64,000 nucleotides of DNA from Microbacterium sp. zg-B96 (GTDB lineage Bacteria > Actinomycetota > Actinomycetes > Actinomycetales > Microbacteriaceae), in assembly GCF_030246865.1 (NCBI RefSeq), contig NZ_CP126738.1:496001-560000 (forward strand), written 5' to 3'. Of this stretch, positions 1-64,000 are shown one piece after another. Under the pieces are notes generated by a model that saw only the letters and a list, made by a program, of their open reading frames with translations, made no database searches and was not told the origin of the DNA. Made by a program: the position numbers and the translations under genes. The stretch's first letter is position 1; each line of letters starts with the position of its first letter.

Positions 1-161
1 TCGCCGACGAGACGTACGCGGACTTCGTGCTGTCGCAGGCGCAGGAGCTGCCGGAGAGCCCCGAGGGCTCCGCCGGCACCCCGACGCTGCTGGTGAACGG
101 CGAGTACGTGACGATCACCGGCGATGTGACCGCCGACCTGACGTCCCGCCTGGGGATGTAA
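1..161 (+). CDS. DsbA/thioredoxin-like protein, C-terminal end only
   Basis: The window opens inside this gene; the reading frame starts at base 3 and stops with TAA at 159-161, leaving about 52 C-terminal residues. The stretch GTPTLLVNGEY carries the cis-proline loop (GTP) and following beta-strand typical of DsbA-family thioredoxin folds, which place a cis-Pro opposite the CXXC active site. The CXXC would lie upstream of the window and cannot be checked. Actinobacteria often carry membrane-anchored DsbA-like oxidoreductases that act on extracytoplasmic disulfides; that role is inferred. The 65-bp repeat begins 30 bp after the stop. Confidence 0.6.
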   Translation, partial: ADETYADFVLSQAQELPESPEGSAGTPTLLVNGEYVTITGDVTADLTSRLGM

Positions 162-191
162 CGCCCGCGCTTCCGCGCCCGCGCCCGCGCT

Positions 192-256
192 GAGAAACCA
201 CTTCTCGGATGAGACACCACGCACCGCGTGGTTTCTCGACCGAGAGGTGGTTTCTC
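192..256. repeat. 65-bp nested inverted repeat, copy 1
   Basis: First of four 65-bp elements in the window (others at 1347, 6016 and 53320). It is built from the 10-mer GAGAAACCAC, present twice in direct orientation 19 bp apart (192, 211), then twice inverted as GTGGTTTCTC, again 19 bp apart (228, 247). The outer arms pair over about 17 bp with one wobble. The stop codon of the minus-strand neighbour lies at its right edge. Confidence 0.85.
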
Positions 257-1223
257 ACTTCGGCAACGACCGCGGGTTGTGTCGCAGCGTCGCCAGCAGG
301 GCACGCTGCGGGGGCCGCACGCGCGGCACGCCGGCGCGGCCGAGTCGCTCGTCCAACGGGGCGACGCGCATCGCCGTGGCCCAATCCCACCGGGTGAACT
401 CGCGCACCTGGCGGCGGAGGCGATCTTCCCTCTGCTTCTCGTTCACGATTCGTGCCACGGTGTCCGCGGCATCGGTGCCGACGTACTTGCCGTAACCGTC
501 TGACTCGCCGATCACGCTCGCGCGACGCCAGAAAAAGTCGGCCCGGTCGACGAAGCCCTCGGCGACGAACTCGACTTGCAGTTCGGGGCCCTCGTACCCG
601 AGCCAGACGATGACCGCGTGGCTGACTGTCTCGCCCACGGACTCCGACCGCGGATCCACCAGCTCCAGCAGCAGTGCCACGCGGGCGCTGCCACGCCGGT
701 TCACCTGCGAGCCGGCGATCTCACGCAGCAGGTCGACGGATGCCGCATCGGGCCGGCTCGCCGACACCACGGCATCCGCGACAGCAAGTCCGAACGCCGG
801 GGGCAGCACCCGCATGAGGTCGACGGCGGTGGCAGCCGGCGCCGTCATCAGCATGCCGCCGCGCAGCTCGACGGGCTTGGCATCGGCGCTGGTGTGTACG
901 CAGACGTCGCCGAAGCGGCGGGAGCTGGTGCGCTCCGGGTCGTAGACGTGAATGTCGCGGGGCTCCCCGAAGACGGGGAGGCCCATCGCCGCGGCGGCGG
1001 ACTCGAGGGCGAGGATCGCGTCGGGATGCTTGAGGTGAAACGCATGGACCCGCGCTCGATACCGCTCCCACGGTTGGAGCCTGACCCATTGGTCCCGGGG
1101 CGCGTAAACGCCCGGACGCACCCTGATCACGGCCGCGCCCGCGCGGACGCGCAGCCCGGCGTGCGCGGCGTCGCCCTGCAGCGTGAGCATGACGGGGGCG
1201 GGCGCGATCTGCAGCGATTTCAT
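255..1223 (-). CDS. AbiEi-antitoxin-like protein with DUF559/VSR-like C-terminus
   Basis: This 322-residue protein matches a common actinobacterial family annotated as AbiEi-like or DUF559 proteins. An N-terminal part contains the pattern GVYAPRDQW followed by HPDAILALESAAAAMGLPV, where family members usually read HESAA..LHGLPV. The C-terminal part (about residues 215-285) has DFFW, then ESDGYGKY and a basic EKQREDRLR helix, resembling the PD-(D/E)XK-like fold of VSR/DUF559 proteins, although the usual EFDG is ESDG here. The ATG at 1223 was chosen because GGGGAC lies just upstream and the longer frame runs through repeat DNA. No AbiEii toxin gene is adjacent, so a toxin-antitoxin role is unsupported. 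Confidence 0.6.
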   Translation of the reverse strand: MKSLQIAPAPVMLTLQGDAAHAGLRVRAGAAVIRVRPGVYAPRDQWVRLQPWERYRARVHAFHLKHPDAILALESAAAAMGLPVFGEPRDIHVYDPERTSSRRFGDVCVHTSADAKPVELRGGMLMTAPAATAVDLMRVLPPAFGLAVADAVVSASRPDAASVDLLREIAGSQVNRRGSARVALLLELVDPRSESVGETVSHAVIVWLGYEGPELQVEFVAEGFVDRADFFWRRASVIGESDGYGKYVGTDAADTVARIVNEKQREDRLRRQVREFTRWDWATAMRVAPLDERLGRAGVPRVRPPQRALLATLRHNPRSLPK

Positions 1224-1346
1224 GTCCCCAGCGTGCGCACGCGCGGCATCCGGCGTCGGCGCCCGCATCCCGATCCGGGGACAGCACCGCCCATCCGCGC
1301 CCTGTGGAGGAAGCGCCGCGCGCACGGGCCCGACGTCGACGCCGCT

Positions 1347-1411
1347 GAAAAACCACGTTTCGGATGAGAAACACCGCGATGCATGGTTTCTCGCCCGAGA
1401 AGTGGTTTCTC
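1347..1411. repeat. 65-bp nested inverted repeat, copy 2
   Basis: Second copy of the GAGAAACCAC-based element, exactly 65 bp, in the divergent gap between the AbiEi-like gene and infA. The four sub-units keep the 19-bp spacing, but the left half has drifted (GAAAAACCAC and GAGAAACACC), so pairing of the arms is imperfect. Confidence 0.8.
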
Positions 1412-1420
1412 GGGGGAGAG

Positions 1421-1500
1421 GGCGGCGCGATAGCCGCGGGGCCCGGGCAGCCGGGGGCGGCGCGATAGCGGCGGGGCCCGGGCAGCCGGGTGCGGCGCGA
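1421..1500. repeat. 35-bp GC-rich tandem repeat, 2.3 copies
   Basis: Two adjacent 35-bp units (1421-1455 and 1456-1490) differ at a single base, and a third partial unit follows at 1491-1500. Each unit starts GGCGGCGCGATAGC and ends GGGCAGCCGGG. The array follows copy 2 of the 65-bp element by 9 bp. With the promoter, these repeats fill the 431-bp gap upstream of infA; no gene is seen there. Confidence 0.8.
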
Positions 1501-1560
1501 CACGCCCGACGCGGCGCGTCGACACGCCCGAGTTGCCGCACGCGGTACTACCACGTATGC

Positions 1561-1588
1561 TTGACGTTTGGTGCGTTGCGCCTATTTT
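1561..1588 (+). promoter_or_regulatory. Putative promoter of the infA-rpmJ operon
   Basis: TTGACG at 1561-1566 and TATTTT at 1583-1588 are separated by 16 bp, matching the usual primary sigma-factor pattern. They lie 66 bp upstream of infA, in the first AT-richer stretch after the GC-rich tandem repeat. This is inferred from sequence only. Confidence 0.4.
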
Positions 1589-1654
1589 GGCGTGTCGCCG
1601 CACCGAATCCCATCCACCGCAGACCGACCGGTCCGCATAACTGTAAGCGAGCGT

Positions 1655-1876
1655 ATGGCGAAGAAAGACGGTGTCATCGAGATCGAGGGTGTGATCTCCG
1701 AGGCTCTCCCGAACGCGATGTTCCGCGTCGAGCTGAGCAACGGACACAAAGTGCTCGCAACCATCTCGGGCAAGATGCGGCAGAACTACATCCGCATCAT
1801 CCCCGAGGACCGCGTTGTCGTTGAGCTCAGCCCTTATGACCTCACGCGCGGCCGCATCGTCTACCGCTACCGCTAG
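1655..1876 (+). CDS. infA: Translation initiation factor IF-1
   Basis: The 73-residue product starts [13 protein letters not shown] and is a full-length S1/OB-fold IF-1, including the conserved [10 protein letters not shown] and [13 protein letters not shown]-1 binds the 30S A site and helps IF-2 and IF-3 select the initiator tRNA. It opens the alpha operon; rpmJ begins 71 bp downstream, the usual bacterial order. A longer in-frame start at 1568 would add 29 residues never seen in IF-1, so the ATG at 1655 is preferred. Confidence 0.97.
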
Positions 1877-1947
1877 ACCGGTCGAGAAGTAACGCCCCAG
1901 GTCGCTCGCGCGATCCTGCCCGGCGAAGACAGCGAATAGGAAGCATC

Positions 1948-2064
1948 ATGAAGGTCAAGCCCTCCGTCAAGCCCATCTGCGATCACTGCAAGATCATCCG
2001 CCGCCACGGCCGCGTCATGGTCATCTGCAAGGCGAACCCCCGCCACAAGCAGCGCCAGGGTTGA
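1948..2064 (+). CDS. rpmJ: 50S ribosomal protein L36, zinc-binding form
   Basis: This 38-residue gene starts [15 protein letters not shown] and ends KQRQG. The zinc ligands of the C-plus form of L36 are all present: Cys11, Cys14, Cys27 and His33. L36 is one of the smallest large-subunit proteins and helps organise 23S rRNA near the peptidyl-transferase region. AGGAAGC precedes the ATG. Its place between infA and rpsM is the conserved one. Confidence 0.97.
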
Positions 2065-2067
2065 CAG

Positions 2068-2089
2068 GACGGATGCCGCGGCATCCGTC
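2068..2089. repeat. GGATGCC palindrome in the rpmJ-rpsM gap
   Basis: A perfect 22-bp palindrome starting 4 bp after the rpmJ stop, built from GACGGATGCCG and its complement. It has no loop and no following T-run, so it is not a typical intrinsic terminator. Similar hairpins occupy the rpsK-rpoA and rpoA-rplQ gaps. Confidence 0.7.
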
Positions 2090-2212
2090 TCACAGACTCA
2101 CAACTGAACAAACACACACGGCAGGATCAGAACCTCGCAAGAGGGGACACCTCGGGCGGAGGCCCGGGCACCGATTCTGCTCCACACCTCCACTCACTCC
2201 TAGGAGAGTCGC

Positions 2213-2587
2213 ATGGCACGTCTTGCCGGCGTCGACATCCCGCGCGATAAGCGCGTGATCATCGCCCTGACCTACATCTACGGCGTTGGCCGTACCCGTT
2301 CCAACGAGATCCTCGCTGCCACCGGCATCGATGGAAACATCCGCGTCAAGGACCTCACCGACGAGCAGCTCGTCTCGCTCCGTGACCACATCGAGGGCAC
2401 CTACAAGGTGGAGGGTGACCTTCGCCGCGAGGTGGCCGCCGACATCCGCCGCAAGATCGAGATCGGTTCGTACGAGGGCGTGCGCCACCGCCGCGGCCTC
2501 CCGGTGCGCGGCCAGCGCACCAAGACCAACGCGCGTACCCGCAAGGGCCCCAAGCGCACGGTCGCCGGCAAGAAGAAGGCGCGCTAG
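2213..2587 (+). CDS. rpsM: 30S ribosomal protein S13
   Basis: The 124-residue product starts [15 protein letters not shown] and ends in the basic tail [14 protein letters not shown], as expected of S13. The helix-two-turn-helix region ([13 protein letters not shown]) and the [19 protein letters not shown] motif contacting 16S rRNA are intact. S13 sits in the head of the 30S subunit and contacts the P-site tRNA and L5. CTAGGAGAG before the ATG is a good ribosome-binding site. rpsK follows after 40 bp. Confidence 0.97.
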
Positions 2588-2627
2588 GCCTCCGCCGGCG
2601 CCTCAGGATTTAGGGAGAACGCAGAAC

Positions 2628-3026
2628 ATGGCACAGGCCAAGAGCGCCGCGCGCAAGCCGCGCCGCAAGGAAAAGAAGAACATCGCACTGGGCCACGCCC
2701 ACATCAAGTCGACGTTCAACAACACGATCGTCTCGATCACCGACCCGTCCGGCGCTGTCATCAGCTGGGCATCGTCCGGTGGCGTGGGCTTCAAGGGCTC
2801 GCGCAAGTCGACCCCGTATGCCGCAGGCATGGCGGCCGAGTCGGCAGCGCGTCAGGCCCAGGAGCACGGCGTCAAGAAGGTCGACGTCTTCGTGAAGGGC
2901 CCGGGTTCGGGCCGCGAGACCGCGATCCGGTCGCTGACCGCCGCCGGTCTTGAGGTTGGCTCCATCCAGGACGTCACCCCCCAGGCGCACAACGGCTGCC
3001 GCCCGCCCAAGCGCCGCCGCGTCTGA
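2628..3026 (+). CDS. rpsK: 30S ribosomal protein S11
   Basis: A 132-residue S11. After a basic N-terminus ([16 protein letters not shown]) the core contains [15 protein letters not shown] and the C-terminal [18 protein letters not shown], which forms part of the 30S platform near the mRNA exit. The ATG at 2628 is preceded by TAGGGAGAA. In many bacteria rpsD follows; here rpoA comes next, as in Streptomyces, so S4 must be encoded elsewhere. Confidence 0.97.
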
Positions 3027-3101
3027 TCCTCGACAGGTTCACGAGCCCGGGCCCCGCGTACACGCGCGGCCCGGTCTCGGCCCTGACGACTGCACGCATA
3101 C

Positions 3102-3126
3102 CGGATGCCGCGAGGCGCGGCATCCG
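3102..3126. repeat. GGATGCC hairpin in the rpsK-rpoA gap
   Basis: An 11-bp perfect stem (CGGATGCCGCG and its complement) closes a 3-nt loop. It lies 75 bp after rpsK and 67 bp before rpoA, with no T-run. It is the second of three hairpins made from the same word in this operon. Confidence 0.7.
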
Positions 3127-3192
3127 TCACAACTCAACACCTCACCACACACACGTGTCATATAGCGGTCACGTGATCGAAAGGAACACATC

Positions 3193-4182
3193 GTGCTCAT
3201 CGCACAGCGTCCCACTTTGACCGAGGAGAAGATCGGCGAGTTCCGCAGCCGGTTCATCATCGAGCCGCTGGAGCCCGGTTTCGGATACACGATCGGCAAC
3301 GCGCTGCGCCGCAGCCTGCTGTCGTCGATCCCCGGGGCAGCCGTCACCAGCATCCGTATCGACGGCGTGCTGCACGAGTTCAGCACCATCCCCGGTGTCA
3401 AGGAAGATGTCACCGAGATCATCCTCAACATCAAGCAGCTCGTCGTTTCGAGCGAGCGCGACGAGCCCATCACGGCTTACCTGCGCAAGACCGGCTCCGG
3501 CGAGGTCACGGCCGCCGACATCTCGGCTCCCGCCGGTGTCGAGGTCCACAACCCCGAGCTGGTCATCGCGACCCTCAACGACACCGCCAAGTTCGAGCTC
3601 GAGCTGACGATCGAGCGTGGCCGCGGCTACGTCTCGGCCACCCAGAACCGCAACGAGTACGCCGAGGCCGGGGTCGTCCCGATCGACTCGATCTACTCGC
3701 CGGTCCTCAAGGTCAGCTACCGCGTCGACGCGACGCGTGCCGGTGAGCGCACTGACTTCGACAAGCTCGTGCTCGACGTCGAGACGAAGGCCTCCATGGC
3801 CCCGCGCGACGCCGTCGCTTCGGCCGGTCGCACCCTCACCGAGCTGTTCGGTCTCGCCCGCGAGCTGAACGTCGAGGCCGAGGGCATCGAGATCGGCCCC
3901 GCGCCGGTGGAGACGGTTCTCTCCAACGAGCTGTCGATGCCGATCGAGGACCTCGACCTGTCGGTGCGTTCGTACAACTGCCTCAAGCGCGAGGGCATCA
4001 ACACGGTTTCGGAGCTCGTCGCCCTGTCGGAGACGCAGCTGATGAACATCCGCAACTTCGGTCAGAAGTCGGTCGACGAGGTGCGCGACAAGCTCGTCTC
4101 GCTCGGCCTGTCGCTGAAGGACTCGGTTCCCGGGTTCGACGGCGCGCACTTCTACGGCGGATACGACGAAGAGACCATCTGA
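3193..4182 (+). CDS. rpoA: RNA polymerase alpha subunit
   Basis: The 329-residue product begins with GTG ([13 protein letters not shown]), with AAAGGAAC upstream. The N-terminal domain (about 1-230) has the dimerisation motif [16 protein letters not shown]. The C-terminal domain (about 250-315) contains [19 protein letters not shown] and [15 protein letters not shown], the two helix-hairpin-helix elements that bind UP-element DNA and activators. Alpha nucleates assembly of the polymerase core. Hairpins flank the gene on both sides, so its dosage relative to the ribosomal proteins may be set after transcription; that is inference. Confidence 0.98.
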
Positions 4183-4187
4183 TTTAC

Positions 4188-4229
4188 CGGATGCCGCGAC
4201 CTCGGCGTGACGCCTGGTCGCGGCATCCG
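4188..4229. repeat. GGATGCC hairpin in the rpoA-rplQ gap
   Basis: A 14-bp perfect stem (CGGATGCCGCGACC and its complement) around a 14-nt loop, starting 5 bp after the rpoA stop and ending 32 bp before rplQ. There is no T-run, so it may be an RNA-processing or stability element rather than a terminator. Confidence 0.7.
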
Positions 4230-4261
4230 CACCGCACTTCTTTCCAACTGGAGTTATAGAC

Positions 4262-4849
4262 ATGCCCAAGCCCACCAAGGGTCCCCGCCTCGGAGGCGGC
4301 CCCGCCCACGAGCGCCTGCTTCTCGCGAACCTCGCCGCGGCGCTGTTCACGCACGGCTCGATCACGACCACCGTGACCAAGGCCAAGCGTCTGCGCCCCC
4401 TGGCCGAGCGTTTCATCACGTTCGCCAAGCGCGGCGACCTGCACGCGCGTCGTCGCGTGCTGTCGGTCATCGGTGACAAGACCGTGGTCCACACGCTCTT
4501 CACCGAGATCGCCCCCCAGGTCGCTGACCGCGAGGGCGGCTACACCCGCATCACGAAGATCGGCAACCGTAAGGGCGACAACGCCCCCATGGCCGTCATC
4601 TCGCTGGTGCTCGAGCCCGTGAACCCGAAGCCGAAGTCGGCGAAGAAGTCGGCTGCTGCCGCTTCCGCTGCTCCCGCTGCGGAGGAGCCGGCCGCTGAGG
4701 CAGAGGTCGAAGAGACCCCCGCCGAGGAGACCGCCGCCGAGGAGACCCCGGCCGCCGAGGCCGGCGCCGAGTCGCCCGAAGAGGGCGCCGCGGCCGAGGC
4801 TGCTGCCGAGGACGCTGTCGAGACTCCCGCCGAGGAGAAGTCCGAATAA
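4262..4849 (+). CDS. rplQ: 50S ribosomal protein L17 with acidic C-terminal tail
   Basis: Residues 1-120 are a standard L17 ([20 protein letters not shown], then [20 protein letters not shown]). L17 lies near the polypeptide exit tunnel. The protein is 195 residues against roughly 120-130 for most bacteria; the extra 70 are almost entirely Ala, Glu and Pro in repeated AEE/PAE steps. Alanine- and glutamate-rich L17 tails are known in actinobacteria, but their function is unknown. The gene ends the alpha operon and is followed by a strong terminator. Confidence 0.96.
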
Positions 4850-4884
4850 TCCCTTTCGGGTCGAGTCCGCTCGATCCTGCACCC

Positions 4885-4918
4885 GAGGCCCGCACCTGGT
4901 TCGCCAGGCGCGGGCCTC
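4885..4918 (+). terminator. Intrinsic terminator of the alpha operon
   Basis: GAGGCCCGC-A-CCTGG pairs with CCAGG-C-GCGGGCCTC, a 14-bp stem with one internal mismatch around a short GTTCG-type loop. The following GCTGCGTTTCCC is only weakly T-rich, as is common in high-GC actinobacteria. It lies 36 bp after rplQ and 32 bp before the GNAT gene. Confidence 0.75.
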
Positions 4919-4949
4919 GCTGCGTTTCCCGGCCCCCTAGGGTGGACCG

Positions 4950-5975
4950 GTGAGCAATACGACGACTCTGACCCAGCGCATCGGCCCGGTGGCGGACCCG
5001 CAGCTGCCCCGGCATCCGGATGTCGCCACCTGGCGCATGGCCACCCGGGACGACATCGACGCGATGCACGGCGTCATCGCGGCATCCGACCGCGTCGACC
5101 ACCCCAGCTGGACGACGCCGCGTGAGGACGTTGCCGACACGTTCGAACTGACGCACATCGACCACGGCCAGGACACGGTGCTCGGCTTCGCCGCCGACGG
5201 GATGCCGGTGGCCGTCGGCAGCTCGTTCGTGCACCCGTCCCGCGAGGTGCGGATGCAGATCGACCTGCAGGGCTCCGTGCATCCGGACTGGCGCCGTCGC
5301 GGCATCGGCACCGCCCTGCTGGCCTGGCAGCACGAGCGGGCGCTGCAGCAGTTGTCGCAGTCCGAGTCGACGCTGCCCGGCGAGGTGCGGCTGCACGCCG
5401 CCGAGACGCAGGACGACGCGGTGCGGCTCGCCGAGCGGCGCGGGTTCCATGTGGATCGCTGGTTTGCGTCGATGCAGCGCGACCTCGCTGCGCCGGTGGA
5501 CCAGCGCGAGGCGCCGGAGGGCATCACCCTGGTGCCATACACCGCCGAGCGCGCCCTGGATGCCCTGGAGGCCCGCAACGACGCCTTCCGCGATCACTGG
5601 GGGAGCCTGCCGAGCGAACCGGAGCGGTGGCAGAAGTTCGTCGGCGGTCCGTTCCTGCGCCCCGAGCTGTCGACCCTGGCGCTGGAAGGCGACCGGATCG
5701 TGGCATTCTGCCTCGCGTCGGTGAACGAGGACGACTGGGAGAGCCTCGGCGTCTCGCATGCCTACATCGACCTCATCGGCGTCGTGCGCTCGCACCGCGG
5801 TCGGGGGCTCGCGCCGCTCGTGATCGCGCGGACGCTGCGTGCGGCGGCGGATACCGGGCTGGGCGCGGCCGTGCTCGACGTGGACACCGAGAGCCCCACC
5901 GGCGCGAACTCGCTGTACGAGCGGCTCGGCTTCGTCACGACCGAGCGCGACCAAGCCCTGGTGCGCCGGTACTGA
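4950..5975 (+). CDS. Tandem GNAT-family N-acetyltransferase
   Basis: A 341-residue protein with two GNAT domains. The first (about 25-170) holds the acetyl-CoA motif A as VHPDWRRRGIGTALL; the second (about 190-341) has GVVRSHRGRGLAPLVI and the usual C-terminal NSLYERLGF. The duplication resembles mycothiol synthase (MshD), but other tandem-GNAT proteins of unknown substrate are frequent in actinobacteria, so the substrate is not assigned. It starts with GTG at 4950, just after the alpha-operon terminator, and appears to be its own unit. The 65-bp repeat copy 3 follows 40 bp after its stop. Confidence 0.85.
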   Translation: MSNTTTLTQRIGPVADPQLPRHPDVATWRMATRDDIDAMHGVIAASDRVDHPSWTTPREDVADTFELTHIDHGQDTVLGFAADGMPVAVGSSFVHPSREVRMQIDLQGSVHPDWRRRGIGTALLAWQHERALQQLSQSESTLPGEVRLHAAETQDDAVRLAERRGFHVDRWFASMQRDLAAPVDQREAPEGITLVPYTAERALDALEARNDAFRDHWGSLPSEPERWQKFVGGPFLRPELSTLALEGDRIVAFCLASVNEDDWESLGVSHAYIDLIGVVRSHRGRGLAPLVIARTLRAAADTGLGAAVLDVDTESPTGANSLYERLGFVTTERDQALVRRY

Positions 5976-6015
5976 CGGGGGCCCGCCGGCGGCCGCGCCG
6001 CGCGCCCGCCCGGGT

Positions 6016-6080
6016 GAGAAACCAGTATCCGGGTGAGAAACCCTGCATCGCGTGGTTTCTCGACCGAGAAGTGGTTTCTC
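6016..6080. repeat. 65-bp nested inverted repeat, copy 3
   Basis: Third copy of the element, between the GNAT gene and the SGNH remnant. Right-hand sub-units are intact (GTGGTTTCTC twice, 6071-6080 being the last). The left half reads GAGAAACCAG and GAGAAACCCT, so drift is again mainly in the left half. Confidence 0.85.
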
Positions 6081-6137
6081 GGGGGGAGCGGCGGATGCCG
6101 GGATGGACGGCGCCGACGACGGGCGGATGCCGCGACG

Positions 6138-6460
6138 TCACTCCGCGGGGAGGAGCCGGCCCAGCTCTCGCGCGCGCTCGTGCCCCGCGGCGCGCACCAG
6201 GTGGGCGGCGTGGGTGACGTTGAGACGGTCCACGGTGTCGGCCACGGTCGACGCGTACACCTCGGCCGCCGCGGGGCTCGGGTGCACGCCGTCGCCGGCC
6301 AGCAGGTCGGTGCGGCCGGCGATCGCGCCGCTCCAGTGCGCAACGGCGTAATGCCGGGCGCGCGAAGACAGCGGTGCGTTCAAGAAACAGCTCGCAGAGG
6401 GTGTGGCGGGGGACCCTCGGGCGGGCTGTGCGCACCGGCTCGAGGAAGACGTCTCCAGTG
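6138..6460 (-). pseudogene. Remnant of an SGNH/GDSL-type protein, C-terminal end
   Basis: Read on the minus strand, about 80 residues ending at 6138 contain HYAVAHWSGAIAGR, then LLAGDGVHPSPAAAEVYA. This is the C-terminal catalytic block (DGVHP, supplying Asp and His) of SGNH hydrolase domains such as those fused to acyltransferase-3 proteins. Further upstream the similarity is weak and seems to jump frame (RVPRHTLCELF in another frame around 6400-6450), and no start or GDS block is present. It is best read as a 5'-truncated, frameshifted remnant; boundaries are approximate. Confidence 0.45.
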
Positions 6461-6587
6461 TATGTCGGGGCTCTCCCACGCCCCGGGTTGCCACCGGGAG
6501 TCGCCGCAGTGGTGCGCACAGCTCACCCCCTGCACGCGGGCGTTCGGTCATAGGCTGGCAGCAGCGCACCATCTGACGGAGGAAGAC

Positions 6588-7430
6588 ATGACCGAGAAGA
6601 TCGTTGTTGGCGTAACCGAGGCCCCGGTGACCCGTCGGGCCGTCGATTGGGCGGTGCGCCGGGCGGCCCACCGGGGCCAGCAGGTCGAACTCGTCAGCGT
6701 CGTGGGCGGCGCGATCGGGGCGGTGGGCGAAAGCTCGGTGATGGCGACGGTGCTCGATGCCCACCGGCACATGCTCGAGGCCGAGGTTGCCCGGTCCGCC
6801 TCCTCCGGCGTGCACATCACGACACGTGTGGTGGCGGGAAACCCGGTGAACGTGCTCGTGGAGGAATCCGCCAATGCGGCGCTGCTGGTCATCGGCAGCG
6901 ACTACCGGGGGCCGGGTTCGGGTCCGGCACGCGGAGCCCACGGCATCCGCGTCGTGGCGGCATCCCACTGCCCGGTCGTGGTGGTGCCCGACATCGACAT
7001 CCACGACCGCACCGGCGTGCTCGTCGGCGTCGACGGGTCGCCGGTGTCGGAGGGGGCTATCCGGTTCGCCGCCGCCGAGGCCGACCGCCTGGGCGAGCCG
7101 CTGATCGCGGTGTGCGTGTGGACGCCGGTCACCGCGCCCCGCAACGCCGCGATGGTTTACCCCGAGTTGTACCTGGCGAACATGCAGCGCACCGCCGAGG
7201 AGAACCTCGCGCTGTCGCTGGCGGGCCTGCGCGCGCAGTACCCCGACCTCGTCATCGACGAACGTGCCGTGAAGGGCTACCCCGCCGCGGTGATCAACGC
7301 GCTCGCCGCCGACGCGAAGCTCGCGGTGATCGGCACGCGAGGCCGCAGTGCGGTGGCGCGGTTCCTGCTCGGCTCGATCAGTCACGAGGTGCTGCAGCGC
7401 GTCGCGACGGTGACGGTCATCACCCGCTGA
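6588..7430 (+). CDS. Universal stress protein, tandem UspA domains
   Basis: A 280-residue protein with two Usp domains: residues 1-140 (MTEKIVVGVTEAP) and 145-280 (GVLVGVDGSPVSEGAI). The second keeps the ATP-binding pattern G-x2-G-x9-G-S as GTRGRSAVARFLLGS; the corresponding loop in the first (GSDYRGPGSG) is degenerate, so probably only one nucleotide is bound per chain. Tandem Usp proteins in actinobacteria respond to hypoxia or stationary phase, but no regulator site is evident here. GGAGGAAG precedes the ATG. It reads towards truA, 50 bp downstream. Confidence 0.9.
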   Translation: MTEKIVVGVTEAPVTRRAVDWAVRRAAHRGQQVELVSVVGGAIGAVGESSVMATVLDAHRHMLEAEVARSASSGVHITTRVVAGNPVNVLVEESANAALLVIGSDYRGPGSGPARGAHGIRVVAASHCPVVVVPDIDIHDRTGVLVGVDGSPVSEGAIRFAAAEADRLGEPLIAVCVWTPVTAPRNAAMVYPELYLANMQRTAEENLALSLAGLRAQYPDLVIDERAVKGYPAAVINALAADAKLAVIGTRGRSAVARFLLGSISHEVLQRVATVTVITR

Positions 7431-7480
7431 CACCGGCGAAACGCAGCGGAGCGGGGACGGCGGCTGAGTAGGCTTGTGGC

Positions 7481-8383
7481 GTGCGCATCCGTCTTGACAT
7501 CGCCTACGACGGCACGCATTTCCGCGGCTGGGCGCGGCAGCCGGGGCTGCGCAGCGTGCAGGCCACGATCGAAGACGCCATCGCCCGGATCCTCGGCGGT
7601 GTGCCCCGGCTCGTCGTAGCGGGGCGGACGGATGCCGGCGTGCACGCGACCGGCCAGGTGGCCCACCTCGATCTGACCGACGCGCAGGTCGCGCGGCTGC
7701 GGGCACGGCGGGCCCGCCGTGCCGAGCGCGAGGGTGGCACGCAGGCGGATGCCGCCGACGGTGCGCCGCCGCCGGATGACGACGCCGAGCGTGTCGCCGC
7801 ACTGGCGAGTCGGATCGCCGGGGTGCTGGGCCAGTACCCCGATGTGTACGTTCGGCGCACCAGCGTGGCGCCAGAGGGCTTTGACGCCCGGTTCTCGGCC
7901 ACGAGTCGCCGCTATGAGTACCGCATCGCGGATGCGGTGACCGGATACGACCCGATGCAGCGGCACCGCACCACCACGGTGCGCACCCGCCTCGACGTGC
8001 CGGCGATGGATGCCGCCGCCCGCTCGCTCATCGGCCTGCACGACTTCGCGGCGTACTGCAAGCCCCGGGACGGAGCCACGACCATCCGCACGCTCCTCGA
8101 GTTCGACTGGCGCCGTGACGCTACGGCCGACGTCGTGGCGAACGTGCGGGCCGACGCCTTCTGCCACAGCATGGTGCGGGCGCTCGTCGGAGCCTGTGTC
8201 GGCGTGGGGGAGGGGCGCCTGGATCCGCGGGATGTGGTGGCGCTGCGCGATGGGGCCACGCGCACGAGCGAGTTCAAGGTGTTCGCGGCCCGGGGGCTCA
8301 CCCTCACCGAGGTGGGCTACCCCGCCGACGAGCTGCTGGCCGTGCGCGCCGAGCAGACGCGCCGGCGTCGGGTCGTCGAGTAG
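7481..8383 (+). CDS. truA: tRNA pseudouridine(38-40) synthase
   Basis: The 300-residue product starts with GTG (MRIRLDIAYDGTHFRGWARQ). The catalytic aspartate is Asp51 in GRTDAGVHA, and the C-terminal half has FCHSMVRALVGA, typical of TruA. It converts uridines 38-40 of the anticodon arm to pseudouridine. About 30 residues of low-complexity, Arg/Ala/Asp-rich insert occur around 75-105. truA normally follows rplQ in actinobacteria; here two genes and a remnant separate them. Confidence 0.95.
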   Translation: MRIRLDIAYDGTHFRGWARQPGLRSVQATIEDAIARILGGVPRLVVAGRTDAGVHATGQVAHLDLTDAQVARLRARRARRAEREGGTQADAADGAPPPDDDAERVAALASRIAGVLGQYPDVYVRRTSVAPEGFDARFSATSRRYEYRIADAVTGYDPMQRHRTTTVRTRLDVPAMDAAARSLIGLHDFAAYCKPRDGATTIRTLLEFDWRRDATADVVANVRADAFCHSMVRALVGACVGVGEGRLDPRDVVALRDGATRTSEFKVFAARGLTLTEVGYPADELLAVRAEQTRRRRVVE

Positions 8384-8470
8384 CGGCATCCGGCCCTGGC
8401 TTACCCGTTCAGCGGACGCATGCGCAACCTTCACCGGGGCACCAGGTGCCGGGCATAATCTGGTGACACC

Positions 8471-9166
8471 ATGAGGGTGATCTCGTACAACTTACGCAAG
8501 CACCGGGCTGCCGGTGAACTGACCGATCTGGTCGAGAAGCACGGCGCCGACGTGCTGTGCCTGCAAGAGGCCGTCACGGCCGGCATCCCCGACCACATCG
8601 GTGGACTGAAATTGGCTGATGCCACCCACCGCAATCGCCTCGGCCTGGCGGTGTATTACCGCGCCAACACATACCGCGCTGTCGAGGCGCGGTCGATGTC
8701 GCTGAAGAAGTCGCTGCACGACCGGGTGCTCAAGCCCGCCGAGGAGCGGATGCTGGGCGTGCGTCTGCGGGACATCGACAACAACCGCGAGGTCATCGTC
8801 GCGTCGTTCCACGCCGCCCCGCTCACCGCGCTCAACTCGCTGCGCCGGCACCAGATCAAGACGGCGCTCACTGAGCTGGCCGATCTGGGCGAGGGGCTGC
8901 CGATCCTGATGGTCGGCGACTACAACTATCCGGTGTTCAAGGAAAGCCTCGGCCAGAAGGTGCGCGAGCAGGGGTATGAACTGACGCTGAGCGATGTGCG
9001 CACCTACACGCGCTACAAGTTCTTCCGCGGTCACTACGACTTCGCGACGTCGGTGGGATTCGACATCGAGCGGGTCAAGACGCTTCCGCAGGGTCTCAGC
9101 GACCATCTGCCGATCCTCGTGACCGCCGAGCCGTCCATGGTGCGTGCCCCGGAGGGCGCGGCGTGA
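8471..9166 (+). CDS. Endonuclease/exonuclease/phosphatase family protein
   Basis: A 231-residue EEP-fold protein with the family's metal-binding and catalytic blocks in order: ISYNLRKHRA near the N-terminus, DVLCLQEA with the metal-binding Glu (about residue 33), GDYNYP (about 155) and SDHLPILV near the C-terminus. EEP proteins hydrolyse phosphodiester or phosphomonoester bonds in DNA, inositol phosphates or lipids; the substrate is not evident. There is no signal peptide, so it is probably cytoplasmic. A shared terminator separates it from the convergent LPXTG gene. Confidence 0.85.
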   Translation: MRVISYNLRKHRAAGELTDLVEKHGADVLCLQEAVTAGIPDHIGGLKLADATHRNRLGLAVYYRANTYRAVEARSMSLKKSLHDRVLKPAEERMLGVRLRDIDNNREVIVASFHAAPLTALNSLRRHQIKTALTELADLGEGLPILMVGDYNYPVFKESLGQKVREQGYELTLSDVRTYTRYKFFRGHYDFATSVGFDIERVKTLPQGLSDHLPILVTAEPSMVRAPEGAA

Positions 9167-9387
9167 CGCATGGTGTGACACCGAGCAGCGTCACCCCGCG
9201 CCCTTGGCAGCTGCAGCCGGCCGGACCCCCCACCTTCGCGGCCGGCTGACAGCTTCCCCCTGTGTAGCGATCCCCACGTCGCCACTTGGTCATTGAACCG
9301 GGCGGCCTCAGACGCTTGCGCTTCTTGCGCCAAAGTTGCGTCAGAAATATGGCTGCGGCGCTCCAAGCTCAACGCCCCCGCAGACGC

Positions 9388-9421
9388 AAGAACGCCCCGG
9401 ACCGAGGCCCGGGGCGTTCTT
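9388..9421. terminator. Bidirectional intrinsic terminator
   Basis: A 13-bp perfect stem AAGAACGCCCCGG / CCGGGGCGTTCTT with an 8-nt loop. A T-rich tract (TTGTTCGTTTG) follows on the plus strand and TTGCG on the minus strand. It lies between the plus-strand EEP gene and the minus-strand LPXTG gene. The rest of 9167-9438 shows no gene. Confidence 0.85.
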
Positions 9422-9438
9422 GTTCGTTTGTGCGAAGG

Positions 9439-10005
9439 TCAGGCAGTCGCCTGCGCACGGTGACGACGCACCGTGCCTGCAACGGCCAGGCCGCCACCGG
9501 CGAGCAGGAGCGCGCCGCCGCCGACCCAGAGGCCGAGGAGGGCGCTGTTGTCGCCACCCGTGATGGGGAGCGTGTCGCCGCCCGCAGTCACCGCGGTGAC
9601 CGTGACCGCGGCCGTGACGGTGGCACCGCTCGCGTCCACGCCGGACGCGCGCACCGTGTACTGGCCGATCGCGTTGCTGGGGAGGCGGATGTCGGCGCTG
9701 AGCGAGCCGTCGGCTGCGGCATCGACCGTGCCGAGCGTCGCGGTCTCGACGGCGAACTTGACGAATGCGAGCGAGGCGCCGCTGGCGTTCTCACCCGTCA
9801 GCGAGATGACCACGTCGGAGCCGGGAGCGAAGGTGTCGTCGGCGACCTCAAGCTCAACCACGCCGCCGGGGGCGACAGTGGCGTCTTCGACGGTGACGTC
9901 GGCCGGGGGCACGACGTATGCGGCGTGCGCGGCGGTGGGGATGGCGAGGGCGAATGCGCCAGCGAGCAGAGTCGCTGCCGTGGCCGCCTTAAGTGTCTTA
10001 TTCAT
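9439..10005 (-). CDS. LPXTG-anchored surface protein, paralog A
   Basis: A 188-residue exported protein: signal peptide (MNKTLKAATAATLLAGAF... ending AAHA at about residue 28), a short beta-rich domain, then the sortase motif LPITG at residue 146, a hydrophobic helix and the basic tail RRHRAQ. It should be linked to the cell wall by a sortase, none of which is encoded here. The core shares ISLTGENASGASLAFVKFAVET with ITITGENGAGATFGAAFVKFAIST of the gene at 11425, so the two are paralogs flanking one response regulator. The function is unknown; small structural or adhesive roles are possible. Confidence 0.85.
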   Translation of the reverse strand: MNKTLKAATAATLLAGAFALAIPTAAHAAYVVPPADVTVEDATVAPGGVVELEVADDTFAPGSDVVISLTGENASGASLAFVKFAVETATLGTVDAAADGSLSADIRLPSNAIGQYTVRASGVDASGATVTAAVTVTAVTAGGDTLPITGGDNSALLGLWVGGGALLLAGGGLAVAGTVRRHRAQATA

Positions 10006-10421
10006 GGCTTCAGTGCTTTCGGTCAGGGGGTCTGTGCTTGCTGGGGCTCCCTGACAACTCTGAATTGCATGCGGTAAGAGTCAGGAAGGAGACTTCTTTA
10101 GTCAGTATTGGGGTAAAACCGGTGTCGGCGCAAATTCGGGTGGTTTCATTTGTGTTAAGAGTGCACGAAGGCACCCGTTTCAGAGGCTCCCGGCACCGCC
10201 GCATTCGCTGAGTGACGGCGACCGCAAGAAACCCCCAAGGAACCGCTAAGGGCGCGAAAATACGCGGTTTTCGGGTTCTTCCGACCCTAGTATTCAAGAG
10301 TCATCACGCGGAGAACCCGAGTTCTGACGTCCGTGTCTGGGGAGACATGGGTGCCCGGACTTTCCGCGAGGTGACCGCCGCGACGTCGGGAACAGGAAGT
10401 GCGCGTGGCGGCGACGCGCCG
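10006..10421. other. Intergenic region upstream of LPXTG paralog A
   Basis: This 416-bp stretch lies between the minus-strand LPXTG gene and the response regulator gene. It is AT-richer than its surroundings and contains a possible hairpin (CGAAAA pairing with TTTTCG around 10255-10272). No convincing gene was seen. It probably holds the promoter and leader of the LPXTG gene. Confidence 0.5.
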
Positions 10422-11282
10422 CTAGTCCGCTGAGTCCGATGTCATGCGGTAGCCGACGCCGCGTACCGTCTCGATGTATCGGGGGGGGGCGGCGCTGTCG
10501 CCGAGTTTGCGGCGCAGGTTTGTCATGTGTGCCTCAATGGCGCGCTTGTCCGCTTCGCCGACGTAGTAGTTCGTCACGTACGAGTCCGCGCGCACCACAA
10601 GGGTGAGATCTGCTTTGCTGCGCACCCGGCGCTTGGACTCCATAAGCGTGGAGAGCAGGTCGAACTCGGTGCGGGTGAGCTCCAATTCCTGCCCGGCCGC
10701 GATGACGATGCGGCTGTCGGGATCGAGTTCGAGATCGCGGTGTGCGAGAGCGCCGGCACCCAGCCGGCCGTGAGGGTGCGGCTGCAGGGGCGCCGGCTCG
10801 GGGGGATGAAGCGCCGGGAGGACCGTCGTAGCCGACTGGGCGCCGGTGAAAGTCAGGGCCGCCTGGTGCTGCTGGGCGACGTTCGCGGTGTCCCCGCCGA
10901 TACGCGGGCGACGCAGCAGCGCGTCGATGCGGGCGCGCAGCTCGCGCGGGCGGAAGGGCTTGTAGATGTACTCGTCGGCACCGGCGCCGAACCCGAGCAG
11001 CACATCGGCCTCTTCTTCGAGCCCGGTGAGCATGATGATGTAGGTGTCGCTCTGGGCGCGGATGCGGCGGGCGGCTTCGAATCCGTCGATTCCTGGCATG
11101 TTGACATCGAGTGTCGTGATCAGCGGCTGGTAGGCCAGTACCGCCTCTACGCCATCCACGCCGTTGTCGACCGAGACGGTCTCAAAGCCCATGGCTCCCA
11201 GGACTTCCACCAGGAGATGCCGGATATCCGGGTCGTCTTCGACGATCACCGCGGTTTTCGGTGGCGCGGTGGAATCAGTCAT
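10422..11282 (-). CDS. OmpR-family response regulator, copy 1
   Basis: A 286-residue regulator. The receiver domain (10-125) has the acidic pocket Glu15-Asp16-Asp17, phospho-acceptor Asp59 (TTLDVNMPG), Thr86 and Lys108 (YKPFRPREL). After a Pro/Ala/Gln-rich linker, a winged-helix domain (about 190-286) contains LTRTEFDLL and the recognition helix AIEAHMTNLRRKLGD. The ATG at 11282 was preferred since the upstream extension is low-complexity. It is about as similar to the regulator at 16637 as close paralogs are. The coding strand carries a run of nine C (10481-10489) just after the recognition helix. No kinase gene is adjacent. Confidence 0.9.
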   Translation of the reverse strand: MTDSTAPPKTAVIVEDDPDIRHLLVEVLGAMGFETVSVDNGVDGVEAVLAYQPLITTLDVNMPGIDGFEAARRIRAQSDTYIIMLTGLEEEADVLLGFGAGADEYIYKPFRPRELRARIDALLRRPRIGGDTANVAQQHQAALTFTGAQSATTVLPALHPPEPAPLQPHPHGRLGAGALAHRDLELDPDSRIVIAAGQELELTRTEFDLLSTLMESKRRVRSKADLTLVVRADSYVTNYYVGEADKRAIEAHMTNLRRKLGDSAAPPRYIETVRGVGYRMTSDSAD

Positions 11283-11424
11283 ATTGCACAACCTCGGGGG
11301 GACGGGGTGATCTTTTTCCTCATGGTACACACGACGGGGCGGTGTGTCTGTGCACGCCTCAAAAGGGCTACACCGCGGCCTACGCCGCCGGTGAACGGTG
11401 GGATGCGCGGGTGCGTGCCGAGGA

Positions 11425-11979
11425 TCAGTGCTGAGCGCGCGCGCGTCGCGCGGCCGCTGCTGCGGCGATCGCCGTGCCACCCAGCAGCAGGGCGCCGCCG
11501 CCCAGCCACAGACCCATCATGCCGCTGCCGTCGCCGCCGGTCACCGGCAGACCGCCGCCTGAGGCTGCGATCGTGGTGCTGCCGGCGCCGCCGGCCGAGG
11601 TCGCCGAGATCGCCGCGATGTTGTACACGCCGCTGGCATCTGCCGGCAACGTGATCTCAACGGGCTCAAGTGAGCCGGTCGCGGTGGAGGTGCGCGTGGT
11701 ACTGCCGGTGGAGATGGCGAATTTCACGAATGCGGCGCCGAAAGTGGCACCCGCGCCGTTCTCGCCGGTGATCGTGATGGTGACCGTCTCGTTGGCGCTG
11801 AACGTGCTGGCGTTGCAGGCGAAGTCGAAAGGCTCACCCGCGACCATGGTTGCGGATGAGACCGCGCACGAGTCGGACGGCGGGTAGATGGTGGAGGCGT
11901 TGGCCGCTGCAGGAAGGGCCAGCATCGAGGCTGCTGCGATCGCCGTTATGGCGAGGGCCCGGGTCACTCGACGCGTCAT
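11425..11979 (-). CDS. LPXTG-anchored surface protein, paralog B
   Basis: A 184-residue exported protein with a signal peptide ending ANAS at about residue 29, a beta-rich domain with two cysteines (CAVSSATMVAGEPFDFAC) that could form a disulfide, the sortase motif LPVTG at residue 144, a hydrophobic segment and basic tail RRARAQH. It has the same layout and a matching core motif as the gene at 9439. It lies upstream of response regulator copy 1, in the same direction, with 142 bp between them. Confidence 0.85.
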   Translation of the reverse strand: MTRRVTRALAITAIAAASMLALPAAANASTIYPPSDSCAVSSATMVAGEPFDFACNASTFSANETVTITITGENGAGATFGAAFVKFAISTGSTTRTSTATGSLEPVEITLPADASGVYNIAAISATSAGGAGSTTIAASGGGLPVTGGDGSGMMGLWLGGGALLLGGTAIAAAAAARRARAQH

Positions 11980-12030
11980 GAGTCTCTTTCGATAAAGGCG
12001 TGAAAAACCGCCGCTTTCCGACTCTATGGG

Positions 12031-13821
12031 CTAAAGGCAGTCCGAGACAATTTCGGTCGGCGCGTCCGCCGCGATCGTCGGCGTCACTTCGGCGATGATC
12101 GTGGCGGCGGCGGGCCCCGGCGTGCGTACCGAGACGGTCACCGTCACGCTTTCACCGGGCGCGAGGTCGGCGCCGAACGACAGCACCTGCCGATCGTCGT
12201 GAAATCCGCCGCCGAACCCCTTGTCGATCGACAAGTCCGCTTCGGTCAGCTCGTAGCCCTGCGGAAGATAGAGGTACGTGACGGTGCGGGACACTCCCGC
12301 CGGTATGCCGAAAGCGCCGCCCCCGGTGATGTATTCGGGCAGCGACGTCGCGGCATCCGCCGGCGCGGTGTTGGTGAGGGTGAGGGTGAGGCTCGCCTCC
12401 CCGGTGGCCCGACCCTCGTCATCGAGCGCGCACGTGCTCCACGCCAGTTGCGTGTCAGCACGCATGTAGTAATCCATCTTCGAGCCGGTGCCGTCGTTGA
12501 GGTACACCCCGAACCGTCCCGCCTCGGCGTCGGTCGCGGGCAGACCCCCGGCGAGGGTGGTGCCGGCGAGCACTTCCTGCTCGCCCTCGATGGCGCTCCA
12601 CAGCAGCAGGCGGCGCTCCTGGCCGGCGCGGGCGAGCGAGGCGACCATCGCGGCGGGGTCCGCCGCGCCGCCGGCGAGCCGGTCGAACACCGCGGCCGCC
12701 GCGGCGGCGAAGAACGCGTCCTGGTCTCGGGGGCGCTCATAGCGCTGGTACACCTCGTTGAGCAGCAGCTGCACGGCGTTGTCGGCGGTGAGCTCATCGC
12801 CGGTAGGCAGCGTCACGGGGCCGGTGGCTTCCAGCAAGTACGACAGCGCGACGGGATCCATCGCGATGACGCCGTCGACCTGCTGACCGGTCTCGCGCAG
12901 CCACATCTCGCGGGCCAGCGCGGCCGAGACGGCGAAGTCGGGCACCTGGGTGACGTTCTGCATCCACCGCCCGGGGCGCGGGCCGTAGAGCGAGAGCAGC
13001 TCGTCGGACAGTGGCAGCACGGCGTCGTCGTAGCGGGGGAACGCGGCACCCGAATTCTGCGCGCTCAGCTGCAGCGTGCCGTCCGCGGTGTGGACGACCG
13101 CCATCGCGCCGACGATGCCCCCGAGCGAGCGCCACTCGGCGTTGTTCTGGAACACGATGAGGTAGTCGCGCTCGCCGTCGGCGCCGAGCATGCCCGGCAA
13201 CAGCGTGCTCGCGCGGGCGAGCGCGTCGGTGGCGGTGGCTCCGGTGCGCAGCAGGTCGGACACCTGGGCGACTGCGTCCCGCACCGGTGCGAGCAGGGGC
13301 GCCCGATCGATGGCGGCGACGGATGCCGCGGCGGCGGCCACGTCGTCGGCTCCCGCCCGTGCCGGCTCGGCGATGGCCTGGAACACCGTCGTGTCGATGC
13401 GCCCGCTCGCCGGCCGCAGCGCGTCGATGGAGAATGACGAGGCGACCTCGGCGAGCGGGGGGAGGGCGGTTCCGGCGACCTCGTCGGCCGCCGCTGCGAT
13501 GGTCGACACCGCGGCCAGCTGCGGCCCGATCCAGGGCAGGCCTTCGGCGGCACGCCACACCGGGTCGGAGGTGAGCCGGTGTGCGGCGGACGTCTCGCCG
13601 GAGAGGGCGTTGATGAGCCCCGCGGCTTGCGCCGGATCGCTGAGGCTGTCGATCGCCTCGCCCATGGTGGCCTGAGCGGTGCGTAGGTGCTGGTAGGCCG
13701 ATGCCGCCCGCACGCCGATCCACGCGCCGGCCACGATGGCTGCCACCAGTAGGGCCCCCAGGACACTTGCGAACACGATTCCCGCGATGCGCACGGGTCG
13801 GGGGAGAACGGCAGCGGTCAC
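12031..13821 (-). CDS. DUF4012 domain-containing membrane-anchored protein
   Basis: A 596-residue protein with one N-terminal membrane segment (about residues 10-35) and a large extracellular part. Recognisable DUF4012 features include LPWIGPQLAAVSTIA near residue 95 and the block NNAEWRSLGGIVGAMAVV (about 225-245), followed by a conserved AALAREMWLRETGQQVDGVIAMDP. DUF4012 proteins commonly sit in or beside exopolysaccharide loci of actinobacteria, but their biochemistry is unknown. The gene starts with GTG and is 4 bp downstream of the GGDEF-like gene, so it probably belongs to the HK-GGDEF-DUF4012 operon. Confidence 0.8.
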   Translation of the reverse strand: MTAAVLPRPVRIAGIVFASVLGALLVAAIVAGAWIGVRAASAYQHLRTAQATMGEAIDSLSDPAQAAGLINALSGETSAAHRLTSDPVWRAAEGLPWIGPQLAAVSTIAAAADEVAGTALPPLAEVASSFSIDALRPASGRIDTTVFQAIAEPARAGADDVAAAAASVAAIDRAPLLAPVRDAVAQVSDLLRTGATATDALARASTLLPGMLGADGERDYLIVFQNNAEWRSLGGIVGAMAVVHTADGTLQLSAQNSGAAFPRYDDAVLPLSDELLSLYGPRPGRWMQNVTQVPDFAVSAALAREMWLRETGQQVDGVIAMDPVALSYLLEATGPVTLPTGDELTADNAVQLLLNEVYQRYERPRDQDAFFAAAAAAVFDRLAGGAADPAAMVASLARAGQERRLLLWSAIEGEQEVLAGTTLAGGLPATDAEAGRFGVYLNDGTGSKMDYYMRADTQLAWSTCALDDEGRATGEASLTLTLTNTAPADAATSLPEYITGGGAFGIPAGVSRTVTYLYLPQGYELTEADLSIDKGFGGGFHDDRQVLSFGADLAPGESVTVTVSVRTPGPAAATIIAEVTPTIAADAPTEIVSDCL

Positions 13822-13825
13822 GCGA

Positions 13826-14959
13826 TCAGCCTACGGGGAGCGTCACGCGCTCCCAGCGGTCGCCGCCGCTGCGGTGCGCCTGGGCGCTGGCTGCGCGGGC
13901 GGCGGCGAGCAGTTCGTCGAGGTCGTAGCCGACGGTGTCGACGCTGGCCCAGCCGATGCTCGCCGAGACGCGTGTTGCAATCGGCCGCGCGGGGTCCGCG
14001 GTGGCCACCCTGTCCAGCAGCCGGGCCAGCAGTTGGCGCACCGCGCCCTCGGGGCGCGGCAGCAGCACGACGATCCCGCTGTCACCCTGCAACTCGATGT
14101 CGGCATCGGGCGGCAGCACCGAGGTGACATCGCGCGCGAAGCGGTCGGCGATGCGGGAGAAGTCCGCAGCGCTGAACGCCTCACGCAGGTCCTCCGGGTC
14201 GTCCAGCCGAATGTCCAGCAGGCACCACCACGGGTCGCCCGCCGCCTCAGCACGCCGCAGCCGGTCTTCGGCGACGGCGCGGAAGGGGGTCTTCGTCAGC
14301 GTGACGTGCGGGGTCGATGCGCCCTCGCGAGACAGCAGCAGCAGGGTGATCATGGCGGCCGTGCCGTAGACGATCGAGGCCATCGAGTTGAGGTCGCGGA
14401 TGAGCGACAGAGCGTCGCCCGCACCGGCGCCGCCGGTGGGGAAGCCGCGCATGAGGCCGTCGGCGACACTCAGCACGCTGAAGATGATGAAACCGGCTGA
14501 CGCCACCGCCAGCGGCAGGGTCTCATGCCGCATCCGCGCCCCGATGCGCACCAGTTCGGCGAGGGTGAGGGCGGCAAAGACGCCGGCGACGACGAAAGCC
14601 GCCCGGAAGATGATCGAGAACGCATCGAGCTCTGCGGTCAGCGGCAGCACGATCGTGCACGTGAGGGTGAACACCACGGCGATCCATGTGTAGGAGCGCG
14701 CGCCGCGTCGCACCCGCAGCCCCACCCAGATGAACACCGTCGCGCCGAGCATGGCGGCGGCGCACGCGGCACGCAGCGAGACGGAGCCCATGGCGTCCGC
14801 GGCGACCCACCCGTACGACGTGATCATCGCCAGCGTGAACGCGAACGTCCAGATGCCCGTCGCGCGGCTGGGCCGGTAGAAGAACGCCAGCCCGACCATC
14901 ACCGCGGTGTTGACCGTCGACAGCGTCACGAGCACGACGCCCACACCGGAGTTGATCAT
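13826..14959 (-). CDS. Membrane protein with degenerate GGDEF-like domain
   Basis: A 377-residue protein: six to eight predicted membrane helices in residues 5-225, then a cytoplasmic domain (about 235-370) shaped like a GGDEF domain. It has FRAVAEDRLRRAEAAGDPW, LLDIRLDD, a position equivalent to the active-site loop reading ELQGDSGIVVLLP instead of RxGGDEFxVLLP, and VSASIGWAS. The GGDEF signature is therefore lost (QGDSG), so diguanylate cyclase activity is unlikely; a ligand-binding or scaffolding role is more plausible. Its start overlaps the kinase stop by 4 bp (ATGA), implying translational coupling. Confidence 0.65.
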   Translation of the reverse strand: MINSGVGVVLVTLSTVNTAVMVGLAFFYRPSRATGIWTFAFTLAMITSYGWVAADAMGSVSLRAACAAAMLGATVFIWVGLRVRRGARSYTWIAVVFTLTCTIVLPLTAELDAFSIIFRAAFVVAGVFAALTLAELVRIGARMRHETLPLAVASAGFIIFSVLSVADGLMRGFPTGGAGAGDALSLIRDLNSMASIVYGTAAMITLLLLSREGASTPHVTLTKTPFRAVAEDRLRRAEAAGDPWWCLLDIRLDDPEDLREAFSAADFSRIADRFARDVTSVLPPDADIELQGDSGIVVLLPRPEGAVRQLLARLLDRVATADPARPIATRVSASIGWASVDTVGYDLDELLAAARAASAQAHRSGGDRWERVTLPVG

Positions 14960-16611
14960 GCTGGCGCTCCATCTTGCTCGTGCGCGGCAAGGTGCACCAC
15001 AACGGTGGTGCCGCGCCCGAGCGCGCTCGTGAACGACAGTTGCCCGCCGTGCTGCTGCACGATCTCGCGGGTGATCACCATGCCCAGTCCGGTGCCCGGC
15101 ATGCCGCTGTCGCGCGCGGTCTGGCCGCGGAAGTACGGCTCGAACACGCGGTCCACGTCCGTCGTGCTCATGCCGATGCCGGTGTCGGTCACCGCCAGGC
15201 GGACCTCGCCGTCGACGAGGCGGGCATCCACGCGGATCGTCCCACCCCGCGGGGTGTACTTCACGGCGTTGCCGATGATGTTGTCCACCGCCTGGCGCAG
15301 GCGAAAGGCATCGCCGGTGACGAACAGGTCGCGCTCGAGTGCGGCTTCCACGGTGAGCTGCTCGGTCTGTGCCGCAGGGCCGAACGCATCGACGGATGCC
15401 GCGACGACGCGGCCCAGGTCGACGACCCGTGCCGCCGGCGGGGCGGGCTTGTTCTTCTCCAGGACGGAGGCGATCAACCGTTGCATCCGCTGACCGGCGT
15501 TCTCGACCACCGCCAGCTTCTCCTGCACGTCGCGGGGCAGATCGTCACGGTCCAGCAGCAGATCGACGTGCCCGACGATGGAGGTGAGCGGATTGCGCAG
15601 TTCGTGGGACACGACGCTCGTGAGCGTCTTCTTCTCCTGCTCCGCGTTGACCGCCGCGGTCACGTCGCGAATGGTCAGCAGCGTGACCTCGGGCTCGTCC
15701 GAGGTGGATGCCACGACGCTGGTGGAGACGTCGAGCGCGTGCCACTGCCCGGACGTGTCGTACAGCCAGATGCGCTGATCGGCGAAGATCTCGCCTCGGG
15801 CCGCGCGGGCGATCATCGTGTCGTGCGGCGGCAGCGGCTCGCCGCGGTAGCCGTCGTATTCGACGGCGGCCGGCGGGTGGGCGTGGGAGGCGTCGCTGAT
15901 CGAATAGAGGCGCTGATAGGCATCGTTCGCGCCTCGGACGATGCCACGCCCGTCGACGCGGGCCAGTGCGGTGTCGACGGAGTTGAACAGCACCAGAGCC
16001 CGCTTCTCCTGCGCCTCGACGCGGCGGAGGGTGCGTTCCAGCTGCGCGAACTGACGCTCGAGCAGACGACTGAAGGCGCGCGTGCGGCGGGAACCGATGG
16101 TGATGGTCACCCCGATGAACACCAGCGCCAGCAGCACCACCAGCAGCTGCACGGTCTGCTCGGAGGTGAGCGAGGTAAGGAGCATGTCGGTGACGAGGAT
16201 CGCCGCGATCGCGCACAGCGCGGCGACCAGCCACGGCAGCGAGTAATAGGTCGAGACCCACGCGATCGGGAACACCCAGAGAATCGCGAGCAGACCGTCG
16301 CTGGCCGAGGCCATGAGCCCGATGGCCATGATGTCCAGGCCGGGGATCAGTGCGACGGTGCGGTGCGAGAACCGGTCCCACGGCACCACCAGGGTGAGCG
16401 CACTGACGAGCAGGAGCAGCAGCACGCCGAGGATGAACACCGGATGGGCGAACGTCTGCGGCGTGAGCAGCACGATGACCGCGGCGATCGCCGCGACGGC
16501 GACGGCGAGCACCAGTTGCCACTGCCAGATGGATCGGGTGCGGGGGTCGCTCCACCGAGTGGATACGCCGTCGTTGCGCGGCGGTACCTCGGGGGTCGGG
16601 GGGTCCGCCAT
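14956..16611 (-). CDS. Membrane sensor histidine kinase with PAS domain
   Basis: A 551-residue kinase. Residues 30-175 form about five to six membrane helices; a coiled coil (175-205) leads to a PAS domain (205-320). The dimerisation/phosphoacceptor domain carries His336 in VVSHELRNPLTS. The ATPase domain has the N box (DNIIGNAVKYTPRGG), DTGIGMS and GTGLGMVITREIV. ATG at 16611 was chosen over an upstream start lying in the neighbouring regulator gene. It is only 25 bp downstream of response regulator copy 2, its likely partner, and coupled to the GGDEF-like gene. Confidence 0.9.
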   Translation of the reverse strand: MADPPTPEVPPRNDGVSTRWSDPRTRSIWQWQLVLAVAVAAIAAVIVLLTPQTFAHPVFILGVLLLLLVSALTLVVPWDRFSHRTVALIPGLDIMAIGLMASASDGLLAILWVFPIAWVSTYYSLPWLVAALCAIAAILVTDMLLTSLTSEQTVQLLVVLLALVFIGVTITIGSRRTRAFSRLLERQFAQLERTLRRVEAQEKRALVLFNSVDTALARVDGRGIVRGANDAYQRLYSISDASHAHPPAAVEYDGYRGEPLPPHDTMIARAARGEIFADQRIWLYDTSGQWHALDVSTSVVASTSDEPEVTLLTIRDVTAAVNAEQEKKTLTSVVSHELRNPLTSIVGHVDLLLDRDDLPRDVQEKLAVVENAGQRMQRLIASVLEKNKPAPPAARVVDLGRVVAASVDAFGPAAQTEQLTVEAALERDLFVTGDAFRLRQAVDNIIGNAVKYTPRGGTIRVDARLVDGEVRLAVTDTGIGMSTTDVDRVFEPYFRGQTARDSGMPGTGLGMVITREIVQQHGGQLSFTSALGRGTTVVVHLAAHEQDGAPA

Positions 16612-16636
16612 GGGGTCAGTGTATCCAGATGGGCGA

Positions 16637-17443
16637 CTACGGCTCGCTGTCTTCGGCGTCCTCATCCGGGTGCGGCGCGACCGCGCGATATCCGGCACCG
16701 CGCACCGTCTCGATGAACCGAGGTTGCAGCGCGCTATCGCCGAGCTTGCGACGCAGGTTGGTCATGTGCGCTTCGATTGCGCGCTCGTCGGCCTCGCTGA
16801 CTTTGGAGGGATCGAGGTAGGTCTCGTCGTGCAGCGTGAGCACCAGGTCGGCTTTGCTGCGCACCCGGCGCCCTGACTCGAGAATCGTGGCGAGCAGCTC
16901 GAACTCGGTGCGCGTGAGCGCGATGTCGTTGCTGTCGACGACGACGGTGCGGGTGTCACGGTCCAGCAGCAGCCCGTCCAAGCGCACCGCATCCGACACG
17001 TGGGTGGTCGTGGAAGCCGCACTCGTGGCGGAGCCGTCGCTGCGCGGCGCATCAGGGTCGGAGACGCGAGGGCGGCGCAACAGGGCGAGCAGTCGCGCTC
17101 GCAGCTCCCGCGGGCGAAAGGGCTTGGTCACCACGTCGTCGGCACCGACGCCGAACCCCAGCACCGCATCGGCCTCATCGGTGAGCGCCGTGATCAGGAC
17201 GACGTAGGCGTCACTGCCCTGCGCGCGGATGCGCCGGGTGACTTCGAACCCGTCGATGCCCGGCATGTCGACATCGATGGTGGTGATCACCGGATCGTAG
17301 GCGACCACCGCGGCGATGCCGTCGATGCCGTTCTCAGCGGCGGTGACGGTGAATCCCGCGCTGGTGAGGATCTCAATCAGCAAATGGCGAACGTCGGTGT
17401 CGTCTTCGATAACGACAGCCCTCGGCGATGCTGTGTGCGCCAT
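16637..17443 (-). CDS. OmpR-family response regulator, copy 2
   Basis: A 268-residue regulator with receiver residues Glu13-Asp14-Asp15, Asp57 (TTIDVDMPG), Thr85 and Lys107 (TKPFRPREL), and a winged helix with LTRTEFELLATI and AIEAHMTNLRRKLGD. The start at 17443 has AGGGGGA upstream. The recognition helix is identical to copy 1 over 15 residues, so both may bind the same operator. It heads the RR2-HK-GGDEF-DUF4012 operon. Both receivers have an unusual V-A-Y-[QD]-P-[LV]-I-T-T-[LI]-D stretch before the phospho-acceptor. Confidence 0.9.
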   Translation of the reverse strand: MAHTASPRAVVIEDDTDVRHLLIEILTSAGFTVTAAENGIDGIAAVVAYDPVITTIDVDMPGIDGFEVTRRIRAQGSDAYVVLITALTDEADAVLGFGVGADDVVTKPFRPRELRARLLALLRRPRVSDPDAPRSDGSATSAASTTTHVSDAVRLDGLLLDRDTRTVVVDSNDIALTRTEFELLATILESGRRVRSKADLVLTLHDETYLDPSKVSEADERAIEAHMTNLRRKLGDSALQPRFIETVRGAGYRAVAPHPDEDAEDSEP

Positions 17444-17655
17444 GGTTCCCCCTGCACCCGCGAGAAACGGGATCCCCTCGTCCGTTCGCGGTGGATCTGA
17501 TTGTGCCCAGATCGCGCGCTCAGCGCTAGGGGCAATCGCGACGGGAGAAGGCGGCCCCGGCAAGACCCCTCTAAAATCCGAGGCCGCCGAGATCAAATTA
17601 GGGCGCCGCAACAAGCGGCGTAAAACCATTGCATCCGGATGCGCATTTCTGGTAC

Positions 17656-18960
17656 TTATGGGCGACCCATGCCGTAGTACTCCCACCCGGCGGCACGCCA
17701 GGCAGCAGCGTCGAGGCAGTTTCGGCCGTCGACGATGACGCGCCCGGACACGAGGGATGCCGCGTGCTCAGGGGACATCTGCCGGCGGTATTCGTCCCAT
17801 TCCGTCACGACGATCACCGCGTCGGCTCCGCGCAAAGCCTCGTCGCGGTCGGCAACGTAATTCAGTTGCGGATGCCGCTCCCGTGCATTTTCGATCGCTT
17901 CGGGGTCGGTGATGGTGACCCACGCGCCCAGGCCATGCAGGCGCACGGCGACGTCGAGGGCGGGCGAGTCGCGGATGTCGTCGGAGTGCGGCTTGAATGC
18001 TGCGCCCAGCACCGTCACGTTCTTCTTGAACACCGATCCGCCCAGGGCGCTCACGACGAGGTCGACCGCCCGGTCACGGCGGCGCATGTTGATCGCGTCC
18101 ACCTCTCGGAGGAACGCGATCGACTCGCCTCGACCGAGCTCTTCGGCACGGGCAGCGAACGCGCGGATGTCCTTCGGAAGGCACCCGCCGCCGAACCCGA
18201 TGCCGGCGCCCAGGAACCGGCGACCGATGCGCGCATCGTGTCCGATCGCATCGGCCAGCGTGGTGACGTCGGCACCGGTGACCTCGGCGATCTCGGCCAT
18301 CGCGTTGATGAACGAGATCTTCGTGGCCAGGAACGCGTTGGCGGCGACCTTGACCAGCTCGGCGGTGGCGTAGTCGGTGACGATGAAAGGCGTGCCCTTG
18401 GCAACGGACGGGTGGTAGACCTCCCGCAGGATGTCGGCGACGCGCTCGCCGTCTTCGCGCACCCCGACGACCATCCGGTCGGGATCGATGGTGTCCTTCA
18501 CGGCGAAACCCTCCCGCAGGAACTCGGGATTCCACACCAGGGTCGCGCCGGTCGGTGTGACGCGCTCGGCGAGTGTGGCGGCCGTGCCCACCGGCACGGT
18601 CGACTTGCCAGCGACGACATCGCCTTCGGAAAGGTAGGGGATCAGCGCGTCGATGGCGGCGTTCACAAACGTGAGGTCCGCGGCCGATCCGTCTTTCTGC
18701 TGCGGCGTGCCGACGCCCACGAAGTGCACTTTCGCGCCCTGCGCCTCGGCCATATCGGTCGTGAACCGCAGCCGGCCGGACGCGATGCCCTCGGTCAGCA
18801 GCTCCGGCAGCCCCGGCTCGAAGAACGGTGCCTCGCCGCGCGAGAGGGACGCGATCTTGCTCTCGTCCACGTCGATGCCGACCACGTCGTGACCGATGGA
18901 TGCCATGGCCGCCGCGTGAACCGCGCCGAGATAACCGCAACCGATGACAGACAGACGCAT
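17656..18960 (-). CDS. ugd: UDP-glucose 6-dehydrogenase
   Basis: A 434-residue UDP-glucose/GDP-mannose dehydrogenase. The N-terminal Rossmann motif is VIGCGYLGAVHAAAMA, the catalytic cysteine is Cys260 in GFGGGCLPKD, and NPEFLREG and ELVKVAANAFLATKISFIN are conserved substrate-binding blocks. It oxidises UDP-glucose to UDP-glucuronate, supplying glucuronic acid to the EPS. A weak hairpin downstream (17604-17620, CGCCGC/GCGGCG followed by CCCTAATTT on the minus strand) may terminate it. The convergent side is free; the next gene is the small zinc-ribbon protein, transcribed divergently. Confidence 0.93.
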   Translation of the reverse strand: MRLSVIGCGYLGAVHAAAMASIGHDVVGIDVDESKIASLSRGEAPFFEPGLPELLTEGIASGRLRFTTDMAEAQGAKVHFVGVGTPQQKDGSAADLTFVNAAIDALIPYLSEGDVVAGKSTVPVGTAATLAERVTPTGATLVWNPEFLREGFAVKDTIDPDRMVVGVREDGERVADILREVYHPSVAKGTPFIVTDYATAELVKVAANAFLATKISFINAMAEIAEVTGADVTTLADAIGHDARIGRRFLGAGIGFGGGCLPKDIRAFAARAEELGRGESIAFLREVDAINMRRRDRAVDLVVSALGGSVFKKNVTVLGAAFKPHSDDIRDSPALDVAVRLHGLGAWVTITDPEAIENARERHPQLNYVADRDEALRGADAVIVVTEWDEYRRQMSPEHAASLVSGRVIVDGRNCLDAAAWRAAGWEYYGMGRP

Positions 18961-19157
18961 GGCATTCCTCAGGTCGAAGAAGTAGGGGCTTCGGATGCGG
19001 GTGCCGGCACCGGTGGGCGGCTATCGATTCCTTCCCTATTCCTAGCAGACCGCGGAGGCCATTGATTGATGCCTATAGGGGGCGTAGCGTCGCGTTCGGA
19101 CGCTGGGGTCCATTGGGGTCCGCTCGTGCGGAGCGGTAAGGGCGTTGTGGGGGAACG

Positions 19158-19325
19158 ATGCTCATGGGGATTTTGGCTTTCGTGGACAGGACGATGTGGG
19201 GCGTTGGCACTGTCCAGTGCGAGGAATGCGGGGCTTTAGTGCGTCCGCACCGCGCGATATGGCGCGGTGCGCATCCCTACTGCTCGGTCGCGCATGAACT
19301 GCAGGACAACGACGAGTTCGCCTGA
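19158..19325 (+). CDS. Small zinc-ribbon-like protein, 55 residues
   Basis: An overlooked-size frame starting ATG at 19158 after GGGGGAACG. The product is MLMGILAFVDRTMWGVGTVQ followed by C21-E-E-C24 and, about 18 residues later, Cys42 and His46 (H39-P-Y-C-S-V-A-H). Two spaced pairs of Cys/His ligands suggest a single zinc ribbon or treble-clef knuckle. It ends 7 bp before the convergent fcl stop. No family is recognised; it could be a small regulator or chaperone of the EPS locus. Reality rests on the ribosome-binding site and the metal motif. Confidence 0.6.
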   Translation: MLMGILAFVDRTMWGVGTVQCEECGALVRPHRAIWRGAHPYCSVAHELQDNDEFA

Positions 19326-19332
19326 GTATCGC

Positions 19333-20313
19333 CTATTCGCGAATAGCGTCCACGTTGTCGCGGTACCAGGCAACAGTGCGCTCGAGGCCCTCTTCGAGAG
19401 TGATCTTCGCGGTCCAGCCCGCTTCGGCGAGCTTGGAGACATCGAGCAGCTTCTGCGGCGTGCCGTCGGGCTTGGTGGTGTCCCACTCGGTGGCACCGGT
19501 GAATCCCACGACGGTGCCGATGGTCTCGGCGATCTCACGGATGGTCACATCCGTGCCCGTGCCCACGTTCACCTGCTCGGGACCGTCGTAGTGCTCCATC
19601 AGGTGCAGCACGGCGTCGGCCATGTCGTCGGAATGCAGGAACTCGCGGCGCGGTGTGCCGGTGCCCCAGTTCGTGACGGTCGGTGCGCCCGATGACGCCG
19701 CTTCGTCGTAGCGGCGGATGAGTGCTGGCAGCACGTGCGAGCCCTGGGGCGAGAAGTTGTCGTTGGGGCCATACAGATTGGTCGGCATGGCGGAGATCCA
19801 GGGGAGCCCGTACTGACGGCGTACGGCTTGCGTGTGCAGGATGCCGGCGATCTTCGCGATCGCATACGCGTCGTTAGTGGGCTCGAGGTGCCCCGTCAGA
19901 AGCGAGTCCTCGCGGATCGGCTGCTCCGCCAGTCTGGGGTAGATGCACGACGAGCCCAGAAAAGCGACGCGCTCGACATCGTTCGCCAATGCCGCATCCA
20001 GCACGTTCGTTTGGATGCGGAGGTTGTCGCTGAGAAAGTCGACCGGGTACGTGCTGTTGGCGAGGATTCCGCCGACCTTCGCCGCGGCCAACACGATGTA
20101 CTTGGGCTTGATCTCGGTCATGTACTCGAACACCGCGTCGCGGTTTTTCAGGTCGAGTTCGGCCGACGACTTGCCGACGATGTTCCCGAATCCCGAAGCC
20201 GCGAGCTTACGGACGATCGCAGACCCGACGAGGCCACGGTGCCCTGCCACGTAGAACGTGGCGTCGCGATCGAGCTCGCCCGGCGTGTAATCGAGCCGGT
20301 CGCTCGCGGTCAC
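19333..20313 (-). CDS. fcl: GDP-L-fucose synthase
   Basis: A 326-residue short-chain dehydrogenase/reductase (extended type). The nucleotide motif is [16 protein letters not shown], and the catalytic pieces are SSCIYP and YAIAKIAG (Tyr-x3-Lys). [13 protein letters not shown] and the Gly/Thr-rich C-terminus match GDP-4-keto-6-deoxymannose epimerase-reductase (WcaG). It makes GDP-L-fucose from the Gmd product. The GTG at 20313 overlaps the gmd stop by 4 bp (GTGA), so the pair is translationally coupled. Confidence 0.93.
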
Positions 20314-21338
20314 GCTGCGGCCCACGAGGGGAGCTTGACGGTGTCGATCCAGTGCTGGCCCTCTTCGAGGGCCGTGATGTCGGCGTCGACCATGAGCTTG
20401 GCGAGCTCCTTGCCGTCGATGGTCGGGGTCCAACCCAGCTTGTCCGCCGCCTTTGACGGGTCGCCGATCAGGGCGTCGACCTCGGTGGGGCGCAGGTAGC
20501 GCTCGTCGAATTTGACGAACTCCATCCAGTCCAGTCCGACGTGGCCGAAGGACGTTTCGAGGAAGTCCTTAATGGTGTACCCGACGCCGGTGGCCAAGAC
20601 GAAGTCTTCCGGTGTGTCGACCTGCAGCATGCGCCACATACCCTCGACGTACTCGGCGGCGTAACCCCAGTCGCGGATGGATTCCAGGTTGCCGAGATAC
20701 AGGTCTTTCTGGGTGCCGGCCTTGATGCGGGCAACGGCGCGGGTGATCTTGCGGGTGACGAACGTCTCCCCTCGGCGAGGGGACTCGTGGTTGAACAGGA
20801 TCCCGTTGACCGCGAACATTTCGTAGGCCTCGCGGTAGTTCTTGGTGATCCAATAGCTGTAGAGCTTCGCTGCGGCGTAGGGGGAACGCGGGTAGAACGG
20901 GGTGTCCTCGTCCTGCGGGGGAGGGGTCGCGCCGTAGAGTTCAGACGACGAGGCCTGGTAGAAGCGCGTGTGGATGCCGGAGAGGCGCACCGCCTCGAGC
21001 AGACGAATCGTGCCGGTTCCGGTGGTGTCGGCGGTGTGCTCCGGTTCGTCGAATGACACCCGCACGTGCGACTGTGCCGCGAGGTTGTATACCTCGTCGG
21101 GGTTGATCTGCGCCATCAACGTCACCAGGCGCGCGCCGTCGCTGAGATCGCCGTAGTGCAGGAAGAGCTTCGCTTCGGGATCGTGCGGGTCGACGTAAAG
21201 GTGATCGATGCGTGAGGTGTTGAAGGTGGAGGCGCGGCGGATGAGGCCGTGCACCTCGTACCCCTTTGACAACAACAACTCGGCGAGATAGGAGCCGTCC
21301 TGGCCGGTGATACCGGTGATAAGGGCGCGCTTGGTCAT
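20310..21338 (-). CDS. gmd: GDP-mannose 4,6-dehydratase
   Basis: A 342-residue SDR enzyme. It has the NADP-binding [15 protein letters not shown], the substrate block SSELYGATP, and the catalytic [19 protein letters not shown], where the Tyr-x3-Lys pair sits. It converts GDP-D-mannose to GDP-4-keto-6-deoxymannose, the first step to GDP-fucose. It is coupled on both sides: ATGA overlap with the upstream glycosyltransferase and GTGA overlap with fcl. Confidence 0.95.
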
Positions 21339-22642
21339 CGTGTCTCCGTGTTCATCGGGCGGGAGCTTGCCTCAGGGGTTTGTTTCGGGAAATGGTCGAG
21401 CGGTTCATCGCCGTCGATGAGGCCAGATAGCAGAGCGTCGAAAGCATCGATCGCGGTGGTCTCGTCTAGGACCGTATCGCGGAACCGGCGCCCGCTCGCA
21501 CCGAGCTCGCTGGCGTGGGACCGGTCAGCGCACAGCGCCAACACGCCATCGAGTAGAGCTTGCGGGTCTCCGGCCGGCACTACCGCCCCGCCGCCCGAGT
21601 GACGGATCTCTTCGGCCGTGATCCCAGCCAAGTCGGTGGCAGCGAGCACTGGGCGCCCCGCGGCGAAGTACGAGGTCAGCTTGCTCGGTACAGCCATCTC
21701 GGCCACGCCGGGCTTTTCGTTGACTAGCAGCACATCCGCGGCTTGGAGGGCCGCCCCGAACTCACTCTCGGAAAGCGCTTCGAGGAACGTTACGGTGTCG
21801 ACGTCCCTTGCCAACTCTTCAAGGTGCGCGCGCTCGGAACCGCCACCAAGAAAGACGAAGCGCACCCGGTGTCCGCCGACCTGCGCGAGCCGTCCAGCTT
21901 CCACCACATTGCCGAGTCCCTGCTTAACGCCCATGTTCCCCGCGTGCAGCACGATCACCTCGTCGGTGCCCCAGCGCAGTGCCACACGCGCAAGATCGCG
22001 ATCGACCTCGGGGGCGCGGGACAGATGGGTCCAGTTACGGATCACTTCAATTCGGTCCATCGGCACCGCAAAGTCGTGGTGAACGCGTTTGGCGAACCGA
22101 TCATGAATCACGATCACGCGGGTGGCGCGGCGCAACACCCAACCCTCAAGGGCCTGCATCGTGCGGAGGACAATGCCGCCGGACTGGCTTGTCTCGCTGA
22201 GGCCGAGGCTATAGAGGTCCTGCACCCACACCACGAACGGTGTCTTGGGATGGGTGATTAATGAGCGCAGGCGGCTTACTGCAGTGGAGATGAGCGCGGG
22301 AGACACGGCGACGATTACGGAAGGCCTTTCCCACCGTTGTCCCGCCTGCCTGAGTCCAAAGGTGAGCTCGGAAAGAGCGCGACGCATCCCAGATGGACGG
22401 GAAGGAACGTAGTGAAGGAGCCGGCTGACGTGCACACCGTCGATGTTCTCGCGCCGCACCCACTGCCCGTAACCTGTCTTTACAGCCCAGTCAGGATAAT
22501 GGGGGTGCGCAGTCAATGCCCGCGTCTCGTAGCTGCGACTCGCGATCCCGCCCGCCATCGCACCGGTGTACGGAGAGATTCCCGTCCTTTCCGGGGGATA
22601 GTTGAGTCCGAGGATGAGAACTCGGCGTAACTGACTGGGCAC
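21335..22642 (-). CDS. GT4-family glycosyltransferase, WbuB-like
   Basis: A 435-residue GT-B transferase starting with GTG. The N-terminal domain has [18 protein letters not shown], typical of WbuB/WcaI-type enzymes; the C-terminal domain has [22 protein letters not shown] and, near the end, [20 protein letters not shown], the donor-binding region. WcaI transfers fucose in colanic acid synthesis, and this gene is coupled to gmd-fcl, so a fucosyltransferase is a reasonable guess. It is divergent from the acetyltransferase at 22696, with only about 50 bp between starts. Confidence 0.8.
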
Positions 22643-22695
22643 ATCACGAGGCTATCGTGGGTGGGATTTCCTCGGGTTACCGAAAGGCAGGACTT

Positions 22696-23268
22696 TTGGA
22701 CAACGTGCCGGTCATCGACCTGTCAGAGGCACCCGGAGAGCGCGCCGCCTGGGGTCGACCAGCGTGGGTCGTCTACTTGTGGGCCATCTGTGAGTTGCTC
22801 TTCGTTACGAATCCGTGGCAGATCAGCTCGGGCCTTCGCGTGCGCGTTTTGCGGGCATTCGGCGCCCAGATCGGGGAGGGGGTCATATTTCGCCCTCGAA
22901 CAAGGGTGAAGTTCCCCTGGAAATTGCATATCGGTGATCGTTCATGGATTGGCGAGGGCGTCTGGTTTCATAATCAGGACCACATCCATGTCGGCCACGA
23001 CGTTGTGCTCTCGCAGGAGACGTTCCTCACGACAGGCAGCCACGCGCATCGGCGCGACATGGCGCTCATCACTCGACCGATCCACATTGATGCAGGCGTC
23101 TGGATCACGTCGCGTTGCATCGTGCTCGGGGGAACCCGAATTGGGCGGTCCGCCCTGGCCCAGCCGATGACTGTCATAGCCGGGGTCGTTCCTGCTAACA
23201 CAATCATTGCCGGAGATCGGGCCGAGGCTGTTGGGGTGCGGTTCGCTGTCGCAGAGGCGGAGAAATGA
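22696..23268 (+). CDS. WcaF-like sugar O-acetyltransferase
   Basis: A left-handed beta-helix acyltransferase of about 190 residues. Hexapeptide repeats run from about residue 65 (IGEGVIFRPRTRVKFPWKLHIGDRSWIG), with the catalytic-type histidine in TTGSHAHRRD. The N-terminus LSEAPGERAAWGRPAWVVYLW aligns with WcaF (LSRF..RGRPAW). TTG at 22696 was chosen because it gives a family-like N-terminus and has AGGCAGG upstream; a GTG at 22657 would add 13 residues. It probably O-acetylates a sugar of the repeat unit. ATGA overlap couples it to the next gene. Confidence 0.82.
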   Translation: MDNVPVIDLSEAPGERAAWGRPAWVVYLWAICELLFVTNPWQISSGLRVRVLRAFGAQIGEGVIFRPRTRVKFPWKLHIGDRSWIGEGVWFHNQDHIHVGHDVVLSQETFLTTGSHAHRRDMALITRPIHIDAGVWITSRCIVLGGTRIGRSALAQPMTVIAGVVPANTIIAGDRAEAVGVRFAVAEAEK

Positions 23269-24386
23269 GAATCGCCCAGGTTGTGACCTACATCTCCCCC
23301 GACGGCGCCTTCGGGGGGCCGAGCCGTGTCGCGTTGGGACAGGCGGCAGCGCTCGCTGAGCGGGGCCATGACGTCACGGTGTTCGCAGCCTCGCCGCTCG
23401 ATGTGGTGGAGCGCCGCTCGCAGGACGGCTACATCCTCAGCAAGTTTCCCGGACGAAAGGTCGTTCCTGGCGACGGGTTCGCCCTTATGCGTGCCCCACG
23501 ACTGAATAAGGCGTTTCGGACTCAGCTGTCCAGCTTCGACGTCGTGCACGTGCATCTTGCACGCGACTTGGTGACTATGCCAGTCGCCGTCGCTGCCCGG
23601 ATGGCCGGCGTTCCGTACGTCGTTCAGACGCACGGAATGATCGATGCATCGGGTCGCTGGCTTGCCCGAGCGCTCGACCGGTTCGCCACCAAGCCGGTCC
23701 TTCGAGGTGCGAGGGCGGCGCTGGTGCTAACCGATCAAGAAGAACTTGACCTTCGAGGCGTCGAACCCTCAGTTAAGATAGTCAGGATCTCGAACGGCAT
23801 TCGCGTCGGCCAGGTGGCTCCGTACGAGGGGCGGAAGAACCGTGTTCTGTTCCTCGCGCGACTGCAGGAGCGAAAGCGGCCCGTGGCCTTCGTAGAGATG
23901 GCGACGCTGCTTCATGAGTCCTTCCCTGAAACGGAGTTTGTCTTGGTGGGGCCTGACGAAGGCGAAGCCGCGGCGACGCAAACGGCGATCGAACGATCGG
24001 GGCATTCGGGCAAGATTCGCTGGGTCGGCCCGGCCTCGCCAGACGAGACGAGCGACTGGATCGCCTCCGCGCGCGTATATGTTCTCCCGTCCTTCGGCGA
24101 GGTATTCCCCATGACGATCTTGGAGGCGCTCAGTGTGGGGACACCGGTCGTGGCGACCGACTCATTGGGCATCGCGGGGGCGTGCGGGGCCCACGGGGCG
24201 GCTCTCATTACCGACGGAACCGCGCGGGAACTCGCTGGAGCGGTCGCCCGGATCCTGACAGATTCCCGGCTCGCGAGTGAACTACGCGCGGGCGGGTCGC
24301 GCTATCTCCGAAAGGATCTAGATATCTCGAACGTAGCGGCACATCTCGAGGACCTGTATGCCGCGCACGCGGGGGCGTCGTCGTGA
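23265..24386 (+). CDS. GT4-family glycosyltransferase
   Basis: A 373-residue GT-B enzyme. The N-terminal half begins MRIAQVVTYISPDGAFGGPSRVA, with the Gly-rich acceptor loop; the C-terminal half has ILFLARLQERKR-type strands and the E-x7-E signature region SFGEVFPMTILEALSVGTPVVAT, so it is a retaining GT4 transferase. It presumably adds one sugar to the lipid-linked repeat unit; donor and linkage are unknown. It overlaps both neighbours by 4 bp, in a plus-strand operon running to 30212. Confidence 0.85.
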   Translation: MRIAQVVTYISPDGAFGGPSRVALGQAAALAERGHDVTVFAASPLDVVERRSQDGYILSKFPGRKVVPGDGFALMRAPRLNKAFRTQLSSFDVVHVHLARDLVTMPVAVAARMAGVPYVVQTHGMIDASGRWLARALDRFATKPVLRGARAALVLTDQEELDLRGVEPSVKIVRISNGIRVGQVAPYEGRKNRVLFLARLQERKRPVAFVEMATLLHESFPETEFVLVGPDEGEAAATQTAIERSGHSGKIRWVGPASPDETSDWIASARVYVLPSFGEVFPMTILEALSVGTPVVATDSLGIAGACGAHGAALITDGTARELAGAVARILTDSRLASELRAGGSRYLRKDLDISNVAAHLEDLYAAHAGASS

Positions 24387-25528
24387 AACAAGTGTGGGTG
24401 GTGCAACCCTACGTTCCGGACTACAGGGTGCCCTTCTTTGAGTTGCTGATTGACGCCCTGCGGACAGACGACATAGCGTTGCGCGTCGTGTGCTCCGAGC
24501 CAACAGGATCGCAAGCCGCGCGCGGGGACGCCGCTCGACCGCCCTGGGTGACAACGCGTCCGGCGCGAACTCTAAGGTTGGGACGTCGATCGATCGTTCT
24601 CACCTACACGCGCAAGGTTTGGGCCAAGGCCGATGCGGTGATTGTGCCACTCATGGGTAGTTCACTTGACGCTAATGTCGCGGTCTTCCTTCAGCGGCGG
24701 CGTAAAGTCGGCGTCTGGGGTCATATCGCTCCTTACACCGCACCACCGAACCCGGTGGATGCCTTCATCGAGCGCCAACTCATTCGCGGATCTGACGAGG
24801 TGTTTGCGTATACTCCCAGCGGGGCCGCATACGCCATTGATCATGGTGCCGATCCCGCGGCAGTCACAACAGTAATGAACAGCATCGACACAAGGTCCTT
24901 GGCCTCTGCGCTCGACCGGGTCTCAACAGCGGACATCGAGGCGTTTCGTACTCGCCTCCAACTGAATTCCCGAACGGTGGCTGCGTACATCGGCGGCCTG
25001 GACGAGAGTAAGCGCATCGACCTCCTTGAGTCCGCCCTCGACGACTTGTGGGAAATCGATCCAGGAATATGTGTCGTTATTGGCGGCACTGGGGATGCGG
25101 CCTCGCGTCTGAGCCGGGCAGAGGCGCGCGGCCAAGTGCGGCTGCTCGGCCGCGTCGACGTGGAGCAAAAGGCGCTCCTGCTCCGCTCGGCCAGTGTCAT
25201 CGTCAATCCAGGGCGAGTCGGCCTCATCGCTGTGGACGCGCTGGTTTCGGGTCGTCCGCTCGTCACCGCAGATTGGCCATACCACGCCCCCGAAATCGAG
25301 TACTTGAATGAGGGCGATTCGGTGTTCAGGGTCCCCGGCAACCCCAGTGCGCTCGCTCGCGTGATAGCTGACGTCTCGAGCCAAGAAACCTTTGACGGTG
25401 CGGCTGGGACAAGGTGGGACTACCCGTCCCTTGAGGCGATGGTCGAGCACTTTGCGGATGGGGTGCGGCGCATGTTGCAGAGCGACTCCGCCCCAATCGC
25501 ATCATCGGGCCCTCGGATTGGGGCATAA
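24383..25528 (+). CDS. Glycosyltransferase (GT-B type)
   Basis: A 381-residue protein starting with GTG in a GTGA overlap. It opens MKQVWVVQPYVPDYRVPFFELL, like a group of GT4-type transferases in capsule loci. The C-terminal domain contains AAYIGGLDESKRIDLL and GRVGLIAVDALVSGRPLVTADWPYHAPEIEYL, the sugar-nucleotide-binding half; the second E of E-x7-E is not obvious. It likely adds a further sugar to the repeat unit. Base composition is slightly lower in GC than in flanking core genes. Confidence 0.75.
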   Translation: MKQVWVVQPYVPDYRVPFFELLIDALRTDDIALRVVCSEPTGSQAARGDAARPPWVTTRPARTLRLGRRSIVLTYTRKVWAKADAVIVPLMGSSLDANVAVFLQRRRKVGVWGHIAPYTAPPNPVDAFIERQLIRGSDEVFAYTPSGAAYAIDHGADPAAVTTVMNSIDTRSLASALDRVSTADIEAFRTRLQLNSRTVAAYIGGLDESKRIDLLESALDDLWEIDPGICVVIGGTGDAASRLSRAEARGQVRLLGRVDVEQKALLLRSASVIVNPGRVGLIAVDALVSGRPLVTADWPYHAPEIEYLNEGDSVFRVPGNPSALARVIADVSSQETFDGAAGTRWDYPSLEAMVEHFADGVRRMLQSDSAPIASSGPRIGA

Positions 25529-25529
25529 G

Positions 25530-26498
25530 TTGGGCCCCCGTGACCAGCACAGCATCATTGTTGTCTCGGTATATTTCGGCCCGCTCCCGCCATATTTCTC
25601 GATGCATCTCGAATCTCTTGCGCGGAACGCGTCGGTTGACTGGTTGCTAATCACAGACCAAGAAATTGGCTTCGCGCCCGCCAATGTCCGAATTGTGACG
25701 ATCCACTGGGAAGGGTTCCGGGAGTTGGTGCAAGCGCGGCTTGGTGCTGGCATCATATTGGGGCGCCCCTACAAGATCTGTGACCTCCGTCCCTCTTTTG
25801 GAGAACTCTTTGCGGAGTATGTGGAGGGCTACGATTTCTGGGGCCATTGCGACCTCGATGTTATCTTCGGTGATGTGAGGAAATTTCTCACGCCCGACGT
25901 GCTTTCCATGCACGATAAGGTGCTTATTCGAGGCAATTTCTCGCTCTATCGAAACTCTCCCGCAATCAATTCTCTATACCGGTCGCGCCCTGACATTGCG
26001 TCGTTCGAAGTCGTGATGAGTGATCCTGCTGCCCGACGATTTGATGAGTGGCTCGGTATTCATCCGATCATTCGAGCCGAGAACGTCAGCCTGTGGAACG
26101 ACGACGTGATCTTCGACCTCAACGCCGACGCATTCTCGACCCGGGCCAACAGTTCCCCCCGGAGAGGCAGATACGCGTACATCTGGATGGATGGAAAGGT
26201 ATTCGAGTGCGACCGTCGCTCTCTCGTGCCGATTCGAGAAGGGCTGCTGATCCACTTTCAGCGACGGAGCTTGAATGTCAGGCCCTCCCCCGAGGGAGGC
26301 GACTATGTGGTGGGTGATGCGGAGATCGTCGACGCCCGGACGTATCTGGAGGAGGTCGGGACGCCTCGCGCCCGCTTCCGTCGGTTGCACGGGTCCGCGC
26401 GTTTTCGGTACCGGTGGTTCCGAACGAGAGCGCGCAATGCGCGCAACAGGCTCGTGGCGGCGCTACGAGCATACAAACGAGATTCCAAGTCCACTTGA
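25530..26498 (+). CDS. DUF6625-family protein, probable glycan-locus transferase
   Basis: About 322 residues. The pattern VVSVYFGPLPPYFSMHLESL, then WLLITDQE, PYKICDLRPSFGELFAEYVEGYDFWGHCDLDVIFGDV and RGNFSLYRN, matches DUF6625, a family found mostly within capsule and glycosylation loci. The DLDVIFGDV stretch has a DxD motif, as in GT-A glycosyltransferases, so a metal-dependent transferase is plausible but unproven. TTG at 25530, immediately after the previous stop, is preferred; the longer frame would overlap that gene by over 130 bp. The C-terminus is very Arg-rich. Confidence 0.7.
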   Translation: MGPRDQHSIIVVSVYFGPLPPYFSMHLESLARNASVDWLLITDQEIGFAPANVRIVTIHWEGFRELVQARLGAGIILGRPYKICDLRPSFGELFAEYVEGYDFWGHCDLDVIFGDVRKFLTPDVLSMHDKVLIRGNFSLYRNSPAINSLYRSRPDIASFEVVMSDPAARRFDEWLGIHPIIRAENVSLWNDDVIFDLNADAFSTRANSSPRRGRYAYIWMDGKVFECDRRSLVPIREGLLIHFQRRSLNVRPSPEGGDYVVGDAEIVDARTYLEEVGTPRARFRRLHGSARFRYRWFRTRARNARNRLVAALRAYKRDSKST

Positions 26499-27718
26499 TG
26501 CGCTCCATCTCAGGGCAGTTCTTCTGGGTTTCCGGAGGGCGCTTCATGGGCGCCTTACTTCAGGCCGTCACCCTTGCCCTCTTTGCGCGTGTGGCTACCC
26601 CCGCTTTGTTCGGCGTGGTGGCCTCGCTAACTGGCATCTTCTTGCTCATGCACGCGCTGACAGACCTCGGCGTGACCTCTCACATGACCGCGGTGCGCGC
26701 ATCGGACCCCGCGTCAGGGGTCGTGTCCGCAGCGCTGCGTTTCAACCTGTGGTCCTCCATCGTGATGGCCGCCGTGCTCACGGTGCTCGCCGTCGCGTGG
26801 TCTGCGGTCTCGGGCGTGGAAGCTGGAGCGCTCGTCGGGCTGGCAGTGGCGACGAGTATCGATAGGTATGCGGATCTCCGGGCAACGCTCGCGCTCGCCG
26901 ATGGAAACGCCAAGATATTCGTCGGAAATATGAACCTCCGCAGGTTAGTCACTCTTGCAGCGTTCCTGGCTAGCATCGCCGTGGGCGCGCCAGCCCTGGC
27001 CGGGTTGGCGATCGCAACAGTGATCGGCTCCCTAGCCGCCGGCTTGAGTGCGTTTGCTCTGACAAGAGCGGTAGAACTTGGATCAGATCCCGTCCCGCTC
27101 GGCGCGCTGATCAGGGGGAGTTGGCCCTACTGGTTGAATACCGTCGGCACTCAGATTCGCAACCTGGATGTTGCTGTGGTCACGGCGGCGGGCGGGCCGC
27201 TCGCGTCAGGGTTCTACGCGGCCGCCAGCCGATTGACGTCTCCGTTCCGGATCATCCCGACCGCAATGGCGACCGTTCTGCTCCCGGCGGTCTCGCGTTT
27301 GAGGGCGCAAGGCCGGGGACTGGCCCCCGCAGCGAAGCCCGCAGCTCTGGTCGTCTTCACCACGTCAGCGGTGTACGCATTTGGGGTGCTTATTGCGCCG
27401 TGGGTGGTCACTCTTGTTCTCGGCGCCGCGTATGCGGGGGCAGTAGTGCCGGTCCAGATCGTAATGGCCAGCATGCCGTTCGCGGCTGTCGCATCCGTCC
27501 TCGGTTCCATCCTGCAGGGGGTGGGGCAGACCCGCATCGTCGGATCTGCAGCGATCGCAATGTCGTCTGTTTGCCTCGTGATGGCCTTTGTAGGGGCTTC
27601 ATTGAGTGGTGCAGCGGGAGCCGCCATGGGCTTGGGATTCTCGTACCTCGTTCAGGCCGGTATCTTGTCCTACGGGATGATCCGATGGCGTCGTCGAGAG
27701 AAGAGGGGGCGGTCTTGA
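26498..27718 (+). CDS. Oligosaccharide flippase, Wzx-like
   Basis: A 406-residue polytopic membrane protein with about 11-12 hydrophobic helices. It begins MRSISGQFFWVSGGRFMGALLQAVTLALFARVATPALFGVV, the usual start of Wzx/MOP-superfamily exporters, and has the family's SRLTSPFRIIPTAMATVLLPAVS block in the second half. It should translocate the undecaprenyl-linked repeat unit across the membrane. ATG at 26498 overlaps the previous TGA by one base. It is coupled to the pyruvyltransferase gene by a TTGA overlap. Confidence 0.85.
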   Translation: MRSISGQFFWVSGGRFMGALLQAVTLALFARVATPALFGVVASLTGIFLLMHALTDLGVTSHMTAVRASDPASGVVSAALRFNLWSSIVMAAVLTVLAVAWSAVSGVEAGALVGLAVATSIDRYADLRATLALADGNAKIFVGNMNLRRLVTLAAFLASIAVGAPALAGLAIATVIGSLAAGLSAFALTRAVELGSDPVPLGALIRGSWPYWLNTVGTQIRNLDVAVVTAAGGPLASGFYAAASRLTSPFRIIPTAMATVLLPAVSRLRAQGRGLAPAAKPAALVVFTTSAVYAFGVLIAPWVVTLVLGAAYAGAVVPVQIVMASMPFAAVASVLGSILQGVGQTRIVGSAAIAMSSVCLVMAFVGASLSGAAGAAMGLGFSYLVQAGILSYGMIRWRRREKRGRS

Positions 27719-28824
27719 AGACACGCCGAAAGCTGATCACCTTCGCTAGTGCGGTCGCTCAGTACGACAACCTCGGGGACCTGGAGATTCGGAGAGCCGC
27801 GCTCCAGTGGGCGCGCGAATGGAGCGATGAGATTCACCTTCTCGTCGGGGACGCCCCCCCAGATTTCGTGGGTGCGCTCGGGCCCGCGACGGCCTTCGTT
27901 CGCACGTACCGTTCGCGGCGGGCATTCGGTTTCGCCGTGTTGCGGGGAACGGTCCGGGGGCAAGTGTGCCTGCTGCTCTCTCCCGGGCCAGTGGTGGCGG
28001 CAACGACGATTAGAGCCGCGCTTGTGGATGTAGCGAATCTCCTGCAGACTCTCCTGGTTCGCACTACTTCCGGTCACGTGCTCGCGATTGGTCGCTCCTA
28101 CCGGGGGGGTAAGAGCCGGGCTGGTACACGGCTTATGGCAGTTGCCGCGCGAGTACACACCGCCGGCTACGTCAGGGACGCCGAGTCGAGTGCGTTCGTG
28201 ACCGCTTCGCACGGGATTGTGCCCGACATCGCGGTCGCAGCGGCTGGGTGCGTTACGGCTGCGCGCCCGCTAGCAGCGTTCTCGTTCAGGTTTGACCGGA
28301 TCCCGTCTAACGCGTTCATGACAAGCATGCTCGACTGGTGCCGCACGAACGAGCTTGAGCCGGTCCTGGTGACTCAAGTTGCCCGTGACGGCGAACAGCA
28401 TGAGCGCCTCGCGGAAGCGCACCAGATCGCGCATTCTGCGTGGACGGACGCTCCCTATGAGGGTCAGTTGCGGCGAGTGAGGATGGTCTACTCGAGCAGC
28501 CGGTTCGTATTCACGGATCGGTTGCACGCCGCCATAATAGGCGCCAATGAGGGCGCGTTTCCAATCGTCCGGTCCGACGCGGGTGACAAGGTCACAGGTG
28601 CGCTGCAGGTCTGGGCGCCGCTGGTGGTGGTGCCGGCAGGAGGGGAATCGCTCGACATGCTCCCTGCCCGGCACCAGTTTGAGGCGGCGACGAAGCAAAT
28701 CAGGTCGGCTGTGGCTCAGGCAGCGTCTCAGGTTGCTGCTCAGTTACAAGACATTCGCCGAATGGTGGAGTGTGGTCGATCCGCCACGACTGACGCTCCG
28801 CACCGAGAAACCGAGCACAGATAA
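27715..28824 (+). CDS. Polysaccharide pyruvyl transferase family protein
   Basis: A 369-residue protein with the N-terminal YDNLGDLEIRRAAL (the N-x-GD motif of the family), a Gly/Ser-rich middle and C-terminal FVFTDRLHAAIIGANEG, the conserved DRLHA. Family members such as CsaB, WcaK and PssM transfer pyruvate from phosphoenolpyruvate as a ketal onto sugars. It starts with TTG at 27715 in a TTGA overlap, with GAGGGGGCGG upstream. Two homopolymer tracts occur (C7 at 27854, G7 near 28103). Confidence 0.82.
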   Translation: MKTRRKLITFASAVAQYDNLGDLEIRRAALQWAREWSDEIHLLVGDAPPDFVGALGPATAFVRTYRSRRAFGFAVLRGTVRGQVCLLLSPGPVVAATTIRAALVDVANLLQTLLVRTTSGHVLAIGRSYRGGKSRAGTRLMAVAARVHTAGYVRDAESSAFVTASHGIVPDIAVAAAGCVTAARPLAAFSFRFDRIPSNAFMTSMLDWCRTNELEPVLVTQVARDGEQHERLAEAHQIAHSAWTDAPYEGQLRRVRMVYSSSRFVFTDRLHAAIIGANEGAFPIVRSDAGDKVTGALQVWAPLVVVPAGGESLDMLPARHQFEAATKQIRSAVAQAASQVAAQLQDIRRMVECGRSATTDAPHRETEHR

Positions 28825-30212
28825 TGGGCGGGAGCGCCACATCGGCATGCTTGGTCATTATCATCGGCCTCGCCTTCTGGTTGGGCTACACGCGACTGCG
28901 TGTGGGATACCTCCTCAGCCCGCTTTCGGTGATGATTCTCCTGCTCGTGGCGATCTTCGGTGTTCGTCCTCTGCGCATGATGCAGACCGCGACTTTCGAT
29001 TTCTACGGATACGACATATCTAGTGGCGTTCAGTTCGCGACGACGGTGGGTCTTGTGGCCACCGTCGGGGTGGTGATGGGCGCACTAGTCTGCCTCCCCT
29101 TGGTGGGCAGGCTGGTGCGAGACAACACGGGAGTTGAGCGCGCCGAAACGGGGCTGGGCTCGGCCGTCGGCGAGTCCTTTGTTGCGGCAATTGCGATCCT
29201 CGCAGTTTGGTTCGCGCTCTCCCTGCAATTCGCGGGCGGCATCGCGGCCTTCGTCGCGATGTTTGGTGGTAGGACTAGTCAGATCTCCAGTTCTGCCGCA
29301 GGGGTCCCGGTTGTCGTACCCGCGCTACCCGTGGTGGCCGCTCTCGTGGTCGCCGCGGTGCGATTCACGGTGGAGGGCGCCGCGCGCTACATGCCCCGCC
29401 AAAACTTGATGTATTGGGTCGTCATTGCATTGACCATCATCCCACCCACCGCGCTGGGCAATCGTCGTTTCCTGATTCCGGCCCTGATCGTTGGGGTTGC
29501 CGGCGCAGCCCGTATCCTGTGGTTTCGTAGGGTAAGGGTGCGCTACCTCGTCGCGGTGGTGCTGGTTTTCGTTATCCTCGCGTCTATTCCCTTTGTCCGT
29601 AGTGCGGGATCAAGGGTGAGAGGCAGCGATGACTTCCTCGGCTCCCTTTACGAGTACGTTGGTGAGTCCGGTCTGACTGGAGTCTTCGACGCATTCTTTT
29701 TGTCGTACGACACCGAAATGTTCAACTACGTTTCCTTTTTTGGACCGAGACTCGGCGATGCAATACCTTACGGGCATGGACAGGCAACGCTGGGGGAACT
29801 GTTTCTTGTCATGCTGCCCAGTGGGATTGCCCCGGGCGAGAAGTGGAGCGACATGCTCCTGACGGAGGCATTTGGCGCGGGTTGTGGGGCGTTGTACTGT
29901 CCCGTCCCTAGCGTCTTTGGTACGCTGCTCGTCGACGGGGGGCTCGTCTTCGTATTCTTGGGTTCTTTCCTGCTGGGGCTGCTCGCTGCGCCTGTCCCTT
30001 ACCAGTTGGCGGTGGCCCCCCCCGCCGCTCGCGTGCTCCTCCTCCTTGCGGTGGTGGCATTTGCTGCCACGGTCGTGCGCGGAAACCCGGTGTCCCAGCT
30101 TTGGATCGCCCTTCAGTGCACGCTTCTTGCCATACTCGTATTTGTGCTTCTGATTAGGCGCGCAAGTAGGCGATCCTCTCGTCGCATTATCGCGGAGCCC
30201 CGCCGCGCCTAA
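28824..30212 (+). CDS. O-antigen polymerase-like protein, Wzy
   Basis: A 462-residue protein with about 11-12 hydrophobic helices and a large loop between residues 250 and 360. It resembles oligosaccharide repeat-unit polymerases in size, topology and position, though little sequence signature exists for the family. The loop includes YEYVGESGLTGVFDAFFLSYDTEMFNY and a conserved-looking GHGQATLGELF. Its ATG overlaps the previous TAA by one base. It is the last gene of the plus-strand EPS operon; the 187 bp to the convergent sugar transferase contain no gene or clear terminator. Confidence 0.75.
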   Translation: MGGSATSACLVIIIGLAFWLGYTRLRVGYLLSPLSVMILLLVAIFGVRPLRMMQTATFDFYGYDISSGVQFATTVGLVATVGVVMGALVCLPLVGRLVRDNTGVERAETGLGSAVGESFVAAIAILAVWFALSLQFAGGIAAFVAMFGGRTSQISSSAAGVPVVVPALPVVAALVVAAVRFTVEGAARYMPRQNLMYWVVIALTIIPPTALGNRRFLIPALIVGVAGAARILWFRRVRVRYLVAVVLVFVILASIPFVRSAGSRVRGSDDFLGSLYEYVGESGLTGVFDAFFLSYDTEMFNYVSFFGPRLGDAIPYGHGQATLGELFLVMLPSGIAPGEKWSDMLLTEAFGAGCGALYCPVPSVFGTLLVDGGLVFVFLGSFLLGLLAAPVPYQLAVAPPAARVLLLLAVVAFAATVVRGNPVSQLWIALQCTLLAILVFVLLIRRASRRSSRRIIAEPRRA

Positions 30213-30399
30213 CTCGCGTTGTCGGTCCCTAACCGAAGTGCCGTCGCTCCTCGCTGGGCACAAGGGTGATTTGGCTTGACTGGCAGCGCAGGCACCGAGT
30301 TGGCAGCCTCAACTACCACTGAGTACCCTCTCCGGCGATCACCACACAGGTCACGAACCCGAGGACGTTGTCATACTCGTGACGCGCTGGGAAGTCGTT

Positions 30400-31926
30400 C
30401 TAGGACGCAGAGCTGCCCGGAGCGAGAACCGCCTTCACGGTCTTGGCAAGAATGACCAGGTCGCTCACAAGGGACCAGTTATCGACGTAGGATAGGTCGA
30501 GTCGAACCGAGTCCTCCCAACTCAAAGTTGAGCGGCCGCTCACCTGCCACAGTCCGGTGATGCCGGGCTTCGAGAGAAAGCGACGGTGAACGTGCTGCTC
30601 GTACATCACCACCTCGCGGGGAAGCGGCGGGCGTGGCCCGACGAGTGACATCGATCCACCAATCACGTTGAACAGTTGGGGCAGTTCGTCCAGGCTGAAC
30701 CTCCGCATGATGCGGCCGATCCGAGTAACGCGAGGGTCGTCCTTCATCTTGAACAGGACCTCGTTGCCGCTGTCGCGCTGCTGGTCGCGGAGCTCGTCAA
30801 TGAGCTCCTCAGCGTTGACCACCATCGTGCGGAACTTCAGCATGGTGAACTCCCGCCCCCCGAGGCCGATGCGCCTCTGGCGGAAGAAGACCGGACCCTC
30901 GCTGGACAGTCGCACGGCGACTGCGAAAAACGCGAGCAGGGGGCTAATGACGACGACGCCGACTATCGACGCGGCGAGGTCCATGGCGCGCTTCACCACC
31001 CGCTGACCGCCGCTGAAGCGTGGCGTCTCAACGTGGATAAGGGGAAGGCCCGCGACCGGTCGTGTCTGGATGCGCGGACCGGCGACGTCCATGATGCTCG
31101 GCGCGATGACCAAGTGCTGACGGCCAGCCTCTAGGCCCCACGAGATCTGCTTCACCTTGTTTGGAGGAAGCTCGTCCGTGCTCGTGACGATCACGGTGTC
31201 GGCGCCCGTGGCGGCGACGGCGTGATCTACAGCGCTCACGTCTCCCACGATCGGGATTGTCGTTGCCGCGAGCGTTTCGTGCTCGCTTGCCCCAGGCACG
31301 CACGCCCCCACGATGCGGTAACCGCTGCTGGGCGCGCGCACCAGCTCGGCCGCGATATCGAGCACTGACTGGCGGGAGCCCACCAGCAGCACACGGGCGG
31401 AATACTCACCCACAGATCGCTTGGCGACGAGCCACTGCCGCCAGAGCCACCGCACGAAGAGAAGTACCCCCATGCCGAACGGCAGGCTAATTAGAAGGTA
31501 GCCGCGTGCTACATCTACCCGGGTTAGAAACGCGACGATTGCGATGCCGCCGAAGAGCGCCATGCTCGCTCGCATGATACTGGTGTACTCCGTCGGGCCG
31601 CTCCCGATGATGCGCGAGTCGCGGGTGTCAAACAAGCTCAGCATCCACATCCATAGGAGGACCAGCATCGCCGAGAACGCCCAGTATGAGACTTCGCTCA
31701 GCCGGCTGTCGGCGCGGACGGTGACCTCCACATTGCCTAGGCCGAACCAGGCGATCTGAGTACCGTATACGATCCAGGTGAGCACAAGTGTGTCCGTTAG
31801 CCATAGTCGACGGCTGTAGTGCTCACGCCAACGGTCGATCGCCGGGGTGGACTTGCGAGGCGGCATTACGTGGGAGACAAAGGAGCGCACGACATCGGAC
31901 GACCTGACTTGATCATTCGCCCTCAA
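30400..31926 (-). CDS. Initiating polyprenyl-phosphate sugar transferase, WcaJ-like
   Basis: A 508-residue polyprenyl glycosylphosphotransferase. The N-terminal part has four membrane helices and a CoA-binding-like domain (RVLLVGSRQSVLDIAAEL). The catalytic part (about 305-508) begins KRAMDLAASIVGVVVISPLL and contains GGREFTMLKFRTM, SLDELPQLFNVIGGSMSLVGPRP and SKPGITGLWQVSGRS. It transfers a sugar-1-phosphate to undecaprenyl phosphate, starting the repeat unit. It starts with TTG at 31926, with AAGGGGC 8 bp upstream. Its direction matches wzc/wzb rather than the glycosyltransferases. Confidence 0.92.
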   Translation of the reverse strand: MRANDQVRSSDVVRSFVSHVMPPRKSTPAIDRWREHYSRRLWLTDTLVLTWIVYGTQIAWFGLGNVEVTVRADSRLSEVSYWAFSAMLVLLWMWMLSLFDTRDSRIIGSGPTEYTSIMRASMALFGGIAIVAFLTRVDVARGYLLISLPFGMGVLLFVRWLWRQWLVAKRSVGEYSARVLLVGSRQSVLDIAAELVRAPSSGYRIVGACVPGASEHETLAATTIPIVGDVSAVDHAVAATGADTVIVTSTDELPPNKVKQISWGLEAGRQHLVIAPSIMDVAGPRIQTRPVAGLPLIHVETPRFSGGQRVVKRAMDLAASIVGVVVISPLLAFFAVAVRLSSEGPVFFRQRRIGLGGREFTMLKFRTMVVNAEELIDELRDQQRDSGNEVLFKMKDDPRVTRIGRIMRRFSLDELPQLFNVIGGSMSLVGPRPPLPREVVMYEQHVHRRFLSKPGITGLWQVSGRSTLSWEDSVRLDLSYVDNWSLVSDLVILAKTVKAVLAPGSSAS

Positions 31927-32021
31927 GCTTGCCCCTTCGCGCCCATACGAATTGTCATACTGCCGTAGGGAAACCTATCAGTCGCATATGACGGCTCTAC
32001 GACGCCAGGAATCACAGCGAC

Positions 32022-32927
32022 TCACCCGACCACAATCAACCGGTCGCCGGACCAGGCCAGGAGACCGTCACCGCTCACCGCCAGCGCTGCCGCCGTCCTA
32101 TCCGCAGCGTCCACGCAGCCGGCAAGCGCTGGTTCGGCGCCCAGCCGCGAGACAGCCAGCTGGGGGCACGCGGCATCGGAGTGCGCCACGACCACGGCGT
32201 CGTCAAAGATGGCTAGTGCGACCGCAGAGGCATCTGTGAGCGACGTCCATTCGTCGTCGATGAGCCGGTAGGCGATTCCTTCGCAGATCAGCGCGACAAG
32301 GTCCGCCGAGGTGCGCAATCCCCACGCATCATCGCACGGCGCATCGATCTCGCCATCAGGGGTCACGACTACACCGCGGTCTACCGGAGAGAGGTAGGTC
32401 GCATTTGGAAGAACGTCGGGATAGGGCTCCCAGAAGCGGCCTTGAGTGAAGGTGCGCAAGAGCTCGAGGTCGCACGCATCGCCCATATGGGCGAGCATTT
32501 CGGCTTCGGTTCCAGCGAACGTATCCAGGCCGCGCACCTGCCCGATGCCGCGGTAGAGCGGCGTCACGTCGGTCCAGGTGTGGCCGCCGTCGGTCGACCG
32601 TTCCACGAGTGGCGGGGTCACTCCACACTCGCCAGCGGTGGCGCGCCACATGCCGCCCGAGCCGACCGAAAGAAAGCGCTCATCCGCCCTGGGCGCATCT
32701 GCGATCGGCGCGGGCGCCGGCGATACCGTTGCCGGGGTCTCCGGCACCCCGCTTTCCGCGCCCAGGTCAGACGTGGGCGCTGGCGCGGGCGTGCCCGACG
32801 GGGTATCGGGGTTGCCGTGCTGCAGGGCAGCGGCGGCCAGCGCAGACGAGCCAATAGCGAGCAACGCCACGGCGGCCACCGCGAGCAGGCGGCTCGTGCG
32901 CGTTACACCGGGCGGGCGGCGTGCCAT
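32022..32927 (-). CDS. Membrane-anchored protein with BNR/Asp-box repeat
   Basis: A 301-residue protein: N-terminal membrane segment (about 12-35, RLLAVAAVALLAIGSSALAAAAL), a Pro/Ala/Thr-rich linker to residue 80, then a domain starting FLSVGSGGMWRA with VERSTDGGHTWTD, a BNR Asp-box (S-x-D-G-G-x-T-W). The rest looks like a partial beta-propeller with several cysteines. Asp-box proteins are often extracellular glycan-associated, so a role in EPS assembly or attachment is possible. It begins 8 bp after wzc-like, so they are co-transcribed. Confidence 0.65.
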   Translation of the reverse strand: MARRPPGVTRTSRLLAVAAVALLAIGSSALAAAALQHGNPDTPSGTPAPAPTSDLGAESGVPETPATVSPAPAPIADAPRADERFLSVGSGGMWRATAGECGVTPPLVERSTDGGHTWTDVTPLYRGIGQVRGLDTFAGTEAEMLAHMGDACDLELLRTFTQGRFWEPYPDVLPNATYLSPVDRGVVVTPDGEIDAPCDDAWGLRTSADLVALICEGIAYRLIDDEWTSLTDASAVALAIFDDAVVVAHSDAACPQLAVSRLGAEPALAGCVDAADRTAAALAVSGDGLLAWSGDRLIVVG

Positions 32928-32935
32928 GAGTGGGG

Positions 32936-34441
32936 TTACTCCGCTACCGGGCGGCGCGCGGCCGTCGGCTGACCCTGAGTGGAACGACGCCCTACCTGCT
33001 CCACTGTCGGCACGGTCGGCGCGGGAGCGAGCGGGGCTTTGCGCTTGCGGCCGCGAGAGGCCTTCTTCGCCGTGTCCTTCTGGATGTAGCCGTACCCGCC
33101 GTACCCGCCGTACCCGGCGTAATACGAGTCGGGTCCGCGTGTCGGCACCATTGTCAGGGCAACGCCAGCAACCTTCGCCCCCACGGTCTCCAGTGCCTCG
33201 AGCGCACCCGACAGCTGATGGCGCGTTGTGCGACCGGCAGCGACGGCGACGATGGCCCCGCTCGTGGCGCGGGCGAGGATGGCGGCATCGGTCACCGGCA
33301 GTAGCGGGGGAGCGTCGCACAGCACCACGTCGAAGTCGCGCTCAAGCACCTCGAGTAGCTGCTGCATCTGGCGGGATCCCAGCAGTTCGCTCGGGTTCGG
33401 GGGAATCTTGCCCGCCGGCAGCACGTACAGACTGCGGCCACCCCACGGCAGCATCACGTCGCCCACACGGGTTCGACCGATGAGCACGTCGGTCAATCCC
33501 GCGCCGCCTTCGATGCCGAGGTACTCGGCCACCTTCGGCTTGCGCAGGTCGGCATCGAGCAGGGCGACGCGCTTGCCGGCGTCGGCGAGGGCGATGGCGA
33601 GGTTGATCGTGGTGGTTGATTTTCCCTCGCTGGGCACGGAGCTCGTCACGACGAAGCTCGCTCGCCCGCCCATGTCGAGGAACTGCAGGTTGGTGCGAAG
33701 CGCCCGGAACGACTCGGCGCGTGGGCTGAGGGGATCGGCGTGCACGATGAGTGGCCGCTCTTTTGCCTTCGGGTCGAAAGCAATTGCGCCGATCATGGGG
33801 GCTTTGGTGACCTGCTCGATATCGCGGGAGGTCCGCACGCGGGTATCGAGCACGGTCCGCAGCACGGCGATTCCGAGGCCCAGGGCCAGGCCCACCAGCG
33901 TGCCCAACGCCAGGTTGAGCGGCACATTTGGGCTGGCTGGTGACATCGCGGGCTGTGCATCGCTCACCCGTGACAACTTCACGGGGCTCATGCCCGACTC
34001 GCCCGTGGGCTCGATCGAATCCACTGCCGCAGTCAGTGCCGCAGCGAGCGCATTCGCGATCTCCGGGGCACGCACCGGATCGGCGTCTTCGGCGGTGATC
34101 GTGATGAGTGTGGTGTTGAGCGCCGCGCTGGCGGTGACTGATTGTCCGAGTTGGCCCGCAGTGATGCCGAGACCCAGTTCGGCGATGACCGGGTTCATGA
34201 CGATCGGCGTCTTGACCAAACCCACATACGTATTGATACGGGCCTGCGTGAAGCTGGAACCCTGCTGCAATTCGGCCACTGTGCCGCTCGTCTGCGTGGA
34301 GACGAATACTGTGCTCGAGGATTCATAAATCGGCGTTCGGGTGAGCGAATAGGCTGCCGCGCCACTGAGCCCCAGCAAAGTCGCAACCAGAATCACGGCC
34401 CAGTTCTTGCGGAGGATGCGGATGTAGTCGCTGAGCTCCAT
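32936..34441 (-). CDS. Polysaccharide co-polymerase / BY-kinase, Wzc-like
   Basis: A 501-residue fusion. The N-terminal Wzz domain (1-210) is bounded by two membrane helices (WAVILVATLLGLSGAAAYSL and NLALGTLVGLALGLGIAVL). The BY-kinase domain has Walker A SSVPSEGKSTTTINLA, Walker A' VALLDADLRKPK and Walker B DVVLCDAPP. The C-terminal tail carries six tyrosines within SYYAGYGGYGGYGYIQ, the autophosphorylation cluster, then a basic/Pro-rich end. It should control chain length through cycles of tyrosine phosphorylation reversed by the adjacent phosphatase. Confidence 0.93.
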   Translation of the reverse strand: MELSDYIRILRKNWAVILVATLLGLSGAAAYSLTRTPIYESSSTVFVSTQTSGTVAELQQGSSFTQARINTYVGLVKTPIVMNPVIAELGLGITAGQLGQSVTASAALNTTLITITAEDADPVRAPEIANALAAALTAAVDSIEPTGESGMSPVKLSRVSDAQPAMSPASPNVPLNLALGTLVGLALGLGIAVLRTVLDTRVRTSRDIEQVTKAPMIGAIAFDPKAKERPLIVHADPLSPRAESFRALRTNLQFLDMGGRASFVVTSSVPSEGKSTTTINLAIALADAGKRVALLDADLRKPKVAEYLGIEGGAGLTDVLIGRTRVGDVMLPWGGRSLYVLPAGKIPPNPSELLGSRQMQQLLEVLERDFDVVLCDAPPLLPVTDAAILARATSGAIVAVAAGRTTRHQLSGALEALETVGAKVAGVALTMVPTRGPDSYYAGYGGYGGYGYIQKDTAKKASRGRKRKAPLAPAPTVPTVEQVGRRSTQGQPTAARRPVAE

Positions 34442-34495
34442 GATGCCTCTCGGTGCATCGCGCCGGGGGACGGGCGAGTCTGTCGGGGTGTTTTC

Positions 34496-35116
34496 TCAGT
34501 CTGGCATAACAGCGATTCCCACCGCGGCCAGCCTCGCCACGCGTTCCACCGCGTCTATTGCGGGGTCCAATTGCGACGCCGACAATTCGTATGTCTTCCA
34601 CGACCGCCGGAACGGGTCGACTACATCGTCATCGGCAGGGTCGGGCAGCGGCGGCAGCAGTCCGCGCTGACGGGCGATGAGGGCGGTTGCCGCGCGAAGG
34701 CGCGCCGCGGCATCTGTCATGCTCGCTGCGTCGGCTGCGTCGGTCAGCTCCTCATCGGTGAGCGTGACGGCGAGGCGAGCGAACTCGCGCACCGTGAAGG
34801 TGGAACGCAGCCGTGCGGGTGCGAGTTCGGCGATCGCTCGCCGGTGCTCACGCGCCATGGCGAGGATCAGGTCGGGGCTCGCCAGATGCTGCTCGGTGAG
34901 GAACCGCGCGCGATGCGCCGCAGCGTGATCGCGCAGGGCGCCGCGGGCGAGCGCCAACTCGACCGCCTCATCGGTCATGGCGGCGTCAGCCAGGCCGTGC
35001 GTGCCCGCACTGTGCACGACGACTCCATCGAGGTCGGCCAAGCGCGTGCGCAGCATCAGCGCGGCGAGGGGTGAACGGCAGATGTTGCCCGTGCACACAG
35101 TGAGGATTTCGAACAC
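34496..35116 (-). CDS. Low-molecular-weight protein-tyrosine phosphatase, Wzb-like
   Basis: A 206-residue enzyme starting with GTG. The P-loop VCTGNICRSP provides nucleophile Cys8 and Arg14 (C-x5-R), and LPDPADDDVVDPFRRS near the C-terminus carries the general-acid Asp (DPF). It is longer than the typical 150 residues because of insertions around 80-150. It presumably dephosphorylates the tyrosine cluster of the Wzc-like kinase, 54 bp downstream. Confidence 0.92.
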   Translation of the reverse strand: MFEILTVCTGNICRSPLAALMLRTRLADLDGVVVHSAGTHGLADAAMTDEAVELALARGALRDHAAAHRARFLTEQHLASPDLILAMAREHRRAIAELAPARLRSTFTVREFARLAVTLTDEELTDAADAASMTDAAARLRAATALIARQRGLLPPLPDPADDDVVDPFRRSWKTYELSASQLDPAIDAVERVARLAAVGIAVMPD

Positions 35117-35189
35117 TGCGGAACCTCCCGGGTGGGGGTGTCATGGCGAGTGGATGTGCGGGCGAGGACGGCCCCGGTAACGTGAGGCC

Positions 35190-35993
35190 GTGCCCGATCA
35201 GCCTAGCGACGTCACGGACGCGCCCGCGCAGGAATTTTCGTCGGCTCGTCCGGCTCGATCCGACGCGGTCCCGCGGCGCCGCAGAACCGACTGGCGGCTG
35301 GGCGGGCACACCGTGCAGAAGTGGCGCGAAATGCTCGCCGCATGGGCATTGTTGAGCCTAGGCGCGGGGGTGCTCTTGGGATATGCGGTCGCGTGGCTCC
35401 TGCCGACGACGCCATGGGCGGCGCCGCTGAGCACTTTTATCCTGTGGCTGTCGATGCTCATTCCGGTGGTCATCGCATTTCAACGCTCGCGGCCGGTCGG
35501 ATTGCTGAAGTTGCGCCCCATCGACGCGCTCTATGGTGTCGCGCTCGGAATGCTGCTGCGACTGATGCAGGGGTGGGTGCACGCTGCGGCCGGTACTCCG
35601 CCGCCGTTCCCGAGTTTCACCACGGTCGATGGGCACCTGCCGGCGTCGTGGCTGTGGACCGAAGCGGTGCCTGCGATCCTTGTGGCGCCGGTGCTGGAGG
35701 AGTTCTTCTTCCGCGCCGTTATTCTCGTGGCCGTGTATACCGCGCTGCGCCACGCCTTCGGCGGGGTCGCGGCTGGGGCAGCCGCGGCGCTGGTGTCGAC
35801 CGGGCTGTTCATCGTGGTGCACTCGATCGGCGGCACACTCACGGTGGATGCTTCCGTCGCGCTCGGGGCCGTCGGCCTTGCGTGTGCCCTGCTCGTGCTA
35901 CTGACCGGGCGCATCTGGGGGGCGATGCTGGTACACCTCTTCTACAACGCGAGCTTCATCGCGTTGGGAGTCGTCGGCACGCTCGCGGCGTAG
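35190..35993 (+). CDS. CPBP-family (CAAX-like) intramembrane metalloprotease
   Basis: A 267-residue polytopic protein with about seven membrane helices. The Abi/CPBP motifs are present: EEFFFRA (motif 1, EExxxR), FIVVHS (motif 2, FxxxH) and HLFYN (motif 3), giving Glu-Glu, His and His for zinc-dependent cleavage within membranes. CPBP proteins process prenylated or small secreted peptides; the target here is unknown. It starts with GTG and is divergent from the phosphatase gene by 73 bp. Confidence 0.85.
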   Translation: MPDQPSDVTDAPAQEFSSARPARSDAVPRRRRTDWRLGGHTVQKWREMLAAWALLSLGAGVLLGYAVAWLLPTTPWAAPLSTFILWLSMLIPVVIAFQRSRPVGLLKLRPIDALYGVALGMLLRLMQGWVHAAAGTPPPFPSFTTVDGHLPASWLWTEAVPAILVAPVLEEFFFRAVILVAVYTALRHAFGGVAAGAAAALVSTGLFIVVHSIGGTLTVDASVALGAVGLACALLVLLTGRIWGAMLVHLFYNASFIALGVVGTLAA

Positions 35994-36153
35994 GGCATCG
36001 ACGCACGGAGGCCCCGCGGCGAGTTTCTCGGCGATGCCTGACAGGCTGTCCTCAACAGGCCCTCACTGAGCGAGATAGTGCCTGGACTATCTGCGGGCAA
36101 TAGGTGGACTGGGCGGGGCTGTGCGTGAGCTATGAACCCGTAGGATCGTCCGC

Positions 36154-36936
36154 ATGGGGAAGATGCGACGTCGCCGCAGTCATAGCCAGCCGGACGGGTT
36201 CTGGCGGCAGGAGTATGGCGGGATGCCGTTGTGGGGTCTTGTGGGCGTCGCTGCTCTGGTGATCGCGTTGGGAGGGTGGGTTGCTGTGAACTATCAGCCA
36301 CCGCCCTCCTTGGCGACGAGTGCGCCCCGCCCGTATCCGACGTTCGACTTCGGGCGCGAAGCTGACCAGTTGCCCGCGGTCGCCGCCATCGGTGACTCCT
36401 TCACCGGTGGCTCTGGTATGGATTCCGGGGAGGGCGCGCGCTGGCCGGCCCTCCTCCGCGAGGAGTTCACCATCACCACTTACCACGAAGGCGGCACGGG
36501 CTACGCCCGAACTCGCGAGACTCCCGACGGATCGAGTAACTTCACCACGCGGGTCGATGCCCTCCCCGTCGACACCCGCAACCTCGTCTTCTTTGGATCG
36601 GTGAATGACTCGGGAGCCGGATACCTGGCCGTCCGCGCCGCCGCCCGCACGGCCTTTCAGGCAGCGCAAGACCGCGCCCCAGGTGTGCGAATCCTGGTGA
36701 TCGGCCCAGCCTCGCCCGCATGGCCAGTCACCCCCGACATGTACGAGGCCCGAGATGGCGTCCGCGACGCCGCCGTCGAGATGGGCTTACCGTTTGTGGA
36801 CCCGATCGACTCGGGGTGGTTCTCGGGCCACCCCGAGTTCATCGGCGAAGACGGCACGCACCCCAACGACCTCGGCCACGCATTCCTCAGCGATCGGATC
36901 AGCGCTGCCTTCGCCGAGCACTTCCCGCATCCATAA
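36154..36936 (+). CDS. SGNH/GDSL hydrolase-family protein, membrane anchored
   Basis: A 260-residue protein with an Arg-rich start, one membrane segment (about 25-48) and an extracytoplasmic SGNH domain. The four blocks are visible: AIGDSFTGG (Ser), EGGTGYAR (Gly), GSVNDSG (Asn) and DGTHPND (Asp, His). Such domains act as esterases or O-acyltransferases on cell-wall or EPS glycans. TAGGAT at about 36141 may be its -10. It is intact, unlike the SGNH remnant that follows on the opposite strand. Confidence 0.85.
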   Translation: MGKMRRRRSHSQPDGFWRQEYGGMPLWGLVGVAALVIALGGWVAVNYQPPPSLATSAPRPYPTFDFGREADQLPAVAAIGDSFTGGSGMDSGEGARWPALLREEFTITTYHEGGTGYARTRETPDGSSNFTTRVDALPVDTRNLVFFGSVNDSGAGYLAVRAAARTAFQAAQDRAPGVRILVIGPASPAWPVTPDMYEARDGVRDAAVEMGLPFVDPIDSGWFSGHPEFIGEDGTHPNDLGHAFLSDRISAAFAEHFPHP

Positions 36937-36938
36937 GG

Positions 36939-37165
36939 TCAGCTGAGTTGCCACGGCAGCGCCGCGGAAGGCCCGACCCGCAGGATCTTCGTCGCCACCC
37001 GATGCGACCAATACGCGTGCCCTGCCTCGTTCAGATGAGAGAACGAACCGGACTCGTTGAGCACGTAGGTCGTTCGGTTCTCGGGGGTGATCCATCCCCC
37101 CTTGATCGGGTCGATGAACGCGACGACGTTAGGTGCCGCCATCGCGGCAGCCTCGATTGCGTCAC
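36939..37165 (-). pseudogene. 5'-truncated SGNH-like gene remnant
   Basis: On the minus strand, about 70 residues ending at 36939 read NRDAIEAAAMAAPNVVAFIDPIKGGW, then SFSHLNEAGHAYWSHRVA. SHLNEAGHAYW matches the last SGNH block (DxxHxxxxGH), but the GDS, Gly and Asn blocks are missing. Similarity ends near 37165, where an opposite-strand DUF222 fragment begins, so the 5' part was lost by a rearrangement. The adjacent intact SGNH gene at 36154 is probably a relative. Confidence 0.55.
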
Positions 37166-37168
37166 GAT

Positions 37169-37724
37169 TGGCTCGGGTCCGAGGCGGCTCGGCTCGTGCA
37201 GGTCGGCGAAGCCACCGCACCGCGGCTGCTGGTCACGGGTGAACACGCCCCGGCGCGGCATCCGCATGTCGCAACTGCAGTGGAGGCGGGCGCCATCGGC
37301 ACGGCCGCCGCAGCGGCGATCATCAGCATGCTCAACAAGGTGGTGCTGCCGGCCGGGCGTGACCAGACGGATGCCGTGGAGCAGATCCTGGTGGAGCAGG
37401 CGCCCGGGTTGACCCTCGACCAGCTCGCGAAGATCATCGCTCGTGCCGAGGCCTGGCTCGACCCCGACGGTGTGGCGCCTCGGGAGGAGGATGGACTCAC
37501 CCAGCCGATCTCCATCAGCACCGCACGGCGCATGGCCGCCGGCAGGGCGTGATCCCTTGTGTGCTCGGTTGGCAGAGCGAGATTCTCGACTGGGTCGCAA
37601 GAAGCGGCTGTTCGCCAAGGCTCAGAAGCTGGCGCTCATCGAACGCGACGGCAGCTGCGCCGACGTCTGGTTCATCCCGCCGCGCTGGGTCGATCCGGAT
37701 CGCACGCCCCGCCGCGGGGCGTGA
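37169..37724 (+). pseudogene. Decayed 13E12/DUF222 HNH endonuclease gene
   Basis: Three frames carry pieces of one 13E12-family gene. 37169-37550: SEAARLVQVGEATAPRLLV through LTLDQLAKIIARAEAWLDPDGVAPREE, part of DUF222. About 37549-37595: GVIPCVLGWQSEILDW. About 37595-37724: LGRKKRLFAKAQKLALIERDGSCA, the start of the HNH region, ending before the catalytic His-Asn-His. The N-terminus, a large middle part and the nuclease core are missing. Intact homologs are mobile-intron-like and abundant in Microbacteriaceae. Confidence 0.7.
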
Positions 37725-37766
37725 AAGCGGTTCGATTTCGTCCCGGCCTGACCGGCCCCGTTACGC

Positions 37767-37807
37767 AAACAGCGATCGCCCCCGCTGGGGGAGCGATCGC
37801 TGTTTTT
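37767..37807. terminator. Strong bidirectional intrinsic terminator
   Basis: The stem AAACAGCGATCGC pairs with GCGATCGCTGTTT (13 bp) and continues with CCC/GGG near the loop. TTTTT follows on the plus strand and TTTGCG on the minus strand. It ends CsbD-cassette transcription on the minus strand and insulates it from the HNH remnant. Confidence 0.85.
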
Positions 37808-37815
37808 GCTGAAGG

Positions 37816-37992
37816 CTACTTGTCGGTGAAGGCGTCCTTGACGTCGTCGACTGCCTTCTTGCCTTGGGCCTTCGCCTGGTCGACGTGGCCTTCGGTTTCC
37901 AGCGACTTGTCGCCGGTCGCCTTGCCTGTGCCTTCCTTGGCTTTGCCTTTCAGGTTTTCGGCTTCGTGCTTGATGTCATCTCCGAGTGCCAT
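37816..37992 (-). CDS. CsbD-family stress protein
   Basis: A 58-residue hydrophilic protein: MALGDDIKHEAENLKGKAKE, then GTGKATGDKSLETEGHVDQAKAQ. The pattern GKAKEGTGKATGD is the CsbD signature. CsbD proteins are induced in general stress or stationary phase in many bacteria, but their mechanism is unknown. It is 31 bp downstream of the PRC-barrel gene in the same direction and ends next to a strong terminator. Confidence 0.9.
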   Translation of the reverse strand: MALGDDIKHEAENLKGKAKEGTGKATGDKSLETEGHVDQAKAQGKKAVDDVKDAFTDK

Positions 37993-38023
37993 GGGCTCTC
38001 CTCTCGTTGGGGTTGTCACCGCA

Positions 38024-38596
38024 TCAGCGGTCGGTCGGGTTGGTGTTCTCCTCGGGCGCGGATGCCTCTTCGGCCTCGCCGACCCACTCGACACGCACTT
38101 CCTCGCGCGTCACCGGGACGGTCACCGTCGCCTCTTCGGTCACCACGTACTTGCGCAGCCGCATGGTGCCGGTCTGCGCGGACTGCGCCGTCTGCGGGGA
38201 CTGCGTGCCGGCATCCTGCGCGTGTGGTTGCGTCGCGTCGGGATCGTCGTTCTCGCCACCATCGCGGACGTCGTCGCGGCGCGGTTCATGGTCGGCGTAG
38301 TAGGCGTATAGCTCGTCTTCCTGCGACCGGCTGAGCTCGCCGTCGGAATCGAAGCGGGGAGCGTCCTTCACGGCGTCCTTCGTGAACGGCACCCGCAGGT
38401 TGCCCTCCACTTCGTCCGCCTGATCCAGCGGCACGAAGGTCTCGGACGTGCCGAACAGGCCGGTCTTCACGGTCACCCAGTTGGGCCGCCCGGTGCGAGG
38501 CTCGACGAAGACCTGCCCGACAGAGCCGACCTTCTTGCCCTCCACGTCCACGACGTGGCGTCCGACGAGGCTTGCGATGTTGTGTGCGCTGATCAT
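38024..38596 (-). CDS. PRC-barrel and DUF2382 domain protein
   Basis: A 190-residue protein. The PRC-barrel (about 1-80) reads IASLVGRHVVDVEGKKVGSVGQVFVEPRTGRPNWVTVKTG. A Gln/Asp-rich spacer with AHAQDAGTQSPQTAQ-like composition leads to a DUF2382 piece (LRKYVVTEEATVTVPVTREEVRVEW) near the C-terminus. This combination is common in stress-related proteins of actinobacteria and cyanobacteria. It is the middle gene of the three-gene cassette, which also includes CsbD. Confidence 0.85.
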   Translation of the reverse strand: MISAHNIASLVGRHVVDVEGKKVGSVGQVFVEPRTGRPNWVTVKTGLFGTSETFVPLDQADEVEGNLRVPFTKDAVKDAPRFDSDGELSRSQEDELYAYYADHEPRRDDVRDGGENDDPDATQPHAQDAGTQSPQTAQSAQTGTMRLRKYVVTEEATVTVPVTREEVRVEWVGEAEEASAPEENTNPTDR

Positions 38597-38609
38597 GTGA
38601 CGTCTTCTC

Positions 38610-39266
38610 CTATCGGCCGAGACCGACCCGGTCGACCCGGCGGTGGTAGCGCATGCCAGCCGCTCCGCCCAGGAGCGCACCGACCAGCGTCACGACGGCG
38701 ACCCCGAGAGCGGTGAGGATGCCGGTGAGCGTTGCCGTTTCGGGTGTCACCGGGATGGCGGGAAGGCCCGGCAGGTTGCCCAGAATGTTCCACTGGCTCC
38801 CGGCGATCGCGGTGATGATGGCGACGATGATCGCGATGACCACGGCCCAGATCCACACGGCCAGGCCCTGCTTCAGCCCGCTGAACCGTGCCATCCGCCC
38901 GGCGACGTAGCCGCCGGCGAAATACGCGATCAGCAGCACCAAGCCGAGGACGATCGCACCCACCACGCCGACGGTCTCGGTGTTATCGGTGGCGGCATCC
39001 ACGGCGTCATCGACGGTGGTGCCCGATCCGAACCCGCTGACGGCCGCGCCGACGGCCGCCACCAATGCGGTGAGGAGAACGGTGGCCCCCATGGCGGTCA
39101 GCCAGCCGAAGAACGCGGCGCCGAACTTGAAGCCGCCGAAGCGCTCCTTCTCGCGCTCGTGCACATCGCGCTGCAGTGTGTGCTGGGACTCCACCGGCAC
39201 GGCGGCGCTAGTGGAGTTCTGGTCGTACACCGGGGATCCCGGCTCTCTGGGGTCAGCGGAGCTCAT
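38610..39266 (-). CDS. Multi-pass membrane protein of the stress cassette
   Basis: A 218-residue protein with a 45-residue polar N-terminus (including [13 protein letters not shown]) and four or five membrane helices, one containing [22 protein letters not shown]. Similar glycine-rich G-G-Y-V-A-G-R-[ML]-A-R helices occur in small unknown-function membrane proteins of actinobacteria next to PRC-barrel genes. It is the promoter-proximal gene of the cassette, 13 bp upstream of the PRC-barrel gene. Function is unknown; membrane protection under stress is a guess. Confidence 0.7.
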
Positions 39267-39376
39267 GCGTCGACGCTAACCCGCGGTGCAGCGCGCACCC
39301 AGGGGATTGCCAGGGGCGAACCGGAGGCGTAACCTCACGCGGATCTCGCGCCCGCCGGCATCCGATGGCCTCGATC

Positions 39377-39404
39377 TTCGACCGAAGGGGTGGCGTGCTA
39401 AACT
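39377..39404 (+). promoter_or_regulatory. Putative promoter of rplM-rpsI
   Basis: TTCGAC at 39377-39382 and TAAACT at 39399-39404 are 16 bp apart, 141 bp upstream of the rplM start. The following leader (about 130 nt) contains several short GC-rich stems but no L13-type leader was recognised. Assigned by sequence only. Confidence 0.4.
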
Positions 39405-39544
39405 ACCTCTTTGGTGCCTGCTGCCTGCTGGTGGGTACCGCGAACGTGAGCCCTCCACTGGCGTGTTCGACCCGCATCGGGATCGAACCACCCCGGAGTG
39501 GGATTCACGAACTCCTCCGTTCGACACAAGAAAGCAGCACTATC

Positions 39545-39991
39545 GTGACGCGCACTTACACCCCCAAGGCTGGCGAAATCCAGCGCGAGTGGCTGGTCAT
39601 CGACGCAACCGACGTCGTCCTCGGCCGCCTCGCATCGCACGCTGCCGCGCTTCTGCGTGGCAAGCACAAGCCCACCTTCGTCAACCACATGGACTCCGGT
39701 GACTTCGTCATCATCGTCAACGCCGACAAGGTCGCGCTGACGGGTCAGAAGCTCCAGAAGAAGCGGGCCTACCGCCACTCCGGCTACCCGGGCGGCCTCA
39801 AGTCCGTCGCGTACGAGGAGCTGCTCGAGAAGAACCCCGAGCGCGCCGTCGAGAAGGCCGTGCGCGGCATGCTGCCCAAGAACAGCATCGGTCGCCAGCA
39901 GCTGTCGAAGCTGAAGGTCTACCGCGGTGCCGAGCACCCGCACTCGGCACAGCAGCCCAAGACGTACACCCTCGACCAGGTCGCCCAGTAA
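39545..39991 (+). CDS. rplM: 50S ribosomal protein L13
   Basis: A 148-residue L13 starting with GTG ([20 protein letters not shown]). The core contains [32 protein letters not shown] and AVRGMLPKN, all diagnostic. L13 is an early-assembly large-subunit protein. An in-frame ATG at 39365 would add 60 residues not found in L13, so GTG at 39545 is preferred. rpsI follows after 28 bp, the universal pairing. Confidence 0.97.
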
Positions 39992-40019
39992 GCGCCCCCT
40001 CAGATTTAAGGACAAACTG

Positions 40020-40499
40020 ATGGCGAACATCGAAGAGACCCCGCAGAACTACTCCACCGAGACGCCCGCTGACGAGGCCACCCAGGCCACCGTCGAGCGC
40101 CCCGTGCTCTCCGTTCCCGGTGCGGCCGTCGGCCGCCGCAAGCAGGCCATCGCCCGCGTGCGCCTGGTTCCGGGTTCCGGCACCATCACGGTCAACGGCC
40201 GTACGCTCGAGGACTACTTCCCCAACAAGCTGCACCAGCAGCTGATCAACGACCCGTTCACGGTGCTCAACCTGGCCGGTGGCTACGACGTGATCGCCCG
40301 CATCTCCGGTGGTGGCCCCTCGGGCCAGGCCGGCGCGCTGCGTCTCGGCATCGCTCGCTCGCTCAACCAGATCGACGAAGAGAACAACCGCCCGACCCTG
40401 AAGAAGGCCGGCTTCCTCTCGCGCGACGCTCGCGTCAAGGAGCGCAAGAAGGCTGGTCTCAAGAAGGCCCGCAAGGCGCCTCAGTACTCGAAGCGCTGA
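40020..40499 (+). CDS. rpsI: 30S ribosomal protein S9
   Basis: A 159-residue S9. The conserved domain starts near residue 36 ([19 protein letters not shown]) and ends RKAPQYSKR, the C-terminal tail that reaches the P-site tRNA. The first 35 residues ([19 protein letters not shown]) form an acidic extension common in actinobacterial S9. ATTTAAGGAC precedes the ATG. glmM begins 11 bp downstream. Confidence 0.97.
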
Positions 40500-40510
40500 T
40501 CCGACCGCAC

Positions 40511-41875
40511 ATGGCGCTGTTCGGTACGGACGGTGTGCGGGGGCTGGCCAACGGCCCCCTCACCGCCGACCTCGCGCTCTCCCTGGCCCAGGCGACTGCC
40601 GTCGTCCTGGGCCAGGGGCGTATCGCCGAGGCTCGGCGCAGGGCCGGCAAGCGGCTCACCGCCGTCGTCGCGCGCGACCCTCGGATGTCGGGGGAGTTCC
40701 TCTCGGCCGCGGTGTCGGCAGGTCTCGCCTCGTCGGGCGTGGATGTGCTGGATGCCGGTGTGCTGCCGACCCCGGCGGCGGCGTTCCTCGTTGCCGACCG
40801 CGACGCCGACTTCGGCGTGATGGTCTCGGCCTCGCACAACCCCGCACCCGACAACGGCATCAAGATCTTCGCCCGGGGCGGCTCGAAGCTGCCCGATGAC
40901 GTCGAGGCGCGCATCGAAGAGGCGATGTCCGGCCCCAAGCTGCAGCCCACCGGCGGCGCTGTCGGTCGCATTCGCCGGTTCGCCGACGCCGAAGACCGCT
41001 ACGTCGTGCATCTGCTCGGCTCGCTGCCGTATCGCCTGGATGGTCTGCACGTGGTGCTGGACTGCGCCCATGGCGCGGCATCCGGAGTCTCACCCGAAAC
41101 GTTCCGGGATGCCGGCGCCCGCGTCACGGTCATCGGCGCCGACCCCGACGGCATGAACATCAACGACGGCGTCGGCTCCACTCACCTCGACGTGCTCGCC
41201 GGTGAAGTGGTACGTGTCGGTGCCGACGTCGGCATCGCGCACGATGGCGACGCCGATCGCTGCCTCGCCGTGGACGCCGCCGGCAACATCATCGACGGCG
41301 ACCAGATCATGGCGATCCTCGCGCTGTCGATGAAGCGACGCGGCCGTCTCAAGCACGACACCCTCGTGGCGACCGTCATGAGCAACCTCGGTCTGCACCG
41401 TGCGATGACCGAAAACGGCATCCACGTCGAGCAGACCGGTGTCGGCGACCGCTATGTGCTGGAGCGCATGGCCGCCGGCGGGTTCTCGCTCGGCGGCGAG
41501 CAATCCGGCCACGTCATCATGAGCGAGTTCGCCACCACCGGTGACGGACTGCTCACGGGCTTGCACCTGTGCGCCGAGATGGCACGCACCGGCCGGACGC
41601 TGGCCGAGCTGGCCTCCGTCATGACCGTGTACCCGCAGGTGCTGATCAACGTCACCGGCGTCGACCGCACTCGGGTGAACGACGACGCGACCGTGCAGGA
41701 GGCCCTCGCCGCCGCGACCGCGTCGCTCGGACTGTCGGGACGGGTGCTGCTGCGCGCGTCGGGAACCGAACAGCTCGTGCGCGTGATGGTCGAAGCCGAG
41801 ACCGCGGATACCGCGTCGGCGGTCGCCGCAGACCTCGCCGCCGTGGTGCAGAAACGGCTCGCGCTGCGCGTCTGA
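40511..41875 (+). CDS. glmM: Phosphoglucosamine mutase
   Basis: A 454-residue alpha-D-phosphohexomutase. N-terminal FGTDGVRG, the active-site serine loop [13 protein letters not shown] (Ser108), the metal-binding DGDADRC and the sugar-binding GEQSGH are all present. It interconverts glucosamine-6-phosphate and glucosamine-1-phosphate for UDP-GlcNAc, needed by peptidoglycan and the EPS. It lies 11 bp after rpsI, the standard actinobacterial order rplM-rpsI-glmM. Confidence 0.97.
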
Positions 41876-42060
41876 CCGGCCAATTACGCCAATCGTTCTG
41901 GATGCGGTACAACTGTCCTAACACGGCTTCGGAACCGCGCTGATCGGGCAATCCCCCCACGCTCGATCTCGCTACCCCGCGCCGTCAGGCATCCGCGCTC
42001 GTGCACAAGCGCCGGAGCCGCGAGAGGGCCGCGCCGCTGGGGGCCGGCTCTCTCCGCTCC

Positions 42061-42114
42061 CGAGTGAGTATTCGTGCTCCCGAGTGAGTATTCGTGCTCC
42101 CGAGTGAGTATTCG
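42061..42114. repeat. 14-bp repeat array A, three direct copies, 20-bp period
   Basis: CGAGTGAGTATTCG occurs at 42061-42074, 42081-42094 and 42101-42114, with identical TGCTCC between copies, giving an exact 20-bp period. It lies 20 bp beyond the 3' end of the membrane-protein gene (42135). The same word forms the larger array at 45709-45828 on the other side of the two-gene unit. No gene is seen between glmM and this array. Confidence 0.95.
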
Positions 42115-42134
42115 CGCGGCATCCGCCCGCCGGC

Positions 42135-43004
42135 TCAGGCCACGGCCCCGACACGCGTCCGCGCAGCCCGCGCGCGGCGCAGTCGCACTTGGCACCACGC
42201 CGTGAGCCCGCCGTATGCCAGCAGCGCGCACACGATCAGCGCGACGAACAGCGGCGCGGCGGGCCGCTCGCTCAGCAGATCCTCCCGGCGCACGATGAGC
42301 GACAGCCCGATCGCCACCAGGCTCAGCAGCTGCGCCTGGAAGAGCACGCGGAACGCGCTCCACCGCGAATCCCACAGCATCGCCGCGTTCACGACCCCGG
42401 TGAGCGTCAGCACCGCCCCAGTGACCCGCGCGGTGAGCGGGGTCAGCTGCCACGCCCACACTTCCACCGCCGCGGCCGGCGCGATGAACGCGAACAGCCC
42501 CACGCACAGCGCACCGGCACCGATCACCGCCAGCGCGATGCGCGCCGCGCGGGGGATGGTCACATCCGCCGGTTCCGGCACGTGCGGATCCTCCCGCCGC
42601 TGCACGACTGCCAGCACCGCGACGATGACCGGTGTCGTGGCGTAGAGCACCAGCCAGGTGTAGAACGACAGGTTCTGCGAGAACCGGTCCAGGTGCAGCA
42701 GCGTCGCGATCAGCAGGAGACCTGCGAACACGACCACCGCCGGGAACCCGCGCGACACCCGGTGCCACCGTCTCGTGGTCGCGACGCGGAGGAAGAACCA
42801 CACCCCGCCGACGTATGCCGATGCGAGCAGATACGCCGTCAGCGGGGGATCGATCGGCCAGGCGAACAGCTCGCCGGTGCGGGTCGGGAACACATAGAGC
42901 AGGAACGCCGCGATGACGAGGAACGGGATGATGACCACGGCCACCCACCGGGTCGTCGCGAACACCCGGTCGGACGTGGGGCGAAGAGAGTCACGGCCGG
43001 ACAC
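42135..43004 (-). CDS. Polytopic membrane protein paired with the STAND-type ATPase
   Basis: A 289-residue protein with eight or nine hydrophobic helices and short loops, ending in a basic tail (RRARAARTRVG). No family is recognised; it has no transporter motif. It starts with GTG at 43004 and its first 14 bp overlap the 3' end of the DUF4062/STAND gene, suggesting translational coupling and joint function. Acidic and aromatic residues cluster in the N-terminal loops (TGELFAWPIDPP). It could be a membrane effector or channel activated by the ATPase; that is speculation from layout. Confidence 0.75.
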   Translation of the reverse strand: MSGRDSLRPTSDRVFATTRWVAVVIIPFLVIAAFLLYVFPTRTGELFAWPIDPPLTAYLLASAYVGGVWFFLRVATTRRWHRVSRGFPAVVVFAGLLLIATLLHLDRFSQNLSFYTWLVLYATTPVIVAVLAVVQRREDPHVPEPADVTIPRAARIALAVIGAGALCVGLFAFIAPAAAVEVWAWQLTPLTARVTGAVLTLTGVVNAAMLWDSRWSAFRVLFQAQLLSLVAIGLSLIVRREDLLSERPAAPLFVALIVCALLAYGGLTAWCQVRLRRARAARTRVGAVA

Positions 43005-45630
43005 GGTCGAGCACCTCCGCCACCGTCAGCTCCAGGCCCTCGGACACCGCGGCATCCAATTCCTCACCCTTCCCCGCATCACGCAGCGCCTGCAGCGGCG
43101 CCAGGTGGTAGTCGAACGCGCCCCGGTTGCCCAGACCAGTGCGCCGGCGAAGTCGCTGCGACGCGCCCAGCAGCAGCCCCGCCGCCATCGCGTTGCCCGC
43201 CGCTGCCTGCACTGCCACGAACGTCTCCAGGCCGTAGGCCGTGCCGTCGTCGTGACCGAGCGCGACGGAGAGCTCGAAGGATGCCACGAAATCGGCCGTG
43301 CCCCCGTCGGCATCCCCGCTGAGCAGCCTCGCCCAGCCGCGGTGATTCTGCGCGATGACGATGCCGAGCCGCTCGCCCTGAGCCTGCGCCAGTGCGAGGC
43401 TCTGCTCGAAGCGCGACCGGGCGGACTCCGGGGAGCCGGTGGCCAGATCGAGACGCCCCAGCATCACCAGGGACATCGCCTGCCCCCAGGTGTCCTGCGC
43501 ATGCTGGAACCGGGCGTAGCTGCGCTCGAGCTCGTCCGTCGCGGCGGCGACGTCGGGTACCGGCACCCGCGCCAGCTGCGCGAGCCCCACCGACACCCCC
43601 GCCAGCGCCGCGCCGTCCTCGTCGCCGACCTCGTGGAAAAGGTCGCGGCTGGACTCCAGCCCCGGCATGGGGTCGTAGTCGTCCTGCTGCCAGAAGCGCA
43701 CGGCGTTGACGTAGTACAGCGCGATCGCCCGGCTGCGCGGAGTGAGGGCGATGTCCTCGCGGTCGGCGGCCGCCAGCAGTTCCGCCATCCAGCCCGCCAC
43801 GAGACCGAGGTAGCCGGCGATCCACAGGAACAGGTACAGGTGCCAGGCGTACTCGGCTGCGGCATCCAATTCGTGTCTGTTCAGCAGCGTGCGCATGACG
43901 GCGGCGAGATTGTCGATCTCCAGTTCCAGCCGTGCCAGCCACTCCAGTTGATCGGAACCGCGTAAACCGTCGCCGGCATCCTCGGCCAACGACAGGTAGG
44001 CGCGGATCCACCCCTGCACGTTGCGCTCGGCCTCGTCGGCCGGCTGCATGCCCAGCGCGTAGGAGCGCACCGTGCCCAGCAGCCGGAACGCCGGGATCTC
44101 GCCGGCATCCACGCGGCTGAGCAGACTGGCGTCGGTGAGAGCTTCGAGCACGTCGAACGGGTCGTCGACGCCGGCGCTCGCGAGAACGTGCTCGGCGGTC
44201 GCCAGGGCGAAGGAGCCGGAGAACGGGGCGAGCACCCCGAGCGCGGTGCGGGAGCGCTCGTCGAGCAGATCGACGCTCCACTCGATCGTGCGGGCCAGCG
44301 CGCGCTGCCGGTCGGGAAGGTCCCGCGCGCCGTCGACCAGCAGGGTGAGTGCGGAATCCAGGCGGGCGAGGATCTGCTGCGGGCTCAGGATGCGCGCCCG
44401 CGCGGCGGCCAGCTCGATCGCGAGGGGGATTCCATCGAGCACCCGGGTGATCGCGATCACGGCGGGGGTGTTCTCCGGCGTCAGGCGGAACGACGGCCGC
44501 ACCGCCGTCGCACGCTGCACGAACAGCGACACGGCCGAAGTGCAGGCGGCGATCTCGTTGTCGGTGTCGGGCTCGGGGGTTTCGAGCGGCCCCACCTCGA
44601 AGACCTGCTCCGCCCGCAGCCGCAGTGGGGAACGGCTGGTCACCAACAGCTGCAACCGGGGCGCGCCGCTGACCAACTGGACGAGCACATCGGATGCCGC
44701 CATGAGGTGTTCCATGTTGTCCACGACCAGCAGCACGTCGCGGTCGACGATCGCCGCCTGCACCTTGTACGCCAGCGGCTCGTCGCCCACATTGCGCACG
44801 CCGAGGGCGCGGGCGATCACCGTGATCACCGTTTCGGGGCGGGTGACCGACTCCAGCGCCGCGAAGGCGACGTCGCGGCCGGAGGTCGCGGCATCCAGGG
44901 CGAGCTCGATCGCGAGGCGCGACTTGCCGACGCCGCCCGGTCCGGTGAGCGTGAGGATGCGCACGCCGGGGCGTGCGAGCAGCGCGCGGGCGGCATCCAT
45001 CTCGGTCTCCCGGCCGACCAGCGACGAGTAGGGTGCCGGGATCGCGCCGACGATCGAGAGCGAGCCGGTGGGCGATGGGTCGAACACGGTGGCTGCTGTG
45101 GCTTCGGCGGCCGCAGCCTCGGCCGCTGCGACTTGCGCCGCTGCGGCCTCTGCCGCGTCGAAGCGTTCGGCGAGGAGGGTCGCGATGTCGGCGAGCACCA
45201 GGTCGGCGAGCTCCTCGGGCGTGTGGAATGACTTGTACGAGGTGCGGTCATCGGAGCGGACGGCGTCGAGCAGGCCGGACAGGCGCTCCTCGCGCTTCGG
45301 GGCCGGCTCCTTGATGTAGATCAGCGACGGCAGGGCGGTGGAGAGACGGTATTCGTCCTCGAGGCCGGAGATCTTCTCATCCGGGGCGACCCAGCCGTAG
45401 CGTTCCCAGTACAGGCCGATAAAGATGTCGCTCTGCTCGAGGTAGGAGCGGTACAGGGCGCGCGGCGGGTGGGGCCGGGCGCCGAGCTCGAACATCACCG
45501 GGGCCAGGTGCAGCCGCTCGAGCACGGCGCGCACGGCGCGGCGCTCAGGCTCGAGCTCCCTCAACGTGGAACTGATGAAGACTCGGATGCGCTGATCGGG
45601 CGTGCGAATCTGTGGTTTCGCGGCATCCAT
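42991..45630 (-). CDS. DUF4062 plus STAND-type ATPase with TPR-like C-terminus
   Basis: An 879-residue multidomain protein. Residues 15-155 are a DUF4062 domain (RVFISSTLRELEPERRAVRA, then DIFIGLYWERYGW and EDEYRLS). An Ala/Glu-rich coiled stretch (155-180) leads to an AAA/NB-ARC-like ATPase: Walker A GPGGVGKS (230-237), Walker B DVLLVVDN (298-305), then LLVTSRSPL and GIPLAIELAAARAR, as in COG3903/AfsR-type ATPases. Residues 520-879 are helical repeats resembling TPRs. DUF4062 has a TIR/SLOG-like fold in several STAND proteins. The layout (N-terminal effector, switch NTPase, repeat sensor) matches defence or signalling STAND proteins. ATG at 45630; the upstream in-frame extension is GC-rich spacer. 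Confidence 0.85.
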   Translation of the reverse strand: MDAAKPQIRTPDQRIRVFISSTLRELEPERRAVRAVLERLHLAPVMFELGARPHPPRALYRSYLEQSDIFIGLYWERYGWVAPDEKISGLEDEYRLSTALPSLIYIKEPAPKREERLSGLLDAVRSDDRTSYKSFHTPEELADLVLADIATLLAERFDAAEAAAAQVAAAEAAAAEATAATVFDPSPTGSLSIVGAIPAPYSSLVGRETEMDAARALLARPGVRILTLTGPGGVGKSRLAIELALDAATSGRDVAFAALESVTRPETVITVIARALGVRNVGDEPLAYKVQAAIVDRDVLLVVDNMEHLMAASDVLVQLVSGAPRLQLLVTSRSPLRLRAEQVFEVGPLETPEPDTDNEIAACTSAVSLFVQRATAVRPSFRLTPENTPAVIAITRVLDGIPLAIELAAARARILSPQQILARLDSALTLLVDGARDLPDRQRALARTIEWSVDLLDERSRTALGVLAPFSGSFALATAEHVLASAGVDDPFDVLEALTDASLLSRVDAGEIPAFRLLGTVRSYALGMQPADEAERNVQGWIRAYLSLAEDAGDGLRGSDQLEWLARLELEIDNLAAVMRTLLNRHELDAAAEYAWHLYLFLWIAGYLGLVAGWMAELLAAADREDIALTPRSRAIALYYVNAVRFWQQDDYDPMPGLESSRDLFHEVGDEDGAALAGVSVGLAQLARVPVPDVAAATDELERSYARFQHAQDTWGQAMSLVMLGRLDLATGSPESARSRFEQSLALAQAQGERLGIVIAQNHRGWARLLSGDADGGTADFVASFELSVALGHDDGTAYGLETFVAVQAAAGNAMAAGLLLGASQRLRRRTGLGNRGAFDYHLAPLQALRDAGKGEELDAAVSEGLELTVAEVLDRVRP

Positions 45631-45708
45631 GAAGTGATACTCCCGCCGTGGCGTTCGCGAGTAAAGGGGCCGGGTGCCGCGGCGCTCGATGACCACCCCG
45701 CACGCTGC

Positions 45709-45828
45709 CGAGTGAGTATTCAGGCTGCCGAGTGAGTATTCGCGCTGGCGAGTGAGTATTCGCGTCGGGCGCGACGAATACTCACTCGCCGCGACGAATA
45801 CTCACTCGAGGGGACGAATACTCACTCG
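45709..45828. repeat. 14-bp repeat array B, three direct plus three inverted copies
   Basis: CGAGTGAGTATTC[AG] occurs at 45709, 45729 and 45749, then its complement CGAATACTCACTCG at 45775, 45795 and 45815. Both halves keep an exact 20-bp period, and the whole forms an inverted repeat centred near 45768. It fills the gap between the STAND-type ATPase start and the ppx stop (45836). Spacer 6-mers differ between copies, while the 14-mer is conserved, so the word itself is under selection. Confidence 0.95.
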
Positions 45829-45835
45829 GCAGCCG

Positions 45836-46780
45836 TCAGACGCCGGGGGCACTCCACGACAGCGACTCGATGTACCGCAGCAGCACGCCCTCGCGCAGGG
45901 CCCAGGGGCTGATCTCCAGCTCCTCGACGTCGAGCGCCTTCATCGCCTGGTGCATCACCACGGCAGCCGCGACGATCTGGAACGTGCGGTCCGCCGTGAT
46001 CCCCGGCAGGGCCTCCCGCGCCTCGGCGGGGATGCGGGCCAGCCGCGGGATCCACGCCTTCAGCGCCGAACGCGGCAGCACCCACCGCTCGATGCCCGAC
46101 CACCCCGGCACCGGATACCCGGCAAGCTTCGCCAGCGACCGGATCGCCTTCGACGACCCCACCACGTGGTCGGGCCGCGGCATCGTCTTGAACACCTCGG
46201 CCACCGGCGCGAGCGTCTTGCGCGCGTGATCGCGCAGCCGGTCGACGTCGTGCTCGCTGGGCGGGTCGTTCGGCAGGTACTTCACCGTCATGCGTCCGGC
46301 CCCCAGGGGGACGGATGCCGCAGCCTCCGGCAGCTCGTCGTGGCCGGCGGCCAGTTCGAGCGAACCGCCGCCGATGTCGAACAGCAGGATCTGGCCGGCG
46401 GACCACCCGAACCAGCGGCGCACCGCCAGGAACGTGAACCGCGCCTCGGTCTCGCCGCCGAGCACCTGCAGATCCTGCCCGAGGGCCTCCTCGATGCGCG
46501 CGATCACCTTCTTGCCGTTCTTGGCCTCGCGCACGGCACTGGTCGCCGTCGCGAGGAGTTCGACGACGTTCTCGCGAGCCGCGATATCGCGTGCCTCACT
46601 GACCGCGTTCACCAGCGCGGTCACGCCCTCGTCGCTGATCGAGCCATCCGGCTCGAGGTAGCGCATCAGCCGCAGCACGGTGCGCTTGCTGGTGGTCGCA
46701 TGGGGCCTGCCGCCGGGGATCACATCCGCGATCAGCAGATGGACCGTATTCGAACCGATATCGAGGACTCCGAGGCGCAC
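45836..46780 (-). CDS. Ppx/GppA-family phosphatase
   Basis: A 314-residue protein of the ASKHA fold. The N-terminal phosphate-binding motif is VLDIGSNTVHLLIADV and the second is LLFDIGGGSLELA. It lacks the C-terminal HD domain of long Ppx proteins, as is usual for actinobacterial Ppx. Such enzymes hydrolyse polyphosphate or pppGpp; which one applies cannot be told from sequence. GTG at 46780 is preferred since it places the motif at the N-terminus. Repeat array B starts 8 bp after its stop. Confidence 0.9.
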   Translation of the reverse strand: MRLGVLDIGSNTVHLLIADVIPGGRPHATTSKRTVLRLMRYLEPDGSISDEGVTALVNAVSEARDIAARENVVELLATATSAVREAKNGKKVIARIEEALGQDLQVLGGETEARFTFLAVRRWFGWSAGQILLFDIGGGSLELAAGHDELPEAAASVPLGAGRMTVKYLPNDPPSEHDVDRLRDHARKTLAPVAEVFKTMPRPDHVVGSSKAIRSLAKLAGYPVPGWSGIERWVLPRSALKAWIPRLARIPAEAREALPGITADRTFQIVAAAVVMHQAMKALDVEELEISPWALREGVLLRYIESLSWSAPGV

Positions 46781-46948
46781 GTGGCAAGCGTAGTGGGGCA
46801 GCGGCGTGCGGATGGCGCGCCCACCCGGTGTCCCACATCGAGTTACCTCGCCGAAACATCGCGCCGGGGCATCGCGAAACAGCGCGTCGCTAGCGTCGGA
46901 TCGCTCGCACACAGCGAATCCACACTGTCCATGCCTCCAGGAGGTCCG

Positions 46949-47722
46949 GTGCAATCACCACCGAGCAGTACCCCGAGCACCACCCCCCACGCCACACGCA
47001 AGAACAAGGCGCCCTACGCGATCGTCGGCGGCGCGACTCTCGCCGCGGCGGCGATCGTCGCCGGCTTCATCGCCATCCCCGCCGTCAGTGGCGCGACCGG
47101 CGCCGAGGCCCCCGATACCCGTGAGGTGGCGGTCGTGACCGACAAGCCCGTGCTCGGCGCCGCGCGCGACGCGCTCAGCCAGGACGAGCTCAGCTACGCG
47201 CTGCACCTGGCCACGGCGGGGGACAGCCTGCCCGACGGCGTCACGTCGGTCGACGGCTCCGACGCCCCGCAGGTGCTCTCCATCGACGTCGCCACCCGAG
47301 ACGTCGACCAGACCGACCGCATCGTCGACGTGGTCCTGTACGACTACACGTCCAACAAGGCGATCCTGCAGTCGGTCAACCTCACCACCGCGGTCATCGA
47401 CAGCTCGTCGCGTGAAGGAGTGCAGCCGCCGCCCAGCGCCGACGAGATCGACTTCGCGTTCTCGCTGTTCTTGGCCGATGAGGCCGCCAGCGCGGCCGTT
47501 CGCGAAGAGTTCACCGCCATCACCGGCGACGCACTGGCATCCATCGATCAGCTCGGCGTCAGCGGCGGCTCGTTCGTGCCGGATGCCGGATCGGTCGGCG
47601 GGGAGCACTGCGCGATCGACCGCTGCGTCGAGATGCAGTTCCGCGTTCCCGGCGGCGGCTACCTCGACACGACGGCATTCGTCGTCGACCTGTCCACCCG
47701 GTCCGTGATCGGCATCCGATGA
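46949..47722 (+). CDS. Membrane-anchored extracytoplasmic protein of unknown function
   Basis: A 257-residue protein. A Pro/Ser/Thr-rich start (MQSPPSSTPSTTPHATRKNK) precedes one membrane segment (about 27-50), followed by an extracellular domain of about 200 residues. Two nearby cysteines (HCAIDRCVEMQF) could bind a cofactor or form a disulfide. The GTG at 46949 has a perfect AGGAGG 4-5 bp upstream, which decides the start over an ATG at 46931. Its stop overlaps the amine-oxidase-like gene by 4 bp (ATGA), so they are coupled. No family is recognised. Confidence 0.75.
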   Translation: MQSPPSSTPSTTPHATRKNKAPYAIVGGATLAAAAIVAGFIAIPAVSGATGAEAPDTREVAVVTDKPVLGAARDALSQDELSYALHLATAGDSLPDGVTSVDGSDAPQVLSIDVATRDVDQTDRIVDVVLYDYTSNKAILQSVNLTTAVIDSSSREGVQPPPSADEIDFAFSLFLADEAASAAVREEFTAITGDALASIDQLGVSGGSFVPDAGSVGGEHCAIDRCVEMQFRVPGGGYLDTTAFVVDLSTRSVIGIR

Positions 47723-49659
47723 AAGGCGCGTCCCCCGTGAAGAAGCTCTCCCGCGCGATCGGAATCGGCGTGACGACACTCGTCGCTGCCGCCGGCCTCG
47801 CCATCGTCCCTGCGACCGCGGCCACCGCCGCGCCCCCGCCCATCAACTGCTCCGGTGACGCGCTCATCGAGAAGTCGTTCGACAACGGCACGTCCTGGCA
47901 GATGTGCTGGCGCGTCGACAGCAAGAAGGGCCTCGTGCTCGAGCAGGTCGCGGTCAAGGCGCCTCAGGAGACGGCGTATCGCCGCGTGCTCGACTCGGTC
48001 TACCTCGGCCAGCTGCACGTGCCGTACGACACCGGCAAGAGCCTGTGGAACGACATCACCTCCTACGGGTTCGGCAACCAGTACCTGCAGAAGCTCAGCG
48101 CCGCGGAGTGCGGCGACGGTGCCCTGCGGGACGTCGCGCAGACGTGGAGCACCACCCGCCGCGGTGAGACCACGACGTACATGCGCACGATCCCGGCGCT
48201 GTGCATCACCGACACCACGAGCCCCATGGCGTACCGCTCGCACGAGCAGACGTGGGGCTCCATCGAAGACGCACCGCTGTTCACCGCCGAGAGCCAGGGC
48301 TTCAGCCTGCAGATCATCTCCAAGGTCGACTGGTACGAGTACGCCACCAAGATCGAGTTCACCGACGAGGGCGGCATCGCTTTCGACCTGGGCGCGACCG
48401 GCGACGTCTCTTATGAGGACTTCGACGCGGATGCCACGACGGGCTGGCCGATCGGCGCCGGCGACACCGCGCTGGCGGCATCCCACTGGCACAACGCGAT
48501 CTGGCGCCTGGACTTCGGTCTGGACGGGCAGAACGCGATGGCCGTGGAGCAGTACGACTCCGAGCTCGGTGAGCAGGGCGTCAAGGTGCCGCTGATGCAC
48601 ACGACCGCCACGACGATCACGAACCCCGCCAATCTCGCGCCGGTCGATGACCTCACCTGGTGGCGGGTGCTCGCTCCGAACAGCCTCAACGCCGACGGCC
48701 ACGAGCGCTCGTACGAGTTCGTGTTCCCCGGTTCGCAGCTGTACGCCGGCGACCCGGTGACCCAGCCCCTGCTGACGTTCACCAACTACAACGCCTGCCA
48801 GGAGTACGCCACCAACAACCTCAACCCGGCGTGTGCCGAGAAGAACCTCATCGAGTACGCCGCCACCGCTGCGGGTCAAGCTCTCACCGACCCGGTGGCC
48901 TGGGTGAACAGCGGCTTCCACCACGTCGTGCGCGACGAGGATCAGAGCCCGATGCAGACGCACTGGCAGTCGTTCTCGATCATGCCGCGCGACTGGACGA
49001 GCCAGTCGATGGGCACCCCGTCGGGCCGCTCGTGCATCAACGGCGACCCCGGCGGCGAGATCCACACCGACGAGTCGCCGTGTGAGGTCGTCGAGCCCGA
49101 GACGCCGGAGAACCCGGAGACCCCGGAGACCCCGGGCACGCCGGGCACGCCGGGCACCCCGGAGCCGAGCCCGAACCCGACCGACCCGGCAGCGCCCGGT
49201 GACGGTGGCGGCGACGGGGGCAGCGACGAAGACGGTGGCGACAGCGACGAGCCCGACACCGGTGCGAGCATCGCGCTGTCGTCGACCAGCCTCACCGCGG
49301 GCGGATCGTTCCGGCTGACCGGTTCCGGCTTCACCCCCGGCGAGAAGATCGAGGTCACCCTGCACTCCGACCCGATCGCCGTCGGAACGCTGACCGCCGA
49401 CGCCGCAGGGGCGGTGTCCGGGAGCCTCACCGTTCCCGCCGCGGCCCCCAGCGGCGCGCACCGGATCGTCGCCGTCGGCGCTGATTCGGGGCTTGAGGCA
49501 TCCGTCGATGTGACGGTGTCCGCGGCCGGAGCGCTCGCCATCACCGGCGGCACACTCGCCGCCGGCGGTGCCGCGCTCGGAGGCGTGCTGTTGCTTCTGA
49601 TCGGGGCTGCGTTGCTGATCAAGCGGCGGCGCCACACGCAGGCGGTGTTCGCCTCCTGA
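47719..49659 (+). CDS. Copper-amine-oxidase-like protein, wall-anchored
   Basis: A 646-residue exported protein with a signal peptide (about 1-38). Residues 60-430 align, by motif, with the catalytic domain of copper amine oxidases: VPY (101-103); HEQTWG (175-180, cf. HEEDxG); WYEY with Tyr206 at the topaquinone position (usually NYDY/NYEY); HWH (256-258) as two copper ligands; and GFHHVVRDED with His402 as the third (cf. THFPRxED). The base Asp of YFDTGE appears replaced by Gly117 in YGFGN. A Pro/Glu/Gly-rich linker, an Ig-like domain (about 505-600), and the sortase-like motif LAITG (606) with helix and RRRH tail follow. Oxidase activity is uncertain. Confidence 0.7.
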   Translation: MKGASPVKKLSRAIGIGVTTLVAAAGLAIVPATAATAAPPPINCSGDALIEKSFDNGTSWQMCWRVDSKKGLVLEQVAVKAPQETAYRRVLDSVYLGQLHVPYDTGKSLWNDITSYGFGNQYLQKLSAAECGDGALRDVAQTWSTTRRGETTTYMRTIPALCITDTTSPMAYRSHEQTWGSIEDAPLFTAESQGFSLQIISKVDWYEYATKIEFTDEGGIAFDLGATGDVSYEDFDADATTGWPIGAGDTALAASHWHNAIWRLDFGLDGQNAMAVEQYDSELGEQGVKVPLMHTTATTITNPANLAPVDDLTWWRVLAPNSLNADGHERSYEFVFPGSQLYAGDPVTQPLLTFTNYNACQEYATNNLNPACAEKNLIEYAATAAGQALTDPVAWVNSGFHHVVRDEDQSPMQTHWQSFSIMPRDWTSQSMGTPSGRSCINGDPGGEIHTDESPCEVVEPETPENPETPETPGTPGTPGTPEPSPNPTDPAAPGDGGGDGGSDEDGGDSDEPDTGASIALSSTSLTAGGSFRLTGSGFTPGEKIEVTLHSDPIAVGTLTADAAGAVSGSLTVPAAAPSGAHRIVAVGADSGLEASVDVTVSAAGALAITGGTLAAGGAALGGVLLLLIGAALLIKRRRHTQAVFAS

Positions 49660-49664
49660 CCCCC

Positions 49665-49699
49665 GTGGCGGTCCGGCCCTCCGCGGGCCGGACCGCCAC
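49665..49699 (+). terminator. Intrinsic terminator after the amine-oxidase-like gene
   Basis: A perfect 15-bp stem, GTGGCGGTCCGGCCC with its complement, around the loop TCCGC, followed by CTTCGTCTTCC. It starts 5 bp after the amine-oxidase-like stop and ends 26 bp before DUF305, so it should reduce but may not abolish read-through. Confidence 0.8.
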
Positions 49700-49725
49700 C
49701 TTCGTCTTCCCGCCGAGGAGCCTTC

Positions 49726-50367
49726 ATGCGTCGACCGCTCGCCGCCGCCGTCTCGCTCGCGGTGCTGCTGCTGGGCGGTGCCGTCGCCGTCGGCGTGCCG
49801 CTGGTGCCCCCCAGCGCCGCGCAATCCGCCGGGGCTTCCGCCGCCGCGGGTGCGGCCCCGGCGTCCGGCTCCGTCGACGCGGCACCGCGGGACGACTCCG
49901 GCGACGACCTGCCGAACGAAGCCGACATCGCGTTCGCGGCGATGATGATCCCGCATCACCAGCAGGCGATCGACCTGTCCCGCATCCTCGCGGCGACCCC
50001 CGGCATTGACGAGACGTCGACGGCGTTGGCCGCTTACATCGAGCGCGACCAGGCTGCCGAGATCGCGCAGATGCAGAGCTGGTCGGATGCCTGGCACGAG
50101 ATCGGCATCATGGACCACGGTCACACCGGCACGATGTCGGGCATGGCCACCGCGGAGCAGATCGCCGCCTTCGACGGGCAGGAAGGCGCCCCGGCGGAGA
50201 AGGCGTTCCTCGCGCTGATGATCGCCCACCACGAGGGCGCGATCCAGATGGCGCGCAGAGCGATCGCCGACGGCGATAACAGCTTCATCCGGGCGCTGTC
50301 CAAGCACATCGCTGCCGAGCAGCAACGCGAGATCGAGGCGATGACCGCGAGGCTGGGGCTGCTGTGA
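49726..50367 (+). CDS. DUF305-family exported protein
   Basis: A 213-residue protein with a signal peptide (about 1-32), a Ser/Ala-rich spacer and a four-helix DUF305 domain. Metal-binding-type pairs are MMIPHHQQAID (about 74-84) and LMIAHHEGAIQMARRAI in the second half, plus MDHGHTGTMSGM between them. DUF305 proteins have a ferritin-like fold and several, including CopM-like members, are linked to copper handling. Next to a copper-amine-oxidase-like gene, delivery of copper is an attractive but unproven role. GAGGAGCC precedes the ATG. Confidence 0.88.
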   Translation: MRRPLAAAVSLAVLLLGGAVAVGVPLVPPSAAQSAGASAAAGAAPASGSVDAAPRDDSGDDLPNEADIAFAAMMIPHHQQAIDLSRILAATPGIDETSTALAAYIERDQAAEIAQMQSWSDAWHEIGIMDHGHTGTMSGMATAEQIAAFDGQEGAPAEKAFLALMIAHHEGAIQMARRAIADGDNSFIRALSKHIAAEQQREIEAMTARLGLL

Positions 50368-50368
50368 C

Positions 50369-50902
50369 ATGAAGGTGTGGCAGCAGGTGAGCATCGCCGG
50401 CATCGTGGCGGTGGTGCTTGGCGCCGCGCTCGCCGCAGGGTCGCACGTCACGGTCTTCCGCGTGGAGTCCGCGTCGATGGCACCCGCCGTGCCGGTCGGG
50501 GATGTCGTGGTGGCAGGCCGCACCGACGGCAGCACGCCGGCGCGCTCCGACATTGTGGTGTTCACCGATCCGGGGGAGTGGGCCGGTCGCGTGGCCCGGC
50601 TCACCGGCACGGACGAGGTGTCGCCGACGTTCGTGAAGCGCGTGGTCGGGCTGCCGGGGGAGAGGGTGGTCTGCTGCGACGCCGCGGGACGGGTGACGGT
50701 CGACGGGGTGCCGCTCGCGGAGCCCTATCTGGCCGACCCGGACGCGCTGGCCAGCGTGCTCGCGTTCGACGTGACCGTCCCCGCCGATGCCGTGTTCGTG
50801 CTGGGCGACAACCGCGCGGCATCCATCGACTCCCGCTACCTCGGGACCGTGCCGGTGCCTGTGATCGTCGGCACCCTTCAGTTCACGCTCGACATCCCCT
50901 GA
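50369..50902 (+). CDS. Small type I signal peptidase
   Basis: A 177-residue S26-family peptidase with one N-terminal membrane helix. The catalytic Ser36 lies in ESASMAP and Lys90 in VKRVVGLPGE; the later box is VLGDNRAASIDSRYLG. It is shorter than housekeeping LepB of actinobacteria and starts 1 bp after DUF305, so it is likely dedicated to the neighbouring exported proteins, like SipW/pilin-type peptidases. Its last 25 bp overlap the convergent IclR gene. A VCC pair (about residues 101-102) could form a disulfide. Confidence 0.88.
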   Translation: MKVWQQVSIAGIVAVVLGAALAAGSHVTVFRVESASMAPAVPVGDVVVAGRTDGSTPARSDIVVFTDPGEWAGRVARLTGTDEVSPTFVKRVVGLPGERVVCCDAAGRVTVDGVPLAEPYLADPDALASVLAFDVTVPADAVFVLGDNRAASIDSRYLGTVPVPVIVGTLQFTLDIP

Positions 50903-51678
50903 GCGAGGTCGCCACTGCCGCCCCGTCCGGCGTCCTGTGCCGCCAGCACGAGCAGTGCGGCGCTGTCGCGCACGCGGGAAAGGTGGCGGGCGGCGGCATC
51001 GAGGTCGCCGTCGGCCGTGGACAGCGCGACCCCGCCCACCAGCCGGCCGTCGCCGGAACGCACCGGCACGGCGATGCATGCACGGCCTTGGCCGTCGGGC
51101 TCGGCGTAGGCCGCGAAGTCGTGTTCGGTGACCTCCGCGGCGATGCGGCGGTGCTCGGCAGCAGTGATCCCTGACGACCGGGCGGTGCTGATCACCTCCG
51201 CGACGGCCTCGCGATCGGGGTGGGCGGTCAGCGGCGGGGCGAAGCCGGCCAGCAGCAGGCGTCCGATCGCGGTCGAGCCGAGCTGGCGCCGGGTGCGGTT
51301 CACCGACAGCAGCGGACGCATCGGGTCCTCGTCGACGACGACGACGCGGCCGCGCTGGTAGCGCACGAAATGCACGGCTTCGCCCGTCTGCATCCGCAGT
51401 TGTCCGATGATGTCGGGGGCGACGACAGGCTGTGTCGGGGCGACGAGGTGTGCCAGTTCGACCACGCGCACCCCCAGCAGGAATCCGTCGAGGGTCGGGT
51501 GGCGCAGCAGATACTCCTCGCTGACCAGGGCGTTGATCAGGCGGTAGGCGCTGGCCCGCGGCATGCCGAGGATGCGGGCGATGCCGTTCGCGGACAGCGA
51601 GGGACCGGCCCGGGCGACCTCTTCCAGCACCGCGAGCGCCTGTCCGACACCGCTGCGCAGACCCGATGGCCCGCTCAC
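50878..51678 (-). CDS. IclR-family transcriptional regulator
   Basis: A 266-residue regulator. The N-terminal winged helix (10-70) is GVGQALAVLEEVARAGPSLSANGIARILGMPRASAYRLINAL; the effector domain follows with MQTGEAVHFV, GSTAIGRLLLAG and ACIAVPV. IclR proteins usually repress an adjacent transport or catabolic operon and are relieved by a small carboxylate or amine-derived ligand. Its GTG overlaps the permease stop by 4 bp (GTGA), so regulator and transporter are co-expressed. The 3' end overlaps the signal peptidase gene by 25 bp. Confidence 0.9.
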   Translation of the reverse strand: MSGPSGLRSGVGQALAVLEEVARAGPSLSANGIARILGMPRASAYRLINALVSEEYLLRHPTLDGFLLGVRVVELAHLVAPTQPVVAPDIIGQLRMQTGEAVHFVRYQRGRVVVVDEDPMRPLLSVNRTRRQLGSTAIGRLLLAGFAPPLTAHPDREAVAEVISTARSSGITAAEHRRIAAEVTEHDFAAYAEPDGQGRACIAVPVRSGDGRLVGGVALSTADGDLDAAARHLSRVRDSAALLVLAAQDAGRGGSGDLAQGMSSVN

Positions 51679-53153
51679 GGCCGCGGCAGCCCGTCGCCGG
51701 GCGTCGCCAGGGCGTCCGCCGCGACCGGAGTGTCGTACGCGCCGGAGTGCGACGTCGACGTGCGGCCGGCACGGAACCGCACGACGTGGCCGAGCACCGC
51801 CATCGCGAGGACCACGGCGATGATCGCCAGCGCGGCGCGGTCGAGCCCGACCACCCCCATCACTTCGGTCACGGCGACCGCTCCCAGCGCGACGGTACCG
51901 ACGATCGCCGGCCACGACTCCCGCAGGGTGAACTCGCCCACCCGCAGCAGATAGGGCACCGCGGCTGCGCACACCAGCAGGTAGGCGATGAGGAACCCCA
52001 CCGGTGTGGCCAGTGCGATCGTGGCGTCCAGCAGTGAGCCGTGGCCGGCCCACGCCTGCAGGATGGTCCCGGTGGCGACCACACCGCCGACGGTGAGCGC
52101 AGCGCGATGCGGCGTCGCGAAGCGTTGCGAGGTGCGGCCGAGCCAGGCCGGCAGGATCCCCTCGCGCGCCATCGTGAAGACGAGCCGGACGAGGGCGTTC
52201 GTGCAGGCGAGGGTGCAGACGAGCCAGGATGCCGCGATGACGGCGTCGATGAGCGTCGCCGTCCACGGTGCCGACTCGAGCACCGACGCGGGCACCAGCG
52301 CCGAGGTGCGCCCTGCACAGCCGCTGGCCGCGGCCGACAGCTGGGCGCCGGTGCCGAACAGGTACACGATCGCGACGGCGACGGCCGTCCACACCAGCGC
52401 TCGGGGGACGCTGGCCAGCGGGCGCCGACTCTCGGGACCGAGTGTGGCGCCGCTTTCGAAGCCGACGAAGGACACCAGGGCGATCCCGATGCCGCCGGCC
52501 AGTGCCGATGGCGACGGCATCGCGCCGGGATCGGGCACCAACGGGGCAAGGTCCCACCCGGTGCCGGCAAAGACGACGGCCGTCACCGCCAGGATCGCCG
52601 CCACCGCGACCGACTCGATCACGAGCATCACGCGCGTGGACGCGCGGGCGCCGCACACGATGACCACGACGATGATCGCCGTGCAACCGAGCGCAAGCAG
52701 GACGGTGGTCGCGGCATCCTCCCCGTTCCCTGCGGTGATGAGGCCGCCCAGTCGGCGCACGCCGCTGCGCAGCGTGTCGATGGCGACACTCGCGTACCCC
52801 AGGGCGATGGCGGCGCCGGCGGCGATCCCCACGATCGGGCCGAGGCCGCGGGTCACGAAGGTGTAGATGCCGCCCGCGGCCGAGATGCGCCGCGCGAACA
52901 CCGACATCGTCAGCGCCACGAGCACCACCACCGCGGCAGTCAGCAAGAGCGCCACGAACGAGAACGAACCCAGGTGGCCGACCAGGCCGCCGGAGTGGGT
53001 GAGCAGCACGCCCGCCGGAGCCACGGCCGCCACCGACTGGGCGACGAGGTCGACTGTGCGCACCGACCCCCGGCGCAGCCCGTGCAGCGGCGACCGGGCC
53101 GACAGGCTCGCCGCCGGCTGCCGCCGGGAGATCGCGTCGCTCAGTGCGCTCAT
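51675..53153 (-). CDS. APC-superfamily amino acid/amine permease
   Basis: A 492-residue transporter with 12 predicted helices. The N-terminal block GSVRTVDLVAQSVAAVAPAGVLL and the helix-3/6 features ISAAGGIYTFVTRGLGPIVGIAAG and SFVGFESGATLGPES are typical of the APC family (amino-acid/polyamine/organocation). The substrate is unknown; ethanolamine, polyamine or amino-acid permeases are closest in appearance. It is the first gene of the permease-IclR pair. A link to the convergent amine-oxidase-like gene would make sense if both deal with primary amines, but it is inference. Confidence 0.88.
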   Translation of the reverse strand: MSALSDAISRRQPAASLSARSPLHGLRRGSVRTVDLVAQSVAAVAPAGVLLTHSGGLVGHLGSFSFVALLLTAAVVVLVALTMSVFARRISAAGGIYTFVTRGLGPIVGIAAGAAIALGYASVAIDTLRSGVRRLGGLITAGNGEDAATTVLLALGCTAIIVVVIVCGARASTRVMLVIESVAVAAILAVTAVVFAGTGWDLAPLVPDPGAMPSPSALAGGIGIALVSFVGFESGATLGPESRRPLASVPRALVWTAVAVAIVYLFGTGAQLSAAASGCAGRTSALVPASVLESAPWTATLIDAVIAASWLVCTLACTNALVRLVFTMAREGILPAWLGRTSQRFATPHRAALTVGGVVATGTILQAWAGHGSLLDATIALATPVGFLIAYLLVCAAAVPYLLRVGEFTLRESWPAIVGTVALGAVAVTEVMGVVGLDRAALAIIAVVLAMAVLGHVVRFRAGRTSTSHSGAYDTPVAADALATPGDGLPRP

Positions 53154-53319
53154 GTGCCCTCCCGGCGGGAGGCTACGCCCGCGGTGTTGCGTATCGCGCT
53201 CGCCGGTGTTTCCGGCGCGTGACTCGGTGTGAGCCGCCGAGGCCAGCCCGCCGGTCGCGCCGCCCCGCCGCGACCCGCCGCCGCGCCCCGCCCGGGCCGG
53301 GCGGGCCGGGCCCACCGGT

Positions 53320-53384
53320 GAGAAACCACTTTCCGGATCAGAAACCACGCGACGCGTGGTGTCTCGACCGAGAAGTGGTTTCTC
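53320..53384. repeat. 65-bp nested inverted repeat, copy 4
   Basis: Fourth copy, in the 286-bp divergent gap between the permease and coaA; the rest of that gap is very GC-rich with no gene seen. Sub-units are GAGAAACCAC (53320), CAGAAACCAC (53339), GTGGTGTCTC (53356) and GTGGTTTCTC (53375). It is the best-paired copy, with a near-perfect outer stem. Confidence 0.87.
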
Positions 53385-53439
53385 ACGCGGCGCGGGCGGC
53401 TGCGCGGATGCCGCGGTGCGCCCGGATACGATGGGCGCG

Positions 53440-54408
53440 ATGGCCGAGACCACTGCTGTGAGCGAAGACGCTGCGCCCGAGCCCCTCGCGCGCGAGCTCT
53501 ACCGCGAGATCGACCGTGCCGACTGGGCGCGCCTGGCGCGCGGCATGCCGAACCCGCTGTCCGAGACCGAGGTCGTGCAGCTGCGCGGCATCGGCGACCG
53601 GCTCGACATGGACGAGGTGCGGGAGGTGTACCTGCCGCTCAGCCGCCTGCTGTCGCTGTACGCCGAGAACACCAAGCGCCTCGGTGCCGAAGAGAGCGCG
53701 TTCCTGGGGGAGTCCGACACCACGACGCCGTTCGTCGTGGGAGTGGCCGGTTCCGTCGCGGTCGGCAAATCCACGATCGCGCGCCTGCTGCGGGAACTCA
53801 TGAGTCGGTGGCCCGGCACCCCACGCGTCGAGCTGATCACCACCGACGGCTTCCTCTACCCCAATGCCGAACTCGAGCGCCGCGGCATCATGCACCGCAA
53901 GGGCTTCCCGGAGTCGTACGACCGCCGCGCGCTCGTGGCGTTCCTCACCGAGGTGAAAAGCGGTGCCGCCGAGGTGCGCGCGCCCTTCTATTCGCACATG
54001 CGGTACGACATCATCCCCGACGCGCACGTCACGGTGCGCCGTCCCGATGTCGTCATCGTCGAGGGGCTGAACGTGCTGCAGCCGCCGCCGTCACCCAACG
54101 ACGTCGCCGTCAGCGACCTGTTCGACTTCTCTATCTACATCGATGCCGACGCCGACCACATCACGCAGTGGTTCGTCGACCGGTTCCTCGCCCTGCGGCG
54201 GGCAGCGTTCGCCAACCCGAACTCGTTCTTCAACCGGTTCGCCGACATCGCCGACGACGAGGCCGTCACCCGCGCCCTGGGGTTCTGGAACGACATCAAC
54301 CTGCCGAACCTTCGGGAGAACGTCGAGCCGACCAAGCACCGCGGCACGCTGGTGCTGCACAAGGGTGCCGACCACGCCGTGGAGCGGGTGCTGCTGCGCA
54401 AGCTGTGA
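53440..54408 (+). CDS. coaA: Type I pantothenate kinase
   Basis: A 322-residue CoaA. The Walker A motif is GVAGSVAVGKST (Lys110); further blocks include ELITTDGFLYPN, MHRKGFPESYDRRAL and VIVEGLNVLQ, and the C-terminal FFNRFADI. It phosphorylates pantothenate, the committed step of CoA synthesis, and is feedback-inhibited by CoA in characterised homologs. An in-frame ATG three codons upstream (53431) is equally possible. It stands alone, convergent with the acetyltransferase 39 bp downstream, where two GGATGCC words sit. Confidence 0.95.
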   Translation: MAETTAVSEDAAPEPLARELYREIDRADWARLARGMPNPLSETEVVQLRGIGDRLDMDEVREVYLPLSRLLSLYAENTKRLGAEESAFLGESDTTTPFVVGVAGSVAVGKSTIARLLRELMSRWPGTPRVELITTDGFLYPNAELERRGIMHRKGFPESYDRRALVAFLTEVKSGAAEVRAPFYSHMRYDIIPDAHVTVRRPDVVIVEGLNVLQPPPSPNDVAVSDLFDFSIYIDADADHITQWFVDRFLALRRAAFANPNSFFNRFADIADDEAVTRALGFWNDINLPNLRENVEPTKHRGTLVLHKGADHAVERVLLRKL

Positions 54409-54447
54409 GTGGCGCGGGCGGGTGGATGCCGCAGCGCGCGGATGCCG

Positions 54448-55053
54448 CTACGCGAGCAGCCGCAGCGACTCGCCATCGGCGGCGTAGCGCTCGCCGGAAT
54501 CAGGGCACACCCACGCGTCCCCGTCGGCCACGAGCGGCCGTCCCACCCGCCCGACCCACCCGATCCTCCGGGCAGGAACCCCGGCGACCAGCGCATGCGC
54601 CGGCACGTCCTTCGTGACCACAGCGCCTGCCGCCACCAGCGCCCACGCGCCGATGGTCACCGGCGCGATGCACACCGACCGTGCTCCGATCGACGCGCCC
54701 TGTTCGACGGTCACCCCCACCGCGTTCCAGTCGTCGGCGTTCTTGAGTGACCCGTCGGGATTGGCCGCACGCGGGAATTCGTCGTTGGTGAAGACGACGG
54801 CGGGCCCGATGAAGACGCCGTCGCCGACGACCGCGGGCTCATACACCAGCGCGTAATTCTGCACTTTGCAGGCGTCGCCGAGCACGACGCCCGGGCCGAT
54901 GTACGCGCCGCGGCCGATGTTGCAGTCGGCCCCCAGCCGGGCGCCCGCGCGGACCTGCGCCAGGTGCCACACGCGTGTGCGGGCTCCCAGCACCACACCT
55001 TCGTCGATGTCGGCAGACGGCTGCACGACGGGTGCGTCGGCGGTGGAGGTCAT
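54448..55053 (-). CDS. WlbB/WbpD-like sugar N-acetyltransferase
   Basis: A 201-residue left-handed beta-helix protein. Hexapeptide repeats run from residue 20 to 165 (GARTRVWHLAQVRAGARLGADCNIG), with the family block VFIGPAVVFTNDEFPRA carrying the catalytic-type Asn-Asp, and ALVAGVPARRIGWVGRVG at the end. WlbB/WbpD acetylates the 3-amino group of UDP-2-acetamido-3-amino-sugars. A short C-terminal extension (CPDSGERY) is usual in actinobacterial homologs. It has GAGGAAC upstream and is divergent from the DUF4082 gene. Confidence 0.85.
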   Translation of the reverse strand: MTSTADAPVVQPSADIDEGVVLGARTRVWHLAQVRAGARLGADCNIGRGAYIGPGVVLGDACKVQNYALVYEPAVVGDGVFIGPAVVFTNDEFPRAANPDGSLKNADDWNAVGVTVEQGASIGARSVCIAPVTIGAWALVAAGAVVTKDVPAHALVAGVPARRIGWVGRVGRPLVADGDAWVCPDSGERYAADGESLRLLA

Positions 55054-55256
55054 GGTGTTCCTCTCGGATGGGGCGGGATCGGCCGGCGCCGGAAATCCGT
55101 GCTCCGAATTGTATTGTGCGCGATCGACGGTTGTGGATACACTGCCCGCGGGGATACCGGTTGTGTCCGCGCCGGGGAGGCGCAGACACGACGTCGATGA
55201 GAATGCTCGTCGTCGTGCCGGGTTATGGCTTGCAGTGCTCGCTCGTGCTGCAGGCG

Positions 55257-55288
55257 ACTGGGGAAGAGCATGGGGAATCTGGGGACCG
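55257..55288 (+). promoter_or_regulatory. Conserved leader motif, copy 1
   Basis: ACTGGGGAAGAGCA followed by TGGGGAATCTGGGGACCG. Nearly the same sequence occurs at 60838-60872 directly before the oxidoreductase gene. It spans the chosen ATG (55270) of the DUF4082 gene, so it may be a shared translational or transcript-level control element and that start may be further downstream. Confidence 0.5.
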
Positions 55289-58200
55289 CTGCGGCATTGC
55301 CGACGGCATCCGCTCGGCGCGCGCAGCGGCTGGTCACGATGGTCGTGATCGCCGCCGCGCTCGGCGCCGCGCTGGTCGCGATGCAGCCGTCGCCGCGCGC
55401 CGAAGCGGCGAGCCCCTGCGGCGCCGACATCAACCCGGTGGTCTGTGAGAACGAGAACATGGGCACGGACCCTGAGGTATGGGACATCGAGGGCGCCGGA
55501 GACCCGACCATCCAGGGTTTCGCGACCGACATCAGCGTGAACGCCGGGTCCGCCATCGATTTCAAGATCGACACGGATGCCGCCGATTACGACATCGACA
55601 TTTACCGCACCGGTTGGTACCAGGGTAAGGGCGCCCGCTTCATCCAGTCGGTCGAGCCGTCGCTGATCGCGCCGCAGGCGAACGAGTGCCGGACGGACGA
55701 GGCCACCGAGCTCTACGACTGCGGCACCTGGGACGTGTCGGCGACGTGGAACGTTCCGGCCAGTGCGGTGTCGGGCGTGTACATCGCGCTGCTCGATCGC
55801 GCAGACACCGGCGGACAGAGTCACATCACCTTCATCGTCCGCAACGACGGGAACACCTCCGATGTGCTCTTCCAGACGTCGGATCCGACCTGGCACGCAT
55901 ACAACATCTATGGCGGCTCCGACTTCTACGCCGGCGCCGCGAACGGCCGGGCATACAAGGTCAGCTACAACCGGCCGTTTGCGACCAGGCAAGGCCTCAC
56001 GGCCCGCGATTTCTACTTCAGCTCCGAGTACGCCACCGTGCGCTTCCTGGAGCGCAACGGGTACGACGTGAGCTACCTCGCCGGCGTGGACACCGACCGC
56101 CGCGGCAGCGAGCTGCTCAACCACAACGTTTTCCTCTCCGTCGGTCACGACGAGTACTGGTCGGGCGCGCAGCGTGCCAACATCGAGGCTGCTCGGGATG
56201 CCGGCGTCAACCTTCAGTTCCTCACTGGCAACGAGGGCTACTGGCGCACGCGGTATGAGCCCTCCATCGACGACTCGCACGCCGACTACCGCACGCTGGT
56301 CTCGTACAAGGAGACCTGGTCCAGAGCGAAGATCGACCCGTCACCTGAGTGGACCGGTACCTGGCGGGATCCCCGCTTCGCGGATGCATCGCAGGGCGGG
56401 CATCTGCCAGAGAACAGCTTGACCGGCACGATGTTCATGGTCAACGAGGTCTACCTCCCGCTGACGGTCTCGTCCGAGGAGGGCAAGAATCGCCTGTGGC
56501 GTGGCACATCGCTGGGGTCGCTCACTCCGGGGACGTCGGCGCAGCTGACCGAAGACACCGTCGGCTACGAATCCAATGAGGACGTCGACAACGGGTTCCG
56601 ACCCGAGGGCCTGATCCGACTTTCCACGACCGTGGGCACGACGCCGGAGTATCTCCGTGACTACGGCAACACGGTCACCGACGGAACAACGAAGCACCAC
56701 ATCACTCTGTACCGGGCGGCCAGCGGCGCCCTGGTGTTCTCGGCGGCGAGCGTGCAGTGGGCCTGGGGACTTGACAGTGATCACGATGGGCCGCAGCATC
56801 CGGCAGATCAGCGGATGCAGCAGGCGCAGGTGAACCTCCTCGCCGACATGGGCGCGCGGCCGGGCAGCATCATGCCAGGCCTCGTGGCCACCTCTGCGAG
56901 CAGCGATACCTCGCCGCCGACGACAACCATCACTTCGCCACCGCCCGGTGCGACGGCTGCGCACGGCTCTAGAGTGACTGTGACGGGCGCGGCGACGGAC
57001 AGCGACGGCCGCGTCGCGGGGGTGGAGGTATCCACCGATGAGGGTCGCAGTTGGCATGCGGCTGAGGGAACGACCTCGTGGTCGTACAGCTACATACAGC
57101 AGGGCTCCGGAACCACGGCGATCATCGCTCGTGCCATCGACGATTCGGCGAACTTCTCACCTGGTGGCACGACCCGCGACGTCGAGGTGATCGGCCCGTA
57201 CTCAGTACTCGGCGAGGTCACGCCCGAGATTCTCTCCGTAGACGACGATGACGGGGTGGAGTTGGGTTTGCGGTTCAGCTCAGCCTCCGATGGCTTCGTC
57301 ACCGGGGTGCGCTTCTACAAAGGACCTGCCAACACGGGCACGCACACTGGCTCGCTGTGGGATGAGGCGGGCAACCGCTTGGCAACGGTGGTCTTCGATG
57401 ACGAAAGCGCTTCGGGGTGGCAGGAGGCGTCGTTCACGGCCCCCGTGGAGATTCTTGCAGGGACGACCTACACCGTCTCGTACACGGCGCCGCAGGGCGG
57501 CTACTCGATGACCGGGTCGTATTGGCCTTATAAGGCAGGGACCGCATCGCCCCTGACCGTTTCCACGGAAGTGGGCGCGGGCGCTGCGGGTGTGTTCGGG
57601 AATTCGGGGACCCGGCCCGTCGAGACATGGCACGAGTCGAATTACTTTGTGGACGTCGCCTTCGAATCGTCGGACACGTCGCCGCTGCGGATTGCATCGC
57701 GGTCGCCGCAGGCGGACGCCTCCAGTACCGCTCTAGAGGTGCCGATCACCGGAACCTTCACCCGCGCCGCCGACCCCGCGTCGGTAGCGCTCATCGTGCG
57801 GAGCGCGGACGGGCAAGAGGTGCCGGGAACGGTCTCGTACAACGAGCAGACGCGCACCGTTCGGTTCTCGTCGACAGTAGGTTTTTCTCCGGCCACGAGG
57901 TACACCGTTGTTCCCACGGGGTCGGATGAGAACGGCGTCGAACTCGCCGCCGATTCGGGATGGAGCTTCACAACCCAATCCGCCGACCTTCCCGAAGGTC
58001 AATGCCCGTGTTCCCTGTTCCTCGAAAGCTCCAGGCCGATCATCGAGTCCACCGCGGATGACGATCTGGTGACGCTCGGCGTGCGGTTTGCCGTGTCGAC
58101 GCCTGGCGCGATCGCCGCGCTGAAGTTCTTCAAGGGAAGCGCCAACACCGGCCCGCATCGCGTCGCGCTGTGGGGAGCCGATGGCGTGCAATTGGCCGAG

Positions 58201-60804
58201 GCGGATGCCGTCGCTGGATCATCGCACGGCTGGCAGACGGTGTACCTGGACCAGGCGGTTGATGTGGTTCCCGGAGAAACCTATTTGGCCTCCTACCTGG
58301 CTCCTGCAGGTGGCTATTCCAGCAGTGTGGGCCAGTTCGGCGCGTCTGGCTATACGCGGGGACCACTGTCCGTGCCCGCGAATGGGGGCGCATTCACCTA
58401 TGCCGACGGGTTCCCGTCGCAGTCGTCGTCAACGAACTACGCAATGGACCTGGTGTTCGAGGATGCTCCGACGGCGCCGACGGCGACGAACTTCACACCT
58501 GAGCGGGACGCATCTGATGCGTCTGCGGATACGACGCTATCGGTCGGCTTCTCGCACCCGATCGCCGCCGGCGTGGCCGGCTCGGTGCGCGCGAACGGGG
58601 CGGCTGTCGAGGGTAACTGGCTGCTGTCGACGGATGGCCGCTCACTCGAGTTCAGTCCGGCGACGGCTCTGCCGTCGGGCGCGGCGGTGACCGTCGACAT
58701 CACCGCCGTGATCGGCACCGACGGCACCGCAGGACCCGACGTCTCATGGTCGTTCCAGGTCGCGGATTCGAGTCCCAGCGTGACGACATTCTTCGGCGAC
58801 GCCGCGCCCGCGCTTACGGCAGTCGCTTCGGAAGCCGCCTCGGTGGAACTGGGCATGGCGTTCCGCTCCTCGGTGGCAGGCGAAGTGCGCGCGATCCGCT
58901 TCTACAAGGGGGCCGGAACCGCGGGCACGCACACCGGATCGCTGTGGTCCCCGACAGGCGAACGTCTGGCAGAGGTCGCTTTCGTGGGCGGGGGCACCGG
59001 CGGATGGCAACGCGCAGTCCTCCCGGAACCTGTCGAGATCCAGCCGGGCGCACTATACACGGTGTCCTACTTCGCTCCGCAGGGCCGATACGCATACAAG
59101 AGTGGCGGGCTCGGAGCACCCGTCACGAGCGGTCCGCTGACGGCTGAGAGCCCGGCGAACGGCCGCTACCGCTACGGTGCAGGCGGAGCGATGCCCGATG
59201 CGGTGTGGGACTCGACGAACTACTTCGCAGATGTGGAGTTCGTCGTCGACAGCGACGACCCCCACGCGCCGCCCACGGTCGCTGAAGTGACGCCCGCCCG
59301 CGACGCCACGGGCGTACCGGTCGGCTCTTCGGTCACAGCGGCGCTCGACCGGATGTCTCCGGAACTGTCGCTCACCCTCAGCAGCGAGGCGGGCGTCGTC
59401 ACCGGCGAGGTCGCCGTCGACCCGGGAAGCGCAGCCGTCTCGTTCGTTCCGTCGACCGACCTCGCTCCCTACACGACATACACCGCAGTGGTCACGCTCG
59501 CGGGAGCGACGCTGGATTCCTGGACGTTCCGAACCGCGCGCGCCCCCGTGACAGGCACCGCCGAGACGCTCTTCGGCAACGAAATGCCTGCAATCGCCGC
59601 GGCGGCGGACAACGCGTCGGTCGAGGTCGGCACGGCCTTCCACGTCGCGCAGGCGGGAGCCGTCACCGCAATTCGGTTCTACAAAGGCGAATCCAATACC
59701 GGGACACACCGCGGAACACTGTGGTCATCGAGCGGTGAGGTCCTTGCGCGCGTGACGTTCTCTCATGAGACGGCGTCGGGGTGGCAACGGGCTGAGTTGA
59801 CGGACCCGATCGAGGTACTGCCGGGGGAGAGCTATGTCGTCTCCTATCTGGCGCCGACCGGGAGGTTTGCAGTCCAATCGGAGTACTTCCAGACGGCGAA
59901 GGTCAGCGGACGGATCACGGCACCGGCAGTCGCAAACGGCCGGTTCCTCTATGCCGCCGAAGGTGGCTTCCCTACCTATTCGTGGAGTGCTTCCAGCTAC
60001 TTCGTCGATGCTGAGGTCGTCTTTGCGGAACCGGAGCCGCTGGCACCCATCACGCTTCAGTCCACCACGCCCGATGGCGGTGCCGCGGAAGTTGCACCCA
60101 CGGAGGTGGTATCCGCGGTGTTGAGCGCGGACGAGTCCGGGGCCACGATCGGACTGTCCGCAGCGGACGGACCTGTCGCCGGTGCCGGCACATACGACAG
60201 CGGAACGCGCACCGTCGCATTCACGCCGAGCGAGCCGCTCGACTGGGGTGCGACATATACCGCGACGGTCAGCGTGCCAGGGCGTGGAGTGCTCGCAAAC
60301 TCATGGAGCTTCACCACCGTCGGAGAACCGGTCGTGCGTGACGCGGTGTCGATCTTCGGAGACGCGTTGCCGCAGCACGCCGCGTGGGACGACCCGGACA
60401 CGATTCAGGTCGGCACGCGATTCACCGTCGATACCGCGGGGTGGGCCACCGCCATCCGCTTCTATAAGGGCGCCGCGAACACCGGGGAGCACACAGGCTT
60501 CCTGTGGCGTGACGGCCTCGTGAAGCTCGCGGAGTTGAACTTCGCCGATGAGACGGCCGATGGCTGGCAGACAGCGATCTTCGACGCGCCGATCGACCTC
60601 GTGCCCGGTGTTGAGTACCGGGTGGGATTGCACAGCACCACGGGGCGGTATGCGGTGGATCTCGGGGCGTTCGCCGATCCGACGACGTTTGGGCATTTCG
60701 CGATACCGGCTGACGGCGGCACCTACACCTATTCAAGGGACTATCCGGTGAATCTGTCGCGCCACAACTACTGGGTGGACGTATTGTTCGTCCCCTCCGG
60801 CTAG
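55270..60804 (+). CDS. Giant secreted DMFase-like/DUF4082 repeat protein
   Basis: A 1,844-residue exported protein. The signal peptide contains RRAQRLVTMVVIAAALGAALVAM. Residues 60-545 match the N,N-dimethylformamidase large-subunit C-terminal family (GYDVSYLAGVDTDRRG, then FLSVGHDEYWSGAQRANIEAARDAGVNL). An Ig-like module (about 555-640) is followed by five DUF4082 domains, each with RFYKG..NTGTHTG and a W..A.F..P.....G..Y.VSY pattern, separated by Big_5-type Ig domains; the unit recurs about every 780 nt (57190, 58000, 58780, 59560, 60340). There is no sortase signal. It sits inside a nucleotide-sugar cluster, suggesting a surface-glycan role. The ATG at 55270 has GGGGAAGAGC upstream. Confidence 0.85.
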   Translation: MGNLGTAAALPTASARRAQRLVTMVVIAAALGAALVAMQPSPRAEAASPCGADINPVVCENENMGTDPEVWDIEGAGDPTIQGFATDISVNAGSAIDFKIDTDAADYDIDIYRTGWYQGKGARFIQSVEPSLIAPQANECRTDEATELYDCGTWDVSATWNVPASAVSGVYIALLDRADTGGQSHITFIVRNDGNTSDVLFQTSDPTWHAYNIYGGSDFYAGAANGRAYKVSYNRPFATRQGLTARDFYFSSEYATVRFLERNGYDVSYLAGVDTDRRGSELLNHNVFLSVGHDEYWSGAQRANIEAARDAGVNLQFLTGNEGYWRTRYEPSIDDSHADYRTLVSYKETWSRAKIDPSPEWTGTWRDPRFADASQGGHLPENSLTGTMFMVNEVYLPLTVSSEEGKNRLWRGTSLGSLTPGTSAQLTEDTVGYESNEDVDNGFRPEGLIRLSTTVGTTPEYLRDYGNTVTDGTTKHHITLYRAASGALVFSAASVQWAWGLDSDHDGPQHPADQRMQQAQVNLLADMGARPGSIMPGLVATSASSDTSPPTTTITSPPPGATAAHGSRVTVTGAATDSDGRVAGVEVSTDEGRSWHAAEGTTSWSYSYIQQGSGTTAIIARAIDDSANFSPGGTTRDVEVIGPYSVLGEVTPEILSVDDDDGVELGLRFSSASDGFVTGVRFYKGPANTGTHTGSLWDEAGNRLATVVFDDESASGWQEASFTAPVEILAGTTYTVSYTAPQGGYSMTGSYWPYKAGTASPLTVSTEVGAGAAGVFGNSGTRPVETWHESNYFVDVAFESSDTSPLRIASRSPQADASSTALEVPITGTFTRAADPASVALIVRSADGQEVPGTVSYNEQTRTVRFSSTVGFSPATRYTVVPTGSDENGVELAADSGWSFTTQSADLPEGQCPCSLFLESSRPIIESTADDDLVTLGVRFAVSTPGAIAALKFFKGSANTGPHRVALWGADGVQLAEADAVAGSSHGWQTVYLDQAVDVVPGETYLASYLAPAGGYSSSVGQFGASGYTRGPLSVPANGGAFTYADGFPSQSSSTNYAMDLVFEDAPTAPTATNFTPERDASDASADTTLSVGFSHPIAAGVAGSVRANGAAVEGNWLLSTDGRSLEFSPATALPSGAAVTVDITAVIGTDGTAGPDVSWSFQVADSSPSVTTFFGDAAPALTAVASEAASVELGMAFRSSVAGEVRAIRFYKGAGTAGTHTGSLWSPTGERLAEVAFVGGGTGGWQRAVLPEPVEIQPGALYTVSYFAPQGRYAYKSGGLGAPVTSGPLTAESPANGRYRYGAGGAMPDAVWDSTNYFADVEFVVDSDDPHAPPTVAEVTPARDATGVPVGSSVTAALDRMSPELSLTLSSEAGVVTGEVAVDPGSAAVSFVPSTDLAPYTTYTAVVTLAGATLDSWTFRTARAPVTGTAETLFGNEMPAIAAAADNASVEVGTAFHVAQAGAVTAIRFYKGESNTGTHRGTLWSSSGEVLARVTFSHETASGWQRAELTDPIEVLPGESYVVSYLAPTGRFAVQSEYFQTAKVSGRITAPAVANGRFLYAAEGGFPTYSWSASSYFVDAEVVFAEPEPLAPITLQSTTPDGGAAEVAPTEVVSAVLSADESGATIGLSAADGPVAGAGTYDSGTRTVAFTPSEPLDWGATYTATVSVPGRGVLANSWSFTTVGEPVVRDAVSIFGDALPQHAAWDDPDTIQVGTRFTVDTAGWATAIRFYKGAANTGEHTGFLWRDGLVKLAELNFADETADGWQTAIFDAPIDLVPGVEYRVGLHSTTGRYAVDLGAFADPTTFGHFAIPADGGTYTYSRDYPVNLSRHNYWVDVLFVPSG

Positions 60805-60837
60805 CGGCTCGGCCGCCCGCGGTGACAGGACCGCACA

Positions 60838-60872
60838 ACTGGGAACAACATTTGGGGAATCTGGGGGGACCG
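60838..60872 (+). promoter_or_regulatory. Conserved leader motif, copy 2
   Basis: ACTGGGAACAACA then TTTGGGGAATCTGGGG and GGACCG, ending at the GTG start of the oxidoreductase. It matches the leader at 55257-55288 over about 30 positions. In this copy the motif is entirely 5' of the coding region and supplies the ribosome-binding site. Confidence 0.55.
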
Positions 60873-61933
60873 TGACTGAACGGTTGAACGTCGCCGTCAT
60901 CGGCGCCGGCTATTGGGGGCCGAACCTCGCACGCAATTTCCGTGCGAGTGCGGACTGGAATCTGGTCGCCATCTGCGACCTCGATCAGGAGCGGGCGCGC
61001 GGTGTCGCCGACAGCGTCGGGGGGGTGCCGATCACGTCCGACCTCGCCGAGTTGCTGCGGGATCCGATCGTGGACGCGGTCGCGATCGCCACCCCGGCGC
61101 GCACGCACCACGCGATCGTGCTGGCAGCGCTGGCGGCGGGCAAGCACGTGATGGTGGAAAAGCCGCTCGCCGACACGCGCGAGCGCGGTGCCGAGATGGT
61201 GCGCGTCGCCGAGGAGCGCGGCCTGGTTCTCATGGCTGATCACACCTACTGCTACACCCCCGCGGTGCTGAAGATCCGCGAGCTCGTGGCCGAGGGGGCT
61301 CTCGGTGACATCCTTTTCGTGGACAGCGTGCGCATCAACCTCGGGCTCATCCAGCCCGACGTCGACGTCTTCTGGGACCTCGCCCCGCACGACCTGTCGA
61401 TCATGGACTTCGTGCTGCCCGGCGGGCTCGCCGCGACATCGGTCTCCGCCCACGGCTCGGACCCGCTGCGAACCGGAAGGTCGTGCGTCGGCTACCTCGC
61501 GATGCCGCTGGAATGCGGCGCCATGGCGCACGTGCACGTCAACTGGCTGAGCCCGACCAAGATCCGCCAGATGGTCATCGGCGGCACCAAGCGCACGCTC
61601 GTCTGGGACGACCTCAATCCGCAGCAGCGGCTGAGCGTCTACGACCGCGGCGTCGACATCGACGCCGTGTCGAAGGTCACCTCCGCGGACACCCGCGCCG
61701 CGAACATCTCGTACCGGCTCGGCGACACCTGGGCGCCCGCACTGCCCGAACGTGAAGCGCTGGGCGGGGTCGTGTCCGAACTGGCCGCCGCGATCCGCGA
61801 GGGTCGCGCCGCCCGCACCAGCGGAACCGCGGGCTTGCGGGTGCTGTCGGTGCTCGAAGCGGCCACATCGAGCCTTGCCGCAGCCGGGGCGCCCCGGCCC
61901 ATCGTGACCGATCTTGAGGAGGTGGCGGCATGA
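60872..61933 (+). CDS. Gfo/Idh/MocA oxidoreductase, WbpB/WlbA-like
   Basis: A 353-residue NAD-dependent sugar oxidoreductase starting with GTG. The Rossmann motif is VAVIGAGYWGPNLARNF, the catalytic lysine lies in HVMVEKPLAD, and DLAPHDLSIMDFVL holds the conserved His. WbpB/WlbA members oxidise C3 of UDP-N-acetylhexosaminuronates before transamination. With the DegT aminotransferase (62925) and the acetyltransferase (54448) it would complete a WlbA-C-B path to a UDP-2,3-diacetamido sugar. It is coupled to the epimerase by an ATGA overlap. Confidence 0.88.
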   Translation: MTERLNVAVIGAGYWGPNLARNFRASADWNLVAICDLDQERARGVADSVGGVPITSDLAELLRDPIVDAVAIATPARTHHAIVLAALAAGKHVMVEKPLADTRERGAEMVRVAEERGLVLMADHTYCYTPAVLKIRELVAEGALGDILFVDSVRINLGLIQPDVDVFWDLAPHDLSIMDFVLPGGLAATSVSAHGSDPLRTGRSCVGYLAMPLECGAMAHVHVNWLSPTKIRQMVIGGTKRTLVWDDLNPQQRLSVYDRGVDIDAVSKVTSADTRAANISYRLGDTWAPALPEREALGGVVSELAAAIREGRAARTSGTAGLRVLSVLEAATSSLAAAGAPRPIVTDLEEVAA

Positions 61934-62928
61934 CCCGTCTGGAAGGAACCCGTGTTCTGGTCACCGGCGGGGCTGGAACGATCGGTTCGACCCTCGTGGA
62001 CGAACTGCTGACAGCCGGCGTCGCACACGTCGACGTGCTCGACAACCTCGTGCGCGGGCGGCTGGCGAACCTGGACGACGCCCTCGCCACCGGTCGGGTG
62101 AGCCTCATCGAGGGGGACATCCGCGACGCACGTCTGGTCGACGACCTCACCGCAGACAAGGACGTCGTCTTCCACCAGGCGGCGATCCGCATCACGCAGT
62201 GCGCAGAGGAACCCCGCCTGGCGCTGGAAGTGCTCGTCGACGGCACGTTCAACGTCGTCGAATCGGCGGCACGGCACCGCGTGAAGAAGCTCATCGCGGC
62301 ATCCAGCGCCTCGGTGTACGGGATGGCGGAGACGTTCCCGACCGACGAACGTCACCATCACGAGAACAACGACACCCTCTACGGGGCGGCGAAGACGTTC
62401 AACGAGGGACTCGTCCGCAGCTTCCGGGCGATGCAGGGGCTGGACTACGTGCTGCTGCGTTACTTCAACGTGTACGGCCCGCGCATGGATGTCCACGGCC
62501 TGTACACCGAGGTGCTCGTGCGCTGGATGGAGCGCATCGCCGACGGCCGGCCGCCGCTCATCTTCGGCGACGGGGCGCAGACGATGGACTTCGTGTGCGT
62601 GCCCGACATCGCGCGGGCGAACGTGCTGGCCGCGCAGAGCGACATCGTCGAAGGCACCTACAACATCGCCAGCGGCACCGAGACGAGCCTGATCGGCCTC
62701 GCCCAGGCCCTGCTGCGGGTGATGGGAGCCGAGGGACTGGGCATCGAGCACGGGCCGGAGCGCGCCGTCAACGGCGTCGTCCGGCGTCTCGCGGACACCA
62801 CCGCCGCCCGGCGCGACCTCGGCTTCGAAGCGCGCATCGACATCGAGGAAGGGCTGCGGCTGCTCGTGGACTGGTGGGCGCCGTTGCGCGAGGAAATCTC
62901 CGTTGGACGGAAGGTCACGGCCCGATGA
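61930..62928 (+). CDS. NAD-dependent nucleotide-sugar epimerase/dehydratase
   Basis: A 332-residue extended SDR. It has VLVTGGAGTIGSTLVDELL, the catalytic SSASVYG and YGAAKTFNEG (Tyr-x3-Lys), and YFNVYGPRMDVHG. It resembles UDP-GlcNAc/UDP-glucose 4-epimerases (WbpP/GalE-like), but the exact reaction cannot be fixed. It lies between the oxidoreductase and aminotransferase, with 4-bp overlaps on both sides, so all three should act on the same nucleotide sugar. Confidence 0.88.
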   Translation: MTRLEGTRVLVTGGAGTIGSTLVDELLTAGVAHVDVLDNLVRGRLANLDDALATGRVSLIEGDIRDARLVDDLTADKDVVFHQAAIRITQCAEEPRLALEVLVDGTFNVVESAARHRVKKLIAASSASVYGMAETFPTDERHHHENNDTLYGAAKTFNEGLVRSFRAMQGLDYVLLRYFNVYGPRMDVHGLYTEVLVRWMERIADGRPPLIFGDGAQTMDFVCVPDIARANVLAAQSDIVEGTYNIASGTETSLIGLAQALLRVMGAEGLGIEHGPERAVNGVVRRLADTTAARRDLGFEARIDIEEGLRLLVDWWAPLREEISVGRKVTAR

Positions 62929-64000
62929 GCGAGCGCATCAATGTCATGGTGCCGTGGCTCGGCCAGGAAGAGGCCGACGCGGTCGCCGAAGTGATCGCCA
63001 GCGGCTGGGTGGCGCAGGGCCCCCGGGTGGCGCAGTTCGAGAAGGAATTCGCCGAAGCCGTGGGCGTGCCCTACGCGGTGGCGACGACCAGCTGCACTAC
63101 CGCGCTGCATCTCGCCCTGATCGTCGCCGGCATCGGACCCGGTGACGATGTCGTGCTTCCGTCGTTCTCGTTCATCGCGACGACGAACGCCGTGCGGTAC
63201 GTGGGCGCCAATCCCATTTTCGCGGACGTCGATCCGATCACCGGAAACGTCAGTGGTGAGACGGTTCGGCTGGCGATCACGTCGGCGACCAAAGCGGTCA
63301 TCGTTGTGGACCAGGGTGGAGTCCCCGTCGATCTCGACGACGTGCGGGAGGCGACCGACCCGCTCGGGATCATCGTGATCGAGGATGCCGCTTGTGCTGC
63401 CGGTTCCACCTATAAAGGGCGTCCCGTGGGCGCCGGCGCCGAGATCGCGGCGTGGTCGTTCCACCCGCGCAAGCTCCTGACCACCGGCGAGGGGGGCATG
63501 ATCACCACGACCCGCGGGGACTGGGCCAAGCGTGCCCGGCGGCTGCGCGAGCACGCGATGAGCGTCTCGGCAGCAGACCGTCACGACTCGGTGCTGCCGC
63601 CGGCGGAGGAGTACACCGAGGTCGGCTACAACTTCCGCATGACCGACATGCAGGCGGCAGTCGGGCTCGTGCAGCTGCGGCGATTGCCGCACATCGTCCG
63701 TCGACGTCGTGAGCTGGCGACGCACTACCGCACCGCGCTGCGCGAGATCCCGGGCCTGCGTGCCGTCGCCGATCCGGAGTACGGCACGGGCAACGTGCAA
63801 TCCTTCTGGGTCGAGGTGCTCGACGAGTATCCGACGGACCGGGACGGCCTGCTCGTCGCGCTCGCCGAAGCCGATATCTCCGCTCGGCGCGGCATCATGG
63901 CCGCACATCGCCAGGTCCCGTACCGCAATCTGGTTCCGCCCGGCGGCCTCCCGGTGACCGAACGCCTCACCGACCGCACGCTGATCCTGCCGCTGTTTCA
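62925..64000 (+). CDS. DegT/DnrJ/EryC1/StrS aminotransferase, 3' end missing
   Basis: The frame is open to the window's end, giving 358 residues of an expected 360-390. PLP-dependent fold-type I features are VATTSCTTALHLALIVAGIGPGD, the Asp of VIEDAACAAG, and the Schiff-base lysine in SFHPRKLLTTGEGGM. RMTDMQAAVGLVQLRRL is typical of sugar aminotransferases such as WbpE/WlbC. It would aminate a 3-keto nucleotide sugar made by the oxidoreductase two genes upstream. ATGA overlap with the epimerase. Confidence 0.92.
   Translation, partial: MSERINVMVPWLGQEEADAVAEVIASGWVAQGPRVAQFEKEFAEAVGVPYAVATTSCTTALHLALIVAGIGPGDDVVLPSFSFIATTNAVRYVGANPIFADVDPITGNVSGETVRLAITSATKAVIVVDQGGVPVDLDDVREATDPLGIIVIEDAACAAGSTYKGRPVGAGAEIAAWSFHPRKLLTTGEGGMITTTRGDWAKRARRLREHAMSVSAADRHDSVLPPAEEYTEVGYNFRMTDMQAAVGLVQLRRLPHIVRRRRELATHYRTALREIPGLRAVADPEYGTGNVQSFWVEVLDEYPTDRDGLLVALAEADISARRGIMAAHRQVPYRNLVPPGGLPVTERLTDRTLILPLF

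Follow-up and report, generated by a model that had tools for sequence, protein, structure and literature searches.

What is the role of a 14-nucleotide word that recurs at an exact 20-bp step on both sides of a gene pair encoding a STAND-type ATPase and a membrane protein in a Microbacterium genome? The sequence-only reading of the window (the whole 64-kb stretch of DNA analysed) had placed three copies at 42061-42114 and six at 45709-45828, and all nine are present. Eight are exact, and the copy at 45709 has A as its last letter instead of G. The same-strand step within each array is 20 bp throughout. At two or fewer mismatches 0.42 copies are expected in the window by chance (sd 0.68), and nine were reached in none of 100 shuffles. 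The word had not been noticed in the rest of the window, and at this threshold we found no further copy in the 64 kb outside arrays A and B. The features of the locus are collected in Table 1.

Table 1. Arrays and neighbouring genes in the window
Feature	Coordinates	Strand	Description
Gene upstream of array A	40511..41875	+	ORF; presumably a glmM-like phosphoglucosamine mutase (name from sequence)
Array A	42061..42114	+	Three units CGAGTGAGTATTCG at 20-bp steps (42061, 42081, 42101), between convergent glmM-like and membrane-protein genes
Membrane-protein-like gene	42135..43004	-	Assigned by sequence
STAND-type ATPase gene	42991..45630	-	DUF4062, AAA_22 and TPR_12 above Pfam cut-off
Array B1	45709..45762	+	'U' class; three units (45709, 45729, 45749), first with A14; 79 nt upstream of STAND gene start (45630), pointing away
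B1+B2 hairpin	45701..45836	-	Inverted arrays as a single transcript; one long predicted hairpin, -98.7 kcal/mol
Array B2	45775..45828	-	'T' class; three sense-oriented units (45775, 45795, 45815), 8 nt past ppx stop codon
Ppx/GppA phosphatase gene	45836..46780	-	Pfam search; 3' end bears array B2

Array A has the same direction as the glmM-like gene, 186 nt past its stop codon, and points at the membrane-protein gene, 21 nt from the stop of that gene. At the orthologous site in a relative (G118), the array lies 221 nt from the glmM stop and pairs with a minus array at the 3' end of the membrane gene. Arrays B1 and B2 are also kept in G118, at 85 and 7 nt, respectively. The start of the STAND gene is the choice of the gene caller, and a longer ORF begins at 45696; the product of the STAND gene has additional matches to AAA_16, AAA_25 and NB-ARC under the Pfam cut-off. 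No Pfam family was found for the membrane-protein-like gene at E <= 0.001. An Rfam search of positions 41800-46000 of the window gave six matches at E <= 1, all over array B and all far under the gathering score, and the reading as a known RNA family was rejected.

Across the genome (G000), the 14-mer occurs 243 times at one or fewer mismatches, and the reversed word used as a control does not occur. We studied 70 arrays in this genome and 63 in three close relatives, 133 in total. The unit of approximately 20 bp has the consensus CGCYSC-CGAGTGAGTATTCG, derived from the 100 regular arrays with at least three units. It is repeated head to tail two to eight times and contains an imperfect dyad, GTGAGTAYTCRY. 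When steps were counted without any spacing requirement, 304 of 314 were exactly 20 bp. In M. saccharophilum we observed a variant word (A7 to C) that retains the 20-bp step. The exact step, constant word and varying spacers noticed at this locus therefore hold genome-wide, and the cooperative binding on one face of the DNA suggested along with them may apply. In contrast, the proposals that the arrays bracket and travel with the STAND/membrane pair, and that they mark a two-gene unit, do not stand and fail under the refuting condition that had been set for them. The genome search finds arrays dispersed, bordering the ends of genes that have no relation to the pair, such as those for RbfA, IMP dehydrogenase, PheT, an RraA-like protein and acyl-CoA dehydrogenase. 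At this locus, B2 comes after the stop codon of ppx, B1 is directed outward from the 5' end of the STAND gene, and A lies between convergent genes. It is extremely improbable that the arrays serve an element consisting of these two genes as its recognition or regulatory sequence. They do flank the pair on both sides here and in G118, but the copies across the genome lie at dozens of unrelated genes.

The arrays are strongly oriented with respect to genes. Seventy-eight of them have a gene within 25 nt on just one side; 73 of these point away from that gene and five point toward it, array A being one of these five exceptions (binomial p 1.5e-16, although orthologous arrays are not independent). 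Fifty-one of the 70 arrays in G000 follow a gene in sense orientation. Relative to the stop codon, 48 of these 51 start between -26 and +22 nt, and 21 provide the stop themselves through their own TGA. In the four genomes, 97 of 133 arrays are sense and downstream of a gene, and 35 are found ahead of a start codon and directed away from it. One of the 133 is within a called gene. Only nine of 131 placed arrays point into a start within 60 nt, and five of those nine are flush after a stop. Neighbouring arrays less than 200 bp apart are ordered +- in all 25 cases. The acyl-CoA dehydrogenase and ligase genes, in an operon-like arrangement, have one array between them, 33-45 nt ahead of the next start in five genomes.

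Arrays are present in one small Microbacterium clade, with the variant in one further species. At many, although not all, sites the orthologous arrays of the four genomes agree in class and are similar in distance. In 55 orthologous pairs the word is conserved (identity 0.932) whereas the spacers (0.511) are close to random (0.464), and the number of units differs in 38 of the pairs. A relative of the same clade, G753, seems to have lost nearly all of its arrays, and the one between the acyl-CoA genes is the only one we found there. We also searched 103 loci (811,886 bases) of other genomes, including G753 and G133, for any 9-mer present three times at a constant period in non-genic sequence, and recovered the known arrays of G753 and G133. 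The same search yielded a small number of further short tandem repeats, with periods of 14-35, every one of them in G753 loci.

At some of the same junctions, relatives carry hairpins. By eye, the 3' junction of rbfA has an array alone in G000 and G025, an array followed by a long gap in G031, and hairpins in several relatives that lack the array. A strong hairpin is present at six of 14 orthologous 3' junctions of G753, compared with six of 93 array junctions with the units masked (p 0.001); two of the six G753 junctions share a single hairpin, viewed from either side, and counting it once gives five of 13 (p 0.004). The array seems to take the place of the usual stop-transcription hairpin at some genes. 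Against a role at transcript ends, eight of the 14 G753 junctions have no strong hairpin, six of the 93 array junctions have one beside the array, and only five of 22 array-free convergent junctions in G000 have one.

The arrays may also form RNA structure. Folding of 58 arrays from G000 gave a mean z of -3.8 relative to dinucleotide shuffles, a score that repeats inflate. Against permuted words, p is 0.09 for stability, with 25% of shuffled-word arrays folding equally well, and 0.014 for strand asymmetry. For these reasons we count folding as support only and not as proof. In distinct dimers from G000, 92.6% of cells are paired on the sense strand versus 60.1% on the other; pairing is weaker for the G133 variant (0.75, nine dimers). 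Transitions mostly preserve pairing between neighbouring units (158 keep it and 21, mostly at three positions, break it). A simple mini-hairpin of positions 1-14 is a worse fit (60 keep, 39 break) and was rejected; transversions break both pairings. No T-rich tract follows the arrays, the T fraction of the next 20 nt being 0.13-0.17 in the four genomes with locus-edge arrays left out.

The reading we favour, with about an even chance of being correct, is that the arrays are dispersed, lineage-specific, direction-dependent transcript-end elements that resemble REPs by position and not by structure. To RNA polymerase leaving a gene they would present a single orientation, in most cases shortly after the stop codon, and the approximately one quarter located upstream of starts would be read in that direction only by outgoing antisense or divergent transcription. 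The arrays may end or weaken outgoing transcription and so insulate neighbouring genes, the job of hairpin terminators elsewhere. We prefer a mechanism at the RNA level, in which neighbouring units of the outward RNA would form 12-nt duplexes rich in G-U pairs. The opposite strand is predicted to be incapable of this pairing, and inverted +/- array pairs could make very long hairpins. A protein reading units at 20-nt steps may help. This reading is suggested by the outward direction, closeness to stops and +- order of neighbours, by the orthologous recurrence, word conservation relative to spacers and 20-bp steps, and by the sense-strand pairing bias and the hairpins at array-less rbfA junctions and at some G753 junctions. 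Counting against it are the lack of a T-rich tract, the unexceptional sense folding relative to permuted words, the array inside the apparent acyl-CoA operon, the direction of array A, the weaker pairing of the G133 word, and the base-exact step, which simple hairpins do not need.

That exactness, kept despite spacers near saturation, speaks for a protein lattice on DNA, in which a DNA-binding protein would occupy each 20-bp unit (approximately two helical turns) and the row would block or mark gene borders. The dyad in the unit fits such a protein, and the variant word in M. saccharophilum is what a shifted binding preference would produce at an unchanged step. However, a dimer on the dyad does not alone account for the orientation, and the commonest letters at two positions (T11, G14) worsen the DNA dyad yet keep the RNA pairing. 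Moreover, no partner protein was found in the genome parts compared: 106 genes of part of G000 set against part of G753, with unmatched ones inspected by eye, gave no candidate, and a Pfam scan of ten genes, nine of them close to arrays of G133 and one from G000, gave only a TetR-type protein in G133. We consider the lattice possible but doubtful. It overlaps the transcript-end reading if the lattice stops RNA polymerase. Equally tentative is a dedicated unidirectional transcription-insulation system in which a putative factor would read an RNA or DNA word at a 20-nt step and which would have replaced ordinary hairpin terminators at many gene ends of one clade. The factor would have coevolved with its word, which is GAGTGAGTATTC in that clade and GAGYGCGTATTC in M. 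saccharophilum, and the lineage of G753 would have abandoned the system, leaving relic stop codons.

Closeness to the stop codon and the array within the acyl-CoA operon would also suit a REP-like post-transcriptional element, a structured RNA that shields the 3' end of the mRNA or delays ribosomes at termination and leaves transcription unaffected. REPs of other bacteria are likewise located downstream of genes, where they often provide the stop codon, and their stems include G-T pairs (PMC3733652). Ribosome stalling is reported for E. coli REPs that lie no more than 15 nt from a stop (PMC12306157, citing its reference 17). We regard this as unlikely, since arrays that point away from a start are absent in sense from the mRNA of that gene, and relatives have hairpins at some of the junctions where arrays lie. 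A selfish or neutral tandem repeat, spread with an insertion bias into tolerated intergenic places, would explain the restriction to one small clade and a further species, the unequal unit numbers and the apparent clearance from G753. It is improbable given the orientation and flushness, the conservation of the word but not the spacers, and the recurrence at orthologous sites. A profile search restricted to Y1-type transposases (Y1_Tnp, PF01797; the RAYT type) found none in six genomes, with control matches in five of 14 named genomes, and a RAYT-driven REP was rejected. A phage or plasmid origin was likewise rejected, with no match in collections of viral contigs, phages and plasmids.

The likeness to REP and BIME sequences (PMC3733652) extends to short length, high copy number and an intergenic location, in most cases on the 3' side of a gene and between genes that converge or run in the same direction, as well as to frequently supplied stop codons and stems with frequent G-T pairs. 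The arrays differ in being direct head-to-tail repeats at a fixed 20-bp step that nearly always point outward; BIME units alternate within a cluster, whereas here only neighbouring arrays are ordered +-. Neither of the unpaired REP tags at the palindrome end, GTAG or CGTC (PMC3733652), is in the array consensus, and the REP-associated tyrosine transposase was not found in the six genomes searched. Dispersed direct repeats of one short word are also known as TAACTGA repeats in Beggiatoaceae, Cyanobacteria and some Bacteroidetes, with 169 sets of 2-6 copies each in one genome, mostly just upstream of start codons (PMC4679880). Our arrays have a different word and a longer unit and lie past stops or point away from starts. 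Like the arrays, intrinsic and tandem hairpin terminators, including the I-shaped terminators of actinobacteria, sit after stop codons, and hairpins replace arrays at some orthologous junctions. However, the arrays lack a U tract, share one word at all sites, and have direction-dependent G-U pairing and an exact step. The protein roadblock terminators of eukaryotic rDNA, the Sal-box/TTF-I and Reb1 sites, are also oriented repeated sites downstream of genes; those are eukaryotic, and the arrays are also found upstream of starts. Our literature search, with most subscription journals and bioRxiv outside its coverage, found no account of these arrays. The string GAGTGAGTATTC turns up in unrelated papers.

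Ordinary terminator hairpins vary from gene to gene and are near symmetric. Here, the borders of genes throughout a genome are marked by a single word that has one direction and an exact step, and the same junctions can readily be compared in sister genomes, where they hold hairpins, relics or nothing. Should the arrays stop transcription, they would serve as a compact one-way terminator and would make it possible to follow how a genome exchanges one end signal for another. Should they not, the family would be REP-like yet unusual in lacking the transposase that normally accompanies REPs.

The nine copies of CGAGTGAGTATTCG that the sequence-only reading had placed in the window were all confirmed, eight of them exact and the copy at 45709 carrying a terminal A, as was their 20-bp step within each array. 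Chance alone would supply 0.42 word matches (≤2 mismatches) in the window. Throughout the genome of Microbacterium sp. zg-B96 (G000; 3.41 Mb, one contig) the 14-mer has 129 + 114 matches on the contig (≤1 mismatch), the reversed word none at the same threshold, and 202 neighbouring word pairs stand at the 20-bp step (≤3 mismatches). Most of the arrays, though not all, were studied in stretches around the matches listed, giving at least 70 with two or more units and 190 neighbouring pairs. The arrays in the window, which the same reading had tied to a pair of genes for a STAND ATPase and a membrane protein, have counterparts in the close relative G118, all three of them, together with a fourth at the 3' end of the membrane gene.

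Coordinates of the window arrays and of other features discussed in the text
Feature	Stretch	Position	Strand	Setting
Array A	window	42061..42114	+	convergent genes on either side; same orientation as the glmM-like gene, 186 nt past its stop; 21 nt short of the stop of the next gene
Array B1	window	45709..45762	+	directed outward from the 5' end of the STAND gene
Array B2	window	45775..45828	-	8 nt past the ppx stop
Hairpin-like GAGAGGGCC...GGCC..CTCTC (by eye)	window	42022-42052		directly ahead of array A, past the glmM-like gene
Array of four units (relative G753)	L130	9760-9833		between acyl-CoA dehydrogenase and ligase of an apparent operon
Unrelated tandem repeats (G753)	L210	18620-19000		28-30 bp, with TCGTTGAGCGAGCGGAGCG and its complement
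403-aa protein (M. saccharophilum)	L127	11840-13051		TetR_N matched in two places; lies one gene upstream of an array of the variant word

Relative to genes, which were called by a simple codon-usage script without reference annotation so that starts are approximate, 51 of the 70 arrays in G000 lie in sense downstream of a gene, 18 precede a start codon from which they are directed away, and the remaining one is at a locus edge. Nearly all downstream arrays (48/51) begin between -26 and +22 nt from the stop, and in 21 the TGA of unit one or two serves as the stop codon. Among the matches listed, the downstream and upstream classes number 14 and 8 in G118, 18 and 7 in the relative G031, and 14 and 2 in Microbacterium pullorum (G025). 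Of the 78 arrays that abut a single gene (≤25 nt), 73 point outward and five toward the gene, namely array A of the window and those on stretches L015, L044, L061 and L069; 22 further arrays abut a stop on each side, one falls within a called gene and another at an edge. Arrays less than 200 bp apart face each other in 25 of 25 pairs, and B1 and B2 jointly are predicted to form a hairpin of -98.7 kcal/mol. The genes concerned are ordinary where a Pfam scan of ten at G000 arrays named them (RbfA, IMP dehydrogenase, PheT, Ppx/GppA, RraA-like, acyl-CoA dehydrogenase and oxidase, exo/endonuclease-phosphatase, STAND ATPase); one is without a family.

An array finder applied to four genomes returned 133 arrays with 325 of 330 steps exactly 20 bp, although it requires a 20-bp neighbour for inexact units; with that requirement dropped (cores with ≤1 mismatch, steps up to 60 bp) the step is 20 bp in 304 of 314 cases, 40 bp in four and another value in six. 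Among 100 regular arrays with at least three units, CGCYSC is kept on the left of the unit, even ahead of the first, and there is little conservation past the last. The arrays have polarity, since T11 is changed to C in 32/100 last units versus 3/100 first units (middle units, 18/186), so that an array in these four genomes often ends on CGAGTGAGTACTCG, a better palindrome.

Many orthologous sites carry the same array class at similar distances, and at some an array in one genome corresponds to none or to a single unit in another; at one site G118 has five units versus one in G031. Across 55 orthologous pairs, word identity is 93.2%, spacer identity is 51.1% (46.4% for random spacers) and unit number is equal in 17. 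Thus turnover affects spacers and copy number, and the word and its step are retained. Homogenisation among arrays may also contribute to conservation of the word.

On the outward strand neighbouring units can pair over 12 nucleotides, and all 12 pairs are standard in 96 of 153 distinct G000 dimers, with 92.6% of cells paired on the sense strand versus 60.1% on the other. Compared with permuted words, the stability of the fold is unremarkable (p=0.09) and its strand asymmetry is remarkable (p=0.014). A U tract was sought after the arrays and none was found. The exact 20-bp step speaks for a protein and the orientation for RNA. We prefer to regard the arrays as putative RNA-level end signals, possibly assisted by protein, with a protein lattice on the array DNA as the main alternative. 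The hairpin-like sequence ahead of array A, picked out by eye, may be the glmM-like gene's own terminator.

At the 3' junction of rbfA (30 loci compared, of 58 genomes with a match), the array stands alone between convergent genes in G000 and M. pullorum and is followed by a longer gap in G031; array-less relatives have hairpins in several cases and none in others, as judged by eye. In G753, a relative of the same clade of which about 418 kb was covered, one of 14 orthologous 3' junctions retains an array. Strong hairpins occur at six of these 14 versus six of 93 array junctions (sense arrays ≤60 nt from a stop in four array genomes, units masked; p=0.001, this and the other p values here being too small because orthologous arrays are not independent of one another). 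Two of the six are one hairpin viewed from two convergent genes; counted once, the figure is 5/13 (p=0.004). Background rates are 20/53 at convergent junctions of G753 and 5/22 at array-free convergent junctions of G000, so the G753 junctions match that genome's norm, and it is the array junctions that are poor in hairpins. GAGTGAG is found at five of 13 G753 gene ends whose relatives bear arrays versus six of 370 other ends (p=8e-6), and its retention points to loss of arrays in G753. At upstream-class sites of this genome no hairpin replacement is visible, and one such site retains an apparent decayed unit. A hairpin sequence similar to the TCGTTGAGCGAGCGGAGCG repeats of G753 lies past a gene of another genome, G136.

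REP sequences resemble the arrays in where they lie, in supplying stop codons and in their G-T pairs (PMC3733652; PMC12306157); their arrangement, tag and transposase set them apart. TAACTGA repeats are likewise dispersed direct repeats, but in the genome described lie mostly ahead of start codons (PMC4679880). The arrays, as classified here, belong to neither.

The paired word is present in five of 149 genus genomes, G000 among them, and a wider variant pattern matches 13 of 366. Six of the 13 have arrays: G000, G118, G031, M. pullorum, M. saccharophilum (G133), whose arrays are built of a variant word, and G753 with its one; the other seven have a single match apiece with three mismatches. 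When species genomes, possibly without records near the genome of the window, were scanned for arrays of three units, only M. pullorum and M. saccharophilum were returned. No match (≤1 mismatch) beyond G000 was found in a family sample of 398 genomes from 85 genera, and none in the viral contigs, phages and plasmids searched. G000, G753, G025, G031 and G118 fall together (100/99), without resolved internal order, in a pheT tree built from the 30 best matches, in which M. saccharophilum is paired with G081, which has no match to the wider pattern. Along the contig of G000, array density falls from 42 and 29 per Mb near the two ends to 11-17 in between (70 arrays); if the contig start is the origin, the higher density at the ends would represent enrichment toward the origin.
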